64,000 nucleotides of DNA from Capsaspora owczarzaki ATCC 30864 (taxonomy: Eukaryota > Opisthokonta > Filasterea), in assembly GCF_000151315.2 (NCBI RefSeq), contig NW_011887294.1, positions 1,464,601-1,528,600 on the forward strand, written 5' to 3'. Below are positions 1-64,000 of this stretch, in pieces; the stretch's first letter is position 1, and every line of letters starts with the position of its first letter. The notes below the pieces were generated by a model. That model searched no databases. It saw nothing but the letters and a program-made list of their open reading frames with translations, and was not told where the DNA came from. The position numbers and the translations under genes were made by a program.

Positions 1-431
1 ACCCGCTTCCTCGAGTCGCAAATGTTCGACGTGTTTATTGCCGAGCGCGAGGACACAATTTCGGCGTTGGCTCTTTCTGACGGTACGGTTCTTCTCGTCG
101 TATTGTTGGACATTTAGCGTTTCGATGCTAAACGTATTTCCTCTTTCCCTCTTGGATATCTCTGCTTGTCTCTCGTGATTTCAGGTGTCTTTGAGAAGCG
201 GCTGTCGCAGATTGACGGTGCAGACTCAATCTTTGATGAGCACATCAAACAAATGCAAAGGTAACGTTGTGAATTGGTGATTTTGTGTGATTGCAATGCA
301 ACAAGCGCACCATCTCATTGGGACTTGTTGTTTATCGTGCCCCTCTCCATAGTGTTGCTCGAGCTCCGCTGAGCGATGTCCGGGGTCGACTGCAAACGCT
401 GACTTCTCGAGTGAGCGTGCGACGCAAGTGA
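1..431 (+). CDS. DENN-domain protein, C-terminal end (partial)
   Basis: This is the 3' end of a gene that enters from outside the window. Three exons, 1-82, 185-260 and 353-431, join in phase through introns with GT..AG borders and end at TGA 429-431. The first exon reads FLESQMFDVFIAERE, which resembles the conserved tail of the dDENN module (hydrophobic, T/S-Q-x-F-x-x-F-I-x-x-R). DENN proteins are Rab guanine-nucleotide exchange factors acting on membranes. About 26 residues rich in Arg and Leu follow before the stop. The subfamily (DENND1, 2, 5, AVL9 or other) cannot be told from this fragment. The family call rests on one motif, so it is moderate; exon structure and stop are firmer. Confidence 0.55.
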
Positions 432-596
432 GCCAGCCATCCCTCGACCTCCGTTTTTCCCTCCTCTCATTTATACATTTTCTTTATCTTTTGGTTTTAA
501 TCTTTTAATACATGCACATAACCATTCGACTTGTTCTACAGTACTCGTTACGTTCGCAGGTCACTCTATTCTGCTTCACTTCACTTTCTTGCAAAA

Positions 597-814
597 ATGA
601 CGGAACCTCAACGCGTGGTCGCCGATCCAAACCGCAAACGGTTCACCGCGTCTGGCAAATCCGCGCCTGGTCCTGCTGCCGTGTCTGATCCTGCGGCGGC
701 GGCTGACTTTGGCATTGACGATGTGGGCAGCATGGCTCCAGCAGCAGCGTCGGAGCAGTTTGCCGTTGTTCCGGTCGCCGGTGCTGCCACCACCACGACC
801 ACTGCTGCTGCTAC

Positions 815-848
<34 letters not shown>

Positions 849-3320
849 GGTGGTAGTGGTAGTGGTAGCAGTGGTAGTGGTGCTGCTGGACGAGCTTCAG
901 GTTGGTCTCTCTCATCACACACGAGGACGCGTTGGCTGCGTGAGGGTCGAGAACGCGTCGGCTCGGCGCCCATTTGTTGCCAATGGGGTTTGGAGAACGG
1001 AATGAATGAGTCATATGTGCATCAACGAGTCTCACTTGTTGGGATCAGCCTAGCGGGAGAGCGAGATAGAGCGAGAGAAGCGAGAGAGAAACCGAGTTTG
1101 GCTCACTTTCGCACTGCTTTGTGCTCGTTGTAGCTGCTCGAGGTGCGCGCTTTGCCAACCAAGTCCCAGACGAGATTTTGAACAACGAGGCACTCAATGC
1201 GGCAATTCGAATGGTGAGGACTGCTTGTTGATCGTGTGCTGTTTTGTGAGACGGAACCAACGCCAGCAATCTCACACACGCACATGTGCGTATCCGATTC
1301 TGGATTTGATCGACACGACCTGAACAGTTGCCATCAAATTACAATTTCGAGCTGCACAAGACAGTGTGGCGTGTTCAGACAGCCGGGTGCAAACGAGGTT
1401 TGTTCGTACTTTGATTCACACGCTGGTTTTGCGATGATGTGCTTTTGTTGTTCTCAATTTTGCGAGCTGCTTCCGTTGTGCAGTTGCTCTGCAGTTCCCA
1501 GAAGGCTTGCTGATGTTTGCTTGCGCGATTTCTGACATTTTGGAAAAGTACGAACGAGACCATGGCCGACCAGCGAAAACTTGTTGTTCGTTGTGCAACT
1601 AACTAACTTTGTGGCTGAACCCCCTTGTTTCTTGCAGGTTTGCCAACGTTGAGACGTTGATTATGGGTGATGTCACGTACGGAGCATGCTGTGTTGATGA
1701 TTATACCGCTACAGCGCTCGGAGCAGACTTTCTGGTTCATTACGGTCATAGCTGTCTTGGTAAGGTTTGACTGTTTGTCGCTTTGTGTCGTTGTTGCTTT
1801 CGTAGCGGATCGTGTCATCCTCTTTGGGAGTTTGCTGTTGCTCATTATCTGTGTTTCTGATCCCTTGACACCTGATTTTACAGTGCCCATCGACTCGACA
1901 AAATTGAAAATGCTCTACGTCTTTGTCGACATCAAGATTGACACTCAACATCTCATTGAGACGCTCAAGTTTAACTTTGAAGCTGGATCTCGTCTTGCGT
2001 TCGTCAGCACCATTCAGTTTGCGACGGCCCTGCAGGTAAGGGGGAGTTTTTGCGTGGTCCGGAACCAATCAGGGTTGTTGTTTTCTTCTTTTTTTTTCGT
2101 TTTTTTTTTCTTTTTGGTTTGAGGAACAATGGTCTCATGCGCTTTACGTTCTCTGTATTCAGGCTGCTCAAGCTGGGTTGACCGACCATTTCAAGGTTGA
2201 GATTCCCCAAGCAAAGCCGCTGTCTCCAGGCGAAATTCTTGGCTGCACTTCGCCCAAGCTTGTCGATAAGGACGCTCTAGTGTGAGTTGACTATTGTTGG
2301 AATCATGTTGTCGAAGCATGTTGTCGAGCTTGTCAAAGGGGGGTTTTGTGTATCCTGAGCTTGTTATTGACGTATTGTAGGTATATTGGCGATGGTCGGT
2401 TCCATCTTGAGTCTGCCATGATCTCCAATCCCACCGTTCCAGCCTATCGGTATGTGCTCTGCTGCTTCCTTTTGGTTTGGGATGGCATCGTTCCTTTGTT
2501 TGCTCATTGGTGATTGTCACGCTGAAAAAAAAAGTTACGATCCATACTCGAAAGTTTTCTCGCGCGAGTACTACGACATTGAAGCCACACATCGGGCCCG
2601 GAAAGCAGCCATTGCGTCTGCCACCAAAGCGCAGAAATTTGGTTTGATTCTCGGCACCCTTGGGCGTCAGGGCAATACCAAAGTCATGGAGGTAAATTAG
2701 GCGCCGTGTTTTGTGTGGCTTGGTCTTGTTCGTTTGACCTGACTGGTCGTGATCCGTCGCGCCTCCCCCCCCCCGCCCTCCTGTCGTTTTTGCTTTTTTG
2801 CGGGTTCTGTTCTGGTTTGTAGAACCTGCAGCAGCGATTAGAAGAGGCGAAAATCGAAACCACCACGGTTTTGTTGTCTGAAATTTTCCCAAGCAAACTG
2901 GCCATGTTTGAAGATATTGATGCGTGAGTGCCTCCTTTCGGCCCGTTGTTGCAGTGCTTCGATGTGAGGGATGGCTGTGTGCTCAATCTGCTTGACCTTT
3001 TGGCATTCAGGTGGGTCCAAATCGCTTGTCCACGCCTATCCATCGATTGGGGCTCTGCCTTCTCCCGACCATTGTTGACACCGTATGAAACCAATGTCGC
3101 TCTGCAAAAGGTTGCATGGCAAGAGGTCTATCCCATGGATTTCTATGCGCGCGATGCACTCGGTCCTTGGACACCCAACCATCCCGATACCGCGCCAGGC
3201 AATCAACCCAAGCCTCGAGCTGCACGTAGCACCGCTGCGGCTGCAACTAAGGCGGACACTGCTAATACCAGCGCGGCGACTCCGGCTGCGTCCAGCGCGC
3301 CGAGCGAGCCCAAACAGTGA
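597..3320 (+). CDS. DPH1: Diphthamide synthase subunit 1 (DPH1)
   Basis: Catalytic subunit of the DPH1-DPH2 complex, which moves the 3-amino-3-carboxypropyl group of S-adenosylmethionine onto the histidine of elongation factor 2, the first step of diphthamide synthesis in the cytosol. Eleven exons: 597-900, 1134-1213, 1328-1397, 1484-1547, 1638-1759, 1884-2035, 2163-2281, 2381-2449, 2535-2691, 2823-2923, 3011-3320. All phases agree and give about 515 residues. Family signatures are clear: [52 protein letters not shown] and YPMDFYA. The cysteines in YGACC, GHSC and ACPR are those expected to bind the non-canonical radical-SAM 4Fe-4S cluster. It is longer than human DPH1 (about 440) because residues 1-105 are an Ala/Thr/Gly-rich extension and the tail is Ala/Thr-rich. 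The start ATG at 597 is the first in frame after the upstream gene. Confidence 0.95.
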
Positions 3321-4050
3321 AAGTTTTGAAAACATCGTGTATTGTGCCTCGAATACACTGTGTTTGATCGTTGATTTTGTGTTTTATGTCCATGGTAGTG
3401 TTGTGTGTTGTTGGTCAATGGTGTTGGAAAGGCGAAAGTAGGGGTATTCAGCTGGTTTTCGATTGTCAACAAACATTTTTCCATGGTGGGCTAAAGTCGG
3501 CTGTTACCTGGTGCTTTGGCTGAACAGGCAACTCGTTGAACGAATCAACATCACTAAAACGACCAACACAAGCAGATATGCGATACAATTATCACTGTGC
3601 TTTATCACTGTGCTTTATTTTAGTCAAGGAACAGAGCCACGAGAACGGCTGTGCTGTCGTAGCTGGCGCTCTTCCGGCAACCACTGCATTTTACGCGTTG
3701 TGTTCCTCCCCTATCCTCCCAAAGTAACATGTACAAGTTCAGAATTATATTTACGATTAATCACAAATGAAGGAGAGAGATTTATTCGGGAATGTTCTAG
3801 CTGTGCGATGATGCAAAAAGCAGTGTTTGACGGGAAATTTTCAGTTTCGCAAAACGAACGTCTTTGCTCTCTTTCTCTTCGTCACACCATGGCGCACCCC
3901 TCCCAAAAAAAAAAAAACAAACAAAAAACCATGATTGCAGTATACAGCGAACGAGGCGTGTTGCATGGTTTGATGATGAAGGGTGGGTTGAAGCAAAAAT
4001 CGAGCAAAAAAAAAAAAAGCAAAAAACAGCAAAAAAAAGTAAAAAAAACC

Positions 4051-4057
4051 AAAAAAA
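4051..4057 (-). terminator. RNA polymerase III terminator of the tRNA gene
   Basis: On the minus strand a run of seven T begins four bases past the predicted discriminator base, with further T8 runs at 4041-4048 and 4031-4038. Runs of four or more T stop RNA polymerase III, so the position supports transcription of the tRNA-like gene. Confidence 0.6.
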
Positions 4058-4061
4058 GAAA

Positions 4062-4144
4062 CGACTGCGACGAGACTCGAACTCGTGCGCCCTTGCGGGC
4101 ATCAACTTAGCAGGCTGACCTCGTAACCACTTGAGTACGCATCA
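4062..4144 (-). tRNA. tRNA-Ser(GCU)-like gene
   Basis: On the minus strand this 83-nt sequence folds as a class II tRNA. The D arm is CTC/GAG with a loop containing GTGGTTA. The anticodon stem TCAGC/GTTGA closes a seven-base loop CTGCTAA with anticodon GCT. A variable arm CCC-GCAA-GGG follows, then the T stem ACGAG/CTCGT with loop TTCGAGT. The long variable arm and GCT anticodon indicate serine (AGC/AGU codons). The acceptor stem is odd: its four inner pairs are good (TGCG with CGCA), but of the outer three, positions 1 and 3 do not pair in register and position 2 is a G-T wobble; they would match better with a one-base slip. T-runs follow the 3' end directly. It is either a diverged working gene or a decaying copy. 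Confidence 0.62.
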
Positions 4145-4596
4145 TCTTGCGTGGGCATTCCAGACCATGAAGCAAGTATCACGGGAGTGCTTTTGCTGTT
4201 GGACGATCACGACCCGCTGACTTGGGACTCGACCGCTCCAGAGCTTGCCTTTACGGTCAGCACGATAAAATCACAGAGACTGCCACGATCGCGAGGGTGC
4301 GCAAGCCACGCCAGATCGCGCCCCCGATCGGCCTGAAACAACGTTCGTGCACCAGTGCAACTGCGTTGGAATGGCGGACAACATTGTTCATTGAGTGAAT
4401 CTACAAGAACGCGGGCAATCGGAGAGCCTGTGACGGCACATCAGATGCGGGATTTTCTGTCAACACAACTTTCACTTCTCTTCACTGACCCTGCACTTGC
4501 ACTTGGATGTGTAAAGTTTTTTTTTTTTACAATTTCATGCATTGCGATAAAGTCAAACACGGAACAAATGTCAAAGAATAAGCAAAAAAGGGTGTT

Positions 4597-8639
<4,043 letters not shown>

Positions 8640-8955
8640 TGTGTTTTTGTGATTGAAGACAAATAGGTAAAATAAAAAGAGTGAGATTTGAATTCAATAC
8701 TACAGTCAATCACAGCACAAAAGTACTGCAATGAATAGAATCACAAAGGAAACAAACGGGCCAGGTTGAATGGAGAAGATTCGCTCTGAGATTTCCATTG
8801 CTTCTCCTCATCCGCCTGCCTCCTGTTCCTCCTCCTCTTCTCAAGCAACATTCTCTCTCTCTCTCTCATTTATATCAGTCGTTGCTTTGTACCAGATTCA
8901 TCACTGGTACAAACCAATCGAGTCGAAATCCAGTCGTTCTTTTAGGATTGTTTGA
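8640..8955. promoter_or_regulatory. Divergent 5' region of MFE-2 and the six-helix protein gene
   Basis: A 316-bp gap separates the start codons of two divergently transcribed genes, so both promoters must lie here or in the transcribed flanks. A CT-rich stretch lies around 8820-8870. I see no convincing TATA box and cannot place transcription starts. Confidence 0.45.
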
Positions 8956-9969
8956 ATGGAGGCCTTTGCTGCTGGACTGGTTGCCAATCTGATTGCTGCG
9001 ACGCTGCAGACTGACATTGGTCGCATCACTGCCGAGCGCGCGTCCATCACGACTACTTCTACTACTACTACTACGAGTGCTGGTGCTGGAGATGCGGTGG
9101 CCGGGAGCTCTGACGCGGTGCTCGGCGCAATGGTCGGCGGGCTCATTGCAGCGGTGGTCGCTGCGTCCGGACACGCCGCAGCCGCCGCGGTCGAGCCGTC
9201 GCTGCTGGCAGTGCAGTTCAGCTCGCAAGAGCAGCGCGCAGAGCACCTGGACAAGCTGGCGGGGTCGCTGCTGGACTCGCTGGTCGACGAGGTTGTTGAC
9301 GAGCGCTGCGCGGCCTTCCTCAGCAGCACAGCCGCCTTCACGCAGCCCGAGACGCGCGACCACGAGCTCGAGCGCTACTGCAGCGGCTGCATCAACGACT
9401 TGATTGACGATGTCATTGCAGACGCCGCAGAGGAGGCAGCAGCAGAGTACGACGACGATCTTGACGACGACGCCGACGCTCTTCCTGCGCCAGTCATTGA
9501 CGCGTTCGCGAATGCATATGTTCGCTCCATGCTGGACGACATTATTGGCGGGACGCAGTACTTGTCACCCTCGCCGCAAGGGCGGGCGATTCTGGCGCGC
9601 TTTTCGGCCACCACCACCGCTCCAGCCCAATCGTCGTTGGCGAACGGCAACGCTGTCTCTGCTCCTTCGTCAAGCTGCGCTCCTTCCGCGTCTGACACGG
9701 CAGTACTGCGTGGACGAAAGCGAGGCATTTCCCACTCCATCCGGAAGCGCATGGCCGATTCGCAAGTCGCCGCGTTCGCGAATGACTACATCCTTGCGCT
9801 CATGTGCGATGTGACACCGCTCGTCTGCGATATGATGGCAACCCACCAACTACCACGATCGCTCGTCGACAAGGTCACGCCGTCCACGTTAATTCAGGCC
9901 GGCACGATTGAGGCTCCCGTCCCTTCCTTGCACTTGGAAGTCAACGATTCGAGAGCCTCTGATGTGTAG
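8956..9969 (+). CDS. Unknown protein with six repeats of one amphipathic helix
   Basis: Single-exon frame of 337 residues, ATG 8956 to TAG 9967-9969, GC-rich and Ala/Asp-rich. I do not recognise a family. The protein contains six copies of a 14-residue helix that align without gaps, near residues 4-17, 55-68, 101-114, 141-154, 184-197 and 274-287. The pattern is hydrophobic, small, small, x, hydrophobic, V/L/I, x, x, L/M, hydrophobic, x, A/E/D, V/I/T, hydrophobic. Two copies start FANAYV and FANDYI. Helices 3-5 carry acidic residues late (VDEVV, IDDVI, LDDII). Linkers are Thr/Ser/Ala-rich with one basic patch (RGRKRG, SIRKR) near residues 252-266. The spacing resembles helices that dock on dimerisation/docking domains of PKA regulatory subunits or DPY-30; that is inference. 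The repeat structure supports a real gene. Confidence 0.75.
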   Translation: MEAFAAGLVANLIAATLQTDIGRITAERASITTTSTTTTTSAGAGDAVAGSSDAVLGAMVGGLIAAVVAASGHAAAAAVEPSLLAVQFSSQEQRAEHLDKLAGSLLDSLVDEVVDERCAAFLSSTAAFTQPETRDHELERYCSGCINDLIDDVIADAAEEAAAEYDDDLDDDADALPAPVIDAFANAYVRSMLDDIIGGTQYLSPSPQGRAILARFSATTTAPAQSSLANGNAVSAPSSSCAPSASDTAVLRGRKRGISHSIRKRMADSQVAAFANDYILALMCDVTPLVCDMMATHQLPRSLVDKVTPSTLIQAGTIEAPVPSLHLEVNDSRASDV

Positions 9970-10230
9970 AGGCGAGTTCAGCTTGAGGGTTGTCAACAAT
10001 AGTCCGCAGTCAACGCTGTGCGCCATGAATGAGAATGACATGTACTGTTGCTCGAAATGTGTAGTTGAGTTTGCTTTTTTTTTTCTGTCTCGTTGAATGT
10101 ACCGTTCTCGTTGCTCTCGTTGAGTTCTGAAGCTAAGGTGCTATAGTAGACAGAAAAAAAAGTGCAGCATCAATGATGTCGACAAACTTCTTGAGGCGAT
10201 TTTTGGGTTTTCAAGAGAGACGAATTTATT

Positions 10231-11236
10231 CTAAAACGGCAGAAGCCGCAGCACAACCACAAGTCCCATTAGTAAAACAAACAGGAAGAACGGCGACAAA
10301 ATGCCCCAGACAGGCCAGATCGCAATCGATAGTCTGCAAGAACGAACAAAGCAGCAGATTCACAAACGCAGAAGTGAAACGCAAAAAAAATGAGCCAATG
10401 GACACGGACCAGCAACTCCACCAGCAACTCAACCGTCTCTTTGTCCTCACAGAACTGCAGCAAGAACGCCACACGCAGTGATGATAGGAATGGCGTACGG
10501 CGCTTCCACCTCCCACGCAGCTTGGCTTTTTCGAATCCATCGCAGGTACACGACGAGGTAGAGAGAAATCAGCACATTGACACCCATCAACGCGAGTCCG
10601 AAATGCAGGTAAGATCTACACACACAAACAATCACCACCATCACCATCGTACAAAAACCAAAGTGAGCGATGACCCATACGACAGGATTTTTCGCTTGGC
10701 AATGCGAATCCAGTCAAAAACAACAACAACAACAACAATACCTGCGAATGCGCGAGTCAAACATGATGACTTCAGGAAAGTTTGTAAACCGGTAGATGAG
10801 CAACGCGAGGCCAAACCAGACGACGCCTTCAATGGTGGGATGACCGGGCGACGCAGGCGGCAGCGCACCAAGCGGGTCGTGTCGGCGATGCGACGGCTCT
10901 ACCAACCAAACATTTGCACGAATATCACATTGCACACGCATCACATTTTCCAATGAGTCGCATCCAACGGCGATAGTGAGTCAGAGCGAAGGCTGGAGTC
11001 TCCCTTTTGTGTATTGAGTGAGATTAGCATTGAGAGTTGGTCAACCCCCCGGTCTCCAGCAACTCCACTTCCCTGACACTCAATCTGGCTTCCATACCGC
11101 GGAGTGAGACTGGGTTGGCATGGGAGTGGCCGTGGCCGTGGCTGTGGCTGTGGCCGTGGTTGCTGTCATCGTCATTCTGCAGCAGCCGCTCAGTCGACTC
11201 GTCCAAGTCACCAGCGCGGCGTCTGCGTTCCGTCAT
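10231..11236 (-). CDS. TMEM128: TMEM128-like multi-pass membrane protein
   Basis: Four exons in transcript order, 11236-11098, 10898-10742, 10615-10451 and 10333-10231, closing in frame to about 187 residues (human TMEM128 is 165). Four hydrophobic segments follow an N-terminal cytosolic tail of about 45 residues. Matches to the family are the central stretch with YLVVYLRWI, the APYAIPIITA motif and the C-terminal IWPVWGILSPFFLF...LLMGLVVVL segment. TMEM128 is a poorly characterised membrane protein, probably of the endoplasmic reticulum. The N-terminus carries an unusual His/Gly/Ser run (HGHSHSHGHGHSH), a composition known from metal-binding loops of zinc transporters; whether it binds metal here is unknown. 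The donor of exon 1 (GTATGG) is the best phase-compatible choice but not certain. Confidence 0.8.
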
Positions 11237-11451
11237 CTTTGTAAGTTACGAGGAGTGATTCGATAGAATAACAATAAACGCAAAAACGAATTGAAAAAAA
11301 GCAACTGGATTTGTTTCCATCTCCAAAGAATGACGAGAACTTTTGTGGACAACCTCCTTTAGAAATGTGGATAAACTGCTTTCGATGACAGTACTGGATC
11401 AACCGCACTGAAACGTTAACACTACAACAGCAACAGCAACAACAAACCTCA

Positions 11452-12981
11452 TCAATCGTCAAAGGTAATCTTGGTGCCTTGGAAGGCACCAAAGGCGGCT
11501 TGCTCTTGCTCTTTGCGCTTGCGACTGGCCTCCCACGATGGATGGGACGCGACGGCATCCTGCTGTGCCGAGTGGGCAGCAGCCTTGGCTGGTGGCGCAG
11601 CTTTGCCAGACGCACCTTTGCCGCCGGGTGCGAGGCCTGCACGGCGCTCCGATCGTCGGTTTGCCGACTTTGGAGTGGTGCCCTTCCCGCTGAACTTGGT
11701 CTTGCCCATCGATTTGGGAGGTGCAGCCTTGGTGGCTGGACGCTCTCCCGTCCGACGGAATTCCGCCTGTTCTCGTCGCTTTTGCTTGAAAAACTCTTGC
11801 TTTTCCTTCTTTTCCTTCTCCTTCTCCTTATCACGCTTTGGCGCAGTCTCCGCTTTGATGGCTTTGCGCATGGCCAAGTAGCGCTCGGCGCGCCGTTTCG
11901 ATTCCTGGCTATTGTCGTCATCGTCGTCGTCAATATCCATATCTTCGACGTCGTCGTCGTCGTCGTCGCTGCTGCCAGCAATCATATGGTCGTGGCGGTC
12001 ATCCACCTCGTCATCCTCGTCATCCTCATCATCATCCTCATGGTCGTCACCGTCTTCGTCAGACTCTTCGCCGTCAGCGCTCGCACGCAGCGAGGAAACA
12101 AAGAATGAGCTGCCGGGAGTGGGCGCTGCTCCGCCCGCTGGCTTCTTCTGGTTCTTCTTCTTGTCCTTGGCCGCCGTCTTGGCAGCTGCCTTGGCGTCCT
12201 GTGGCTTGGGTGCTGGGGCTGGAGGCTTCTCGCCACGGAATTTGCCCAAGAAGGCGACAACGCTCTTGTAGCCGAGAATCTGAGACTCTGCCTTAGCGGC
12301 GGTCGGCGTGCCGGCTCCTTCGCCCACCAGCTTGACCAGCTTTGAGTGCGGCAAGATGCCACTGCCGTCTTCCGGTTGCTGTCTTGGGACGGCCGTTAGC
12401 AGCACGGTGTTGACGCGAGCAGCAAGCGCATCCGGCTTGACTGCCTTGGCAGCGTGGATGAGCTCCAGATCGCGCTGCTGCTGCTGTTGCTCCTGCTTCT
12501 GCGGCGCAGCTTGCTTGGCTTGAGGCGGCGGCTGCGACTGAGCCCGTGTGAGTCGCTGGAGCACGGCCGTCTTGGCGCGCTTGATCTCGCGCTGCAGGTG
12601 GACGACCTCATGGTGCAGCATGGTGGGCGTCATCCGCTTCGACGCCGCAGCCACTTCCTGCTCCTCCTCCGCTGCCCCGCCGGTGCCCTCGAGGCCCTCT
12701 GCGTCTGCATCCGACGAGCTGGTTGCCGTGTTGTGTGTCGGTGCCTTGCCTGGCTTGGTCTTGCTGCGTTGATCCTCGTCCTCGTCCTCGTCCTCGCTCT
12801 CGTCCTGCTGCATGGTCGCCTCGCGGTGCTTCTGGCGCAGTGCTTCCTTGCGTTCGCGCACAATGCGCAATTGCACCATGCGTGTCTGATGCTGCCTCAG
12901 TCGCAGCAGCTCGGTCGGCGTCACTGCGCTCGCGGAGCCCTTCTTCTTCTTGCTGCTGCTGCTGCTGCTCTTTGGCGGCAT
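11452..12981 (-). CDS. BUD22: BUD22/SRFBP1 family ribosome-biogenesis protein
   Basis: Single-exon frame of 509 residues; the chosen start reads MPPKSSSSSSKKKK, and the longer upstream frame lacks coding character. The N-terminal third is helical and basic (LLRLRQHQTRMVQLR, then HHEVVHLQREIKRAK). The middle contains long Asp/Glu tracts alternating with Lys-rich stretches, including a DDDDDDVEDMDIDDDDDD region. The C-terminus has the family hallmark: HPSWEASRKRKEQ followed by FQGTKITFDD. Yeast Bud22 is a nucleolar factor for 18S rRNA processing and 40S assembly; the animal homologue SRFBP1 also binds serum response factor. Nucleolar action is inferred from family and composition. It lies 242 bp from, and divergent to, the aftiphilin gene. 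Confidence 0.85.
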   Translation of the reverse strand: MPPKSSSSSSKKKKGSASAVTPTELLRLRQHQTRMVQLRIVRERKEALRQKHREATMQQDESEDEDEDEDQRSKTKPGKAPTHNTATSSSDADAEGLEGTGGAAEEEQEVAAASKRMTPTMLHHEVVHLQREIKRAKTAVLQRLTRAQSQPPPQAKQAAPQKQEQQQQQRDLELIHAAKAVKPDALAARVNTVLLTAVPRQQPEDGSGILPHSKLVKLVGEGAGTPTAAKAESQILGYKSVVAFLGKFRGEKPPAPAPKPQDAKAAAKTAAKDKKKNQKKPAGGAAPTPGSSFFVSSLRASADGEESDEDGDDHEDDDEDDEDDEVDDRHDHMIAGSSDDDDDDVEDMDIDDDDDDNSQESKRRAERYLAMRKAIKAETAPKRDKEKEKEKKEKQEFFKQKRREQAEFRRTGERPATKAAPPKSMGKTKFSGKGTTPKSANRRSERRAGLAPGGKGASGKAAPPAKAAAHSAQQDAVASHPSWEASRKRKEQEQAAFGAFQGTKITFDD

Positions 12982-13223
12982 CTTCGAGCCAACAAACAAT
13001 GAATGATGGTGATGAGAATGACCAAATTGAAAAAGAGTGATTTTTTTGTCTGTCTGAGAATATTGAAAAATGCTGAACAATCTCAGTTTTGTTTTTCCGG
13101 TTTTTCCAAACCTTTCTTTTTTATTACTGTTATTTTGCATTTTAACACGCTTTTCTTACTCTCTTCCTACTCTTTTTCATCACTTTCCCTACCTTTTCCT
13201 TGCCTTTTGACTTTTTGTTTGCA

Positions 13224-14874
13224 ATGGCCGCCGTTGATGTGGTTGGACGGCTTGTTGCGACTGCGCTTCAGCCGCTGCTCCTGAGCGCAACCCAACCATC
13301 ATCCTCATCAGCATCAGCATCAGTCACGGCGCAGGAGAAGCTCTGGGACGTGCTCAGCTCGACCGCTCGACCAGCGGCAGTGCGATGCCCAGCACAGCAA
13401 CAACCAGCGACGACGACGACGACGACGACGACCGCTCACTCAGCCAACATTAGTAGTGCTACCAGCAACAACAGTAGTGGCAACAGCAGCAGTAGCTCGG
13501 CGAACGCGCTGCGGATGATGATGATGATGAACGGTCCGCTGCTGCCAACCAAAGCGTAATGCTCTGATCAACCATCAGTTTTCAATGGAAAGGCAGTCAA
13601 CTCACGACGACGACGACGTTTGTTGTTGCTATGATGTGTGCGATTGGTCCTGTTTTGTTGTTTGTGCTTGTGGTGGAATGGCAGGGGCGACGATCTGCTT
13701 TCCGACGAGCCAGTGCAAGACGTTGTCGCTGCTGCTGCGGCTGCTGCTGGTGCTGCTCCGACGACCACCCAAACAGCTGCTGCGTTGGACGATACAAATT
13801 CATCCAAGAAGCGCCTGTGGGACGTCGTCACGTCAGGCGAAATCAAGCGAGCAAAGCAATGGCGGGGCGCACCCGGCGAACGAGCGCTCTTTTTGGCGTT
13901 GAAGATGGATCCGAACACGGTAAAACGTTTGCTGCAAGAACAAGCTGAGAGCATTTGGGGGAAAAAGCTGGAAGCGATTGTGACTCATCGACCCAAGTTA
14001 CTTCCGGCATGCGGCAGGTTCCATTACCAGTTGTGCAGAAGATTGACATGGGAACGGTGAGTTGTTTGACATTTTTGTGTCCGGTTTCGAGCGCCATCGA
14101 AATCGCACGTCTCACATTTCAACACCTCCTTTCGACTACAGCACCAAAAGCATCACTCCAAGACCGGTTCTACTGCCACTGCTGCCGCAGCAGCCTCAGC
14201 AGTGAGTGACAACAGCAGCGGTTGCCAAATCATTTGTGACCAAAAGTCGCCACGCTCACTCAATTCTGTTTTTTTTCCCCTTCTAATCTTGCCAGACGTT
14301 CGATCTTCAAGATGATTTTGGATTCTTTGGGGGTTCTGCTGGTAAGAACAACAAAAAACCAACTTGAGAACTTGAGAACTTGTGCAATGTCTGCCTTCGC
14401 TCATTTTTTGTGCTTTCCTCCCCCCTCCACCTTCCCCAAACAGCTGCCGATGCTCCCCAGTCCAACGCTCGACCCAGTGTTCCGTCTGGTGGACTGTTGG
14501 ACTTTTCCTTGTTCGACGAACCAGCAGCTCCAAGCGTTAGTGCGACGGCCGGACGATCACTTCACCGGCCTCCTTCCAGCGCGCCGCAACCATCGTCGCT
14601 CGCGTTGCTGGATGACGAATTCCTAGGTTTTTCTTCGGCCTCTGTTCCGCCTGCTCACCCGAGCGCAGGAACCCTAGTCGATCCTGCCAAGGCGTCGGTT
14701 CTAGCCAGCTTGCCAGCGTCGTTCCTGGGTGCAACAATTCCATCAAGCGCGGCTGCTCCGCCTCTCAGCGATCAAGCCAAACGTTTGCTAAGTGGATTGC
14801 CCGATTATTCTTATATGCATTCGCACGTCCTCATGTTTCCCACGAGAGATGTCCAGAACAGTATGATTTTGTGA
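13224..14874 (+). CDS. AFTPH: Aftiphilin-like clathrin-adaptor accessory protein
   Basis: Six exons, 13224-13555, 13685-13919, 14018-14056, 14142-14201, 14296-14341 and 14444-14874, join in phase to about 380 residues. Aftiphilin binds clathrin and AP-1/AP-2 ears on trans-Golgi and endocytic vesicles. The clathrin-binding-box domain is recognisable: LWDVVTSG, KQWRG..ERALFLALKMD, VPLPVVQKIDMG, and near the C-terminus LLSGLPDYSYMHSHVLMFP, which matches the human AGLPDLTFMHAKVLMFP stretch closely. DDFGFFGG and LLDFSLFDE resemble adaptor-ear and clathrin-box peptides. The protein is much shorter than human aftiphilin (over 900 residues), which has a long N-terminal disordered region; here that part is a 110-residue Ser/Thr/Asn-rich segment. 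Exon 3 is only 39 nt, chosen because it restores the VPLPVV motif in phase. Confidence 0.87.
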
Positions 14875-15093
14875 CGAAAATTGCGCTAAAGCTCATTTCA
14901 TGTTGTAAAGATTACGCTGTCAGTTCTAGAAATTATCGCTACCAGCTCTTCACTAAGCATGTATTGAAAAAGTAAACTGAGAAAGTCAAAAGTATAATAC
15001 AGTTCTAAGGGAAAGATGGTGGTGTGTTGATCCGGAGGTTTTTTTTTTTTTTTTTTTTTTTGTTTTTTCCCTTTTCCGACATTTTTTGTCCAA

Positions 15094-18000
15094 TTAAACG
15101 GCGCTTTCCGAATCTCCACCCTCGGGAACATGGACGAGCAGTGGGGCATGCCGCAGCTGCTCTTGCTCGGCCTGAAGCATTTGAAGAGACTTGCGGCGGC
15201 CAAAGCCACTGATTTCCGTAAAGGCACTGAGGTTTGACGGATCGCCGCCTTGACGACGGTTGCTCTCCATTACCTGAATCACGACATCCGGGAAAGAAAG
15301 CTGAACGTGGTCAGCAGCGCTGCCATGCTCGGCAACTGATGCATCTGCTACCGGGCTGGCCTCGTGCACAGCAAGTCGAGACCCGAAAGAGACATGGCCA
15401 GCAGCAACGTCACCCACTGTTTTGCGACGCGGTGGCAGCTCGGCGTAGCCCTCATTCTCGTCAAACGCCTCGGACTCGTCACTGCCGGAGAGGCAGAGCG
15501 GTTCTGAGAACAAGTCACGGGAACTCTGGGAGCCCAAGAGGGACAAGGGGCGAGGCGCTCGCAGCCGGCCGGTCGCAGTCACAGCAGCCATGATGCGGCG
15601 ACGAACAGCTCGCCGACGAAGCTCGTCGGGCTTTGCGCTCGGCGAGCTCGCATGAAGCGCAAAGGCACCTTCTCCGGCAGCGCCAGAGCTGACGGAAGCC
15701 TTCGGCGAGCCAGGAGACGACGACGGCGGCGACTGGGTCTTGTTGTTGTTGTTGTTGTTGTTGTTGGTGTGGCCACCGTCTGCGCTCGGCAGGGGTTGGG
15801 CAGAGCCGTGCGACCCGCCAAAGGATTGCATTCGAAGCAACGCTCCCTTCACTCCTCCAGTGGCAATCAGTCTGCGCCGCAAGTCCGAGCTCGCAAGCTG
15901 AGCCCACTTGGATGTGGGTGGGCGCGGCCCAAACACCTTCTTGCCCTTGACGCCCAGCAAAAAGTACGTGACGCAGTCGCCAATGCCTTTGATGTACCTC
16001 GATTCGCGCACTTGAAACTCAAACGAGTCCTTGAGAATATGGTATGTGGCCTCGCTCACGCAAATCTTGCCCGGTTCGCCGTTGCTTTCCATGCGGCTGG
16101 CAGTGTTGACCGTATCGCCCCACAAGTCGTAGGCAAACTTGCGCGTTCCGACAACACCGGCAATCACGGGGCCCGTGTGAATGCCAATACGCATTTGCAG
16201 TGGCGTGCCATTGATGCCCATGATCTCCATTCGCTGGACATTGAGTGCGAACAAGGCAACGCGCTGGACGTGATTCGGGTAGTAGGTGGGGCATCCGCAG
16301 CATGCCATATCTGCAACACAAAGTTGTCACACAAGTTTGTTGTTAGTGTCAGCGCAGAAAACAGCTCTCAGGAAAAAAAAAAACAAAACAAAACAAAAAA
16401 AAAAAAACTCCCCTGCTCTCGAAAACGTTGAACTTGACCTTCCCCGAATCACAAAACCCCCCATCTACGCAGAAGCGCCGCCTGCCAACAACTTACACGC
16501 ATCACCGATGGTCTTGATCTTTTCCAGCTTGTGCTCATCGGCAAGCTTGTCCATCATGGTAAAGAGCTGGTTGAGCATGCTGACAACATCAGCAGGCGAC
16601 GCGCTATGCGACATGGCGCTAAAGCCCACAATATCCGAGAAAAACACGGTCGCCTCTGGGTGCAAATCGCCGATAAAGTTGACGTCTTCTTGCAAGCGCT
16701 TTGCAACCGAGATGGGGAGAATATTATACAGCAGCGACTCGGCGCGACGCTTCTCGTCCTCGAGCTCGAGCGTGCGCTCTTCGACAATGTCCTCGAGATG
16801 GGTGCTGTACTTTTCGAGCATGAAAGCCATGCGCTCCAACAGGGACTGGCCTGCAATCCGACCCATGGCTTCGAGTTCGCGCACAACCTCGTTGAACTGG
16901 TCAAATCGATTTGCGGGCTCGGGCTCCCAGCAACGCCGCGCAATTGCAGCCATGCTGTGCAACTGTGGATCATCCGAGCGACTGACAACCTCCAGATCTG
17001 GTCGCACAAGAATGCGGTGACGGAGCGAAAACTGGCTGCCAAAGGTCGTGGTTGTTCCATAAAAGTTCCCGCGCCCGCTGGTTGTGCTGAAATTGTCCGC
17101 AATGGCACTCAGGCTCTGATGAGATGGCGAATGACCGCGAGAAGCCTGACCCGAGCGATCAGGTCCGCGACCAAGCCCTGGAAGGCTCGAATCGCTCTGG
17201 TGCGCAATGTGCGAGCGAGCCTCCCTCGGTGGTGCATCGCCAGTGTCTTCAACACTGTCGTCTTCAGAATCCAAGTGGAAGGACTGCGAACGAACGCGAG
17301 ACTCGGAATCCTGGTGAGCAGACTGCGCACGGTGGCGAGACTCGGAATCCAAGTGAACAGACTGCGAGCGCAGACGAGGCTCCGACACCGAGCCGGTGGA
17401 CTGACGGGCCGAAGCGGTGTGCCCAAAGGACGACGTTCCAGCAACGCTGCCTCGAAGGCTCGTCGTTGGGTGCACCGCTGCACCAGCAACAATCCGCCTT
17501 CGGAGCTGGTCGGAGGTCAGCTCGGGCAAGTGGCTGTAGGGAATGTGATGGCCATCCAGCAACTCCCACAGAATAATGCCAAAGGAGTACATGTCTGCCT
17601 TGAACCAGTCAATCGTATGCAAGTCAAGCTCGAGATAGCTGCGCTCGGAAGCATTCGAACGCGTGTCCGATGGCCGAGCCACGTCATCCTCGTCATCGTC
17701 GTCCGGCATGTCAAGCGCGAGGATTTCTGGTGCGACCCACAGAAACGGCGCTCCATGAACGGTGCCGCCGAGGTACCCGTTTGGAAGAGATGGCCCCCCG
17801 ACCGGCGGCACGGAGCTCGCGCTCGCGCTCATGGCAAACGCAGCGGGGTTTGGTGAAGGCGAGCGCAGCATTACTGGAGGACCAGCCGGAACAGCCAAGA
17901 GAGACGATGGGTGCGTCGGTGTGCCTTGCTGCTGCTGCTGCTGCTGCTGCTGGGTCTGCTGCTGATGTTGCGGCGAGCCTGGCGGAGAGTGAGACACTGG

Positions 18001-21000
18001 AATGGCAGGCGCGCTCAGTGCCTTGTGTGCACGACCGAGAGCGGCCGCTATTCCATTGGAGCTTCGCGGCGTGGTTGGCGAGGAGGCAGATGCTCCATTG
18101 GTCGCGTCTGGACCGATCAAGTCGATGGCAAGCGACCCGGAGGGCGACGAGGATCGCTCCGTAGGCAAACTTGCGACGGTAGGCTGGTGGTTGGCAGGGT
18201 TGCCCGAGAACAGCATATCGGCACGCGACTCGCCCATGATCGAGTGGAGCCCAAATCCTGAAATTTTGCACACAAAGCGATCGTCGACAAGGATTTTGCT
18301 GGAACGCAGCCGTCCGTGTGCGATGCCACGCTCATGCAAAAATGCCAGACCTCGGGCAGCGTCCATGGCCATGCAAAATTTAAAATGAATATCCAGCGGA
18401 ATGCTCGAGAATCGCAGCACGTCGGCGAGACTGCCTTTTGCGCAGTAGTCAAACACGAGGTAGCGAGGCGTCGGGGGCACACGCGTGCAGCCATGAAACT
18501 CAACCACGTTCGGGTGTCGCAGCTCTCGCAACTTGACAAAGTCTGGGGCAAGCCGGTTGAGCAGGCTGGCTTCTTCGACCTCGGGATTGGCTGAAGGTTG
18601 AGCAACCCAGCGAGCCCGTTGTCTCAAGCGCTGCGTCGAAGCTTGCATGGCGCTACTGATTTTCGCAGCCGTGGAGCGACGGAAGAGGGCGTTTTTACCA
18701 TTTGGAGGGAATTGGGATCCGCCACCACCACCAGAGGAGAGCTCCTCCATGGCAAACTCCTCAGAACCAGAGCTTCCGTTGGAGGCGCTTCCATCGTTGC
18801 CCGCATTGTTTCCGCCATTGGGAGAGCCGATCGTATGGGGGCTACTTCGTCGAACAACGGCCATGGTGAGCGGCGTGTAGCGAATCAAGTACACGAGTTT
18901 GTGCTCAAACCGAGCCGTGTGAGGAACGTTGTCCACCACCTCAATGTCGGTAAGCGCATTAAAGTCTATCTGCCATTGCTGCAGGGCCTCAAGCTCTTTC
19001 TGCCGCTTGTACTGCCGCTGGCGCCACACGGTCAAGCCAACCAGCGCAACAATGACAATCGCCATGACAATGAGGCCAGCGATCGCGCCAGGACTCAGAA
19101 CGTCCTCCTCGCCGGCAGCAGGATTGCGAATGTTCGGATAGGCAGCGTCAATCAGCGCCTGCTGGGCCGTTGCCAGCTTGTCCAATGCAGCTTTGGAGCT
19201 CATGTCGCCGAAAAGAGCACGAGTCACATAGCGATTGGTCATGTCGATGAGTGCAGGTGCTTCTTTCAAGCCCCACGTCCCGGAGGCGAATGGATACGCG
19301 AGCGAATACACGTTGGTGAGCATGTCGTTGGAGCTGAGCTGAAGTAGAACGATGATCGCCACAACCCAAGTCAAGTCTGCAGTGCAATCTGGCGGACTGG
19401 CAGTGGCTGAAACGGGGGAGGCGAAGGAGGCTGCGGTAGATGTCGGCACCGACGACGACGACGACGACGACGACGAGGAGGTCGAATTGTTCACGCACAA
19501 CAGATCAAGCAGTACCGAAATGGCATCCTCCAAGTTTTGACCTAGCTGCAACAATGTAGAACTGACCGAGAGACCGCTACAAGACTGCGACCAAAAGGCT
19601 TGGTTTTCCCACCGCGAAATGTAGTTGACCAGCGCGGAGGCCTCGGCGACATACGGGGATCCATTCACAACGGCAATGCCATAACCACCCATCAAGTTTC
19701 GTCTCTGAGGGAGCTCTGTGCCAGCGAGCGTGGATTGCTGAAAGGCCGGGATGGCGAACACACCAAGATCGTTGTTGTTGGTGAAGCACTTTTGCCATTG
19801 AGGGCCTCCAACAATGGACGAGTCGGTGCTATTGACGTGAGGGATCGAACTGCTCCATAGCTGCAAAAAGGCGACTTTGCCCGAGCAAAACAGCTCGATA
19901 TTTCGCTCAATCTCGTTGGTTGCGTCTGGAGGGGATTGGAGCCCAACAAACGCGTCGTCCGTTGGCCCAGTGGCGACAAGTTGCTTGATGAGCTCAAGAG
20001 CGGCCACGTTGACTGGAGAGTTGATGTAGCCTTCCACTTCGTAGGTGGTCGGATTCCACAGCGCACCACTTGCAAGATACGCATACGTCAAGAAGAGCGA
20101 AAACGAGCGGTCTTGGCAGGTAGAAAGCGAGTCCCCATTGTGTTGGGTACACCAGCTGGCTGAAAAGCCAAACTGAGTAATGTTGTGTTGTTGCAGAAAC
20201 TCGGCTTGCTTCACCAGCTGCTGCAGCGATAGCGGAGGGCGGTAAATGTGTGTCTTGCACAGGCCGAGATATACGAGCTCCACGGGGCAAACATCAGCGG
20301 TCTGCTGAACATAGAAGAGGTCGTTTGTTTTCGTGTCGTTCAGTTGGGCGGCGACGCGTGCACCCTCAATCATTGGCGTCAACCGAAACATGATTGTTTG
20401 CACGTCGCCTTCCAGCGGATAGCCATATGCGTTTTGAGAAGTCTGAGGGTACTGTTAAACACGAGCAATCAAGCAAGAACGGGAAACCAAAAGGAGCAAC
20501 AAGGAATGAAGGAGAACAAACAAGGGGGGGGGGATGGCTCCAAAAGAAGAAATCAAAAGAAGACGAAGCAAAAAAAAAGCGAAAAAAGACGACTTGAAAT
20601 ACTCACACTAAAGAATGCAGTCGTGCCAGAATTGACCCAGTCCGAAGAAGGGTTGCTGGCCACAGGGGTCCAGCGCGTGACAAGACTGCTGTTGACCGCA
20701 TACGGTAGCCACTGCCATACCAAGCGAGGACGAAAACAAAAGTGAATGAACCAAGGTGAGACAAAATTGGACAGCGAACAGCGTCAAAGCAGAATCCATC
20801 CACCCTACCATTTCGTTGAACATGACCAAATCATAGTCTAAGATGGATGCACTTGCAGACTGATTCGAATACAGAATGTCAAACCTGCAACAAACAAAAA
20901 AAAAAAAAAAACGAAAACAAAAACAAAGTGAGATTTGCAAAATCGTACCATCTCATTTCAACAATAACAGACAGCATGGAAGCGCCAAAAGAGCGTGAGA

Positions 21001-21853
21001 TAGAGAGGAAGGCACATCATCAGAGGCTGACGTGTATGCCTTTTTTTTTTCGTCACCCTGACAATCTGCGCAGATTTCGCATTGGAAAAGGGGGGGGGAT
21101 TGCCGCTTACCACGTCGAATACGGCAGACAATCAATTTCAACCGCCGCAATGTCCGCGTCGAAAGCCGCGACGAGATTGCGAAACTCGCTGCACGAGGGC
21201 GAATCATGCCAGAGAACGCGCAGGACGGGTGGCAGAAGGTACGCGCTGCTGCTGCTGCTGTCTGAGGCGGCTGCCTCGCCCTCACGCCGCTCAGCACTGC
21301 TACGACGACTGCTGCGAGTGCGAGTGCGAGTGCGCGGCTGGCCCGCACCCATCTGCTGCTGCCGACGTAGCTTCTTCCTCTGCAAAAGCTGCTCGCGGCC
21401 GCTCAGCTCCTCGTCGCTGCGCACGGCGCGGTTTGTGACTGCTCGGAGCCACGCAGATGACAGGGCGGTCGGGTCGCTTTCGCCTCGCTCCTGCCGCCGC
21501 CGCCGCCGGTCGACGACGCGGGCAAGGGCCTCGGGTGTGACTGCGTCTCCTTCTTGCTGTTGCTGGTGCTCATTGTCTGGCACAGCACCCGCGGACGTGA
21601 GCTCGAGGTAGGCGAGAACGTGCTCAATGGCGCGCTCGCTCGGCGGGGCAGTCGCCTGCTCAGTCCACGCCTGCGCCGCTTTTGCCAGCGCCGCCCACTT
21701 GCTGTTGCTGCTGTGGTCGGCTGATGGCCCTGCCCGTCGACCCGGTGGCCGAGCGCGGTCGGAGTGTGCGTCTGCAGCGAGCACTGCGGTTGTTGCCACG
21801 AGCCACAAAAGTAGCAGCAGCAAAAGCCGAGCCACTGAACGCTGGTTCCTCAT
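15094..21853 (-). CDS. Receptor-type class III cyclase with solute-binding-protein ectodomain
   Basis: Five exons in transcript order, 21853-21111, 20884-20809, 20711-20607, 20451-16497 and 16310-15094, give about 2,031 residues. A signal peptide (RLLLLLLLWLVATTAVLA) precedes an ectodomain ending near residue 760. From about residue 225 this resembles bacterial family 1 sugar-binding proteins: YDLVMFNEMWLPYA, YGYPLEGD, FCSGKVAFLQLW and LMGGYGIAVV. One membrane helix (GAIAGLIVMAIVIVALVG) follows. A kinase-homology domain has HGRLRSSKILVD and GFG instead of HRD and DFG, so it is a pseudokinase like that of receptor guanylyl cyclases. The catalytic domain (about 1545-1800) has FFSDIVGFSAM, KIKTIGDAYM, YDLWGDTVNTASRMESNG. 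Lys and Asp at the two base-selecting positions predict ATP rather than GTP as substrate. A basic, disordered tail ends the protein. Confidence 0.9.
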
Positions 21854-22522
21854 CACCCCCTCCGCAGCAACGCAGCAAAAAAAAAACAACACCACAAAAA
21901 ATACAACAAAACAGACACAGAAAAAAGAGAACAATAAGAATGAAAAGAAAAGAAAAGAAAAGAAAGAAAAACACTGCGAATCGGGCAACAAAAAGAAAGA
22001 ACGGAACCCAAAAAAAAAAAAAAAAAAAAAAAAAAGCGAGACTGCGAATTTCCATTGAGTTTGATGCTTGTTTTTTTTTTTTTTTTTTTTTTTTGATTTG
22101 CTGCGTTTTGTTGCTCGTCAAACAAAAAAGCACAACAACAAAAAATTGTGGGTCATTTTGTTGTTTGGTGCGTCAAATGCGTGTGCTCATCGTTGAAAAG
22201 CCGTGAAAAGCCGTGAAAAGCTGTGCGATCGGGGTGAAACGATGAAAGGCTCCAGATTTAACCCTTCACTCATGTCGTTGGGGTTTTCGCAGTTGCATCC
22301 ATCCAACACCGATGGTTGAGTTTTGTTTTTGCATCATCAAAAGACAACAACACATGCACATTGCTGCTTTGTACGTGAGCTGGCTTCTCATTCTTCCTTT
22401 GTACTTCTTCCTTCTTTCTTTACCAATAACAACACACAAAGAGAACTGCGAAAAAAACGGAACCCCCGCTCCCTCAGTCACACACACACCTCACCTCACC
22501 TCATCTCACCTGCGATTGGACA
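21854..22522. promoter_or_regulatory. Divergent 5' region of the receptor cyclase and POLDIP2
   Basis: About 670 bp between divergent start codons. It holds A-runs (22009-22035), a T-run of about 24 (22071-22094) and a short imperfect repeat GCCGTGAAAAGCCGTGAAAAGC around 22199-22222. No clear TATA box; the homopolymers may act as nucleosome-excluding promoter elements, which is inference. Confidence 0.4.
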
Positions 22523-24526
22523 ATGACCACAGTGATGATGTCGATGACAATGGCATCCACTGCCGCGACACGGACGGCGACGGCACTGCGACGCGGAAGA
22601 CTGCCGCTGCTGCGGTCATCAGTCGCGCTCGTCACGGCTTCGTCCTACTCGACGTCCGCTCGACCCGCGATCGCCGCTTCATCAGCATTGCTACGAGCCA
22701 GCCACACACGCTGCTCCATGGCATCGGCTCCATCCTCTGCGCAATGCAGCGTCCATACTCTCCTCATCCTATCGTCTCGACTCGTCCTTCATCGCGAGCC
22801 ATGTCGTCCTCTTTCTCATCGTCGTCCTCCACTCCGACGACACCGTCCTCTATGTTACGCATAGCATCAACGAGAGCACATCAAAGTGAATTGGATGGCC
22901 GAGTCTGGCGAACTGGCTCTGGCAACTGGGAACTGGGAACTGGAACTGGGTTGTCTGCCCTTCCTTTGGATTCTGCCGCTATGGCCTCTGTGGGCGTCAA
23001 ACATCCTATATCTCACACTGGCCGAACTCCTGATTGCACATCTGGATTGTTTGTTGCTTGTTTTGCCTAAAAAAAAAATCCTTGGCTTAGATCTCCGGTT
23101 GTTGCAATCGGTCGCTTGCTGGACGCAACGCAGGGCACTGCACCATTCACTTACTCGCCAGGACAGGTAAGAACCTGCCTCAAACAGTCGCGCCACTGAC
23201 AATCTAACACATTGCAAACAAAAAAGTCACGTTGGCACGACGCCGGGGTGGTCTCTCTTGCATAGCTTGTGAAGAACTCACTCCGTTTCCAATTTCGTTG
23301 CTCGCTCTGCTTGACAGCTCTTCATCCACCGTTTGTTCGGATATCGATGCGTCGTCATTGATTACTGGCAGGCGGATCTTGTTGTCACACAGCCATCCTC
23401 GTCCACAAGCAACGCCACTGCGACTGCACACCCCAGTTTGGCCGCTTTGACGGCTGGGTTGCCGCAGCCTCCCATGGACGCCTCTTTTCGAGCACCATCC
23501 GTAACGCCATCCTCGCCACACGACGAAACGACCTCCATTACAGAGCCTGGTGCCAAGCACATAATTGACCTCGTTCGCTCGGCGATGCGGAAGAAGGACT
23601 ATTACATTGCCGTGCCAGATTTGAAGGATCGCACCGAGCGGCATACCGCATCGTTCTTGTTTGTTGCCCCGGAAGATATGATTCCGTATCTACCAATCGC
23701 CTCACACACGTTCTATTCGCCAATTCTTCACGAGTGGTTTCACGCCCTGCCCGCTTCCCCTCCTCCCGCTTCTCAGCAGCAGTCCGGTGCGCCCAAGCAG
23801 TCACGTTTCTCGAAATCCAAGCAGTCGCAACAGCAGCAACAGCAGCAACAACAGCAGCAACAACAGCAACAGCAACAACCACCGCAGCGACATCAGCAAC
23901 AACAGCCGACACAAACTCGACAATAATCTCAACCCAACGAAGCCGAACCAACAATCGTCACGGATGTTGTGCCATCGGACGCCCCTGTCCAGTCTGCGGC
24001 GCCAGCCAAATCCTCCAGCAGTGGAAAGCCTGCCATCCCGAAGATTGACTACGTTCGCTATGTGCCCACTGGCAAACTGAACCCGCTTCGAGCGCGAACA
24101 GCAACGGTGAGGCAGTATTCCAAGGTTTATGTCCAAACCACGGACAGCATCCGGGTGACTGTCGTCCCCTGGTACTTTGGCTTTACTGCTGCACACAACT
24201 CGTTTGTCTGGACTGTCAACCTTGTGATTGAGAATCTTGGGGACGCCACAGTGCAGCTGCGACGACGCCACTGGACCATCACCGATGCGAGCGGCCGCAT
24301 GCGCGAGGTCAGTGGATCGGGTGTCGCGCACGGTGCCGAGCCGGTCTTTGTGCCGAATTCTTCTTCGAGCTACGAGTACACCATGGGCGTCGAGTCTACA
24401 ACTAGCCACGGCAACATGAAGGGAATGTACGAATTCGACGTGATCGAGCCGAACAAGACTTCCAAGCTATTCGTCAACGTTCCACAGTTTGTGCTCGAGT
24501 CCCCACCATTCACGCACGACAACTGA
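22523..24526 (+). CDS. POLDIP2: POLDIP2-like mitochondrial protein (YccV and ApaG domains)
   Basis: Proposed exons 22523-22614, 23091-23166, 23318-23786 and 23943-24526 close in frame to about 406 residues (human 368). The first exon encodes an Arg-rich, acid-free N-terminus (TATALRRGRLPLLR) typical of a mitochondrial presequence. The YccV-like domain follows: AIGRLLDA, YSPGQLFIHRLFGYRCVV, then DYYIAVPDLKDR and EDMIPYLPI. The C-terminal ApaG beta-sandwich shows TTDSIRVTVVPWYFG, NLVIENLGDATVQLRRRHW, GSGVAHGAEPVF and the G-x-M-x-G-x-Y/F motif. POLDIP2 is reported in mitochondrial protein turnover and primase-polymerase/DNA polymerase interactions. The donor of exon 1 (GTCATC) is unusual and that exon is the weakest part. 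The last intron is a CAG/CAA repeat region (see findings). Confidence 0.87.
23826..23880 (+). repeat. CAG/CAA trinucleotide repeat
   Basis: About 18 mixed CAG/CAA units starting after the AAGCAGTCG triplets, followed by further Gln codons to about 23923. Read in the POLDIP2 frame it would encode polyglutamine, but an in-frame TAA at 23924-23926 follows, and a GTGCGC..GAAG intron (23787-23942) would remove the tract. Confidence 0.9.
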
Positions 24527-24914
24527 GGATCGATCTGCGTGATTATCCATTGAAATATTCTGCTCCTCCCCCCCTTCCCGACCTCTGCTTTTTGGCTCGC
24601 TCCCCACTCTTCCTCCCATGCAACGTGCAGTGCCCACGCAACAGGGCGAGCGAAGGTTTGTAGTGAAGTGCAAAAAGTCTGCTGGAGGCGGGGATGGGTA
24701 GTTTGATTCTTTTCATGATTTTCTACATGTTCGTCGTCCTATCGCTTCGTTTCACAATGTTCCGTTGCCGTTGTTTTGTGCTCCTGCGTTTTCGTCATGC
24801 AAAGTAAAAGTGTTTCTTAACAAAAAAACCCCCGCCCTTGCACCCCCCTCGATCGAAACGATAAGAATGGCATGATTCTGCACTTGTAAGAGAATATAAA
24901 CTAACAACTTGCAT
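24527..24914. other. Convergent 3' spacer of POLDIP2 and TGS1
   Basis: About 390 bp separating the stop codons of two convergent genes. It is T/C-rich with short C-runs and contains no frame or RNA gene that I can support; 3' untranslated regions of both genes are expected here. Confidence 0.5.
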
Positions 24915-26705
<1,791 letters not shown>

Positions 26706-27029
26706 GGCGAGAGACCAAAGAAAGACTGACTTGACTGCATTGCACAACACTTCTCAAAGCAAGACACTCAGGTGCGTGCAACAGGAGATTGACACAGAAA
26801 TGCCAACCAAGTCCGACAAGACGGAAAGGACGGAAAGGATGAATAGGTTTTACCAAATATGACACAAAAACACCGTTCACGAGAGACCCGAAAACGCCGT
26901 GCAGCCATGCACGCACAGCACAGCGAAACAAAGAGACAGCTACAAAAAACACAACAAAAAGCGCGAAACGACTTGACGACGACGACGCAGTCAAGGAAGA
27001 GGAGAGGGGCCATTTTTTTTTTTGTTTTT
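26706..27029. other. Spacer between TGS1 start and CSK stop
   Basis: About 320 bp with both flanking genes on the minus strand. It should hold the CSK polyadenylation region and the TGS1 promoter. I see no additional gene. Confidence 0.45.
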
Positions 27030-29709
27030 TTACATTGCAGTGCCAGCAGCCTTCTCGAGCTGCGTCTCAATCTCCCTGAAGCTGGGTCGTCGGTCAACCT
27101 CAATCTGCCAGCATGCGAGCATGATGTTGTAGATAGCCTGACCAAGCACAAGGCAAAAGGATGAAACGAAAACCTTGAAAGTTAGCATGCATATTCCGAG
27201 AAAACGAAGTGTTGCACACTACTATTGCTCTGGAGAGCGCTTACAGTGGGGCATCCCTCAGGCGATTCCATTCGGTAACCACGCTTGATCTCCTGAACGA
27301 CCTCTGTGTGTGACATGCGGGGGTATGGGATGCGACCGAACGAGTACACTTCCCAGAGCACGACACCGAACGACCAGACGTCAGACTTGTTGGTGTAAGT
27401 CTGTAGACAGAGCAAAATAAAAAAAGCAGTCATATGAGCAATGCATGAGTGACAAAACCCTCACAACAAACTCGAAACAGCAAGACACTGTTGCTTTCGA
27501 CATACGTTGTTAAGCAGCGCCTCGGGAGCAGTCCACTTGATGGGGATCTTGCCACCCTCAACCACATCTTGCTCGTTGGCGTTCTTGGCCAAACCGAAAT
27601 CGGCGACCTAGAAGAAGAGAAAAGAGGGTGGAGTGAGAACGAGCCATTTCTTTTTTTTTTTTGGGCAAAATCCAATGCAACGTACCTTGGCCGTGTTATC
27701 ATCTCCAACAAGAACGTTGCGTGCAGCCAAATCGCGGTGAACAAAGTTTCGGCTCTCGAGGTAAACCATCGCACTGCTCACTTGCTGGGCAAAGGAGAAC
27801 AGGGTGGCCATCGGGATTTCTCGGCGCCCTCGCGAGCGCAAATAATCCTGCAAGCTGCCTTTCGACATGAACTCGGTGATAATATAAATGGGGGTGATGT
27901 CCAGGCAGACACCGAGCAGCTGTACAAGATTCTTGTGACGCAGACGTCTGGAAGGGTTGGCAGGGAGGGGAAAGTGAGCAAACAACAGCGACATCCACGA
28001 AATCCACGAAATACACGAAAACAACCCCCCCCCAAACTCCACAACAAACAATCAAGCACGAAAAAAAAAATACTGACGTCATGACGGAGGCCTCAGCCAA
28101 GAAATCTTCCATTGCGTTCTCGCCCTTGAGCGTCTTGACGGCAACCTTCTGAGAGCGCCAAGTTGCCTCGTAGACCTCACCAAAGTTACCGCTGCCAAGA
28201 ATGTTGCCAAGAATGACTTCTGAGCGTTGAATTTCCCAGCCGGCCTTCTTGAAAATCTTGGGATCAATCTTTGGCTGCGGACCGCGTTTGACGATCGGCT
28301 GCCGCAAGCGAGTGCACAGGCCATCTGATTCCATGCGATAGTGATCCACCAAGTGGATCATATCGTCAAAATAGGACTCTTGGTCGACTGTCAACTTGCC
28401 GCCCTCCGCAACCTTTTCGACGCGGTAGTGTTGGACACCGCGTTCAAAGCTGCCAAAGCCAACATGCAACACGAAGCAATACAAGCAAATGTAGGACCAC
28501 AGTGAGTTTACGGACGTTTGGGAGCGGCAGTCAAAAGATACAACCCCCCCCAAAAAAAAACCCAGATAAATCCCGTACCAGACGCAAAGAGTGTAATCGC
28601 CAGGATAGTTGACACTCTCTCGCAAAAGGAAGAGGCCATCTTTGCTACCATGCTGCTCGAACAGCTTTTCAGTTTCTTCACGGGTGATCTTGCCGTGGAA
28701 CCACCGAACTTTGTTGTTGGACTCGCGGCCTTCCTCGCCAGCGCTAGGCGACGAGGCCACCGGCGTGCTCTTAGAAACGGGCGCAGCAGGCGGCGGCGCA
28801 GCAGCAGCAGCAGTCGCAGCCGTTGGTGTGGGAATGGAGCCGACGGGAGGGGTGGGCTTCTCGTTCTCGGCAGGAATGGGGACGACATAGTTGGCAGGGA
28901 TGGTGCCGACCTTGCCAGTCGCGCTTGCCTTGGCCGTCCACCAGTTGGCGTCGTCCTTGTTGATGATCAGCAGCGTGTCGCCCTTCTTGAAGCCGAGATC
29001 GCCCGTGGTGGTTGCTGGTTGTATTGGACAACAAAAGTCATCAAAGTGAGCAAACACAAAGATGAAAAAAAAAAAAGAAAAAAAGAAAACCCCATTTGAA
29101 TCAGACATTGATTGCTCCAAACTGTTCTCCCCGTGTCTGCCATTATAGTACACTGCCTCAAATTGCTGGATATGCATCAAACCAGAGATCAGAGACCAGA
29201 GAGCGAGAGCGGAAAAAGCGCAGAGAAAACCAAAGCAAAAAAACACCAAAATAATAAAAAAAATAAAAATCAAAAGCAACTGCCAAAAAAGCAAAATGCT
29301 GTGGTTTGCTTGGGGAGTGGCTCGCGGCTGGGACCCCCACCATGCATCAAAGGAGACACACGGAACTCCAGCAGAACACGCACAGAGCAGCTGTCGACGC
29401 GGCGTCACTTTTTAGCCGAGCAGTTGGCTCAAAAAGTACCAGATAAAATAAAATAAAAAATACAATAAAAATACACAATAAAAACAAAAAATAAAAAAAT
29501 AATGTTGAGAAAAGGGTGCTGTTGACTCGAGCACACAGTGGGAACGCACCGGCCTTGCACTGGCACTCTGGGTGGACTATTCGCTGCGTCCGATCGCTAC
29601 CCTACTGCCCCACTCCAGCCAGCATCACGCAGGGGAGGGCAATCGATCAAAGGAAGGGAAAAAAACAAAAAAAAAAAAAAAAAACACACAACAAAAATCC
29701 ACCACCAAC

Positions 29710-29743
<34 letters not shown>

Positions 29744-30322
29744 GGGCATCTCTTTGGCTGTGGCGACTGCATGCGACCACCGACTTGGGGCAGTCTCAAG
29801 CCGCAAGATGAACACTAGGTTGCAGCCTTCCACACACACACACACACCGCAGTGGACGACCAAGTGCAACGTCGAGCCCGAGGCCACTTGAACAACAATG
29901 CACGTTTTTTTTTTTTTTTTTGTAATGTTTGAGTTTGAGGTTTTTTTTTTGTTTTTGGTTGATCTCGGATGGTGGCGATGCAGGCAAAGGAGCCAACTGA
30001 TCGGCTGCCAGCAATGTCGAGAACACAAGCCAGGCATGCGACCAAGGCAGGGCCAGAACGCGCGCCCAGGCAACAACGCTCGATGCGCTCGAGAAGGGCA
30101 TCTCAACAAAAAGAAAAGAAGAAAAAAAAAAAAAAAAGCCCTGCCCTCGCTCGCTTATCAACCACCCGTTTCTGCAGCTCGCGTTCTGCGTGCGGCCAAG
30201 AAGAGGCGGGCCTTGCTTGCCAGACTCGCCAAACACATCGTGTTGCACCTACCATCAAAGTCGAAGAGAGCCACAAACCGTGGTGGCGGAAGCGGCGTGG
30301 CACCGGCAGGACGCGCGGCCAT
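27030..30322 (-). CDS. CSK: C-terminal Src kinase (CSK) homologue
   Basis: Cytoplasmic tyrosine kinase that phosphorylates the C-terminal tyrosine of Src-family kinases and switches them off. Seven exons in transcript order, 30322-30253, 29014-28579, 28449-28078, 27947-27686, 27607-27506, 27400-27245 and 27137-27030, give about 501 residues. SH3 begins at VALFDFDATTTG with WWTAK and GTIPANYV; an Ala/Pro linker leads to SH2 ([26 protein letters not shown]). The kinase has [36 protein letters not shown] and [24 protein letters not shown]. Diagnostic for CSK rather than Src: no myristoylation glycine at position 2, no tyrosine between DFG and IKWTAPEAL, and no tyrosine tail after [10 protein letters not shown]. 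Human CSK has 450 residues; the extra length is the SH3-SH2 linker. Intron 1 (29015-30252) is 1.24 kb and full of A- and T-runs. Confidence 0.95.
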
Positions 30323-30752
30323 TGTGTGTTGGAAAAAAAAAAAAAAAAAGAATGAAAAAGAATAAAAAATATCAAAATACAGAAACAAACAAACAAGCGA
30401 AAAAAAAAAACAAAAAGATGTTCAGCCTGCCCACAAAAACCTCAAACGCGAGCCATGCGGTATCGGTCAATGTGAATCTCAGTCCCAGTTTGTCTTTGCG
30501 ACTGCAGCACACACTCTTTTCTTAGCGCGAATCAGCTCCAAATCGCACAACTTTGGCAACGAAAAGCGATCTGAGAACTGGAAATGTGGACCCCGCGACT
30601 TGTCGTTAAAATGTGATAGTAATTCGAGTAAGAAAAACAAATTTCGACAACCACACGATAATCTGGAGAAAGAAAAAGTGAAAGAAAGAGCACGAGAGTA
30701 AAGAGAAACAATGAAGCACAACCCCCCGAAAAAACAAACTAAAAAACTAGGC
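30323..30752. other. Spacer between CSK start and histidine kinase stop
   Basis: About 430 bp. It begins with A-runs on the plus strand just upstream of the CSK start codon and otherwise shows no gene. Both neighbours are on the minus strand, so the CSK promoter is expected here. Confidence 0.4.
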
Positions 30753-33700
30753 CTAGTCCAGACGAAGCGAGAACGTGTCACCTCCGTCCGAAACTGTGCG
30801 GCGATGCACATCGGGAACCTCGTCAAAGCTTTCCAAGGGCATGACGTTGGCAGTTTTGGCGAGGAGCGTGGCAGTATCGACCGGCTTGGCCTCCGCAATG
30901 TGATGCCCGCCAATCAAGCGAGTCTTGTCAAAGTCATCGCCAGCTTTGTCAGCGACTGCCGGAAGCCCAGTGTCACTCGAGCTGCCCTTGCTGCTATCCG
31001 AGTCGGCGACGATGCTCGATTTCAAATGCGCCAACAGTTGGGCATAGCTGATGGGTTTGCTGATATATCCCGTCATTCCACACTCAAAGCACCTGGCGCG
31101 ATCTTGCGGCAGGGCTTCTGCAGTCATAGCAAGGATGGGCAGTAGTCGTGCTCTGTTCAAACAAGTCCCAGCATCATCCAAGATGAGGATCAACATTCCA
31201 ACAAACAAACCAGTCAAAAACCAGTCAAAAACCAGTCAACACAGGCATCGACAACACACAAAAAACGACCGCAAACTCACCCTTTTGGCTTGTACTTGGC
31301 TTCAAGCTTGCGAAGCTGAATGGTCGCTTCATAACCATCCAGAACGGGCATTTGACAGTCCATCAGGATCAGGTCGTAGGGACACCAGGATTGAGTTGGC
31401 TCGGCATCATCCGTGCTTGGTTGTTGCGACTCTAGGTCGGGATTGCTGGGGTCCTCCTCAATGATGGGGGCGGTCTCGACGGCAGCTTTGACCATGTCCA
31501 CAGCTTCCTGTCCGTTGACGGCAACGTCAAACCTGTACCCAGCTTTGCGCAGCATTGTGCAGACGACCTTCTGGTTGATCATATTGTCCTCGACAACTAA
31601 CAGCTTGCATGAACGGTCGGGCATGGAAGCTGCTCGGCCAGTCGGGGGAGTAGTAACGGGCGACATTTGGGTCGTCGGCATGACCGCGGCCGAGATGGAG
31701 CGCAACCGACTGCGTTGAGCGGCGCTCGATTCTGGGACTGACTCGGGCACTGGCGCCGAGGTTTTGGCCGCACCGAGCGTGGAGGGGGCGGAGTTGACCT
31801 CCAGCGACGAGGGAAAGTCGGGCGACACGACGCCGGTGACTGGAGTGATGAGGTTGTCGAGCGTCACCGGAGCCAAGTGCTCGTGCATGTCTGTTGGCAG
31901 CCGCCTACCAGTAGGGAGCGCCATGACAGTCAAAGCATTGGCATAGGCGGAATCGCGAGGCACGGAGGGCACACGATTGAGCGTTTGGTACTGGAGCATG
32001 GATTCGATAAGGTTTGCGTTTTGCTCGCCGCCACAGCACTCTGGGCACCGGAGAGCGCTGAGCTGGGAGAACAAGAGAGACTGCCGGATGGGACCAACCA
32101 TGATGTGGGACGCCGGCCATCGCTTCAGCACCGTCGCCTGGGTTTCCACGCGCCTGTCGGGGAAGCAGAAGATGGGCTGAACGCCGCGCAGCAACAAGGC
32201 GTGCCAATCGACGTTCGTCACCGTCTCCTTGTCCGGGTCGGGAGTCGATTCCGTCGGCTCGATAAAGATGTTGGGATGATCCACCACGACGACAGTATGC
32301 GAGCGCGCGCCAGGAGTACCGTCAATCGTGTCAATCATTCGCTGGGCTTCCGTCCACGACCCGACACTTTGGAAGTTCACATTCCATCCCGTGAGGAAGA
32401 GTTCGAGAGCAGCCTGGAAGCTTCGGCGCGGGCTCACAACAATGGCACGAAGGTGTTCCATGCAGGACGTTCGGGTCTCGGTTTGGATGACGAGCGTGGT
32501 GGGAGCGGCTGGAGGTTGCGACTCGGGCTGCGCTGGCTGTCCAGGCACGTCCAAGCTGTTCGACTGCGCTGGGGCGGCCGCACCGGCCGCATCCGACAGC
32601 TGCAGGTTGGATCCCATGGTCAAATCGGCAAGGGAGGCCCGATTTTCTGTCGAGTGTCGCTGTTGCGGCACAATCGGGTCTGAGGCAAATGGAGTGCGCT
32701 TGGTCGTGCCCATTGAGGTGCTGGACAGGGCAATCATCTCGCTGTCGGCCACAGTGGGCTTGCGGAACTTGATGGTAAACCAAAAGCGGCTTCCTTGACC
32801 CAAGGTACTGTCGACGCCAATCGTCCCACCCATCAGGTTTACGAGCGACTTGCAAATGACCAAGCCAAGACCAGTGCCGCCGTAACTGCGGGTGATGGAG
32901 CTGTCGACTTGCGAGAAGCGCTGGAAGAGACGATCGAGCGCTTCGGCCTCAATGCCGATGCCGGTGTCGATGATTTCGAAACGCACCACCATATTCTGGT
33001 CATCGACATCTTCGTCCAGCAGGCAACGCAATGAAACGCTGCCGGTAGTTGTAAACTTGATGCCGTTCGAAACGAGGTTGACCAAGATTTGCTGGAAGCG
33101 GTTGGGATCGCCCACGAAAACTCGCGGCAGTTTCGGATCAATGTAGCACGACAGCAGCAGGTTTTTGGTGGCTGCGCTGGGGAACAAGAGATCGACAATG
33201 TTCTCGGTGATTTGCACAAAGTTGAACGGGATGGCGTCGATGCTGAGTTGGCCAGCCTGGAAAGCAGGTACGTACGACAAACAAACACACACGTGAGCCA
33301 GACTTCAAACTACAATCCCAAGCATTCGGTCCATACAAACGTTACCTCGATCTTGCTAAAGTCAAGAATATCGTTAATGACCGTCAACAGGATTTGAGCC
33401 GACACCTTGATTGTGCCCAAGTAGTCGCTCTGCTCGTCGTTGAGCGAGGTGGTCATCATGATCTGGGTCATGCCGAGAATGCAGTTGAGTGGCGTGCGGA
33501 CTTCGTGGCTCTGTCAAATGATGCAAGTTGAGACGAAGCAAGCAATGAGCAACTGTTTCCAAAAAAACAAACGCAATAACCAAAGCCAACATACGCGCAC
33601 AAACACATCAAACACACCATGTTGGCCAAAAAGCGGCTCTTGGCCTCGTTGGCCTGCTTTTCCTTCAATGCCTCGCTCTCGGCAGCATTCACTCGACGCT

Positions 33701-35921
33701 GGTCTGTGAGATCGACGATCGAGACAAGTCGCGTTGGCTTGCGATACCACCCCGAAGGAACAGGGGTGCCGCGGGGTTGGTATTGGTACGACGGCGAAAT
33801 GGGCTCGGTGTCTTCATCGTCCGTGTAAATGTCAAAGTCTGTCTCTAGTGGCTCGTCGTGGCCTGCGGGCTGGGCCACGGCCTCCTCGTGTTGGGCAGCA
33901 TTGCTTCCAAGCAGGCGCGCGATGGTGGACTGATTGTTGTTGTCCATCAGCAGCGGTTGCATCGAGCGTTCCGTCCCGGCTGTGACGATCGGCTGGCTTT
34001 GGAGAGGGACCGGGGGCTGCGGACCACTGTCTGCTCGCTTCCGTGAGCGATGTGTGACCTGTGGCGACTGTTGGGTGTCCGGATGCGGGGCAGGACCTCC
34101 GCCGTGCTGGACGGGCTGCGCAGTGCCCGCTGGCACACCCATGGACGAGCCAAGAGTGCGCTCGCTCGTGGACAAATCGTCCTCCAGCGTGCGTAAGCTG
34201 CTGGCCACAATCCGCACGGGGTACATTTGGCCCTCGATCGAGACAGAGTTGAGTTCGCAAGAGCGCGTTTGTGCGGTGCCCGCGGTTGAAGTGAGAACGC
34301 GCCGCAATTCACGACGCTCCTGCTTTGGGAAGAGCTCTGCGAGGCGAAGGTGAACATTGAGCGTGCTTCCAGTGCGATAATTCCGGGGAATCTTGTACTG
34401 CTCAAAGAAGGTACGGTTGGCCTCGATAACTTCGTCGTTCTTGTCGATCAGCACAATTGCTTCGTGCGAATTGTCAAAGATGTTGCGATATTTCTTTTCG
34501 TTTTTCGAAGCGACAGTGCGCTGAGAGGAGCCAACACGAACAATGCAGCCAAATGGGACACGGAGAAATGAGTGAGATGCTCGAAGGGAGAGAACAAGAA
34601 GCCAAATAAACCCCAACATCAACAAACAAACCAAAAACAAAACAAAATGCTCACCTGCTGGTCGAGCTGACGGAGATCCCAGTGATGTACATGGGTTTGA
34701 AGCAAAACGATCGTGCCGTATACGAGCGTCAGCAGAATCGAACGAGCAACCTCAATCCAGTCCGTCCGGCCGTCGAAAATGCCCACAAAGATCAGGAAGA
34801 TGATTGTGACCGCAAACAGACTTCCGAGGACCCAGACCGGGCAAGTCACCGACACGAGCAGGAAGACAATGACCGTGACGCCTGGCGTGCCATAGACGTT
34901 GTTGTTGATCATCAAAACGGTCAAGGACATGCAATAGATGCACACAGCCGTGCCTGCCGCACCCCAGCTGTGCAAGCCGCTTCGAACGACCAAGTAGCCG
35001 ATGATGGCAACAATAAGGTATCCGATCGACATGTAGTATGATATGTTTGCCTACAGATGCCAAGAAACATGGAAAAAAAAAGGGGCGTTCCTTCCAAGGT
35101 GAGACAATAAAAAAAGGGGGTTTCAACAATGCTCAACGAAACAAGGTCACGCTACTTACGGCGTTTACTCGAATGGAGAGTGTGTAAATGAGAATGGGCA
35201 GATAAGAGAGAAGGGCCATCGACATTGCCCGAATGCGCACTACTTCTGTGGGCGCGGTCGGGGCTGTCGGGAACGGGACCAGAAACGCAACATCAAACCA
35301 GTGCCAGAGCGTGTAAGCCCAGGCGGGTGTCCAGCGATGGAGGGCCTGAACGGCATGTCGTCGGGTTCGTCGGAAGCGGCGTCGAAGATGGCGACAGGTC
35401 GGCCCCATGCACAGGCAGCACATCTCCGAGGACGCGGTCGACTTGCTCGAGTGATACGACGATTCGTAGTCGGGGCCCGTCGAGGAATCGAGATTGACCG
35501 CGACGTGCTCGTGGTCGGAATTGGACGCAACGATCGAGCCTGCTGCTGCAATGCGTTGGTTGCTCGATGCTGCTGTCGTGGAAGGCAGCGCCGCACGCCC
35601 GTGCTGAGGGGCGGTGGCCGACGAAGGGGGCGGGTGCACGACGGAATGGCTTAAATGCTTTGCGTTCAAGTCTGTCATTTCGATGTCGTGCTGCTGGTGC
35701 AGCTGGTGTTGGTGCTGCTGCTGCTGCGGTAGAGGCACGAGCTGCTTGCGACTGCCACCGCCGGGCATTGAGTCGAGCGCAATGGACACCTTCGGCGCGC
35801 GCTGTGCTGGTGCTGGCGAGCCGGGCGCGGGATTCGGCGGCGATACTGGTGTGTAGGAGTTGCTGGTATTCGATGAAAAAGCAGCGTTCGAACCGCCTCC
35901 TGCTATCGTCTCGCCCGTCAT
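30753..35921 (-). CDS. Membrane-bound hybrid histidine kinase with PAS and receiver domains
   Basis: Two-component sensor: autophosphorylates on His and passes phosphate to an internal Asp. Six exons in transcript order, 35921-35160, 35050-34655, 34520-33618, 33510-33346, 33256-31281 and 31152-30753, give about 1,533 residues. A disordered Ser/Pro/Gln-rich N-terminus precedes about six membrane helices (residues 235-380). A PAS domain ([17 protein letters not shown]) starts near 395; its last strand ([13 protein letters not shown]) is displaced by a disordered insert of about 150 residues. The phosphoacceptor is in SHEVRTPLN (His about 689). The ATPase has [36 protein letters not shown] and GGTGLGL. 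A degenerate receiver (about 1000-1080) precedes a canonical one (LLVVEDN, phosphoacceptor Asp about 1375 in ILMDCQMP, Lys in ISKP). Its ligand is unknown. Confidence 0.92.
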
Positions 35922-36099
35922 CTTGCGCAGCGCGGGGCAAAGCTCTAGCAGCGGGCTTGGAGGTGGGGGGCGGGGAACTGTGTGTTGGTGTTTTGGGTGG
36001 GTGGGTGGTGGTTGATGGCGAAGATGCAGCGACAGTCAGAATGGGGTGGAGGGGGGAGGGTCCAAAAGAAAAAAAAAAAAAAAGAAGGTGAGAAGGAAA

Positions 36100-36141
<42 letters not shown>

Positions 36142-37737
36142 GAAATAATAGAACAAGTAAATGGAAAAAGAAAAGAATGAGCCTTGTCGGGGCATATTCA
36201 GAAAAACAAAAAAACAAACAAAAAACACGATCGATCATGCAAAAAAAAAAGAAAAAGAAAAAAAAAGAAAGGCGAAAAAAGCCCGAAATCCACCAAAACA
36301 ATCGAGCAACTACCACCGAGAGTCAACATGAAAGGGAAGAGAGATCGCAGAGCAGAAAGGCGGTTGGGTTGGAAGAGGGGGGTAGACGCAAGCACGGGAG
36401 AACCAACAGAATGACCCTGGGAAACAAAAGAGGGGAACGACCTCACCCACTACCCACAATAAAAAAAAAAAAATTCCAAAAAGAATCTCGTGTGATATCC
36501 AAGAAAAAGGAGAAATCCCCGATGTTTTGGCGCTTGCTGAAAATAGACAGCCATCACATGGCTTGGCACTGGGGATGATGGCGAGTGTGGTTGTTGTAAC
36601 GACGAGAGTGCGTTGAGCAAGGGGAGCTGGGCGGGGGGGGGCGTTTGGCCGTGTGGCAGGCCGCTCGGCCGATACCAACAGGTGGAACAAACAAAAAAAC
36701 AGGAAAAAACAGGAAAAAAACATCGATAAAAAGGGAAAAAAAAAAACCACCAACTCTTTCGTTTCCTGGCCCCATCAACATGCTCAAAGCAACCTCTGGA
36801 CAACCAGCAGATCTCTCGAGTCAGGGTCTCTGGCGAGAGGGATGGGGCGCGCGTTCGGGAAGACAGAGAGCGCGCGGCGCAATCGTTCAGTCTGGGAATC
36901 ATGAATAAAGCCCGACAATGACTTTGACAGGTCTGACGCGTTTTTAAAAGGAGTCTGGGGGGTGGAAAAGAGAGGGCAACAACGATTGCAAGGGTTGTGT
37001 GTGATGGTGGGTCGACTGGGCTGGATGGATTGAAGCCTGCATGGAGGAGCATACCAAAGCAATCCGCTGCTCGCGCAAAAAGACGAACAAAAAAAAAAAA
37101 AAAAAAAAAAAACCCCGGAAAAAAAAAAAACAGAAATAAGGAAAGGCGCTGAAAAGAGGCGGGGCGGAACAAATAAAAAGAAAGAGTGATAATGTGAGGG
37201 GTGTCTTGCTTGAATGGAGAAAATGCAGGAACAGCCCGACGAGTGATAAAGCGCGAGGAGGGAGGGAGGGAGGACGTAACACGCGGCCTGAACGGTCGAA
37301 AAACGAGCGAATCTCAATGGTATGCGCGTTAAACCTTTCATTTCGAGGGGCGTAAATTGTTTTGAAAGCACGCCCATTTTTCAAGGGAACGCATTAGTCA
37401 TTCGACAAAACATCACACTTGGGAGGCGTTAATGTCAGAAGACCAAAATAACGACGTGTCAAACAATGCCAAACGCACACGGACAAGCAAGAAGAATGCG
37501 ATTTTGGTGGTTTTCCGTTTCGTTTTGGCTGTTTCTTGTTGTACATCGCTCCGCGTACAATAATCTACTTTGGTTGGGCGTACGACTCTTCGGCAATGTT
37601 CGAGAGACACTCCTCCCCACCACAAAAAGCTCGTTGGAATTTTCCCCGCGCTTATTGAAAAATCGAAAAAAACGCAATAACAAACAAAATTACACATTGA
37701 ACAAACCAGTGTTTGCACTCAAAAACAAGCTACTGTA
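35922..37737. other. Homopolymer-rich spacer upstream of the histidine kinase
   Basis: About 1.8 kb without a supportable coding region. It contains many A-runs on the plus strand (for example 36101-36137 and around 37089-37112), G-rich patches and purine-rich sequence. The histidine kinase promoter and the 3' region of RTRAF must lie here. A short 5' non-coding exon cannot be excluded without transcript data. Confidence 0.55.
36101..36137. repeat. A37 homopolymer
   Basis: Uninterrupted run of about 37 A on the plus strand, with a second A-run just before it near 36070-36083. It lies 180 bp upstream of the histidine kinase start codon, reading as a T-tract in the direction of transcription. 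Confidence 0.95.
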
Positions 37738-38980
37738 CTACTTGCCGACAGCTCCAAGACTAGAATCCGTCTTGGGATCTGCCGTCAAACCTTGAACCGA
37801 CACGATCAGCTCGTTCACAGAGGTTTGGAGCTTGCGCAATTCGCCGATGTGGAGAAGGCGCAGAATTTTGGCAGCCTCGTCGAGCAAAGCGTCGTTGGTG
37901 GAAAAGCCCAGCGGGACGTGCTTGAGATCGATAGAGTCAAGAATGGTTGCAGCGCGCGCCTCGGGCGGAGACTGCGCTTCGGCCACGGCGGCAGGCGAAA
38001 GCCGGTCTTCCACCAGAGCGCTCACTGCGCGCAGTAGCTCGAGCGGATTGTCGGTCGGAGGGAGTTGCAATGCCGCTGCAATGCCGTTCAGCACCTTTCG
38101 CACCGCAGTGTCCATGAGCAGCGATGCTGGGACGTGGTACGCCTGCAGCGCGGGCGCATCTGGCGTTGTATCCATTGCCGAGCTACCATCAGCACCAGCA
38201 GTTGCTGCGCTCGCTTTGTCAGAGGTTTCATGCTGGTCTGCGTATTCGAGATTCACTGCGTGGTTGAGCAACCAGTCGACCATCGTTGGGTTGGAGGCTC
38301 GGGTCTCGCCTGGGCAGCCAATGTCGTCCAAGTACTGCAGCGCGGGCAAATCGCCATCAAAACAAAGCAGCAACGCCGCACAAGGAAGTGAATAACAACA
38401 ATGCCAGCACGATCTCATCATCAGCGACGGCAACCAGCAAGTGATTGTCAAATGGTGGATGGTGTTGTGCAATGAATCATGACGCAAGAAGAAGCAGCGA
38501 CGACAATCGAATCCCAGTTCCCTCACGCCGCAGCCATTGCATGCGTACAGTTGTCCAACAACGTCTCTTCATGCTTTGGTTGGCATTTGTTTGCAACAGC
38601 GGGGGGGGGATTCGCGAGGAGCGCAAGCAGGGAAGGCGATGGAGCGATGACCAGCTCTCACCTTTTGCCCAGCAGCGGGCCATGTATCGCTCTTGACGTC
38701 CCGCAGCAATGCGCGATCTTCCAACTTGTACAGTCGAATCCGTGTGTCCTCAAGCCATGCGATTAGCTGGCGGACTTCGTGCTCGTCTGACGCAGCCCCC
38801 CCCCCAAAAAGTTTGCACAGCTGTTGAGTTTCGAGCTCATTTTCTCAACGTTGTCTCTTCATCATGAACAATCACAAAAAAAGCTCCTGAAACTGCAGGC
38901 GTTAACTACATACCATCAACGTTGAATGCAGGTGCTCGAACATAGTCGAGTGCTTGGAGCTTTCGCTGGAACGGTCGCAT
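37738..38980 (-). CDS. RTRAF: RNA transcription, translation and transport factor (RTRAF/hCLE)
   Basis: Homologue of human C14orf166/hCLE, a subunit of the tRNA-ligase complex (with RTCB, DDX1, FAM98) that also associates with RNA polymerase II. Three exons in transcript order, 38980-38914, 38786-38662 and 38334-37738, close in frame to about 262 residues (human 244). Family matches run the whole length: FQRKLQALDY at the start, LIAWLEDTRIR..KLEDR, YLDDIGCP, MVDWLLNHAVNLEY, and the C-terminal ILRLLHIGELRKLQTSVNE and ADPKTDSSLGAVGK, nearly identical to human. A Thr/Ala/Ser-rich segment near the middle replaces a shorter human linker. Exon 2 starts two bases into the acceptor-linked codon, restoring VDDEHEVRQ in phase. 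It is divergent from the coiled-coil gene at 39366. Confidence 0.93.
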
Positions 38981-39365
38981 GTAAACAGCCAATTGGAGGC
39001 ACAAAAACCAAGAGTAACTTTGGAGACTGCACTCTGTTGAATTGCTAAACTTGACATGGATGAATGTGGCACCACGGTCAAGTGTTGAGGATGACGGTGA
39101 CAGCGGTGACAGCGGTGCAGCAATGTCAAGTCAGAGGCCTGGCGTTCATTCAAAAGCCTGCCAAACCTCAGACCCAAATCGTCCTGTCCAACTTCAGTGA
39201 CCAACTGTTTGTAGTAAATGCTTATGGATTTGACAATTCAGTTTTTTTTTTTCCCACTTTTTTTTTCACTTTTGTGTTCTCTCCTTCAGTCTGCTTTGTG
39301 TCGGTCCCCGCCAGACACCATCCTCGTTTAATTACCTTTCCTTGCCTCAGGTCTGTACGGGTTGA
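38981..39365. promoter_or_regulatory. Divergent 5' region of RTRAF and the coiled-coil gene
   Basis: About 385 bp between divergent start codons. T-runs at 39241-39250 and 39258-39266 and a CT-rich stretch lie close to the coiled-coil gene start. A short GACAGCGGTGACAGCGGT tandem repeat lies near 39097-39114. No TATA box is obvious. Confidence 0.4.
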
Positions 39366-40268
39366 ATGAATGCGAGTGAACTGAAAGACATGACAATTGT
39401 TGGACAAAAACAAAAGACTGACTCTGGAAAACTGCTCCTCGTGAACAGCGAAATTCTGATGTCAGGCAACGACGTTCTGGCCACGGTCGTGACGCAGCTT
39501 ATCGGCAGCGAACAGCTCCGAGCACGTGTCCGCGAGCTTGAAACTGAACGTGACGCCCTGAAGCGAGAGCTGGCGGACGCCCGACGCCAACATGCGCAAG
39601 AAATGGAGGCTGCCCGACGCCAGCATATCGATCGACTTGAGCAGAAGCATGCTGAGCAAATCCGTGCTCTCAACGACAGAGTCACTGCTCTCGAGCAGCA
39701 ACTGGAGCAGCATCGTCGTGTGGCGGCGGAAGAGCGTCGTGTGGCGGCGGAAGAGCGCGCCACCATTCTCGCCAGGCTCGACAAAGTTGAAACCAAGTAC
39801 GACAAGGTTCTAGCCAGGCTCGACGCGATGGAAGGCGCTCTCGCACTTGGACAGATCGTCTACGACCTCGAGGAAAAGATCGTTCTCTGGGTTCTCGCCA
39901 ACGACAAGGACAAGAAAAGGCGCCTCCGTCTGAACACGGTGAGGTCCTTGACCGATCCCTGGGTCAGTACTCACGTGTCGCAACTGAACGAGAAGGAGCA
40001 GCAACGTGCCAACTCCGTTCAGTCTGCACTCGACCGCTTGTTTGGCAACTTCCACGCTGTCTTCAAGGAAGCGAAGAAGATTGGCGTGGCCACCGCGCGT
40101 CCACCGTCAGAAATGTCGCAGGAAGATCAAGAAAAACTGGCACGCGCACATGTGAAAGACGAGATGCTTCTGAAAGACATGCTCAGAATCATTGAATTCT
40201 ACCATCTGGATGTCCCCACCATCATCGCACGATGCGAGGCGGAGCAGGATTCTTGGCAAACTGCGTAA
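39366..40268 (+). CDS. Coiled-coil protein of unknown function
   Basis: Single-exon frame of 300 residues, ATG 39366 to TAA 40266-40268. I do not recognise a family. Residues 40-160 are a long, charged heptad coiled coil (LRARVRELETERDALKREL and similar), including a perfect 7-residue tandem repeat RRVAAEE encoded by a directly repeated 21-bp DNA segment. Residues 160-300 look like a compact helical domain: GQIVYDLEEKIVLWVLAND, a basic KKRRLRLN stretch, LTDPWVSTHVSQL, ALDRLFGNFHAVFKEAKKIG, then MLLKDMLRIIEFYHLDVPTII. No signal peptide or membrane segment. The lack of introns and the compact layout could mean a retrocopy or a lineage-specific family. Even codon use and a clean start and stop support a real gene. 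Confidence 0.72.
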   Translation: MNASELKDMTIVGQKQKTDSGKLLLVNSEILMSGNDVLATVVTQLIGSEQLRARVRELETERDALKRELADARRQHAQEMEAARRQHIDRLEQKHAEQIRALNDRVTALEQQLEQHRRVAAEERRVAAEERATILARLDKVETKYDKVLARLDAMEGALALGQIVYDLEEKIVLWVLANDKDKKRRLRLNTVRSLTDPWVSTHVSQLNEKEQQRANSVQSALDRLFGNFHAVFKEAKKIGVATARPPSEMSQEDQEKLARAHVKDEMLLKDMLRIIEFYHLDVPTIIARCEAEQDSWQTA

Positions 40269-41543
40269 CCTGATCGTCATTGTATTCAAGTTTTGTATCG
40301 AATAGATTCACCTTTTTCAAGTTTTATCCTTGTCCTATCGATTGGAAGTCTCCCATCTTGATGCCACACATCATTTGCCGAGATATTGCTTGAGCGCGTT
40401 GTCCGGCTGCTTACTCTCCATCGTCTTAGCTCTTGCCAGCAACGCTCTGTTGTTTGCCCCACTCCCCGACACAAGTCTCAGTGATTCTGGGATGCTCGCT
40501 GCAGGGACTTTTGCAGCTTCCCTCGCATCCGCACGAAAATCAGCCAGCGACCGTTGATTGGCTCGGCTGAATCCGCCGGCAGTGTACAAATCTGATTGTT
40601 GATATGGGGGAGTAATGGGAAGGGTGGCGTCGTTGAACGAGGGTGCTCGAGTTTTTGTTGTCTGGGTTGGTCGTTTTTGCTCAACCCAAACCGACCGTGA
40701 CGTTCAAAAAATGACTGCCCCGATGATGATTCCTACTGAAACTTAGAGTTTATTTGAGCTCACTGGAGCAAGGGGGAGGTGATGAGGAGGTCGGGAAATG
40801 GGTGAGGGGAGGAGAGGTTTAGACCGCCTGAATGGGGTTTGAGCGGTTTTTCAACGCGAGCAAGCCGGTCCGAGCTCACTACCGTTCCACCAACCCTCAA
40901 AGCACATTGCGTGGACATCCCAACCTTCTAATCTTTCATGAAAAATGGTTGTAGGAAGCATACGAGAAAAACCGATGAAACGACAGAAAACATAGAAAAA
41001 AAACTTTGAAAAAAAAACTTGAAAAAAAAAACATCTCAATGAAAATTTTGTTTTTGGGAGTTGGTTGCTCGCTCTCTCTATTTCTTTTGCCTCTCGGTAC
41101 AGCATGCAATCTGCTCGACCCCCGCGCTCCGCCCTTGCTGCATCCGACACAGAATGATACGCTTTAACGGATTAGGTTGAAGGGAGGGAGGGCTGCAATG
41201 CGATGGGGGACGAATCGGCCGTAGCAAGAGGACGCCGTCGGTTTTGTTGGAGTTTGGGGGTTGGCGAAAGGATGCTTTTTCCGTTCGGCTCGCCTGCGCT
41301 CCTCGTTCCCCGACGGCAGCCGTTGACGCTGTACATTGAGCGCTGTGTGGCGGCATCAAGTTTGACACCGCAATACTGCTCATGATGGAGCGCAGCGAGC
41401 TTCAGAAAGGGTTGACTTTGAGACAAGTTTTTTGAGAGAAAAAGTTTTTTTTTTTTCGTGGCTCCAACCCCCTCCAGACTGCTGTTCGACACCGCGACTC
41501 ACACTCTTGCTCCTTGCACGCCTTCCACTCACACCAGGTTACA
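40269..41543. other. Spacer upstream of the eS1 gene
   Basis: About 1.27 kb with no frame of convincing coding character. The last 150 bp before the eS1 start are T-rich, then CT-rich (ACACTCTTGCTCCTTGCACG around 41502), a composition common around start sites of ribosomal-protein genes. I see no RNA gene. Confidence 0.5.
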
Positions 41544-42649
41544 ATGGCTGTTGGCAAGAACAAGCGCCTGACCAAGGGCGGCAAGAAGGGTTCCAAGAAG
41601 AAGATGTAAGTTTTTTTTTTGCTCCCTTTTCCCTCTTGTTGACCCTCCCGCCTTTTCCCCCAATCGCTGCCATCCCGTTCGTTCGCTGGCAGCGCACGTC
41701 TCCTTCTGTGCCATCCATTTGTACGCCGGTGCAGGACCACACGCCGGGACGTCGTGCAATTGGAAAAAAAAATGGCGATGGATTGCGTTGCTTTTTTTTT
41801 TTTTGCCAGCCCCATCCACGAGGATGTTTTGTCTTTTTTTCTTCCTCGCTCCTCCCACCTCCATTCCACTGGCCCACCACGTTGCTAATATTGCATCCAC
41901 CCCTTTTTCTCCACCACCACAGCGCCGACCCCTACGCCAAGAAGGACTGGTACGACATCAAGGCCCCCTCGATGTTCACCACCCGCCAGGTTGGCAAGAC
42001 CCTTGTCACCCGCACCACCGGTACCAAGATCGCCGCTGATGGTCTTAAGGGCCGTGTCTTCGAGGTTTCCCTCGCCGATCTCCAGGGAGGCAACGAGGAG
42101 GAGGCTCACCGCAAGATCAAGCTTTGCGCTGATGAGGTCCAGGGCAAGAACCTGCTCACCAACTTCCACGGCCTTGACTTCACCACCGACAAGCTCCGCT
42201 CGCTCGTCAAGAAGTGGCACACCCTCATCGAGGCCATCGTCGACGTCAAGACCAGCGACAACTATGTTGTCCGCGTCTTTGTCATTGCTTTCACCAAGCG
42301 CCGCCCCAACCAGGTGAAGAAGACCTCGTACGCCCAGCACGCTCAGATCCGCCAGATCCGCAAGAAGATGACCGACATTATCACCAAGGAGGTCAGCTCT
42401 GCCGACCTTAAGGAGTTTGTCGCCAAGCTCCTCCCCGAGTCTATTGGCAAGGAGATTGAGAAGGCCTGCCAGGGTGTCTACCCCCTCCAGAACGTCTTTG
42501 TCCGCAAGGTCAAGGTTCTCAGGAAGCCCAAGCTCGACATGGGCAAGCTTCTTGAGCTCCACGGCGACTCTGGCGCTTCGTCCGAGGACACTGGTGCCAA
42601 GGTTGAGCGTGGCGATTTCGTTGAGCCCGCTATCCTGGCCTCCGTCTAA
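41544..42649 (+). CDS. RPS3A: 40S ribosomal protein eS1 (RPS3A)
   Basis: Component of the small ribosomal subunit platform near the mRNA exit. Two exons, 41544-41605 and 41923-42649, encode 262 residues (human 264). The N-terminus is [20 protein letters not shown] followed by [17 protein letters not shown]. Other family signatures are [63 protein letters not shown] and QIRQIRKKM. Codon use is strongly biased to C-ending codons compared with its neighbours, as expected for a highly expressed gene. The single intron lies after codon 20 and is rich in T and C. Confidence 0.97.
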
Positions 42650-43301
42650 ACGTCCCACCGTCCCATCTTCTAAAATGGCAGTTGTCTGAAAACCAGTCTC
42701 ATGCTTTGTGTTTCCTTGACATTTGTTTCGGATATAAATGCTCTTCTATCTTGATTTTTGGTCTTGCAACTTTTTCAGTCGGTGTGCAGTGTGCAGGAGC
42801 ATGTAGCAAAAGGAGAGTTGAGTGTCGTCGTCCAGACGTTGATTGTTGTTGGAGAAGTGTTTATGCTGGAAGTGGAGAAGTATTCAATGTTTCGCGCTTT
42901 TAAAATTTTGGCTTCCATTCAAACCTGAGAACCAGGCGCGAGCCATAATGAGAAGGCATAAAGTTGTGGTTGTCGAGGCAACGAGCTTTCACCCAAACAA
43001 CCCTAATCACAAACCAAAACACAAGAAAGAAAAGAAAAGAAAAGAAAAGAAAAAAAAAAAAAAAAAGGCGTAGCCAAAGCAAAGAAGCCTCCATTCTCGT
43101 CGCCGCTGTTGCTTCGTTGCACTCGCTTAAACTCGCCTTTTAAAATTCAGCAAAGCTTGACTTTTTGTAACCAAAGTGTCAAGTTTAAAAAAAAAAAAAC
43201 CAAAACAAAACACCAAACACATAGGATTGTGAAACCGACAACCTCATCCAAATTCGGCTCAGTCCCCCCTCTCCAACAAACCCCCTCTCTCTTTGCATTT
43301 G
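42650..43301. other. Spacer between eS1 and DCAF12
   Basis: About 650 bp. It contains an A-rich stretch with a (GAAAA)n-like run (43026-43067) and an A13 run near 43187. No coding region or RNA gene is supportable; it should hold the eS1 3' end and the DCAF12 promoter. Confidence 0.5.
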
Positions 43302-44510
43302 ATGCCCACCACGGAGACACGCAGCGCGAATGGCGTGGGCACAACTGCGGACACTCCACTGACACCGTCGGCCTCCGGTTGCGCAGCGGAAGAGGGCCAC
43401 ACTGCGGGCGCTCGAGTGGTTACGTCAAGTGGTTTATGCCCCAGTCAGCTCATGGAGGCTGCCACCCTGCCTGCCGACCCTGCAGCAGCAGCAGCAGCAG
43501 CAGCACAGGCAGTCATGTCCCAGCAAGGATTCTTCCCTCGCTTTGCAGCGCTGGCAAGCGTGCCATCGCCCGCCCTGACCCCGGATTCACGGTTGCGCGC
43601 ATCGCCTGGTTTCAGCGCAGCAGTCCGTGCGCCACCCGCCGCCTCCGCCCCTTTGGGCTCAAACCAGGTCCAGGTCCAGGCCCGTATCTCGCGTCGTGCT
43701 ACTGTGCATGGCGCTGTCGCAGGGCTCGAGGCCGATCATGCGCTGGCCCAGCTGCATTTGAATCAAGATGCGGCGGTTTCGGACGAGAAACCGCTGAATC
43801 CGAATCACCGAACCCTGCCTGTCTCGACCACTTTCAAACCATCCTCCGTTGCGGTTTCCACCCCAGAGACCGCATCCGCTGCTTCTCCTCAAGGTGTTCA
43901 GTGGGGCTCTTTCGCCGACACCTCGGGCTTCCAGAGAGGCTATCCGGCAGCTTGGCAAAGCCCGTTGTTGCAGGTCGCCTCGACTTCCTCGCCGCCACTC
44001 CCGTCGTCCCACCACAGTTCGCGCAATGGTGGCAGCCACGACTTTTCACTTCTGGCACGCGACACGTTTATTGAAGACATTCCCACCGAAACCGGCTTCC
44101 AGGTGCTCGCCCGAGACTCGTTCGTCGAAGACATTCGCGCGACTGGCTACCTCTTTCCGCCGATTGCCCATCTCAATCCCACCGGTTTGGATTCGAACAG
44201 ACCCGCTGACACGACCCCGACTCCTCCATTCGTCTTCCCGTTTGGAGATGATTTCTCGCGCACCGCAACCCCCGCGGTCTGCGCGCACGCGATTGCACGC
44301 GACGAGCTCTCCGACCAGAGCTCGTACGACTCTCTGACGCGAGATGCCTTTGTCGAGGATATTCGGAGCACGGGCTACCGCTTCATCCACCCCAGCATCT
44401 TGCGTGCAAACTCAACTCCGGATGAACAGTCTGCCTCGATGTTGCCGCGGGCTGAGCACGATTCGGATTCCTCTCTGACCGATCCTGATGATGAGAATGA
44501 CGACGACGAC

Positions 44511-44541
<31 letters not shown>

Positions 44542-46339
44542 TCTCTGACAGCGATCTCTTCGAGGACGGCAACGCCGAGCACGCAGAAGACGACGAAGCC
44601 CGCTTTGCTTGCGTGTACTCGAGCAGCCACTCTCTCGCGCGCACCATCGACGATAAATTCTGCAACAGCGCGTCCGCTCCAGCTGTTGCTCGAATGTCGG
44701 ATGCGCGGAGCATGTTTTCAGGTTCTGTCACGCGGTTTGTCAGCATGCGGCAGGTGCAACCGCAGCGTGGTCCTTTGCTGTCCCAGCACTTCACTCGCAG
44801 TTCCTCCCTCAGCTCCATTGTCAATCGCAAGCTTCCGAACGTTGTCCAGGAGCAGATGCTCAAGGTACAGTACCGCTGTGCCATGTCGTTTTGAAAGCAA
44901 AAAAAAAACAAAACAAAAAACCAACAAAAAGTTGTCGACTCACCTCTGCACTCGCTCAGATCCCAACTGGAGACAAGCTCTATGTCTGCCGCTGGATTGA
45001 CGATATGCACATTTTGTTTGGGAGCAAAGACAATCAAGTACGTACCGCGAGCGTCTTTCCGAGTGGTTTTTTCTTCTTTTTCTTTTTGCGTTAGTTTGTT
45101 TTGTTTTGCGTTTTCCATCCTGTGCTCACTTGACGCCTTCACCGCTCTAGTTGATCTTGTACAGCCTTCGCACCCATGCTTGTCAAACCATCCCGACGCT
45201 CAACGGCAGCGCGGACAGAGCCGACCAGCCTGGGATGCACGCGATCGCACTGAGCCCTTCTGGCAGGATGGTTGCGACAGGTGCCTCGGACTCGAGCAAT
45301 GTGGCCGTTTATCGCTTGCCCGACTTTGCCCCGGTCTGCGTGTTTGAAGTGAGTCGGTTGTCGTCGTCGTCTAACGAATGATTGAACTCGCCTTTTTTTT
45401 TTTTCTTTTTTTTCTTTTTTTCATACTCGATTTCTGATCTCTCACTACTTTGGTTCTCACTGTTGATATCGCCTACTCTTTTTCCAGGGACACACTGACA
45501 AGATATTTGACTTGCAGTGGCTGGACGATACCAACCTCCTTTCGGCTTCCCGGGACGGCTCGCTTGCTCGTTGGGCCATTCCTGCGCCCGACGCGTCGCC
45601 TTGCCGCTTTGGCTCAATGATGATGGATGGCCACCAACCGTCCACCTATCCCATCATTGCGGATCACGAGGTGGTGTTCGACGATCCCAACCAGAAAGTG
45701 CGGGCACTGGCATTCAATCCGGCCACCAACCATTTGGGTGTTTTGACGATGGAAGGCGGCGTGCATTTCTTCTCGACCTCAGAGTCCGGTAGCACCGCCT
45801 CGACTGCCGGCGTATTTCAGAGCCTTTCTAGCTTCCAGCTCGACTACGAGCACACACCGGCCATCGCTGTGCACCTTGAAACGAACACCTTTGCCGTCGC
45901 GGCGGGCGCTCGGGTCATGTTCTTTGATCCTTTGGCAGACAACCCTCTCTTTGAGCTGGAGGATGTCGGCGCCGACTGGGGCATCCGCTCTCTTGTCTTT
46001 CGCGGCGATCAGCTCATCATTGGCGGCGGCTCTGGCTTTGCGAGCCATTTCGACTTTCGCGAGCAGGCCTTTGCGCGCGTCCGCCGTCATGGTCGCGCCA
46101 TCATGAACGTATTCAACCTGTCGCGTCCTTGCACACTGCTCCAGTATGGCGACGTTGAGGATCAGCACGAGTACCTTCTCGATGTCGCGTCCGGTTGGCG
46201 CAAGCAGGAAGCGACTCGCTCGGACAGTGACTTTGCGGTGCTCTCCGTCGCATTGGACTCGACCCAGCTGCGAATGGTAGTTTGTGGCGGGCCCCTCTAC
46301 AGCGCCGCATCTGGTCGTTATGCCTCCATTTGGATGTGA
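43302..46339 (+). CDS. DCAF12: DCAF12-like CRL4 substrate receptor (WD40 protein)
   Basis: Substrate receptor of the DDB1-CUL4 ubiquitin ligase; human DCAF12 recognises C-terminal glutamate degrons. Four exons, 43302-44864, 44960-45037, 45151-45348 and 45488-46339, give 896 residues. The C-terminal 380 residues match DCAF12: CRWIDDMHILFGSKDNQ, MHAIALSPSGRMVATGASD, LAVYRLP-like VAVYRLPDFAPVC, GHTDKIFDLQWL, SASRDGSLARW, KVRALAFNP, and the terminal VVCGGPLYSAASGRYASIW, close to the human VAGGPLPSGLHGNYAGLW. Human DCAF12 has 453 residues. The extra N-terminal 500 are disordered, Ala/Ser/Pro-rich, carry an Asp tract (44497-44541) and three copies of an ARDxFVEDIRxTGY motif (residues about 250-366). 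These repeats are not something I know from other DCAF12 proteins. Confidence 0.9.
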
Positions 46340-46848
46340 GTGCATGGATGATTGTGTTTGTTGTTGTTTTGCGAGCAATACATTCGGGCGTCTCCAATAT
46401 GTTTCTATGTGTTTCTTCTTCTTTTTTTCCAATGTTGTTGTTCTGCTCCAAGTCATTCACCACCAGCAGAACATTTCACGATAGCATCTCTTCATGACCG
46501 TGGGACGGCGATCATCACCCATCCTTTCACTGTTTTTGTATCTTCGTTCTATTCCGTTTTGAAAAAGCCCGCATCTCATCCAATCCAAATCCGATGTTCG
46601 CCCTGGTACACAAAAAAATGAGTTTTTTTTTTTTTTTTTTTTTTTTTTTGGGTTGTGCACAGCGATCGTCGTCTCGTTCTCGCTTCCAGATGCCGCCTTC
46701 GTTCTCCCTCCACAGCGGCAACACTGCTCATCCCACCACATCCAGCCCATCCTTACGTCCGCTTTGTCTGCTGCAGACGCCCCTTCAAACATGGCTCCAC
46801 TTTTTTTTTTTTTTTTTTCCCCTCTTCTTCTTTCCCCTCTTGTCCTTT
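46340..46848. other. Spacer upstream of PDHA1 with T-runs
   Basis: About 510 bp. It contains a T26 run (46623-46648) and a T18 run near 46801-46818 just before the PDHA1 start. A frame here beginning MAPLF followed by polyphenylalanine is a homopolymer artefact. Promoter and 5' leader of PDHA1 are expected in this stretch. Confidence 0.45.
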
Positions 46849-47196
46849 ATGCTGCTTGTGCGTTTCTGACTGCGCTGGTCGTTGCGCAGTCGACGCTGCT
46901 GCGTAGAGTGTGCATCGTGCTTGCTTGTTTGTGCCCCATGTCGCTGCTCCACTCACCTTTGCCGTGTCTCTCCACTTTGGATGGCAGACCTCTGCTTCGT
47001 CGCGGGCTCTCACGGCCGCCGCCACTCGTGCGTTCGCCACCAGCGCCGCCGCCCCGTCCTCCGCTGCGGGCGTCCGATTCGACTTTCCCGTACGTAGGCT
47101 GTTACCCTCCAGAAATCATCCTCTTCCATTGTTGCCGCTGTCCACACTCGTTGTTGGGGTTTGGCGCTTCAGTGCGTCGATTGCTGTCACTGCCGT

Positions 47197-47234
<38 letters not shown>

Positions 47235-48830
47235 CAAGCAATTTTTTTTTTGTATCAACTTTGTGTTTGTTGAACGCACGTTTTCGCGAGATGGACATCA
47301 GCAAGAATGACAAGTGCACAGTTGAACGTCCTTGTCTCGTTGGCATGGATGGATTGTTGGCAATCCCCTCCCCCTCTTCGTTCTGTTGTTTTGGTGGAAA
47401 AACTCAACCACATGCACATGCCGCTCTTTGTCGACTCGTTCTTTGTTTGACGCTTAGGTCCCGTTCATGACCCACAAGTGCTCGGGCCTGCCGGATCACG
47501 CCATGGCCACCAAGGAAGAGCTGCTCGACTACTACCGCACAATGCAGGTCATTCGCCGAATGGAAACGGCTGCAGGCGATCTGTACAAGTCCAAGTTCAT
47601 CCGCGGCTTCTGCCATCTCTACTCTGGCCAGGTATGTGTGTCACTGCGGCAGCAAGCATGTGTGTTGCTTATTGACGTAGAAGAGAGGAAGAGAAGGCTA
47701 CAAAACACCCCCGTCGTTGCCAAACCCCAAAACCCAAACTCAAATTCTCCAATTCCATCCCATCCTCTTTTGCCCTTGGACTTGCAGGAGGCCGTGTGCA
47801 CTGGCGTCGAAGCTGCCATCACCAAGGAGGACTCGGTCATCACCGCATATCGCGCGCACGGATTCACCTACGTCCGTGGCGTGTCGGTCAAGGGCGTCTT
47901 GGCCGAGCTGACCGGTCGCCAGGGCGGCTGCGCCAAGGGCAAGGGCGGTTCGATGCACATGTACAACCACAACTTTTTCGGCGGCAACGGCATTGTTGGC
48001 GCGCAGGTGCCGCTGGGCGCCGGCATTGCGCTGGCCCACCAGTACCAGGGCAACAAGAAGGTCTGCATTTCGCTGTACGGCGACGGTGCTGCCAACCAGG
48101 GCCAAATCTTTGAGGCGTACAACATGGCCGCATTGTGGAAGCTCCCTGCCATCTTCATCTGCGAGAACAACCAGTACGGCATGGGCACCGCGATTGGCCG
48201 CGCTGCCGCGTCCACCGAGTACTACACTCGTGGTGACTACATTCCCGGCATCAAGGTGAACGGCATGGATGTTCTCGCCGTCCGCGAGGCCACCAAGTTT
48301 GCCGTCGACCACGCTCGCGCAGGCAAGGGCCCCTTCGTGCTCGAGATGATTACATACCGCTATGGCGGCCACTCGATGAGCGACCCCGGCACCAGCTACC
48401 GTTCGCGTGAGGAGATCCAGCAGATGCGCTCCAACAACGACCCCATCAACAATGTCAAAAACCGACTTCTCTCGACCAACCTCGCGACTGCCGAGGAGCT
48501 CAAGGTTTGTCGAGATTTTTGATGCTTGAAGTGTTATTCGAGACGATGATTGCTCGTTGGTTTTGCCTTCTTTCTTTGAATTTTTCAAGTGCTTGCGACT
48601 GGGCTGACTCTTTGTGCTGTTTTTTTTTTTTTTTTTTTTTTTGCCATTCGGATCCACAACAACAGGAGATTGATCAAGCCGTCCGCAAGGAGGTGGACGA
48701 GGCTGTCGAGTTTGCCAAGGAGGACGCCGAGTTGCCAGTCGAGGAGGCTTACACCGACGTGTATAAGGACACTGTTCCCGAAGCCATCCGTGGCTGCGAT
48801 CCCTTCACTTGGGCTCACCCCAAGCATTAA
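46849..48830 (+). CDS. PDHA1: Pyruvate dehydrogenase E1 component, alpha subunit
   Basis: Mitochondrial matrix enzyme: thiamine-diphosphate-dependent decarboxylation of pyruvate as a heterotetramer with E1 beta. Exons 46849-46857, 46988-47089, 47458-47631, 47788-48504 and 48666-48830 close in frame to 388 residues (human 390). The proposed N-terminus [26 protein letters not shown] is a good mitochondrial presequence; the first exon has only three codons and is the least certain part. Family motifs: [53 protein letters not shown], the thiamine-diphosphate motif [20 protein letters not shown]...N and [19 protein letters not shown]. Both regulatory serines of the animal enzyme in the last motif are conserved, consistent with control by pyruvate dehydrogenase kinase. 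Confidence 0.95.
47198..47231. repeat. A34 homopolymer in PDHA1 intron
   Basis: Uninterrupted run of about 34 A in the intron between PDHA1 exons 2 and 3, on the transcribed sense strand. Confidence 0.95.
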
Positions 48831-49962
48831 ATGGCTTGCATTGCTTTTTTTTTTTTGATTCCCACCCCCTTTTGTTGTTTTGAAACACCTGATTCCCCAC
48901 TTTGGATTTCCCCCTCTTTCGTGGTCCATGTGGTCCATGGCTCTTCACAACTTCCATTAAACATTTTTTGTTGTAGTTGTTCCAATGGCCTGATTTGTTT
49001 TGATTTCGTGTGCAGCCAGTCGTTTAATTCAATTTGGTGGGTAGTGACAACTTTACCTCCAAAAACGAAAAAAACAAAACAAAAACCGAAAAAAAAAACA
49101 CGAAATTCTGCAACGTCCATTTTCAGCCGATCGTCCCTTCCCTTGAGTCAAAATTGTTGCTGTCAACATCGGACCAGTGACATGCAAAGCAATCGTTATG
49201 AGGGAATGACAGAGTTGAAGTGCGAGGGTCACTTGTGCGAAAAACCAAACAATCAACGCCATCGCTCAAACGTCGCTCTCTGCCACGTCGATGTGCGCCT
49301 CGTTTGCCCTTCCAACGGTTGGCGCGCGGTTGTCACAAGGTTGCGACGCATGCTCTGTGCGCTCCGAGGGTGCCCACCTTGCCATCGGATGCTGCGCAGA
49401 CAAAACGCCACACACGGCATTGACGCACAATTCAACTTGGCAGGACTTGCCATGTGCAGCGGGCGTTCTCTTTGACCAAAAATCAAACAGTCCCGCGACA
49501 TTGCCGCATTCGCTGGTGTGTGACAATGGAAAACGTCAACTGGCACAAGCAGGAGCAACCTCGATGTGTCATCCTGTGAATGTGAGGCGGACACGAATGC
49601 AAGTGACAGACAGACACGGCTTGGCTCACTTGTCCTAAAACATTCAACCATTGCGAATTTGGACAACTACTCGGGTAATTTGTCGAACGATGTGACGATG
49701 CGGTGACGATGGAAGCGATCACGTCCCACCGATCTAGTTGAGGGGGGTTGGGGTTGTCACCAAGCTTCTGATACAGCGGGGCAACGCGCGAGCGCACAGA
49801 GATGGTGCGATCGAAAATCGACACCCAGAATTTTTTTTTTTTTTTTTGTAAATATCGCCTGTTTTTGTCTGCCGTGTTTGTCCGCGAAACTAACACTTGA
49901 TTGGGTTGTTGCATGTGGTGTAACTTTTAGATTTGCCAATAGCTTGAATCCGATCATCGAAA
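48831..49962. other. Spacer between PDHA1 and the AMPK-beta-like gene
   Basis: About 1.13 kb. It has T-runs and A-runs near 48845-48856, 49087-49098 and 49830-49846, and mixed sequence with no extended codon-biased frame on either strand. I see no RNA gene. The promoter of the downstream gene should lie at its end. Confidence 0.5.
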
Positions 49963-50589
49963 ATGCCCGCCCCAGAACCCACCCAAACGGCCAGCTCGTC
50001 GACAAGCATCGACTTGACTCCGCGCCGGACTGTTGCTGGACCCGGCTTGTGTGCTTTGTATGCCCAGCCTGCAATCCGCAACAAGTACCCGAACAAGCAA
50101 AACCTGCTTCCGCCTGATCTGGTGATTGCATGCAACGATCCCATCAACCAGGTTCCGCGCATCGACAGCACGACTCGCCTGTCGTTGGCAACCACGCCGC
50201 TTCCTGTGACGAGCCAACCAACCACCCCGAGCACCGCAACTCCGCAGACCCCGCAGACCCCGCAGGATCCGAAAATCACGCCGTACTCGCCTGATGGTCG
50301 GGTAGCCACCCGCTTGCAGTGGATGCACGAAGGCAAAAATGTCCAAGTGTCGGGGTCGTACGACGACTGGCAGAGCTTGACGCCGCTAAAGCGCAACCCC
50401 GCCACAGGATTTCTGCAAACCGTGCTGCAGCTCCCACAAGGCGTTCACCAGTACAAGTTCATGGTCGATGGGCAGTGGAGGTGCTCCTCCTACCTCCCGA
50501 CTGCGCACGACCCTCGAGGCATTGAAAACAATGTGATTGAAGTCTGCCCGACCTTGCCCGTGAAGAGTCAACAGCAGGAGCAGCAACCA

Positions 50590-50629
<40 letters not shown>

Positions 50630-50685
50630 GACCACGCGCCACAAACCTGGTGGTGCACATTCAGAAGCCCGAGCGGGTTTTGTAA
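49963..50685 (+). CDS. AMPK-beta-like protein with a glycogen-binding module
   Basis: Single-exon frame of 240 residues from ATG 49963 to TAA 50683-50685. Residues about 115-195 form an AMPK1_CBM (CBM48-like) beta-sandwich: LQWMHEGKNVQVSGSYDDW, LQLPQGVHQYKFMVDGQW and GIENNVIEV. The carbohydrate-contacting residues of AMPK beta (Trp in DDW, Lys in YKF, Trp in GQW, Asn pair in ENN) are all present, so glycogen or starch-like binding is likely. The C-terminal domain that holds AMPK alpha and gamma together is missing; instead there is a Gln-rich tract (about residues 205-222) and a short tail. The N-terminal 110 residues are Thr/Pro-rich with a conserved-looking LYAQPAIRNKYPNKQNLLPPDL. It may be a stand-alone glycogen-targeting adaptor. 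It is convergent with VPS13B, 173 bp apart. Confidence 0.82.
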
Positions 50686-50858
50686 ATCTGACGTTTTAAA
50701 TGTTTGACTTTTCAAGGTTTTGTTTTTTCCGTACCCAATGTAAATAGACGCGCAAACACGCAATGTTTATTTTCTTGCATTCATTCATTATCAAAAACAA
50801 AAGTAGCATTGCGAAACGAATGCGAGGTCGAGCGCAACGAAACGCGACGCAACCCAAA

Positions 50859-53800
50859 CTACTCGCTCGAATGGCGAATCAGTTTGCGGACAAAATGATC
50901 CGTTGCCATGGTGCGTTCGATCTTGAAGACTAGCCGACGCCTGGTGGGCGAGGCGCTCGCGCGAGCAGCCACGACGGTTTCCAGAACAAGGGTGGAAGAT
51001 GGTGTGTCAAAAACGGCGGAGACGACGTTGGTAAGAGGCTGCTGATGCCGAACCGTGTCGTGCAGCAAATCCACAACAGTGAAATGATCCTTGGAGAGAA
51101 GTAGGAGCAGAGGTGAGTAGCCACTGCTGGACAATTCCCCGCCAACGGACAGCACCTCTCGGAGTCCGCCCGTCGAAACAACTTCCAACACAACCATGGA
51201 CAGGGCAGAGTGGGTCTTCAACGCGGCCGTCGGCGAGTGCAGCAGGGTCATGCGGTACTTGTCCAGGCTCGGACGGCGTGGCAAGTCCTTTAGCGTTGCA
51301 ATCCAGTCATCAATCAGGCCGGGATTGGGTCCAGCAGCAGCCAAAACGGCCAAGGGCGGCTGCAACGGGCCAACAGACTTGTCCGTCGAAACCGTTTCCA
51401 AAAGGCCGCGCGACGTATAGTTGATGAGAGCCATGGCACCTGTCAATGGAGAGGCGATGGCTCCAAGCAGGCCTCGGCCAAGACCTAGAACCACGGACGA
51501 ATTGGAGTTGAAGGACTGGCGTGGCTTTTCGACAATGCCAGCAATACCACCAATCATGGCGTAGCCAAACGCTTGCAAGCCCTTGCTAAGCCCATCCGCA
51601 GCACCAGACGGACGGAGTCCGGCGCCACCCGTCACACGCGACATGAATGCGCCGTAATCATCGAGCGAGGCAGTCGCAGCCGCCTGGACGACTGATCCCT
51701 GGTTGGCCTGGGTCTGGAGGGCCTCAAGATCGAGATCATGCCGAATGAGCTGTGCCTTCAGCATCGCGAGACTGCGGCTTGCAGCAGAAGTGGATTCGCC
51801 GTCAGACCCCTGGGCGAATGGAACGAACGAGGCGCGATCGTCGTCCGTGTAAAACCGCTTGCGCGGAATTGTCGTAATGGCCGACGTTACGGCGCTCGAG
51901 ACGGCATCGTCCACATGGAGGCGAGTAATGTTACGGGCAACGCTCGAGCTAAAGCTGGCAATCGATGAGAGCGAGCCGGCCGCGACATGTCGCACAAACG
52001 AGAGCGAGCCCTCGCCCAGGCCAGCCAAGAAGCGGTTGGGGCCGGCACGGTGGCCTCGCAATCCGGCAAGAGGAAGCGAGACCAGGTCACTCACACCAGC
52101 GCGAATGCTACGAATGAGGCCCGTCACATTTCCGAGTAGCTCGAGCGAGCCTACAAGCGAAGGCGCGCTGTACAGGAGGTTGGACTTGTACTTGGACGCC
52201 ACGACGCTGGAGAAGACGCGGCTGGTTTGAGCGTGAACATGGCGCAAGACGATCGGAGACAGGTACAGCGGCATGCGGTCGATGGAAATAAACACCTTGA
52301 TGGACGCATGGACGGTGACAACGATGCAGACCGGGGCAATGTGGATGGTTTCGGTAAACGTGGCCGGCGCCTTGGTCAGCTGCTGTTCGAACGACAAGAA
52401 GGGCGCCGCGAGAATGGCGGGAAGCATGCTGGTTGGGCGAGCAGGCATTGGTGGAAGCATGGGAGGACAGGCGCTGACTCCACCGTTGGCACGAATGGAA
52501 AATTGTCCACCAACCGCACCCAGGCAGTACAGCATGATGTCTTCACCGCTAACAGCGAAAGGTTGCAGCTGCACAGAGAAAGCGGACACCCCGGAAAGCG
52601 CTAGATTGGACACGTGGTGAAGCAACGCGCTGCCATCAACCAACTGGGCGACTCCGCTGGATCGCTTGCTTGATCGATGGCCGGCATATCCCGAGACCGA
52701 GGACACGCGGGAAATACTGACCATGAGCATGGGCATGTGCTCCTGCTCCGGCGACGAGCACCACTGACGATCTCGCAAGCGGTGCAGCAGCACGGGGAAC
52801 GAATAAGGGCGATCGATCAGCTGGTTGTCGAGCTGAATGTCTCCGACCACCAGCTGAAGGCTGGACACTTGACCGGGCGAGCAGAGTCTCTGAATGGGCG
52901 TGAGGTGGTCTTGGTCGCCCGAGACAATCAAGCTGCGTGCATCAAAGAAGAGCGGGAAGGAGTGGTGGTGGGCATTCCGGTCCGGGGTTGAGTATCGTGT
53001 CAGAGCAACTCCTCGGATGGTGAGGCGCAGCACTTCAACAGACACTGGCGACGAAGAGGCAGAGCGACTACCAGCATTCGCAGGGGCTGAGGTGGCGCTT
53101 GGTGTGGACGCTCCATCGGCTTGCGGTTCGGAGTGAGCCGAAGGCACGTCGCCTGACGACTGCGCCTTGCCAAAGGTGGCAAAGAGAACAACAGAAATCC
53201 TGTCAAGGCTCAGCGACAGCGATTGCTGCGTTGCGAATGCAGGGGGTGACAAACCCGCGGAAACGGCGCTATTTGCGCTCGACAAAAGACCTTCGGCTTG
53301 CGGCAGCTTAAAGAAGACATGGCGAACACTTCCATTGAGGATGGTTTGGATTTCGATCGAGTGGTCGTCTGACGCGCCATCGGCTTCAAGACGATTGACT
53401 CCCATTCGGCTGCACGCACCAAGCGACATCCATTTGGAATCTGCAGAAGTGCTGCCGAGCTGCGATACGCGAAGCAGCAAAGCGGTGGCCGGAGCCGTGC
53501 TGACTGGTGCAGAGTCGACGGAAGCAAACGAGGCGCTGCTGGCCCCCGAGGACTGTCGCCGCGCATGCGTGGCGCTTTGGTCGTCAAGCTCGAGCGGTGG
53601 TGCGATAGGCGTGAAAAAGACGCTTCTGCCAGACGTGATCCGAACAAGGTTGCGCTCACGCCCGCGCTCACACACTTCAACGTCGTACGGGAGCGCGTTT
53701 CGGAGCAAATAACGCGGTCCATAGTTGCAAGTGATGTTGACCGACTTGACACACGATCCCTGTGAAGTGTCGATGCCCACGAGCAATGGCAGCGAGATTC

Positions 53801-56800
53801 CCTCAGCATGCACGCTCAGACAAACAGGCAGCTCGGCACCAGAGTACGCTTCGTCGAGCGCAATCCAAGCACATCGCTCAGGATGGAGGAGATCTGCCTT
53901 GTCCACAGTGACCTGCAGGAAGCGACGGATCGAGGGGCCCGCGGCCGCCACGAGAGGATTGAGGCCGACGCCCGCCGATGAGCTCGTCTCCTTGTAGTAG
54001 AGCTGCACAGTGCCAATAGAGGGAAGCAGCTGAACCGGACCGACAGTGAAGGATGAGCTTTGGTTGACATGACGAGGACCATTCCAAACGGGGCCATCGC
54101 AATGGTACGCGTCTGCCGCGATCGCCACCGTCTGGGCACACAACGGGAAGGGAGTGCCATTGTACACGACAAACGCATCCGACAGTGCCACGGTGGTCAA
54201 AGTTACAGTGGCGACCAGCTCGACCACGGCCCCTCCTGGAGCGGTGGTTGCAGTTTGAGGCGCCGTCTCGAGTGTGGGCAAAGCATCAAGAGTTAGCCGC
54301 ACGGAAATTGGCGAAGGTGCGACGACAAAGCCAGGCGGTGCAAAGTCAGGTGCTGGTCTCTGGCCATTTTCGAACGATTCCTTGAGCGAGCGCTCGAGTT
54401 TGCAAGCAAAGACCTCGTTCGTGAGAAGATTGCGAGCTTGAAGGGAGCTCACTGCGGCCAGAACCAACTGAGGTGCCACCACTTCAGCTCGATTGAAAAG
54501 TACGACCGTCGGTAGAGTGGTTTGAGTTTTAGTACCAGTACTCTCGAGCGCCAGTTCAAGCGAGCTTGACCCATTCGCAACCAACAAGGACGGGCGCACA
54601 CAGATGGTGCGAGTTTGGTGCGAACGCACCACGGGAGCATGCAGAGAGCAGCCGCTTGAGACAACGCCGCCAGCCACATCAATCAGCGTCGACGGCACTG
54701 CTGCCATGGCCGTAGCGTCTAACGTGGCGCCGCTGGCCGCCTCAGAGACGGCTTGCAGCGCGTCGCCAAGCACGTCAACGATCGGAGTTGCGGTATGAAG
54801 CTGTGTCATCCACTGACTCGCCGGGCAATCGGCATGGGCCACAAGCACAGAATCGCGAGGCGCTTCCGGGTCAAAGTGCGACAGTGCCGTCAAAGCACCA
54901 GGGGCGAGTCGCTTGACGCGCGGGACCACCACCTGATCCGATTTGGCACTTGGAGCAGGCACCACAATGAGCGAAATCGCGTGTGGCAGCTCGTTGCGCA
55001 CAAGGAGGGTGTCGGAGGTGATGAGGCGAATCAGTGGCGCAAAGGCAGCAGGCGCACCAGCAGACGCAGCGCTTTCTGTCGCAGTGGCAGCCAATGACAC
55101 TGTTGGCACAGGCTTGGCGCTGTCGTGGAGCGGTCGCTGGGTGATGTGACAGCTTACCATCGTGGAGAGCGGCTCTGCCGTCGCACCTCCATGAGTGCCG
55201 CTGTGGCTGGTGGTGTCCAGCCAGCGCGGGACCCGGACACACGGAACGGCCAGTGCTGGCAGGATGCGCACAATGGGCCGGGGATGCAAAGTCAGCGCGC
55301 CGGCAAGTTCCACTGGGACTGACCACAACGCCTCAGTCAAAGTTCGCGCCGTGACATCGACTCCGTGAACAGAAGCGCGCAGCATTTGCATATCGGCCGA
55401 CTCGGGAATCACAAATGAAAGCGTAGAGTTGGGAGAGACTCGACCTTGTCCGTAGCACTCGCTCTTGACCAGCTCGTCAGAATCTGGCCGCGCTTGGATG
55501 ACGTCCGCCGGCATGGCAAACGGGAATAAAGGAAGCTGTGCTTGCTTTTCACTGTCAACAGCGACAATGGCGGCCGCGTTCAATGGATCAGTTCGGCGAG
55601 TGCTGCCAACAACCACAGCTTCTACAGACCGTTCCGACCACACCACATAGTCCAACGGAATGGACGCTCGGTTGATCATGGATGCGTGCCCCCGAATTGT
55701 CACCTCGACTCGCCCACCGGCAAGAACATTCAAAAAGACTGCAGCGCGGCAGCGCGCTCCACCAATGTACAGCGTAAGGGGTAGTTCTGTCGGGTGGGCT
55801 GTATCAATCGAAAACGGGTCAGACCATCGCCAGTCCGCGCCGAGCGGGCCCGCCGTGCAAACGTGCAGCAGACGGCGGGGCTTCAACGCAGCGGGTGAGT
55901 CGGACGACGCGTTGCTCCGCTGTATTTGAAGCTGTTGGGCGAGCGACACTGTCGTTTGACGCCAGCTGTAGAACATGGCGTGACCCGAGTCCAAGATCAG
56001 GTCTTCGTCCGTGTTCAGCTGGCCGAAACGCAGCGGCACTTGAGTTTCGTTGACAATAACGTAGCGATAGTGCATCACTGGCACCTGACTTGACAAGGCG
56101 AGCGCGAGTGCAGCAGCAGGTGTCAAGTTTGGGTCGCGAAGCACAGTGTCCTGCGATGACGACACGCGCGTCACGCCACTAGACCAAAGATCAATGACAG
56201 AGACCAGACCAAACGCAATGGCCGGAGAGAGGGCGATGGCCAGGTGAGGCACGCTGGCAGTCGCGTTGATGGGACTGGCAGGCCAGGCTGGGAAGGGACT
56301 TGCGCTCTGTCGAAGACCAACGTGCACGCTGGTTGTCGGGATGACGGTCGTCCAGCAGAGATCAGAAGGGTCTAAAACTTCCAACGCCACACTGGTGGAC
56401 ACCGTGGCGTCGATCTTGAGACCCCGGGGATCGCGCGCTGCGCCGGCAAACCATTGTCCACGGGCGCAGAATCCAGTTGGAAGCGAAAACTCGACCACCT
56501 CCTGCTCGATCGGAAGCGAGCCTCGCTGTACGGGAAGGGATAGCGCATCCAGCGTCATGTACGCGAAAGGCAAGTCTGAGCGATGCTCGGCATGGCTGTG
56601 CGAGCTACTGCTGATGGACTCTTGCTCCCCTTCTGGCTGGGGAACTTGCGGCATGTTGAAAGTGGAAGCTGGATGGTTGACAAGAAGAATCTTCAGCTCG
56701 GGCAGACGGAGGACAGCTTCGAGATTCGGCGTCGCAAGCGGAACTCTGCACGACGAGATGCTGACGGCGCCAGCAAGGGCGAGTGACGAGAGGGCTGGCG

Positions 56801-59800
56801 CTCGCGATCGATCTGCAGCAATCGGCTGGCGGTCTCGCTGGGTGAGGATGGTGACGCGATCGGTTTCAGTCATGCCTTCGACGAGCAGTCGCAATCGCCA
56901 CAGCCGCGCCGCTGGCGCGCCTTGTAATGGGCTCATCGCCGTTTCTTGCTCGGACAGCGCAAGTCGCTGGAGGGGCACGAAAGCTTGGCGAATCTCATCA
57001 AACCACGAAAGCTCGCAAACAATAAACGGGCTGCTGTTAGTGTCTGGATGCTGCACCACGCACAGCTCCGAGGTGTCCAGGTTGGGCGACGCGGGAAAGA
57101 ACGCGACCGGCAGCACTTTGACTTGCGAGACGCTGCGCCGGTGGCCGTAGTTCCACGTTAGCATTGTGGGATGGAGACCGACGGAATCAGACTCTCGCGA
57201 AAAGCAGACTTGGCCGGGTTGGGGCAGCGTGGCAGCAGGAAGAATCTCTGTTTGATACTCGAAACCTTCCCGTCGTATGTCGTCCACCGTTGGGTCGATC
57301 GCTTTGAAGGCAGGCCAAGGTGTTGTAAGCCGGCGGAAGCGCAGCGAAGATTCGTGCTCATGCGCCTCGCACGCTGCACGGATCAGCTTTGTGAGATTTG
57401 GCGAGAGAGCGCTTGGATCGGGCTGAGAAGTGGTCGTTTCTGGTACGGCGGGTGCCGTGGATGCAGCGCTCACAACACGAGCCTGCACTGCCGTCAAGAA
57501 TCGATACAGTAAGAGGCCGGAGACTTGGCCAACTCGGACGGTGACTGGCGTTGGGATGCCGCACGAAAGTACAACGGAAGCAGCACATTCCGGATGCAGC
57601 AGATGCACGACGTCGACTGCAATTCCGAAATCAAACGGCTCGACGATGGGAGCAAGATTTCGCAAGATTTCCGCCAGTGGTGCCAGCCCGCGACGTGGTG
57701 GTTTGGCGGCTGGAGTGGCCAGTGTAACGCTCACTTGCGACGCAACCAGCGTTCCCGACCCACCAACAGCCGGAATGGAAGACTTGACGGAGGGTGGAGG
57801 CTGCGGGTGGTTGGTGTTGGCGGCGTAGCTGCCATCAATGCGCTTGATCTGCATCACCAGACTCTGCTCCAATTCATCCCCCTGCGCCACACCCCCGAGG
57901 ACCACTTGCAGACGCTCAGCGGACAGATGCACATGCACCAGTAGCGAGCCAGCAACGACAGCAGAGGAGGGAGCTGCATAGCTCGGCAAGCCGTAAAACG
58001 AGGCGCCTGTGGACTCTGTGATTTCCTCCATGTTCCGCTGAATGCCTAGCATCGCGTTCAGAATGCACGCAACGCTCATAGGAGTCAGGCTGAGCAGCAG
58101 GTGGCGATGGATATGGCCTTGTACACTCCACAACGCGTAATGGCTCAGATTCGACCACGTAGATGCAACGCGCGAAGCACCCACCGAGAGAACTGGAGCG
58201 TCTTCCCGATCCTCGGCAGTCGACGATGACAGCACATTTTCACGGACGGTGGACAAGCCAGCCTTGGTCGTACTAACGGGCGTTAAAATGGCGAGATGCA
58301 CATCGTCCAGTCTGGCAGTCGCGTCACGCCATCCGACAGCGCCTTTGATCTGGCGTGCCTCGGAGACAAGCTGGATCAGTTCGCCAAGGATTTCACGCGA
58401 GTCGTCGGCAGGTGGTGTCCCTGGAATTTTAGATGCAGACGCTGCTGCTGGTCTTGTTTGTGCAGAAGAAGACAAGAATGCAGAGTCACCAGACGTTGCC
58501 ATACTGCCGCCGGTAGCCGAGAACAGCAAACGAACACGAATTCGGGGCGCGCTGGCACGCAACCGAAGCGTTTTGGATGCTGGAATGGATGGAAGCGAGG
58601 CCGGGCCTGGCAGGGAGGGGAGCCCATCAACGACTGAGCTTGATCGCGTGATCGGCGAGGAAAGAATGGGCGTGGTGGAAGCGCCCATGATGGGTGCAGC
58701 CGATCCGAGCTGTCGATCTGGTGGCGGTAGTGGTAGTAGTGGTGGTGGTTGGCTCATCGAGATGCTTTCGGCGGCGGCGGTTTGCGACTTGACCACCAAC
58801 ACAAACTCTGCCAACAAGCGTTCCGTCAACAAGAAATCGACTGTTGGAGGGAAGCGCAGCTCGACAAGCTCTTCCGCGGCATGGGTGGAGGAGGCCACGA
58901 CCACGTCGCACGGAGCAAGCATCTGACTGCCCGCACACACAGCATACAAGCCGTTCAGATGAAGCTGGGCAGTGTCGTCCGTCGGTTGCACAGCATGGAC
59001 GCTTTGCAACAGAATCGAACCAAAGCCAAACGCCAGCCGCGAGTGCACGGGCAGTTCCAGCTGAGTTCCGGGATCCAAGGTGGGAAGCACGACTTGCAGT
59101 GGGTGCAAGTAAACATGAATGAGTGGTTTGCTCAGCTGGGCAAACCCGGGTAGCGGGAATGTCGGGGTGGAGGTCGAAGCGAGCGGCATGGCCATCGTAG
59201 TGGGACTAGGGCTGTCGGTGTTGCCATTGATGCCGCTGGAGCGAGTCCACTGAGATAGCGGTGACATGAGAGGTGCAAGTGGATCCTCAATCAATGAGGC
59301 GGATCGCACGGCGCGCAGAGTCGTGAATGCATGGTCGGTGGCCATCTGGCCCAATGCGCGCAGACGTGGCGATGGAGTAAGCGAAAGAGTGCATGCTTTC
59401 AGCACGCCGCCATGAAGCGTCAACGTGACGGCGCCAACGCTGCCGCCAACCAAGGCAATGCGTTTGTGCTTCCAGCCAAACACGCCCCATGCTCGACTCG
59501 AGTCGATTGCAGATCGAGCAGAGGACGGGTGTTGATGGGTGGCGTTGGAAACACGGTCTAGACCTGCACTGAGATTGTGGCGTGCCAGCACGAGCTGATC
59601 GAGTTTGATCGCAGCCGTGTGGGCGCAGTGCAAGTCGCACTCGGCGGCCAAACTGGAGAGCCTGGAGGAACCCGGCGCCCCGGCATTTTTCGACACGTGC
59701 TCATCCGCCTTGTCGATGCGCACATGATGGATAATGTCACGCAAGGGGGACGACGTGGCGGACAACCCGCGCGAGAGAGAACTACTGGCGCTGATTGATT

Positions 59801-62800
59801 CCACACAGGCAGCCACGCAGCTCGCTTCAAGCACGCTGTGGTCGTGGATGGCAGCCATGGAGAGACCGGCGATTCGCAGCGTGGTGCTCACAATCTGGAC
59901 ATGTGGAGCAAGGCGTGGAGAAGCCGGAGGTGCGACCTCGGCAACGTGATCCGGCACAACGGTCAGCTCCAGGGCCTCGACGGAGGCGCAAATGGTGAGG
60001 TGATGCACAGATCCATCGCTTCTCGAAGGGATTGCTGTGGCTGTGTTCGACCGGTTGGCTGCGACGCTCGAAATGGGAGGATTGGCGCCTCGTGGGGATG
60101 GCGGTTCAACAAAAGTGGAAGCCGTCGCCGGAGGCACATGCACCGCCCCTGGCAGTATTGACGAGGGATTTCGCAGCGCCATGGCAATGTCCTGGCCCCG
60201 TCGAAGACCAGTTGCGAGAAGGACGGCTGGGAGGGCCGAGAGCTGCAAGTGGACGTGAGACACTCGCATGGACAGCAAAGCGGTTGGCGACAGACTGGGA
60301 AGCAAGTGGCCAAACGACGCGGCATCGCGACTCGTGTCAATCGCGACAGAAACCTTGTTTGGCATCGCAGTGACATCATAGCCACATTCCACAACCAGCT
60401 GCACGGGCCGTAGCACAAGGGTGCTTGCTCGGTCGTGGAGTGCGACAACGGCCACGCCATCTGCAGTCACGCGGAAGGTACGAGTCTGCTCGGATGCCTG
60501 CGAATCCGACACGAATGCCATGGGATCGGCGGTCTTGACGACAGGAATTGCCAAGGCGGGGTCCAACACCCAGTTCGGCACGGCTTTTCCATCGAGTGTG
60601 GACGTAGAGGCGTTCACACGGGGCGAAACAAACACAACAGTCGGAGAAAGCGCTTGCCGGCTTAGCAAGCGAGCGACATGTTCGCACGGCGACCCAACCA
60701 GCTCTGCCGACACGGGTGGAGCGTTGGGTGACGCGGACTGTGCGCGCCCAATCGTCTCAACGGGCATATACAACATCACCGGATGTATGTCAATGTGGCT
60801 GATCGAGGGGGCAAGCGTGTCTGTAATCATGGTGCGGGTCCGCTGGGAGAATGACTTCAAATCGGTCGCGGGGGGTTGCTGCTCGGCGACAGGCGCGGTG
60901 GTGCTTTCCGGCTTGTACTCCACCATGGCTGGCGGTACCATGCGCGTGTTGTGTAGTGAGTCTGTCAGAAGGGCCGGGTTTGAGCGCTCAAGTTCTATCA
61001 TGCGCGCGGCTTCGTAGGCGCTCCACGCGTGCAGCTGCGGGTCAAAGCACGCACTCGTTCCTCGAACTTCAACCACGAGGATGGGCCGGGCGACAGGCGT
61101 GCTGAGCTTTGTGCCCATAGCAACAACCGACCCACTCGCGCTTGGCGGCGCTTTGCGCTGCAGAACGACACGGAGGTATGGCTTGGCGAGGGCGGACGCA
61201 TCCAGCGGTTGTCGTTGTTGCTCAGCAGGTGCCGCGCCCGAGGCGTCCAGCACGGACTGGCGCGACTCGATGGTGCTTGCAGGGGCGTGGACGAGGACGA
61301 CGGTTTGGAAGCCCGGGTCCAAGGTGGCAGCCTGCTGTACCAATAGTGGGTTGGCTGCGGGAGCCGGCGACGTCGAGGTGGCTTGCGGATGATCGAGCGT
61401 TACACGCACGCTGTCCAACGTAGCAATGGTCGCAACGACATCGCGAGTGACACACTTTTCGAATTGCACCCCAGTCACCTGAACCAGCAGGCGCTTGAAC
61501 GACGCAGCGGTTGGCCGAGGCTCCAACGAAAGCGCATCGGCAAGAATGACTGCCATCGGTAGCTGAGGCGCGCGGATGGTTGGCTCCGTTGACGGTGTTC
61601 CTTCTGACCAGGACTGCAATGTGCGCGTGAGCAGCACACACTGCGGCATCGTCATTCCCATCGTGAGCGAGCTCATGGTAACATGGCGCTCGCTCTGGGA
61701 CAGAATCTCGTGCCACTCTGGTAACAGAAGAGAAGAATGGACGTGCATGTTGACCGTCGTCGGAGAGACGAGGCGCGCCATCTCGGTTGGGGGGCGGAGA
61801 GAATAGACTCGATTGCTGCCGGCAGCGGAGGTTTCAGCCAACAGCTCTTGGGTTTCCAGGTAGACAAGGTGTGCATCCATATCTTGAAAGCGAAAGAGGG
61901 TGTCAGAGTAGAAGTGCTGCACCAGCGTGAGCGCCGCTGCAGAATGTACTCGTCGGAAGGCAGCGCCGTCATTGGAGGGGTACGCTTGATTCACGACGCG
62001 AGACAGCCTCGAAATGTTGGCCAGAGAAGACAGGTGCCATTCGAATTTCGCAAAGCGCAGTGCAAGACAAGGGGCGACGTTTGCAGGGACGGCGACTGGG
62101 CCCAGACCTCGCTTGTCAAATGCAGAGGTCAACTTGAAGGCGGTCGTCGCCACGCGTCGGTTGAGTTCGCGCGGCACTGTCACATGGCGAGATGCGGGTA
62201 GCAAGACGAGCAGTGACGAAAAGGACACGTGAAAATGCCGCTTTGGAGCCCGCTTGATGACGGAGGCGAGCTCGTGCAATGGCAGGGTATGCTTTGGGGA
62301 TACGGGGACTGGGACTGGGGAGCTCTGGGCGAGAGCGAGCTCTTTGCTCACAGATGCAAAAGCCGACAATTTGGAGGTGAGCTGGTTTGTAAACAAGATG
62401 GTGAGGGGACCGAAAGCCAGCCGGATTTTCGTTTTCAGAGTGCGCTGCGAAACGCCAGTGTGCGTAACGTTGCGATCCTCGTTGCGCAACAGATGAGACA
62501 AGCGCTCGACAGCGCCACGCTGGCCGCCAGCATACAGCACAGAAAAGGCGGAAAAGCGGGCTGGAAGAGATGGATCAGAGCCGACCGTCGCTTCCGGCGG
62601 CGCGAAAAACGAGCCTTCAAGGAAGGCGTGGGGCGGGGCGGCCCCAACTGCGGAAGGTGCCACGCCCAACTCAAAGAACGGCTGGTCGAGGTCGGTTTGC
62701 GCGTCACCGCCACCCAACGAGGGAAGTGACGTGGAAGAGGCGCCTGGTGCAGAGAGTGAGCTGGTGCCCGTCTGTCCCGCATCGCTCGGCCGCCGCCGGC

Positions 62801-64000
62801 CAGAAGGAGGGCCCAGTTGGATGGCGGGTCGTTGCGACAGAGGGCCATCCAAGGAAAACTGCTGCAAGGAGGAGAGCGCTGATGTCGAAGCTGTCGAGGC
62901 AGGGGTGGCTATGCCGCTCAAAGCACCAGTCGACGCTGAAATCCCGGCGTCTGGCGCGACAGCCGTGCCAGAGCTCGTGATGGGCGCAGGGCACGGAGAA
63001 GCGGAGGAGCTGCAGCTGCCTACAATGTATTGAGCTCCCATGCAGACCGAGAGCAGACCCGGTTTGTTGGTAATTTCCAGGCCGCAGCCACTCATCGTGA
63101 AAAGCATGATGGGGACCGCCAAAACACGCGAATGCGCAGTCCGGAGTGGAACGGGTTTGGAAGGTGGAGCAATAGGGCGGCCAGCAAACGAAGAGCCAGC
63201 AAGGTCGACGCCAGGTGATGCTGGTACCTCAGTCGATGCAGCCGCCGTGTCAAGAGGCGTGCTCGGAGGGGGTGACGTGATCATTGCAGTCAACGCCAGG
63301 GTCAATGACGGAACGTAGATACCAAAAGTCAAGGCCGAGCTGCCGGTTTTCCGGGGGATTTGAAATGTCTTGTCAAACGGTTGTGCTACGCGTGGATCGG
63401 AAGGAGTGCCGAGGGGAGCAGTAAACCAAGACGATGCCCAGCCCAACCACCCTGCTTGTTGATCTTGCTGCTGCTGTTGCAGAGCTAATGCGCTTGCCTG
63501 CCGTCGTCGTTCTTCTTCAAGGTGATTCTGTTGCCGCTCAAATGCCTGATGGGCGGCGTGTTTCCGGGCAGCAGCCGACCCATGGCCAGGACCAGAAGAA
63601 GGGTCAGCGTCGTCGTTGTTGTTGTCGTGGTTGGCTGCGACTGTTGCATTGTCGCTGTCGCCTGCAGAACCATCCCATTCAGGCACCAGCGGAGTGTTGC
63701 GATAAAAGTCGTAATAGACATCCCAGAAACGGTTGTAGAGCCAGTAGAGCATGGGAATTTGCTTTTCGGTCAGGGACCAGCGCATGGACTGACTAAACAG
63801 GTTGATTGCCGTGGCCACGCTGACACTTGGGTTGGTGGCATCGTAGTCTGTTTTGATTCGTGCGGCAATGGTCGAGCGATACAGCAGAGGCTCTTGGAAC
63901 ACGTCAATGGAGCCCGAGGAGTTGCGGTGGTCGAGGCAGAAGGTCACATCCGTCAGCTCCAACAGCCGATGCAGTTCGAGCGCAGAGGCTGGCAGGACAA
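50859..64000 (-). CDS. VPS13B: VPS13B-like bridge lipid-transfer protein (5' end outside window)
   Basis: Very long protein that forms a hydrophobic groove carrying lipids between organelle membranes; VPS13B (COH1) acts at the Golgi. One uninterrupted frame of more than 4,370 codons runs to TAG 50859-50861 and is still open at the window edge, so the chorein N-terminus lies outside. Near the start is SLTEKQIPMLYWLYNRFWDVYYDF, the VPS13 element that follows the chorein domain. Repeated VAB-type modules occur in the second half (YVIVNETQVPLRFG, LLVRNELPHAISL, FVVYNGTPFPLC, YLLRNALPYDVEV). The C-terminal region has SLPLAGLRG, FVRHVAAGSLSSIASFSSSVARN and IGGIAGIVEKPRQSF; the last matches the AIAGIVDQP element typical of VPS13B rather than VPS13A/C/D. 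A PH-like end follows (DHFVRKLIRHSSE). The middle has Ser/Ala/Pro-rich inserts. Confidence 0.92.
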   Translation of the reverse strand, partial: VLPASALELHRLLELTDVTFCLDHRNSSGSIDVFQEPLLYRSTIAARIKTDYDATNPSVSVATAINLFSQSMRWSLTEKQIPMLYWLYNRFWDVYYDFYRNTPLVPEWDGSAGDSDNATVAANHDNNNDDADPSSGPGHGSAAARKHAAHQAFERQQNHLEEERRRQASALALQQQQQDQQAGWLGWASSWFTAPLGTPSDPRVAQPFDKTFQIPRKTGSSALTFGIYVPSLTLALTAMITSPPPSTPLDTAAASTEVPASPGVDLAGSSFAGRPIAPPSKPVPLRTAHSRVLAVPIMLFTMSGCGLEITNKPGLLSVCMGAQYIVGSCSSSASPCPAPITSSGTAVAPDAGISASTGALSGIATPASTASTSALSSLQQFSLDGPLSQRPAIQLGPPSGRRRPSDAGQTGTSSLSAPGASSTSLPSLGGGDAQTDLDQPFFELGVAPSAVGAAPPHAFLEGSFFAPPEATVGSDPSLPARFSAFSVLYAGGQRGAVERLSHLLRNEDRNVTHTGVSQRTLKTKIRLAFGPLTILFTNQLTSKLSAFASVSKELALAQSSPVPVPVSPKHTLPLHELASVIKRAPKRHFHVSFSSLLVLLPASRHVTVPRELNRRVATTAFKLTSAFDKRGLGPVAVPANVAPCLALRFAKFEWHLSSLANISRLSRVVNQAYPSNDGAAFRRVHSAAALTLVQHFYSDTLFRFQDMDAHLVYLETQELLAETSAAGSNRVYSLRPPTEMARLVSPTTVNMHVHSSLLLPEWHEILSQSERHVTMSSLTMGMTMPQCVLLTRTLQSWSEGTPSTEPTIRAPQLPMAVILADALSLEPRPTAASFKRLLVQVTGVQFEKCVTRDVVATIATLDSVRVTLDHPQATSTSPAPAANPLLVQQAATLDPGFQTVVLVHAPASTIESRQSVLDASGAAPAEQQRQPLDASALAKPYLRVVLQRKAPPSASGSVVAMGTKLSTPVARPILVVEVRGTSACFDPQLHAWSAYEAARMIELERSNPALLTDSLHNTRMVPPAMVEYKPESTTAPVAEQQPPATDLKSFSQRTRTMITDTLAPSISHIDIHPVMLYMPVETIGRAQSASPNAPPVSAELVGSPCEHVARLLSRQALSPTVVFVSPRVNASTSTLDGKAVPNWVLDPALAIPVVKTADPMAFVSDSQASEQTRTFRVTADGVAVVALHDRASTLVLRPVQLVVECGYDVTAMPNKVSVAIDTSRDAASFGHLLPSLSPTALLSMRVSHVHLQLSALPAVLLATGLRRGQDIAMALRNPSSILPGAVHVPPATASTFVEPPSPRGANPPISSVAANRSNTATAIPSRSDGSVHHLTICASVEALELTVVPDHVAEVAPPASPRLAPHVQIVSTTLRIAGLSMAAIHDHSVLEASCVAACVESISASSSLSRGLSATSSPLRDIIHHVRIDKADEHVSKNAGAPGSSRLSSLAAECDLHCAHTAAIKLDQLVLARHNLSAGLDRVSNATHQHPSSARSAIDSSRAWGVFGWKHKRIALVGGSVGAVTLTLHGGVLKACTLSLTPSPRLRALGQMATDHAFTTLRAVRSASLIEDPLAPLMSPLSQWTRSSGINGNTDSPSPTTMAMPLASTSTPTFPLPGFAQLSKPLIHVYLHPLQVVLPTLDPGTQLELPVHSRLAFGFGSILLQSVHAVQPTDDTAQLHLNGLYAVCAGSQMLAPCDVVVASSTHAAEELVELRFPPTVDFLLTERLLAEFVLVVKSQTAAAESISMSQPPPLLPLPPPDRQLGSAAPIMGASTTPILSSPITRSSSVVDGLPSLPGPASLPSIPASKTLRLRASAPRIRVRLLFSATGGSMATSGDSAFLSSSAQTRPAAASASKIPGTPPADDSREILGELIQLVSEARQIKGAVGWRDATARLDDVHLAILTPVSTTKAGLSTVRENVLSSSTAEDREDAPVLSVGASRVASTWSNLSHYALWSVQGHIHRHLLLSLTPMSVACILNAMLGIQRNMEEITESTGASFYGLPSYAAPSSAVVAGSLLVHVHLSAERLQVVLGGVAQGDELEQSLVMQIKRIDGSYAANTNHPQPPPSVKSSIPAVGGSGTLVASQVSVTLATPAAKPPRRGLAPLAEILRNLAPIVEPFDFGIAVDVVHLLHPECAASVVLSCGIPTPVTVRVGQVSGLLLYRFLTAVQARVVSAASTAPAVPETTTSQPDPSALSPNLTKLIRAACEAHEHESSLRFRRLTTPWPAFKAIDPTVDDIRREGFEYQTEILPAATLPQPGQVCFSRESDSVGLHPTMLTWNYGHRRSVSQVKVLPVAFFPASPNLDTSELCVVQHPDTNSSPFIVCELSWFDEIRQAFVPLQRLALSEQETAMSPLQGAPAARLWRLRLLVEGMTETDRVTILTQRDRQPIAADRSRAPALSSLALAGAVSISSCRVPLATPNLEAVLRLPELKILLVNHPASTFNMPQVPQPEGEQESISSSSHSHAEHRSDLPFAYMTLDALSLPVQRGSLPIEQEVVEFSLPTGFCARGQWFAGAARDPRGLKIDATVSTSVALEVLDPSDLCWTTVIPTTSVHVGLRQSASPFPAWPASPINATASVPHLAIALSPAIAFGLVSVIDLWSSGVTRVSSSQDTVLRDPNLTPAAALALALSSQVPVMHYRYVIVNETQVPLRFGQLNTDEDLILDSGHAMFYSWRQTTVSLAQQLQIQRSNASSDSPAALKPRRLLHVCTAGPLGADWRWSDPFSIDTAHPTELPLTLYIGGARCRAAVFLNVLAGGRVEVTIRGHASMINRASIPLDYVVWSERSVEAVVVGSTRRTDPLNAAAIVAVDSEKQAQLPLFPFAMPADVIQARPDSDELVKSECYGQGRVSPNSTLSFVIPESADMQMLRASVHGVDVTARTLTEALWSVPVELAGALTLHPRPIVRILPALAVPCVRVPRWLDTTSHSGTHGGATAEPLSTMVSCHITQRPLHDSAKPVPTVSLAATATESAASAGAPAAFAPLIRLITSDTLLVRNELPHAISLIVVPAPSAKSDQVVVPRVKRLAPGALTALSHFDPEAPRDSVLVAHADCPASQWMTQLHTATPIVDVLGDALQAVSEAASGATLDATAMAAVPSTLIDVAGGVVSSGCSLHAPVVRSHQTRTICVRPSLLVANGSSSLELALESTGTKTQTTLPTVVLFNRAEVVAPQLVLAAVSSLQARNLLTNEVFACKLERSLKESFENGQRPAPDFAPPGFVVAPSPISVRLTLDALPTLETAPQTATTAPGGAVVELVATVTLTTVALSDAFVVYNGTPFPLCAQTVAIAADAYHCDGPVWNGPRHVNQSSSFTVGPVQLLPSIGTVQLYYKETSSSAGVGLNPLVAAAGPSIRRFLQVTVDKADLLHPERCAWIALDEAYSGAELPVCLSVHAEGISLPLLVGIDTSQGSCVKSVNITCNYGPRYLLRNALPYDVEVCERGRERNLVRITSGRSVFFTPIAPPLELDDQSATHARRQSSGASSASFASVDSAPVSTAPATALLLRVSQLGSTSADSKWMSLGACSRMGVNRLEADGASDDHSIEIQTILNGSVRHVFFKLPQAEGLLSSANSAVSAGLSPPAFATQQSLSLSLDRISVVLFATFGKAQSSGDVPSAHSEPQADGASTPSATSAPANAGSRSASSSPVSVEVLRLTIRGVALTRYSTPDRNAHHHSFPLFFDARSLIVSGDQDHLTPIQRLCSPGQVSSLQLVVGDIQLDNQLIDRPYSFPVLLHRLRDRQWCSSPEQEHMPMLMVSISRVSSVSGYAGHRSSKRSSGVAQLVDGSALLHHVSNLALSGVSAFSVQLQPFAVSGEDIMLYCLGAVGGQFSIRANGGVSACPPMLPPMPARPTSMLPAILAAPFLSFEQQLTKAPATFTETIHIAPVCIVVTVHASIKVFISIDRMPLYLSPIVLRHVHAQTSRVFSSVVASKYKSNLLYSAPSLVGSLELLGNVTGLIRSIRAGVSDLVSLPLAGLRGHRAGPNRFLAGLGEGSLSFVRHVAAGSLSSIASFSSSVARNITRLHVDDAVSSAVTSAITTIPRKRFYTDDDRASFVPFAQGSDGESTSAASRSLAMLKAQLIRHDLDLEALQTQANQGSVVQAAATASLDDYGAFMSRVTGGAGLRPSGAADGLSKGLQAFGYAMIGGIAGIVEKPRQSFNSNSSVVLGLGRGLLGAIASPLTGAMALINYTSRGLLETVSTDKSVGPLQPPLAVLAAAGPNPGLIDDWIATLKDLPRRPSLDKYRMTLLHSPTAALKTHSALSMVVLEVVSTGGLREVLSVGGELSSSGYSPLLLLLSKDHFTVVDLLHDTVRHQQPLTNVVSAVFDTPSSTLVLETVVAARASASPTRRRLVFKIERTMATDHFVRKLIRHSSE

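What the first reader, a model, noticed from the sequence alone, without database searches (positions are those of the whole stretch)
15094..21853. Receptor cyclase that pairs a bacterial-type solute-binding ectodomain with a pseudokinase and a predicted adenylyl cyclase
The order signal peptide, ectodomain, single membrane helix, kinase-homology domain, cyclase is that of animal receptor guanylyl cyclases, and the pseudokinase signature HGRLRSSKILVD is close to theirs. But the ectodomain resembles family 1 bacterial sugar-binding proteins, and the two base-selecting positions are Lys (KIKTIGDAYM) and Asp (YDLWGDTVN), as in adenylyl cyclases, where receptor guanylyl cyclases have Glu and Cys. 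The gene could therefore be a nutrient-sensing cAMP receptor, and may show an intermediate between the two cyclase classes.
Basis: partly seen in the sequence, partly recalled or inferred. Interest (0 to 1): 0.75.

Follow-up and report, generated by a model that had tools for sequence, protein, structure and literature searches.

The report
Receptor cyclase with bacterial-type sensing domain
A single-celled organism, probably a close relative of animals, carries a receptor built like the hormone receptors that make cGMP in animals, but with a bacterial nutrient-binding type of domain outside the cell and an active site that looks set to make cAMP instead.

Summary
On the minus strand, 21853-15094, five exons encode 2031 residues: signal-like segment, ectodomain, one strong membrane helix, pseudokinase, signalling helix, class III cyclase. 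The ectodomain is homologous to bacterial type-II solute-binding proteins (PF13416 over its cut-off; hhalign 97.3%; z 12-15 against shuffles). The two base-selecting residues are Lys and Asp, as in adenylyl cyclases. The intracellular half aligns in order with natriuretic receptor GC-A (281 bits).
Beyond the finding: the genome holds at least three such genes. One paralogue has the same kind of ectodomain, the third a glycine-betaine-binding (OpuAC) one; all three have Lys/Asp. OpuAC also sits on class C 7TM receptors here, so one kind of domain serves both receptor types, as ANF_receptor does in animals. The genome is probably Capsaspora owczarzaki (inferred). The cyclase tree groups the three with animal receptor guanylyl cyclases without firm support.
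Best reading: a ligand-gated receptor adenylyl cyclase sharing ancestry with animal receptor guanylyl cyclases.

The parts
21111..21853 (-). exon 1: signal-like segment (aa 1-27), low-complexity stretch, start of the ectodomain N-lobe (aa 212 on)
   Evidence: open frame, GT donor, hydropathy
20809..20884 (-). exon 2: ectodomain N-lobe, ...YDLVMFNEM
   Evidence: splice sites; lines up with YDLVNMDVI of the Nostoc solute-binding protein
20607..20711 (-). exon 3: ectodomain, WLPYAVNSSLV...
16497..20451 (-). exon 4: rest of the ectodomain, membrane helix, pseudokinase, signalling helix, first third of the cyclase
15094..16310 (-). exon 5: rest of the cyclase, low-complexity C-terminal tail, stop; no second kinase domain
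19099..21220 (-). solute-binding-protein-type ectodomain (about aa 212-759; genomic span includes three introns)
   Evidence: PF13416 31.8 bits over 27; hhalign 97.3%, E 2e-11; z 12-15; tblastn hits annotated as solute-binding proteins
19027..19083 (-). transmembrane helix aa 765-783
   Evidence: hydropathy 2.96
16894..18912 (-). pseudokinase (kinase homology) domain aa 822-1494, with long low-complexity inserts; HRD reads HGR, DFG reads GFG
   Evidence: Pfam, PDB alignments, coordinates
16714..16818 (-). signalling-helix / dimerisation segment aa 1520-1554
   Evidence: collinear with GC-A LEELVEERT...EALLYQILP; HNOBA C-terminal match just under its cut-off (22.7 against 23.4)
15946..16713 (-). 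class III cyclase catalytic region aa 1555-1748: metal Asp D1581 and D1625, base-selecting K1621 and D1688, N1695 and R1699 (genomic span includes one intron)
   Evidence: Pfam 204 bits; positions; roles of metal Asp, Asn and Arg recalled

Best explanation
The gene encodes a single-pass, probably dimeric, plasma-membrane receptor adenylyl cyclase. An extracellular type-II solute-binding (Venus-flytrap) domain closes on a small ligand, most likely a carbohydrate or oligosaccharide. The movement passes through one membrane helix and a catalytically dead kinase-homology domain to a signalling-helix coiled coil, which aligns two identical class III cyclase domains to make cAMP from ATP. It is one of at least three paralogues with two kinds of bacterial-type ectodomain. 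Their shared intracellular half (pseudokinase, signalling helix, cyclase) is homologous to that of animal receptor guanylyl cyclases. Shown by sequence: domains, order, paralogues, loss of kinase catalytic residues, adenylyl-cyclase-type residues, homology of the ectodomain to bacterial solute-binding proteins and likeness of the intracellular half to GC-A over its length. Inferred: surface location, ligand class, dimerisation, signal transfer, cAMP as product, and one origin of the whole module.
For: Domain order and gene model. Ectodomain homology. The top-listed plasmid relative of paralogue R2's ectodomain (Nostoc, E 1e-5, unannotated) is followed 26 bases later by a frame that I read from memory as a sugar-type ABC permease. 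Pseudokinase, signalling helix and cyclase align in order with GC-A, 281 bits (inserts removed by hand). The pseudokinase core alone has GC-A as its best match among 177,635 PDB sequences, for R1 (59.8 bits, next protein Lck 50.6) and R3 (66.0, next CTR1 63.8). Lys/Asp in all three paralogues, Glu/Cys in GC-A and GC-C; role of these residues from PMC7384201 (passages). Metal Asp, Asn and Arg present. Three PDE loci, and eight loci with cNMP-binding matches of which one is under the cut-off, exist in the genome.
Against: No biochemical or expression data. The two-lobed fold is inferred from sequence; fold prediction was never accepted. The phmmer search of the R1 ectodomain against the PDB found no solute-binding protein, and the R1+R2 profile found one chain, at E 0.012. 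The cyclase tree does not exclude that the R cyclase is nearer to bacterial cyclases or to transmembrane adenylyl cyclases (p-AU 0.20-0.32). With the three-member whole-domain pseudokinase profile, EGFR, CTR1, a chain labelled tyrosine-protein kinase (7t6f) and TYK2 outscore GC-A. R2's pseudokinase core was not searched alone. The nearest bacterial cyclases are as similar to R1 in identity (50-51%) as GC-A is (47%).
Confidence: 0.72

Rival explanations
1. The architecture arose independently: a bacterial-type class III adenylyl cyclase with its signalling helix was fused to a kinase-like domain in this lineage, and the likeness to animal receptor guanylyl cyclases is convergence.
For: The 11 bacterial cyclases kept share 42-51% identity with R1, as much as GC-A's 47%. 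The first tree, with three long-branched rows kept, leaves the R group and the rGC group in a polytomy. R with Cupriavidus/Burkholderia cyclases is not rejected (p-AU 0.32). The whole-domain pseudokinase profile ranks four other kinases above GC-A.
Against: The pseudokinase core alone has GC-A as its best PDB match for the two paralogues tested, pseudokinase, signalling helix and cyclase come in the same order, and in the trees without long-branched rows R+rGC is the best placement (89/91, 74/87, 93/83). [quoted passage not shown]
Confidence: 0.2
2. The ectodomain no longer binds a small solute: it is a degenerate fold kept as a dimerisation or protein-binding module, and the receptor answers to a protein, a lipid or nothing from outside.
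For: R1 carries a poly-Ser insert and other insertions relative to its relatives, and 23-28% identity cannot show that a pocket is kept.
Against: Two paralogues keep the same family of fold and one has a different solute-binding family, which fits a role in binding. No pocket analysis was made.
Confidence: 0.2
3. A guanylyl or dual-specificity cyclase despite Lys/Asp.
For: Two residues may not fully fix specificity: PMC7384201 says the determinants in guanylyl cyclases are still poorly understood (passages). None of the nine class III cyclase domains read here has the Glu of guanylyl cyclases (eight Lys, one Arg), so cGMP would need another source.
Against: Lys and Asp in all three paralogues, as in the C2 domains of AC5, AC8 and AC9 in the same table.
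Confidence: 0.06

Closest known systems
Animal receptor guanylyl cyclases (natriuretic receptor GC-A/NPR1, GC-C)
   Same: Ectodomain, one membrane helix, pseudokinase, signalling helix and class III cyclase in the same order; HG-L-S pseudokinase motif; 281 bits to GC-A.
   Different: Ectodomain is of bacterial solute-binding (type II) kind, where GC-A has ANF_receptor (type I, recalled); base-selecting residues Lys/Asp, not Glu/Cys; large low-complexity inserts.
Class C GPCRs with SBP_bac_1 or OpuAC ectodomains (Allomyces, PMC3251606, passages; OpuAC-7tm_3 genes in this genome)
   Same: Same pool of periplasmic-binding ectodomains on eukaryotic receptors.
   Different: Seven membrane helices (7tm_3), no cyclase match in the frames scanned.
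Acanthamoeba and Physarum receptor cyclases with kinase domains (PMC4053784 and PMC4758236, passages)
   Same: Extracellular or transmembrane part, kinase and cyclase domains.
   Different: There the cyclase is flanked by two kinase domains; here there is one, dead and upstream.
Bacterial class III adenylyl cyclases (Cupriavidus, Mycobacterium, Sinorhizobium)
   Same: Lys/Asp in all 6 of 14 bacterial rows in which both motifs were read; 42-51% identity to R1 in the 11 rows kept.
   Different: Only the cyclase stretches were compared; whether any of them has a pseudokinase or solute-binding ectodomain was not looked for.
Bacterial family 1/8 extracellular solute-binding proteins (cyanobacterial ABC type)
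   Same: Sequence homology over most of the domain, z 12-21; shared SPP...LF-SG-VAFL--W stretch.
   Different: Here part of a membrane receptor, not a free import subunit.

Membership tests
Receptor guanylyl cyclase (animal type) | single-pass receptor with extracellular domain | tested here: met
   signal-like segment 7-25 and one strong helix 765-783 by hydropathy; location in the cell untested
Receptor guanylyl cyclase (animal type) | kinase homology domain without catalytic residues | tested here: met
   HRD reads HGR and DFG reads GFG; best PDB match of the core is GC-A
Receptor guanylyl cyclase (animal type) | signalling helix / dimerisation segment before the cyclase | tested here: met
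   aligned with GC-A
Receptor guanylyl cyclase (animal type) | Glu and Cys that select guanine | tested here: not met
   Lys1621 and Asp1688
Receptor guanylyl cyclase (animal type) | ANF_receptor-type ectodomain | tested here: not met
   for the ectodomain Pfam gives only SBP_bac_8 and SBP_bac_1 at E up to 1
Receptor guanylyl cyclase (animal type) | makes cGMP | not testable with these tools
   needs an enzyme assay
Receptor guanylyl cyclase (animal type) | cyclase domain in one clade with animal rGCs | tested here: inconclusive
   best tree (89/91, 74/87, 93/83), polytomy; alternatives not rejected
Class III adenylyl cyclase | Lys and Asp at the base-selecting sites, two metal Asp, Asn and Arg of the transition state | tested here: met
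   the roles of Asn, Arg and metal Asp are recalled
Class III adenylyl cyclase | makes cAMP from ATP | not testable with these tools
   needs an enzyme assay
Bacterial-type extracellular solute-binding protein | profile match over the curated cut-off | tested here: met
   PF13416 31.8 over 27; PF01547 under its cut-off in R1, over it in R2
Bacterial-type extracellular solute-binding protein | two-lobed fold | not tested
   Structure prediction accepted no job
Amoebozoan kinase-cyclase-kinase receptors | cyclase flanked by two kinase domains | tested here: not met
   no kinase match after the cyclase

The most novel reading that the evidence does not exclude
Animal receptor guanylyl cyclases descend from receptor adenylyl cyclases of this kind. 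The ancestor in unicellular relatives of animals already joined a swappable periplasmic-binding ectodomain to pseudokinase, signalling helix and a Lys/Asp cyclase. Animals later changed Lys to Glu and Asp to Cys and kept an ANF_receptor ectodomain. Receptor cyclases and class C GPCRs drew on the same pool of periplasmic-binding ectodomains, before or alongside the origin of animals.
Probability: 0.35. Interest if true: 0.85.

Novelty: new variant of a known kind. Interest (0 to 1): 0.63.

Why it matters
A 2006 analysis says that receptor guanylyl cyclases evolved early in eumetazoan evolution (PMC1435932, passages). A gene with the same intracellular plan but adenylyl-cyclase residues, in what is probably a filasterean, would move the plan to before animals and make the step from adenylyl to guanylyl cyclase testable in one protein family. 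It also gives an entry to cAMP signalling in this organism: among the seven cyclase genes found (a lower bound), the three receptors are the only ones seen with a receptor-like plan, the frames of the other four show no sets of six membrane helices, and no soluble guanylyl cyclase haem domain was found. The ligands of the three receptors can be screened.

Tried and rejected
Chance likeness of the ectodomain: rejected by shuffles and negative controls. A membrane helix at 664-686: rejected as a second crossing on weak hydropathy (1.68) and on its alignment with a part of R2's ectodomain; not proven. A second kinase domain as in Acanthamoeba: none found. The query stopped at residue 1788; the tail was scanned.

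Viral spread: one scan of viral contigs with the cyclase alignment gave 2 relatives of 380 pattern matches, used only as tree rows. Phage and E. coli collections were not searched.

Tree rows dropped: Hartmannibacter, Caballeronia and Aliiroseovarius (long branches). With them, no fork over 80 joined R to any group. R means the three paralogues. Animal rows are only GC-A, GC-C, AC5, AC8 and AC9; no soluble GC, rhodopsin GC or protist cyclase was added, so the tree is thin. Bacterial rows are 14 chosen by hand, 8 from the 40 listed of 594 records and 6 from the 40 listed of 132; later 11 of those.

Solute-binding relatives: of 117 found, 80 were kept by the tool, and I aligned 15. L066 was dropped for a stop, and L094 and L100 were left out of the second list without a check of their own.

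Organism name by a pentaxin-GPCR fingerprint: pentaxin was found but no 7tm_3 in the same frame, so it adds nothing. Papers: ten searches; the listed titles and abstract starts name no such gene. PMC12716839, PMC5560861 and PMC12422584 were searched for the terms given only.
Full report
Gene. The finding lies in a genome of 27.46 Mb in 29 contigs, eukaryotic by its introns and gene content. The minus-strand gene runs from ATG at 21853 to a stop ending at 15094. Five exons joined at GT...AG introns give 2031 residues without a stop. The exon 2 to exon 3 junction (MFNEM/WLPYA) is supported by a bacterial relative, which reads YDLVNMDVIWTPKFA over it.

Organism. It has four T-box loci (six matches) and two Runt loci.

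Ectodomain. Pfam scores SBP_bac_8 at 31.8 bits, over its cut-off of 27, and SBP_bac_1 at 19-20 bits, under 26. Profile comparison of the R1+R2 ectodomains with 15 cyanobacterial solute-binding proteins gives 97.3% and E 2e-11, against 0.1% for the pseudokinase alignment as control. Direct alignment gives z 12.1-14.6 for R1 and 12.5-21.3 for R2 against four such proteins, 0.2 and 0.1 against an unrelated cyclase, and -0.8 to 1.0 for R1's pseudokinase against the four. A tblastn search of plasmids gives 88 records at E up to 1, 65 of them Sinorhizobium; the top-listed row has E 2e-3, and where the 20 listed rows carry an annotation it is 'extracellular solute-binding protein'. Results against: phmmer of R1 alone against the PDB found nothing related, and the two-row profile found one chain, 5ysb (Lin1841), at E 0.012. 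That chain is, from memory, an oligosaccharide-binding protein. Fold prediction was never available.

Pseudokinase and signalling helix. The kinase catalytic motifs are lost: HRD reads HGR and DFG reads GFG. The core segment alone has GC-A as its best match in the PDB for R1 (59.8 bits, next Lck 50.6) and for R3 (66.0, next CTR1 63.8); R2 was not tried alone. A whole-domain profile of the three ranks EGFR, CTR1, a chain labelled tyrosine-protein kinase (7t6f) and TYK2 above GC-A, so this support is partial. With long inserts removed by hand, pseudokinase, coiled coil and cyclase align in order with GC-A, 281 bits, and GC-C, 244 bits. [quoted passage not shown]

Cyclase. Guanylate_cyc scores 204 bits. 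The base-selecting sites are Lys1621 and Asp1688, and GC-A and GC-C have Glu and Cys there. PMC7384201 states that Lys and Asp (or Thr) set ATP specificity, and Glu and Cys (or Ser) replace them in guanylyl cyclases (passages). The metal and transition-state residues, named from memory, are present.

Paralogues. PF00211 matches 14 places in the genome, which I group into seven genes: the window gene R1, R2 on C12, R3 on C2 and four others. R2 has an SBP_bac_1 ectodomain (28 bits over 26) and R3 an OpuAC ectodomain (38.2 over 21.2); R1 and R2 are 25% identical there. Both have a membrane helix by eye, pseudokinase, signalling helix and Lys/Asp cyclase. Of the other four, two carry LRR and PP2C (with the cyclase in the same frame in L019 and in later exons in L022), one carries C2, RasGAP, two cyclases and three LIM, and one, scanned in part, two cyclase domains. 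Their frames show no set of six membrane helices. At the first base-selecting site the nine domains read have eight Lys and one Arg, no Glu. No HNOB domain was found. These exon-wise searches undercount: PF13416 and PF01547 found only R1, although R2 passes PF01547 when its frame is scanned. So the gene count is a lower bound and the absences are soft.

A shared pool of ectodomains. OpuAC matches seven places. One is R3; four (C9, C2:683k, C11, C1:3121k) lie in or beside frames with a 7tm_3 domain of 130-169 bits, with OpuAC over its cut-off in the scanned frame of two; two were not resolved. Those four are read as one gene each by position and were not spliced. Krishnan et al. report SBP_bac_1 and OpuAC on class C receptors of Allomyces (PMC3251606, passages). 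So receptor cyclases and class C receptors here share a kind of ectodomain, as in animals they share ANF_receptor (recalled for receptor guanylyl cyclases; PMC12716839 passages for glutamate receptors). ANF_receptor matches five places here, none at one of the cyclase loci found.

Tree. Rows: R1-R3, GC-A, GC-C, three transmembrane adenylyl cyclases (two domains each) and 14 bacterial rows. With all 25 rows the deep order is open. Without three long-branched rows R+rGC is the best placement, 89/91. On the catalytic part alone it is 74/87, and with two more rows 93/83. None reaches the tool's threshold, and R with bacterial cyclases or with transmembrane adenylyl cyclases is not rejected (p-AU 0.20-0.32). 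R1-R3 together are firm (bootstrap 98-100).

Mechanism and verdict. The most likely working is solute binding outside, transfer through the dead kinase and the coiled coil, and cAMP made by a cyclase dimer. Domains and residues are shown; ligand, transfer and product are inferred. It works like a receptor guanylyl cyclase but is not filed as one, since the Glu/Cys and ectodomain tests fail. It is a new variant of a known kind.

Prior ideas. [quoted passage not shown] Literature searches listed no title or abstract start that names this gene; most subscription papers are outside that library.

Noticed in passing
L127:3383-5458, L128:2601-4655, L129:2456-3745, L130:3630-5027 (genome places C9, C2, C11, C1): Class C 7TM receptors in or beside frames with glycine-betaine-type (OpuAC) matches; OpuAC is over its cut-off in two of the four scanned frames.
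   Followed up: partly
L020 (genome place C1:856-861 kb): One open frame of 2220 codons joins C2, RasGAP, two cyclase domains and three LIM domains.
   Followed up: partly
L019 and L022 (C3:803-808 kb; C7:832-841 kb): Two genes with leucine-rich repeats, PP2C and a cyclase, like the fungal Cyr1 plan (likeness recalled).
   Followed up: partly
window 11455-13140 (-) and 23936-24523 (+): Neighbouring genes: a BUD22-family protein and an ApaG (DUF525) domain protein.
   Followed up: no
L135:2855-4810: Frame with pentaxin, laminin-G-like and bacterial Ig-like domains.
   Followed up: no
L017 about 7330-7600: Long GT repeat inside an intron of paralogue R2, just before the signalling-helix exon.
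   Followed up: no
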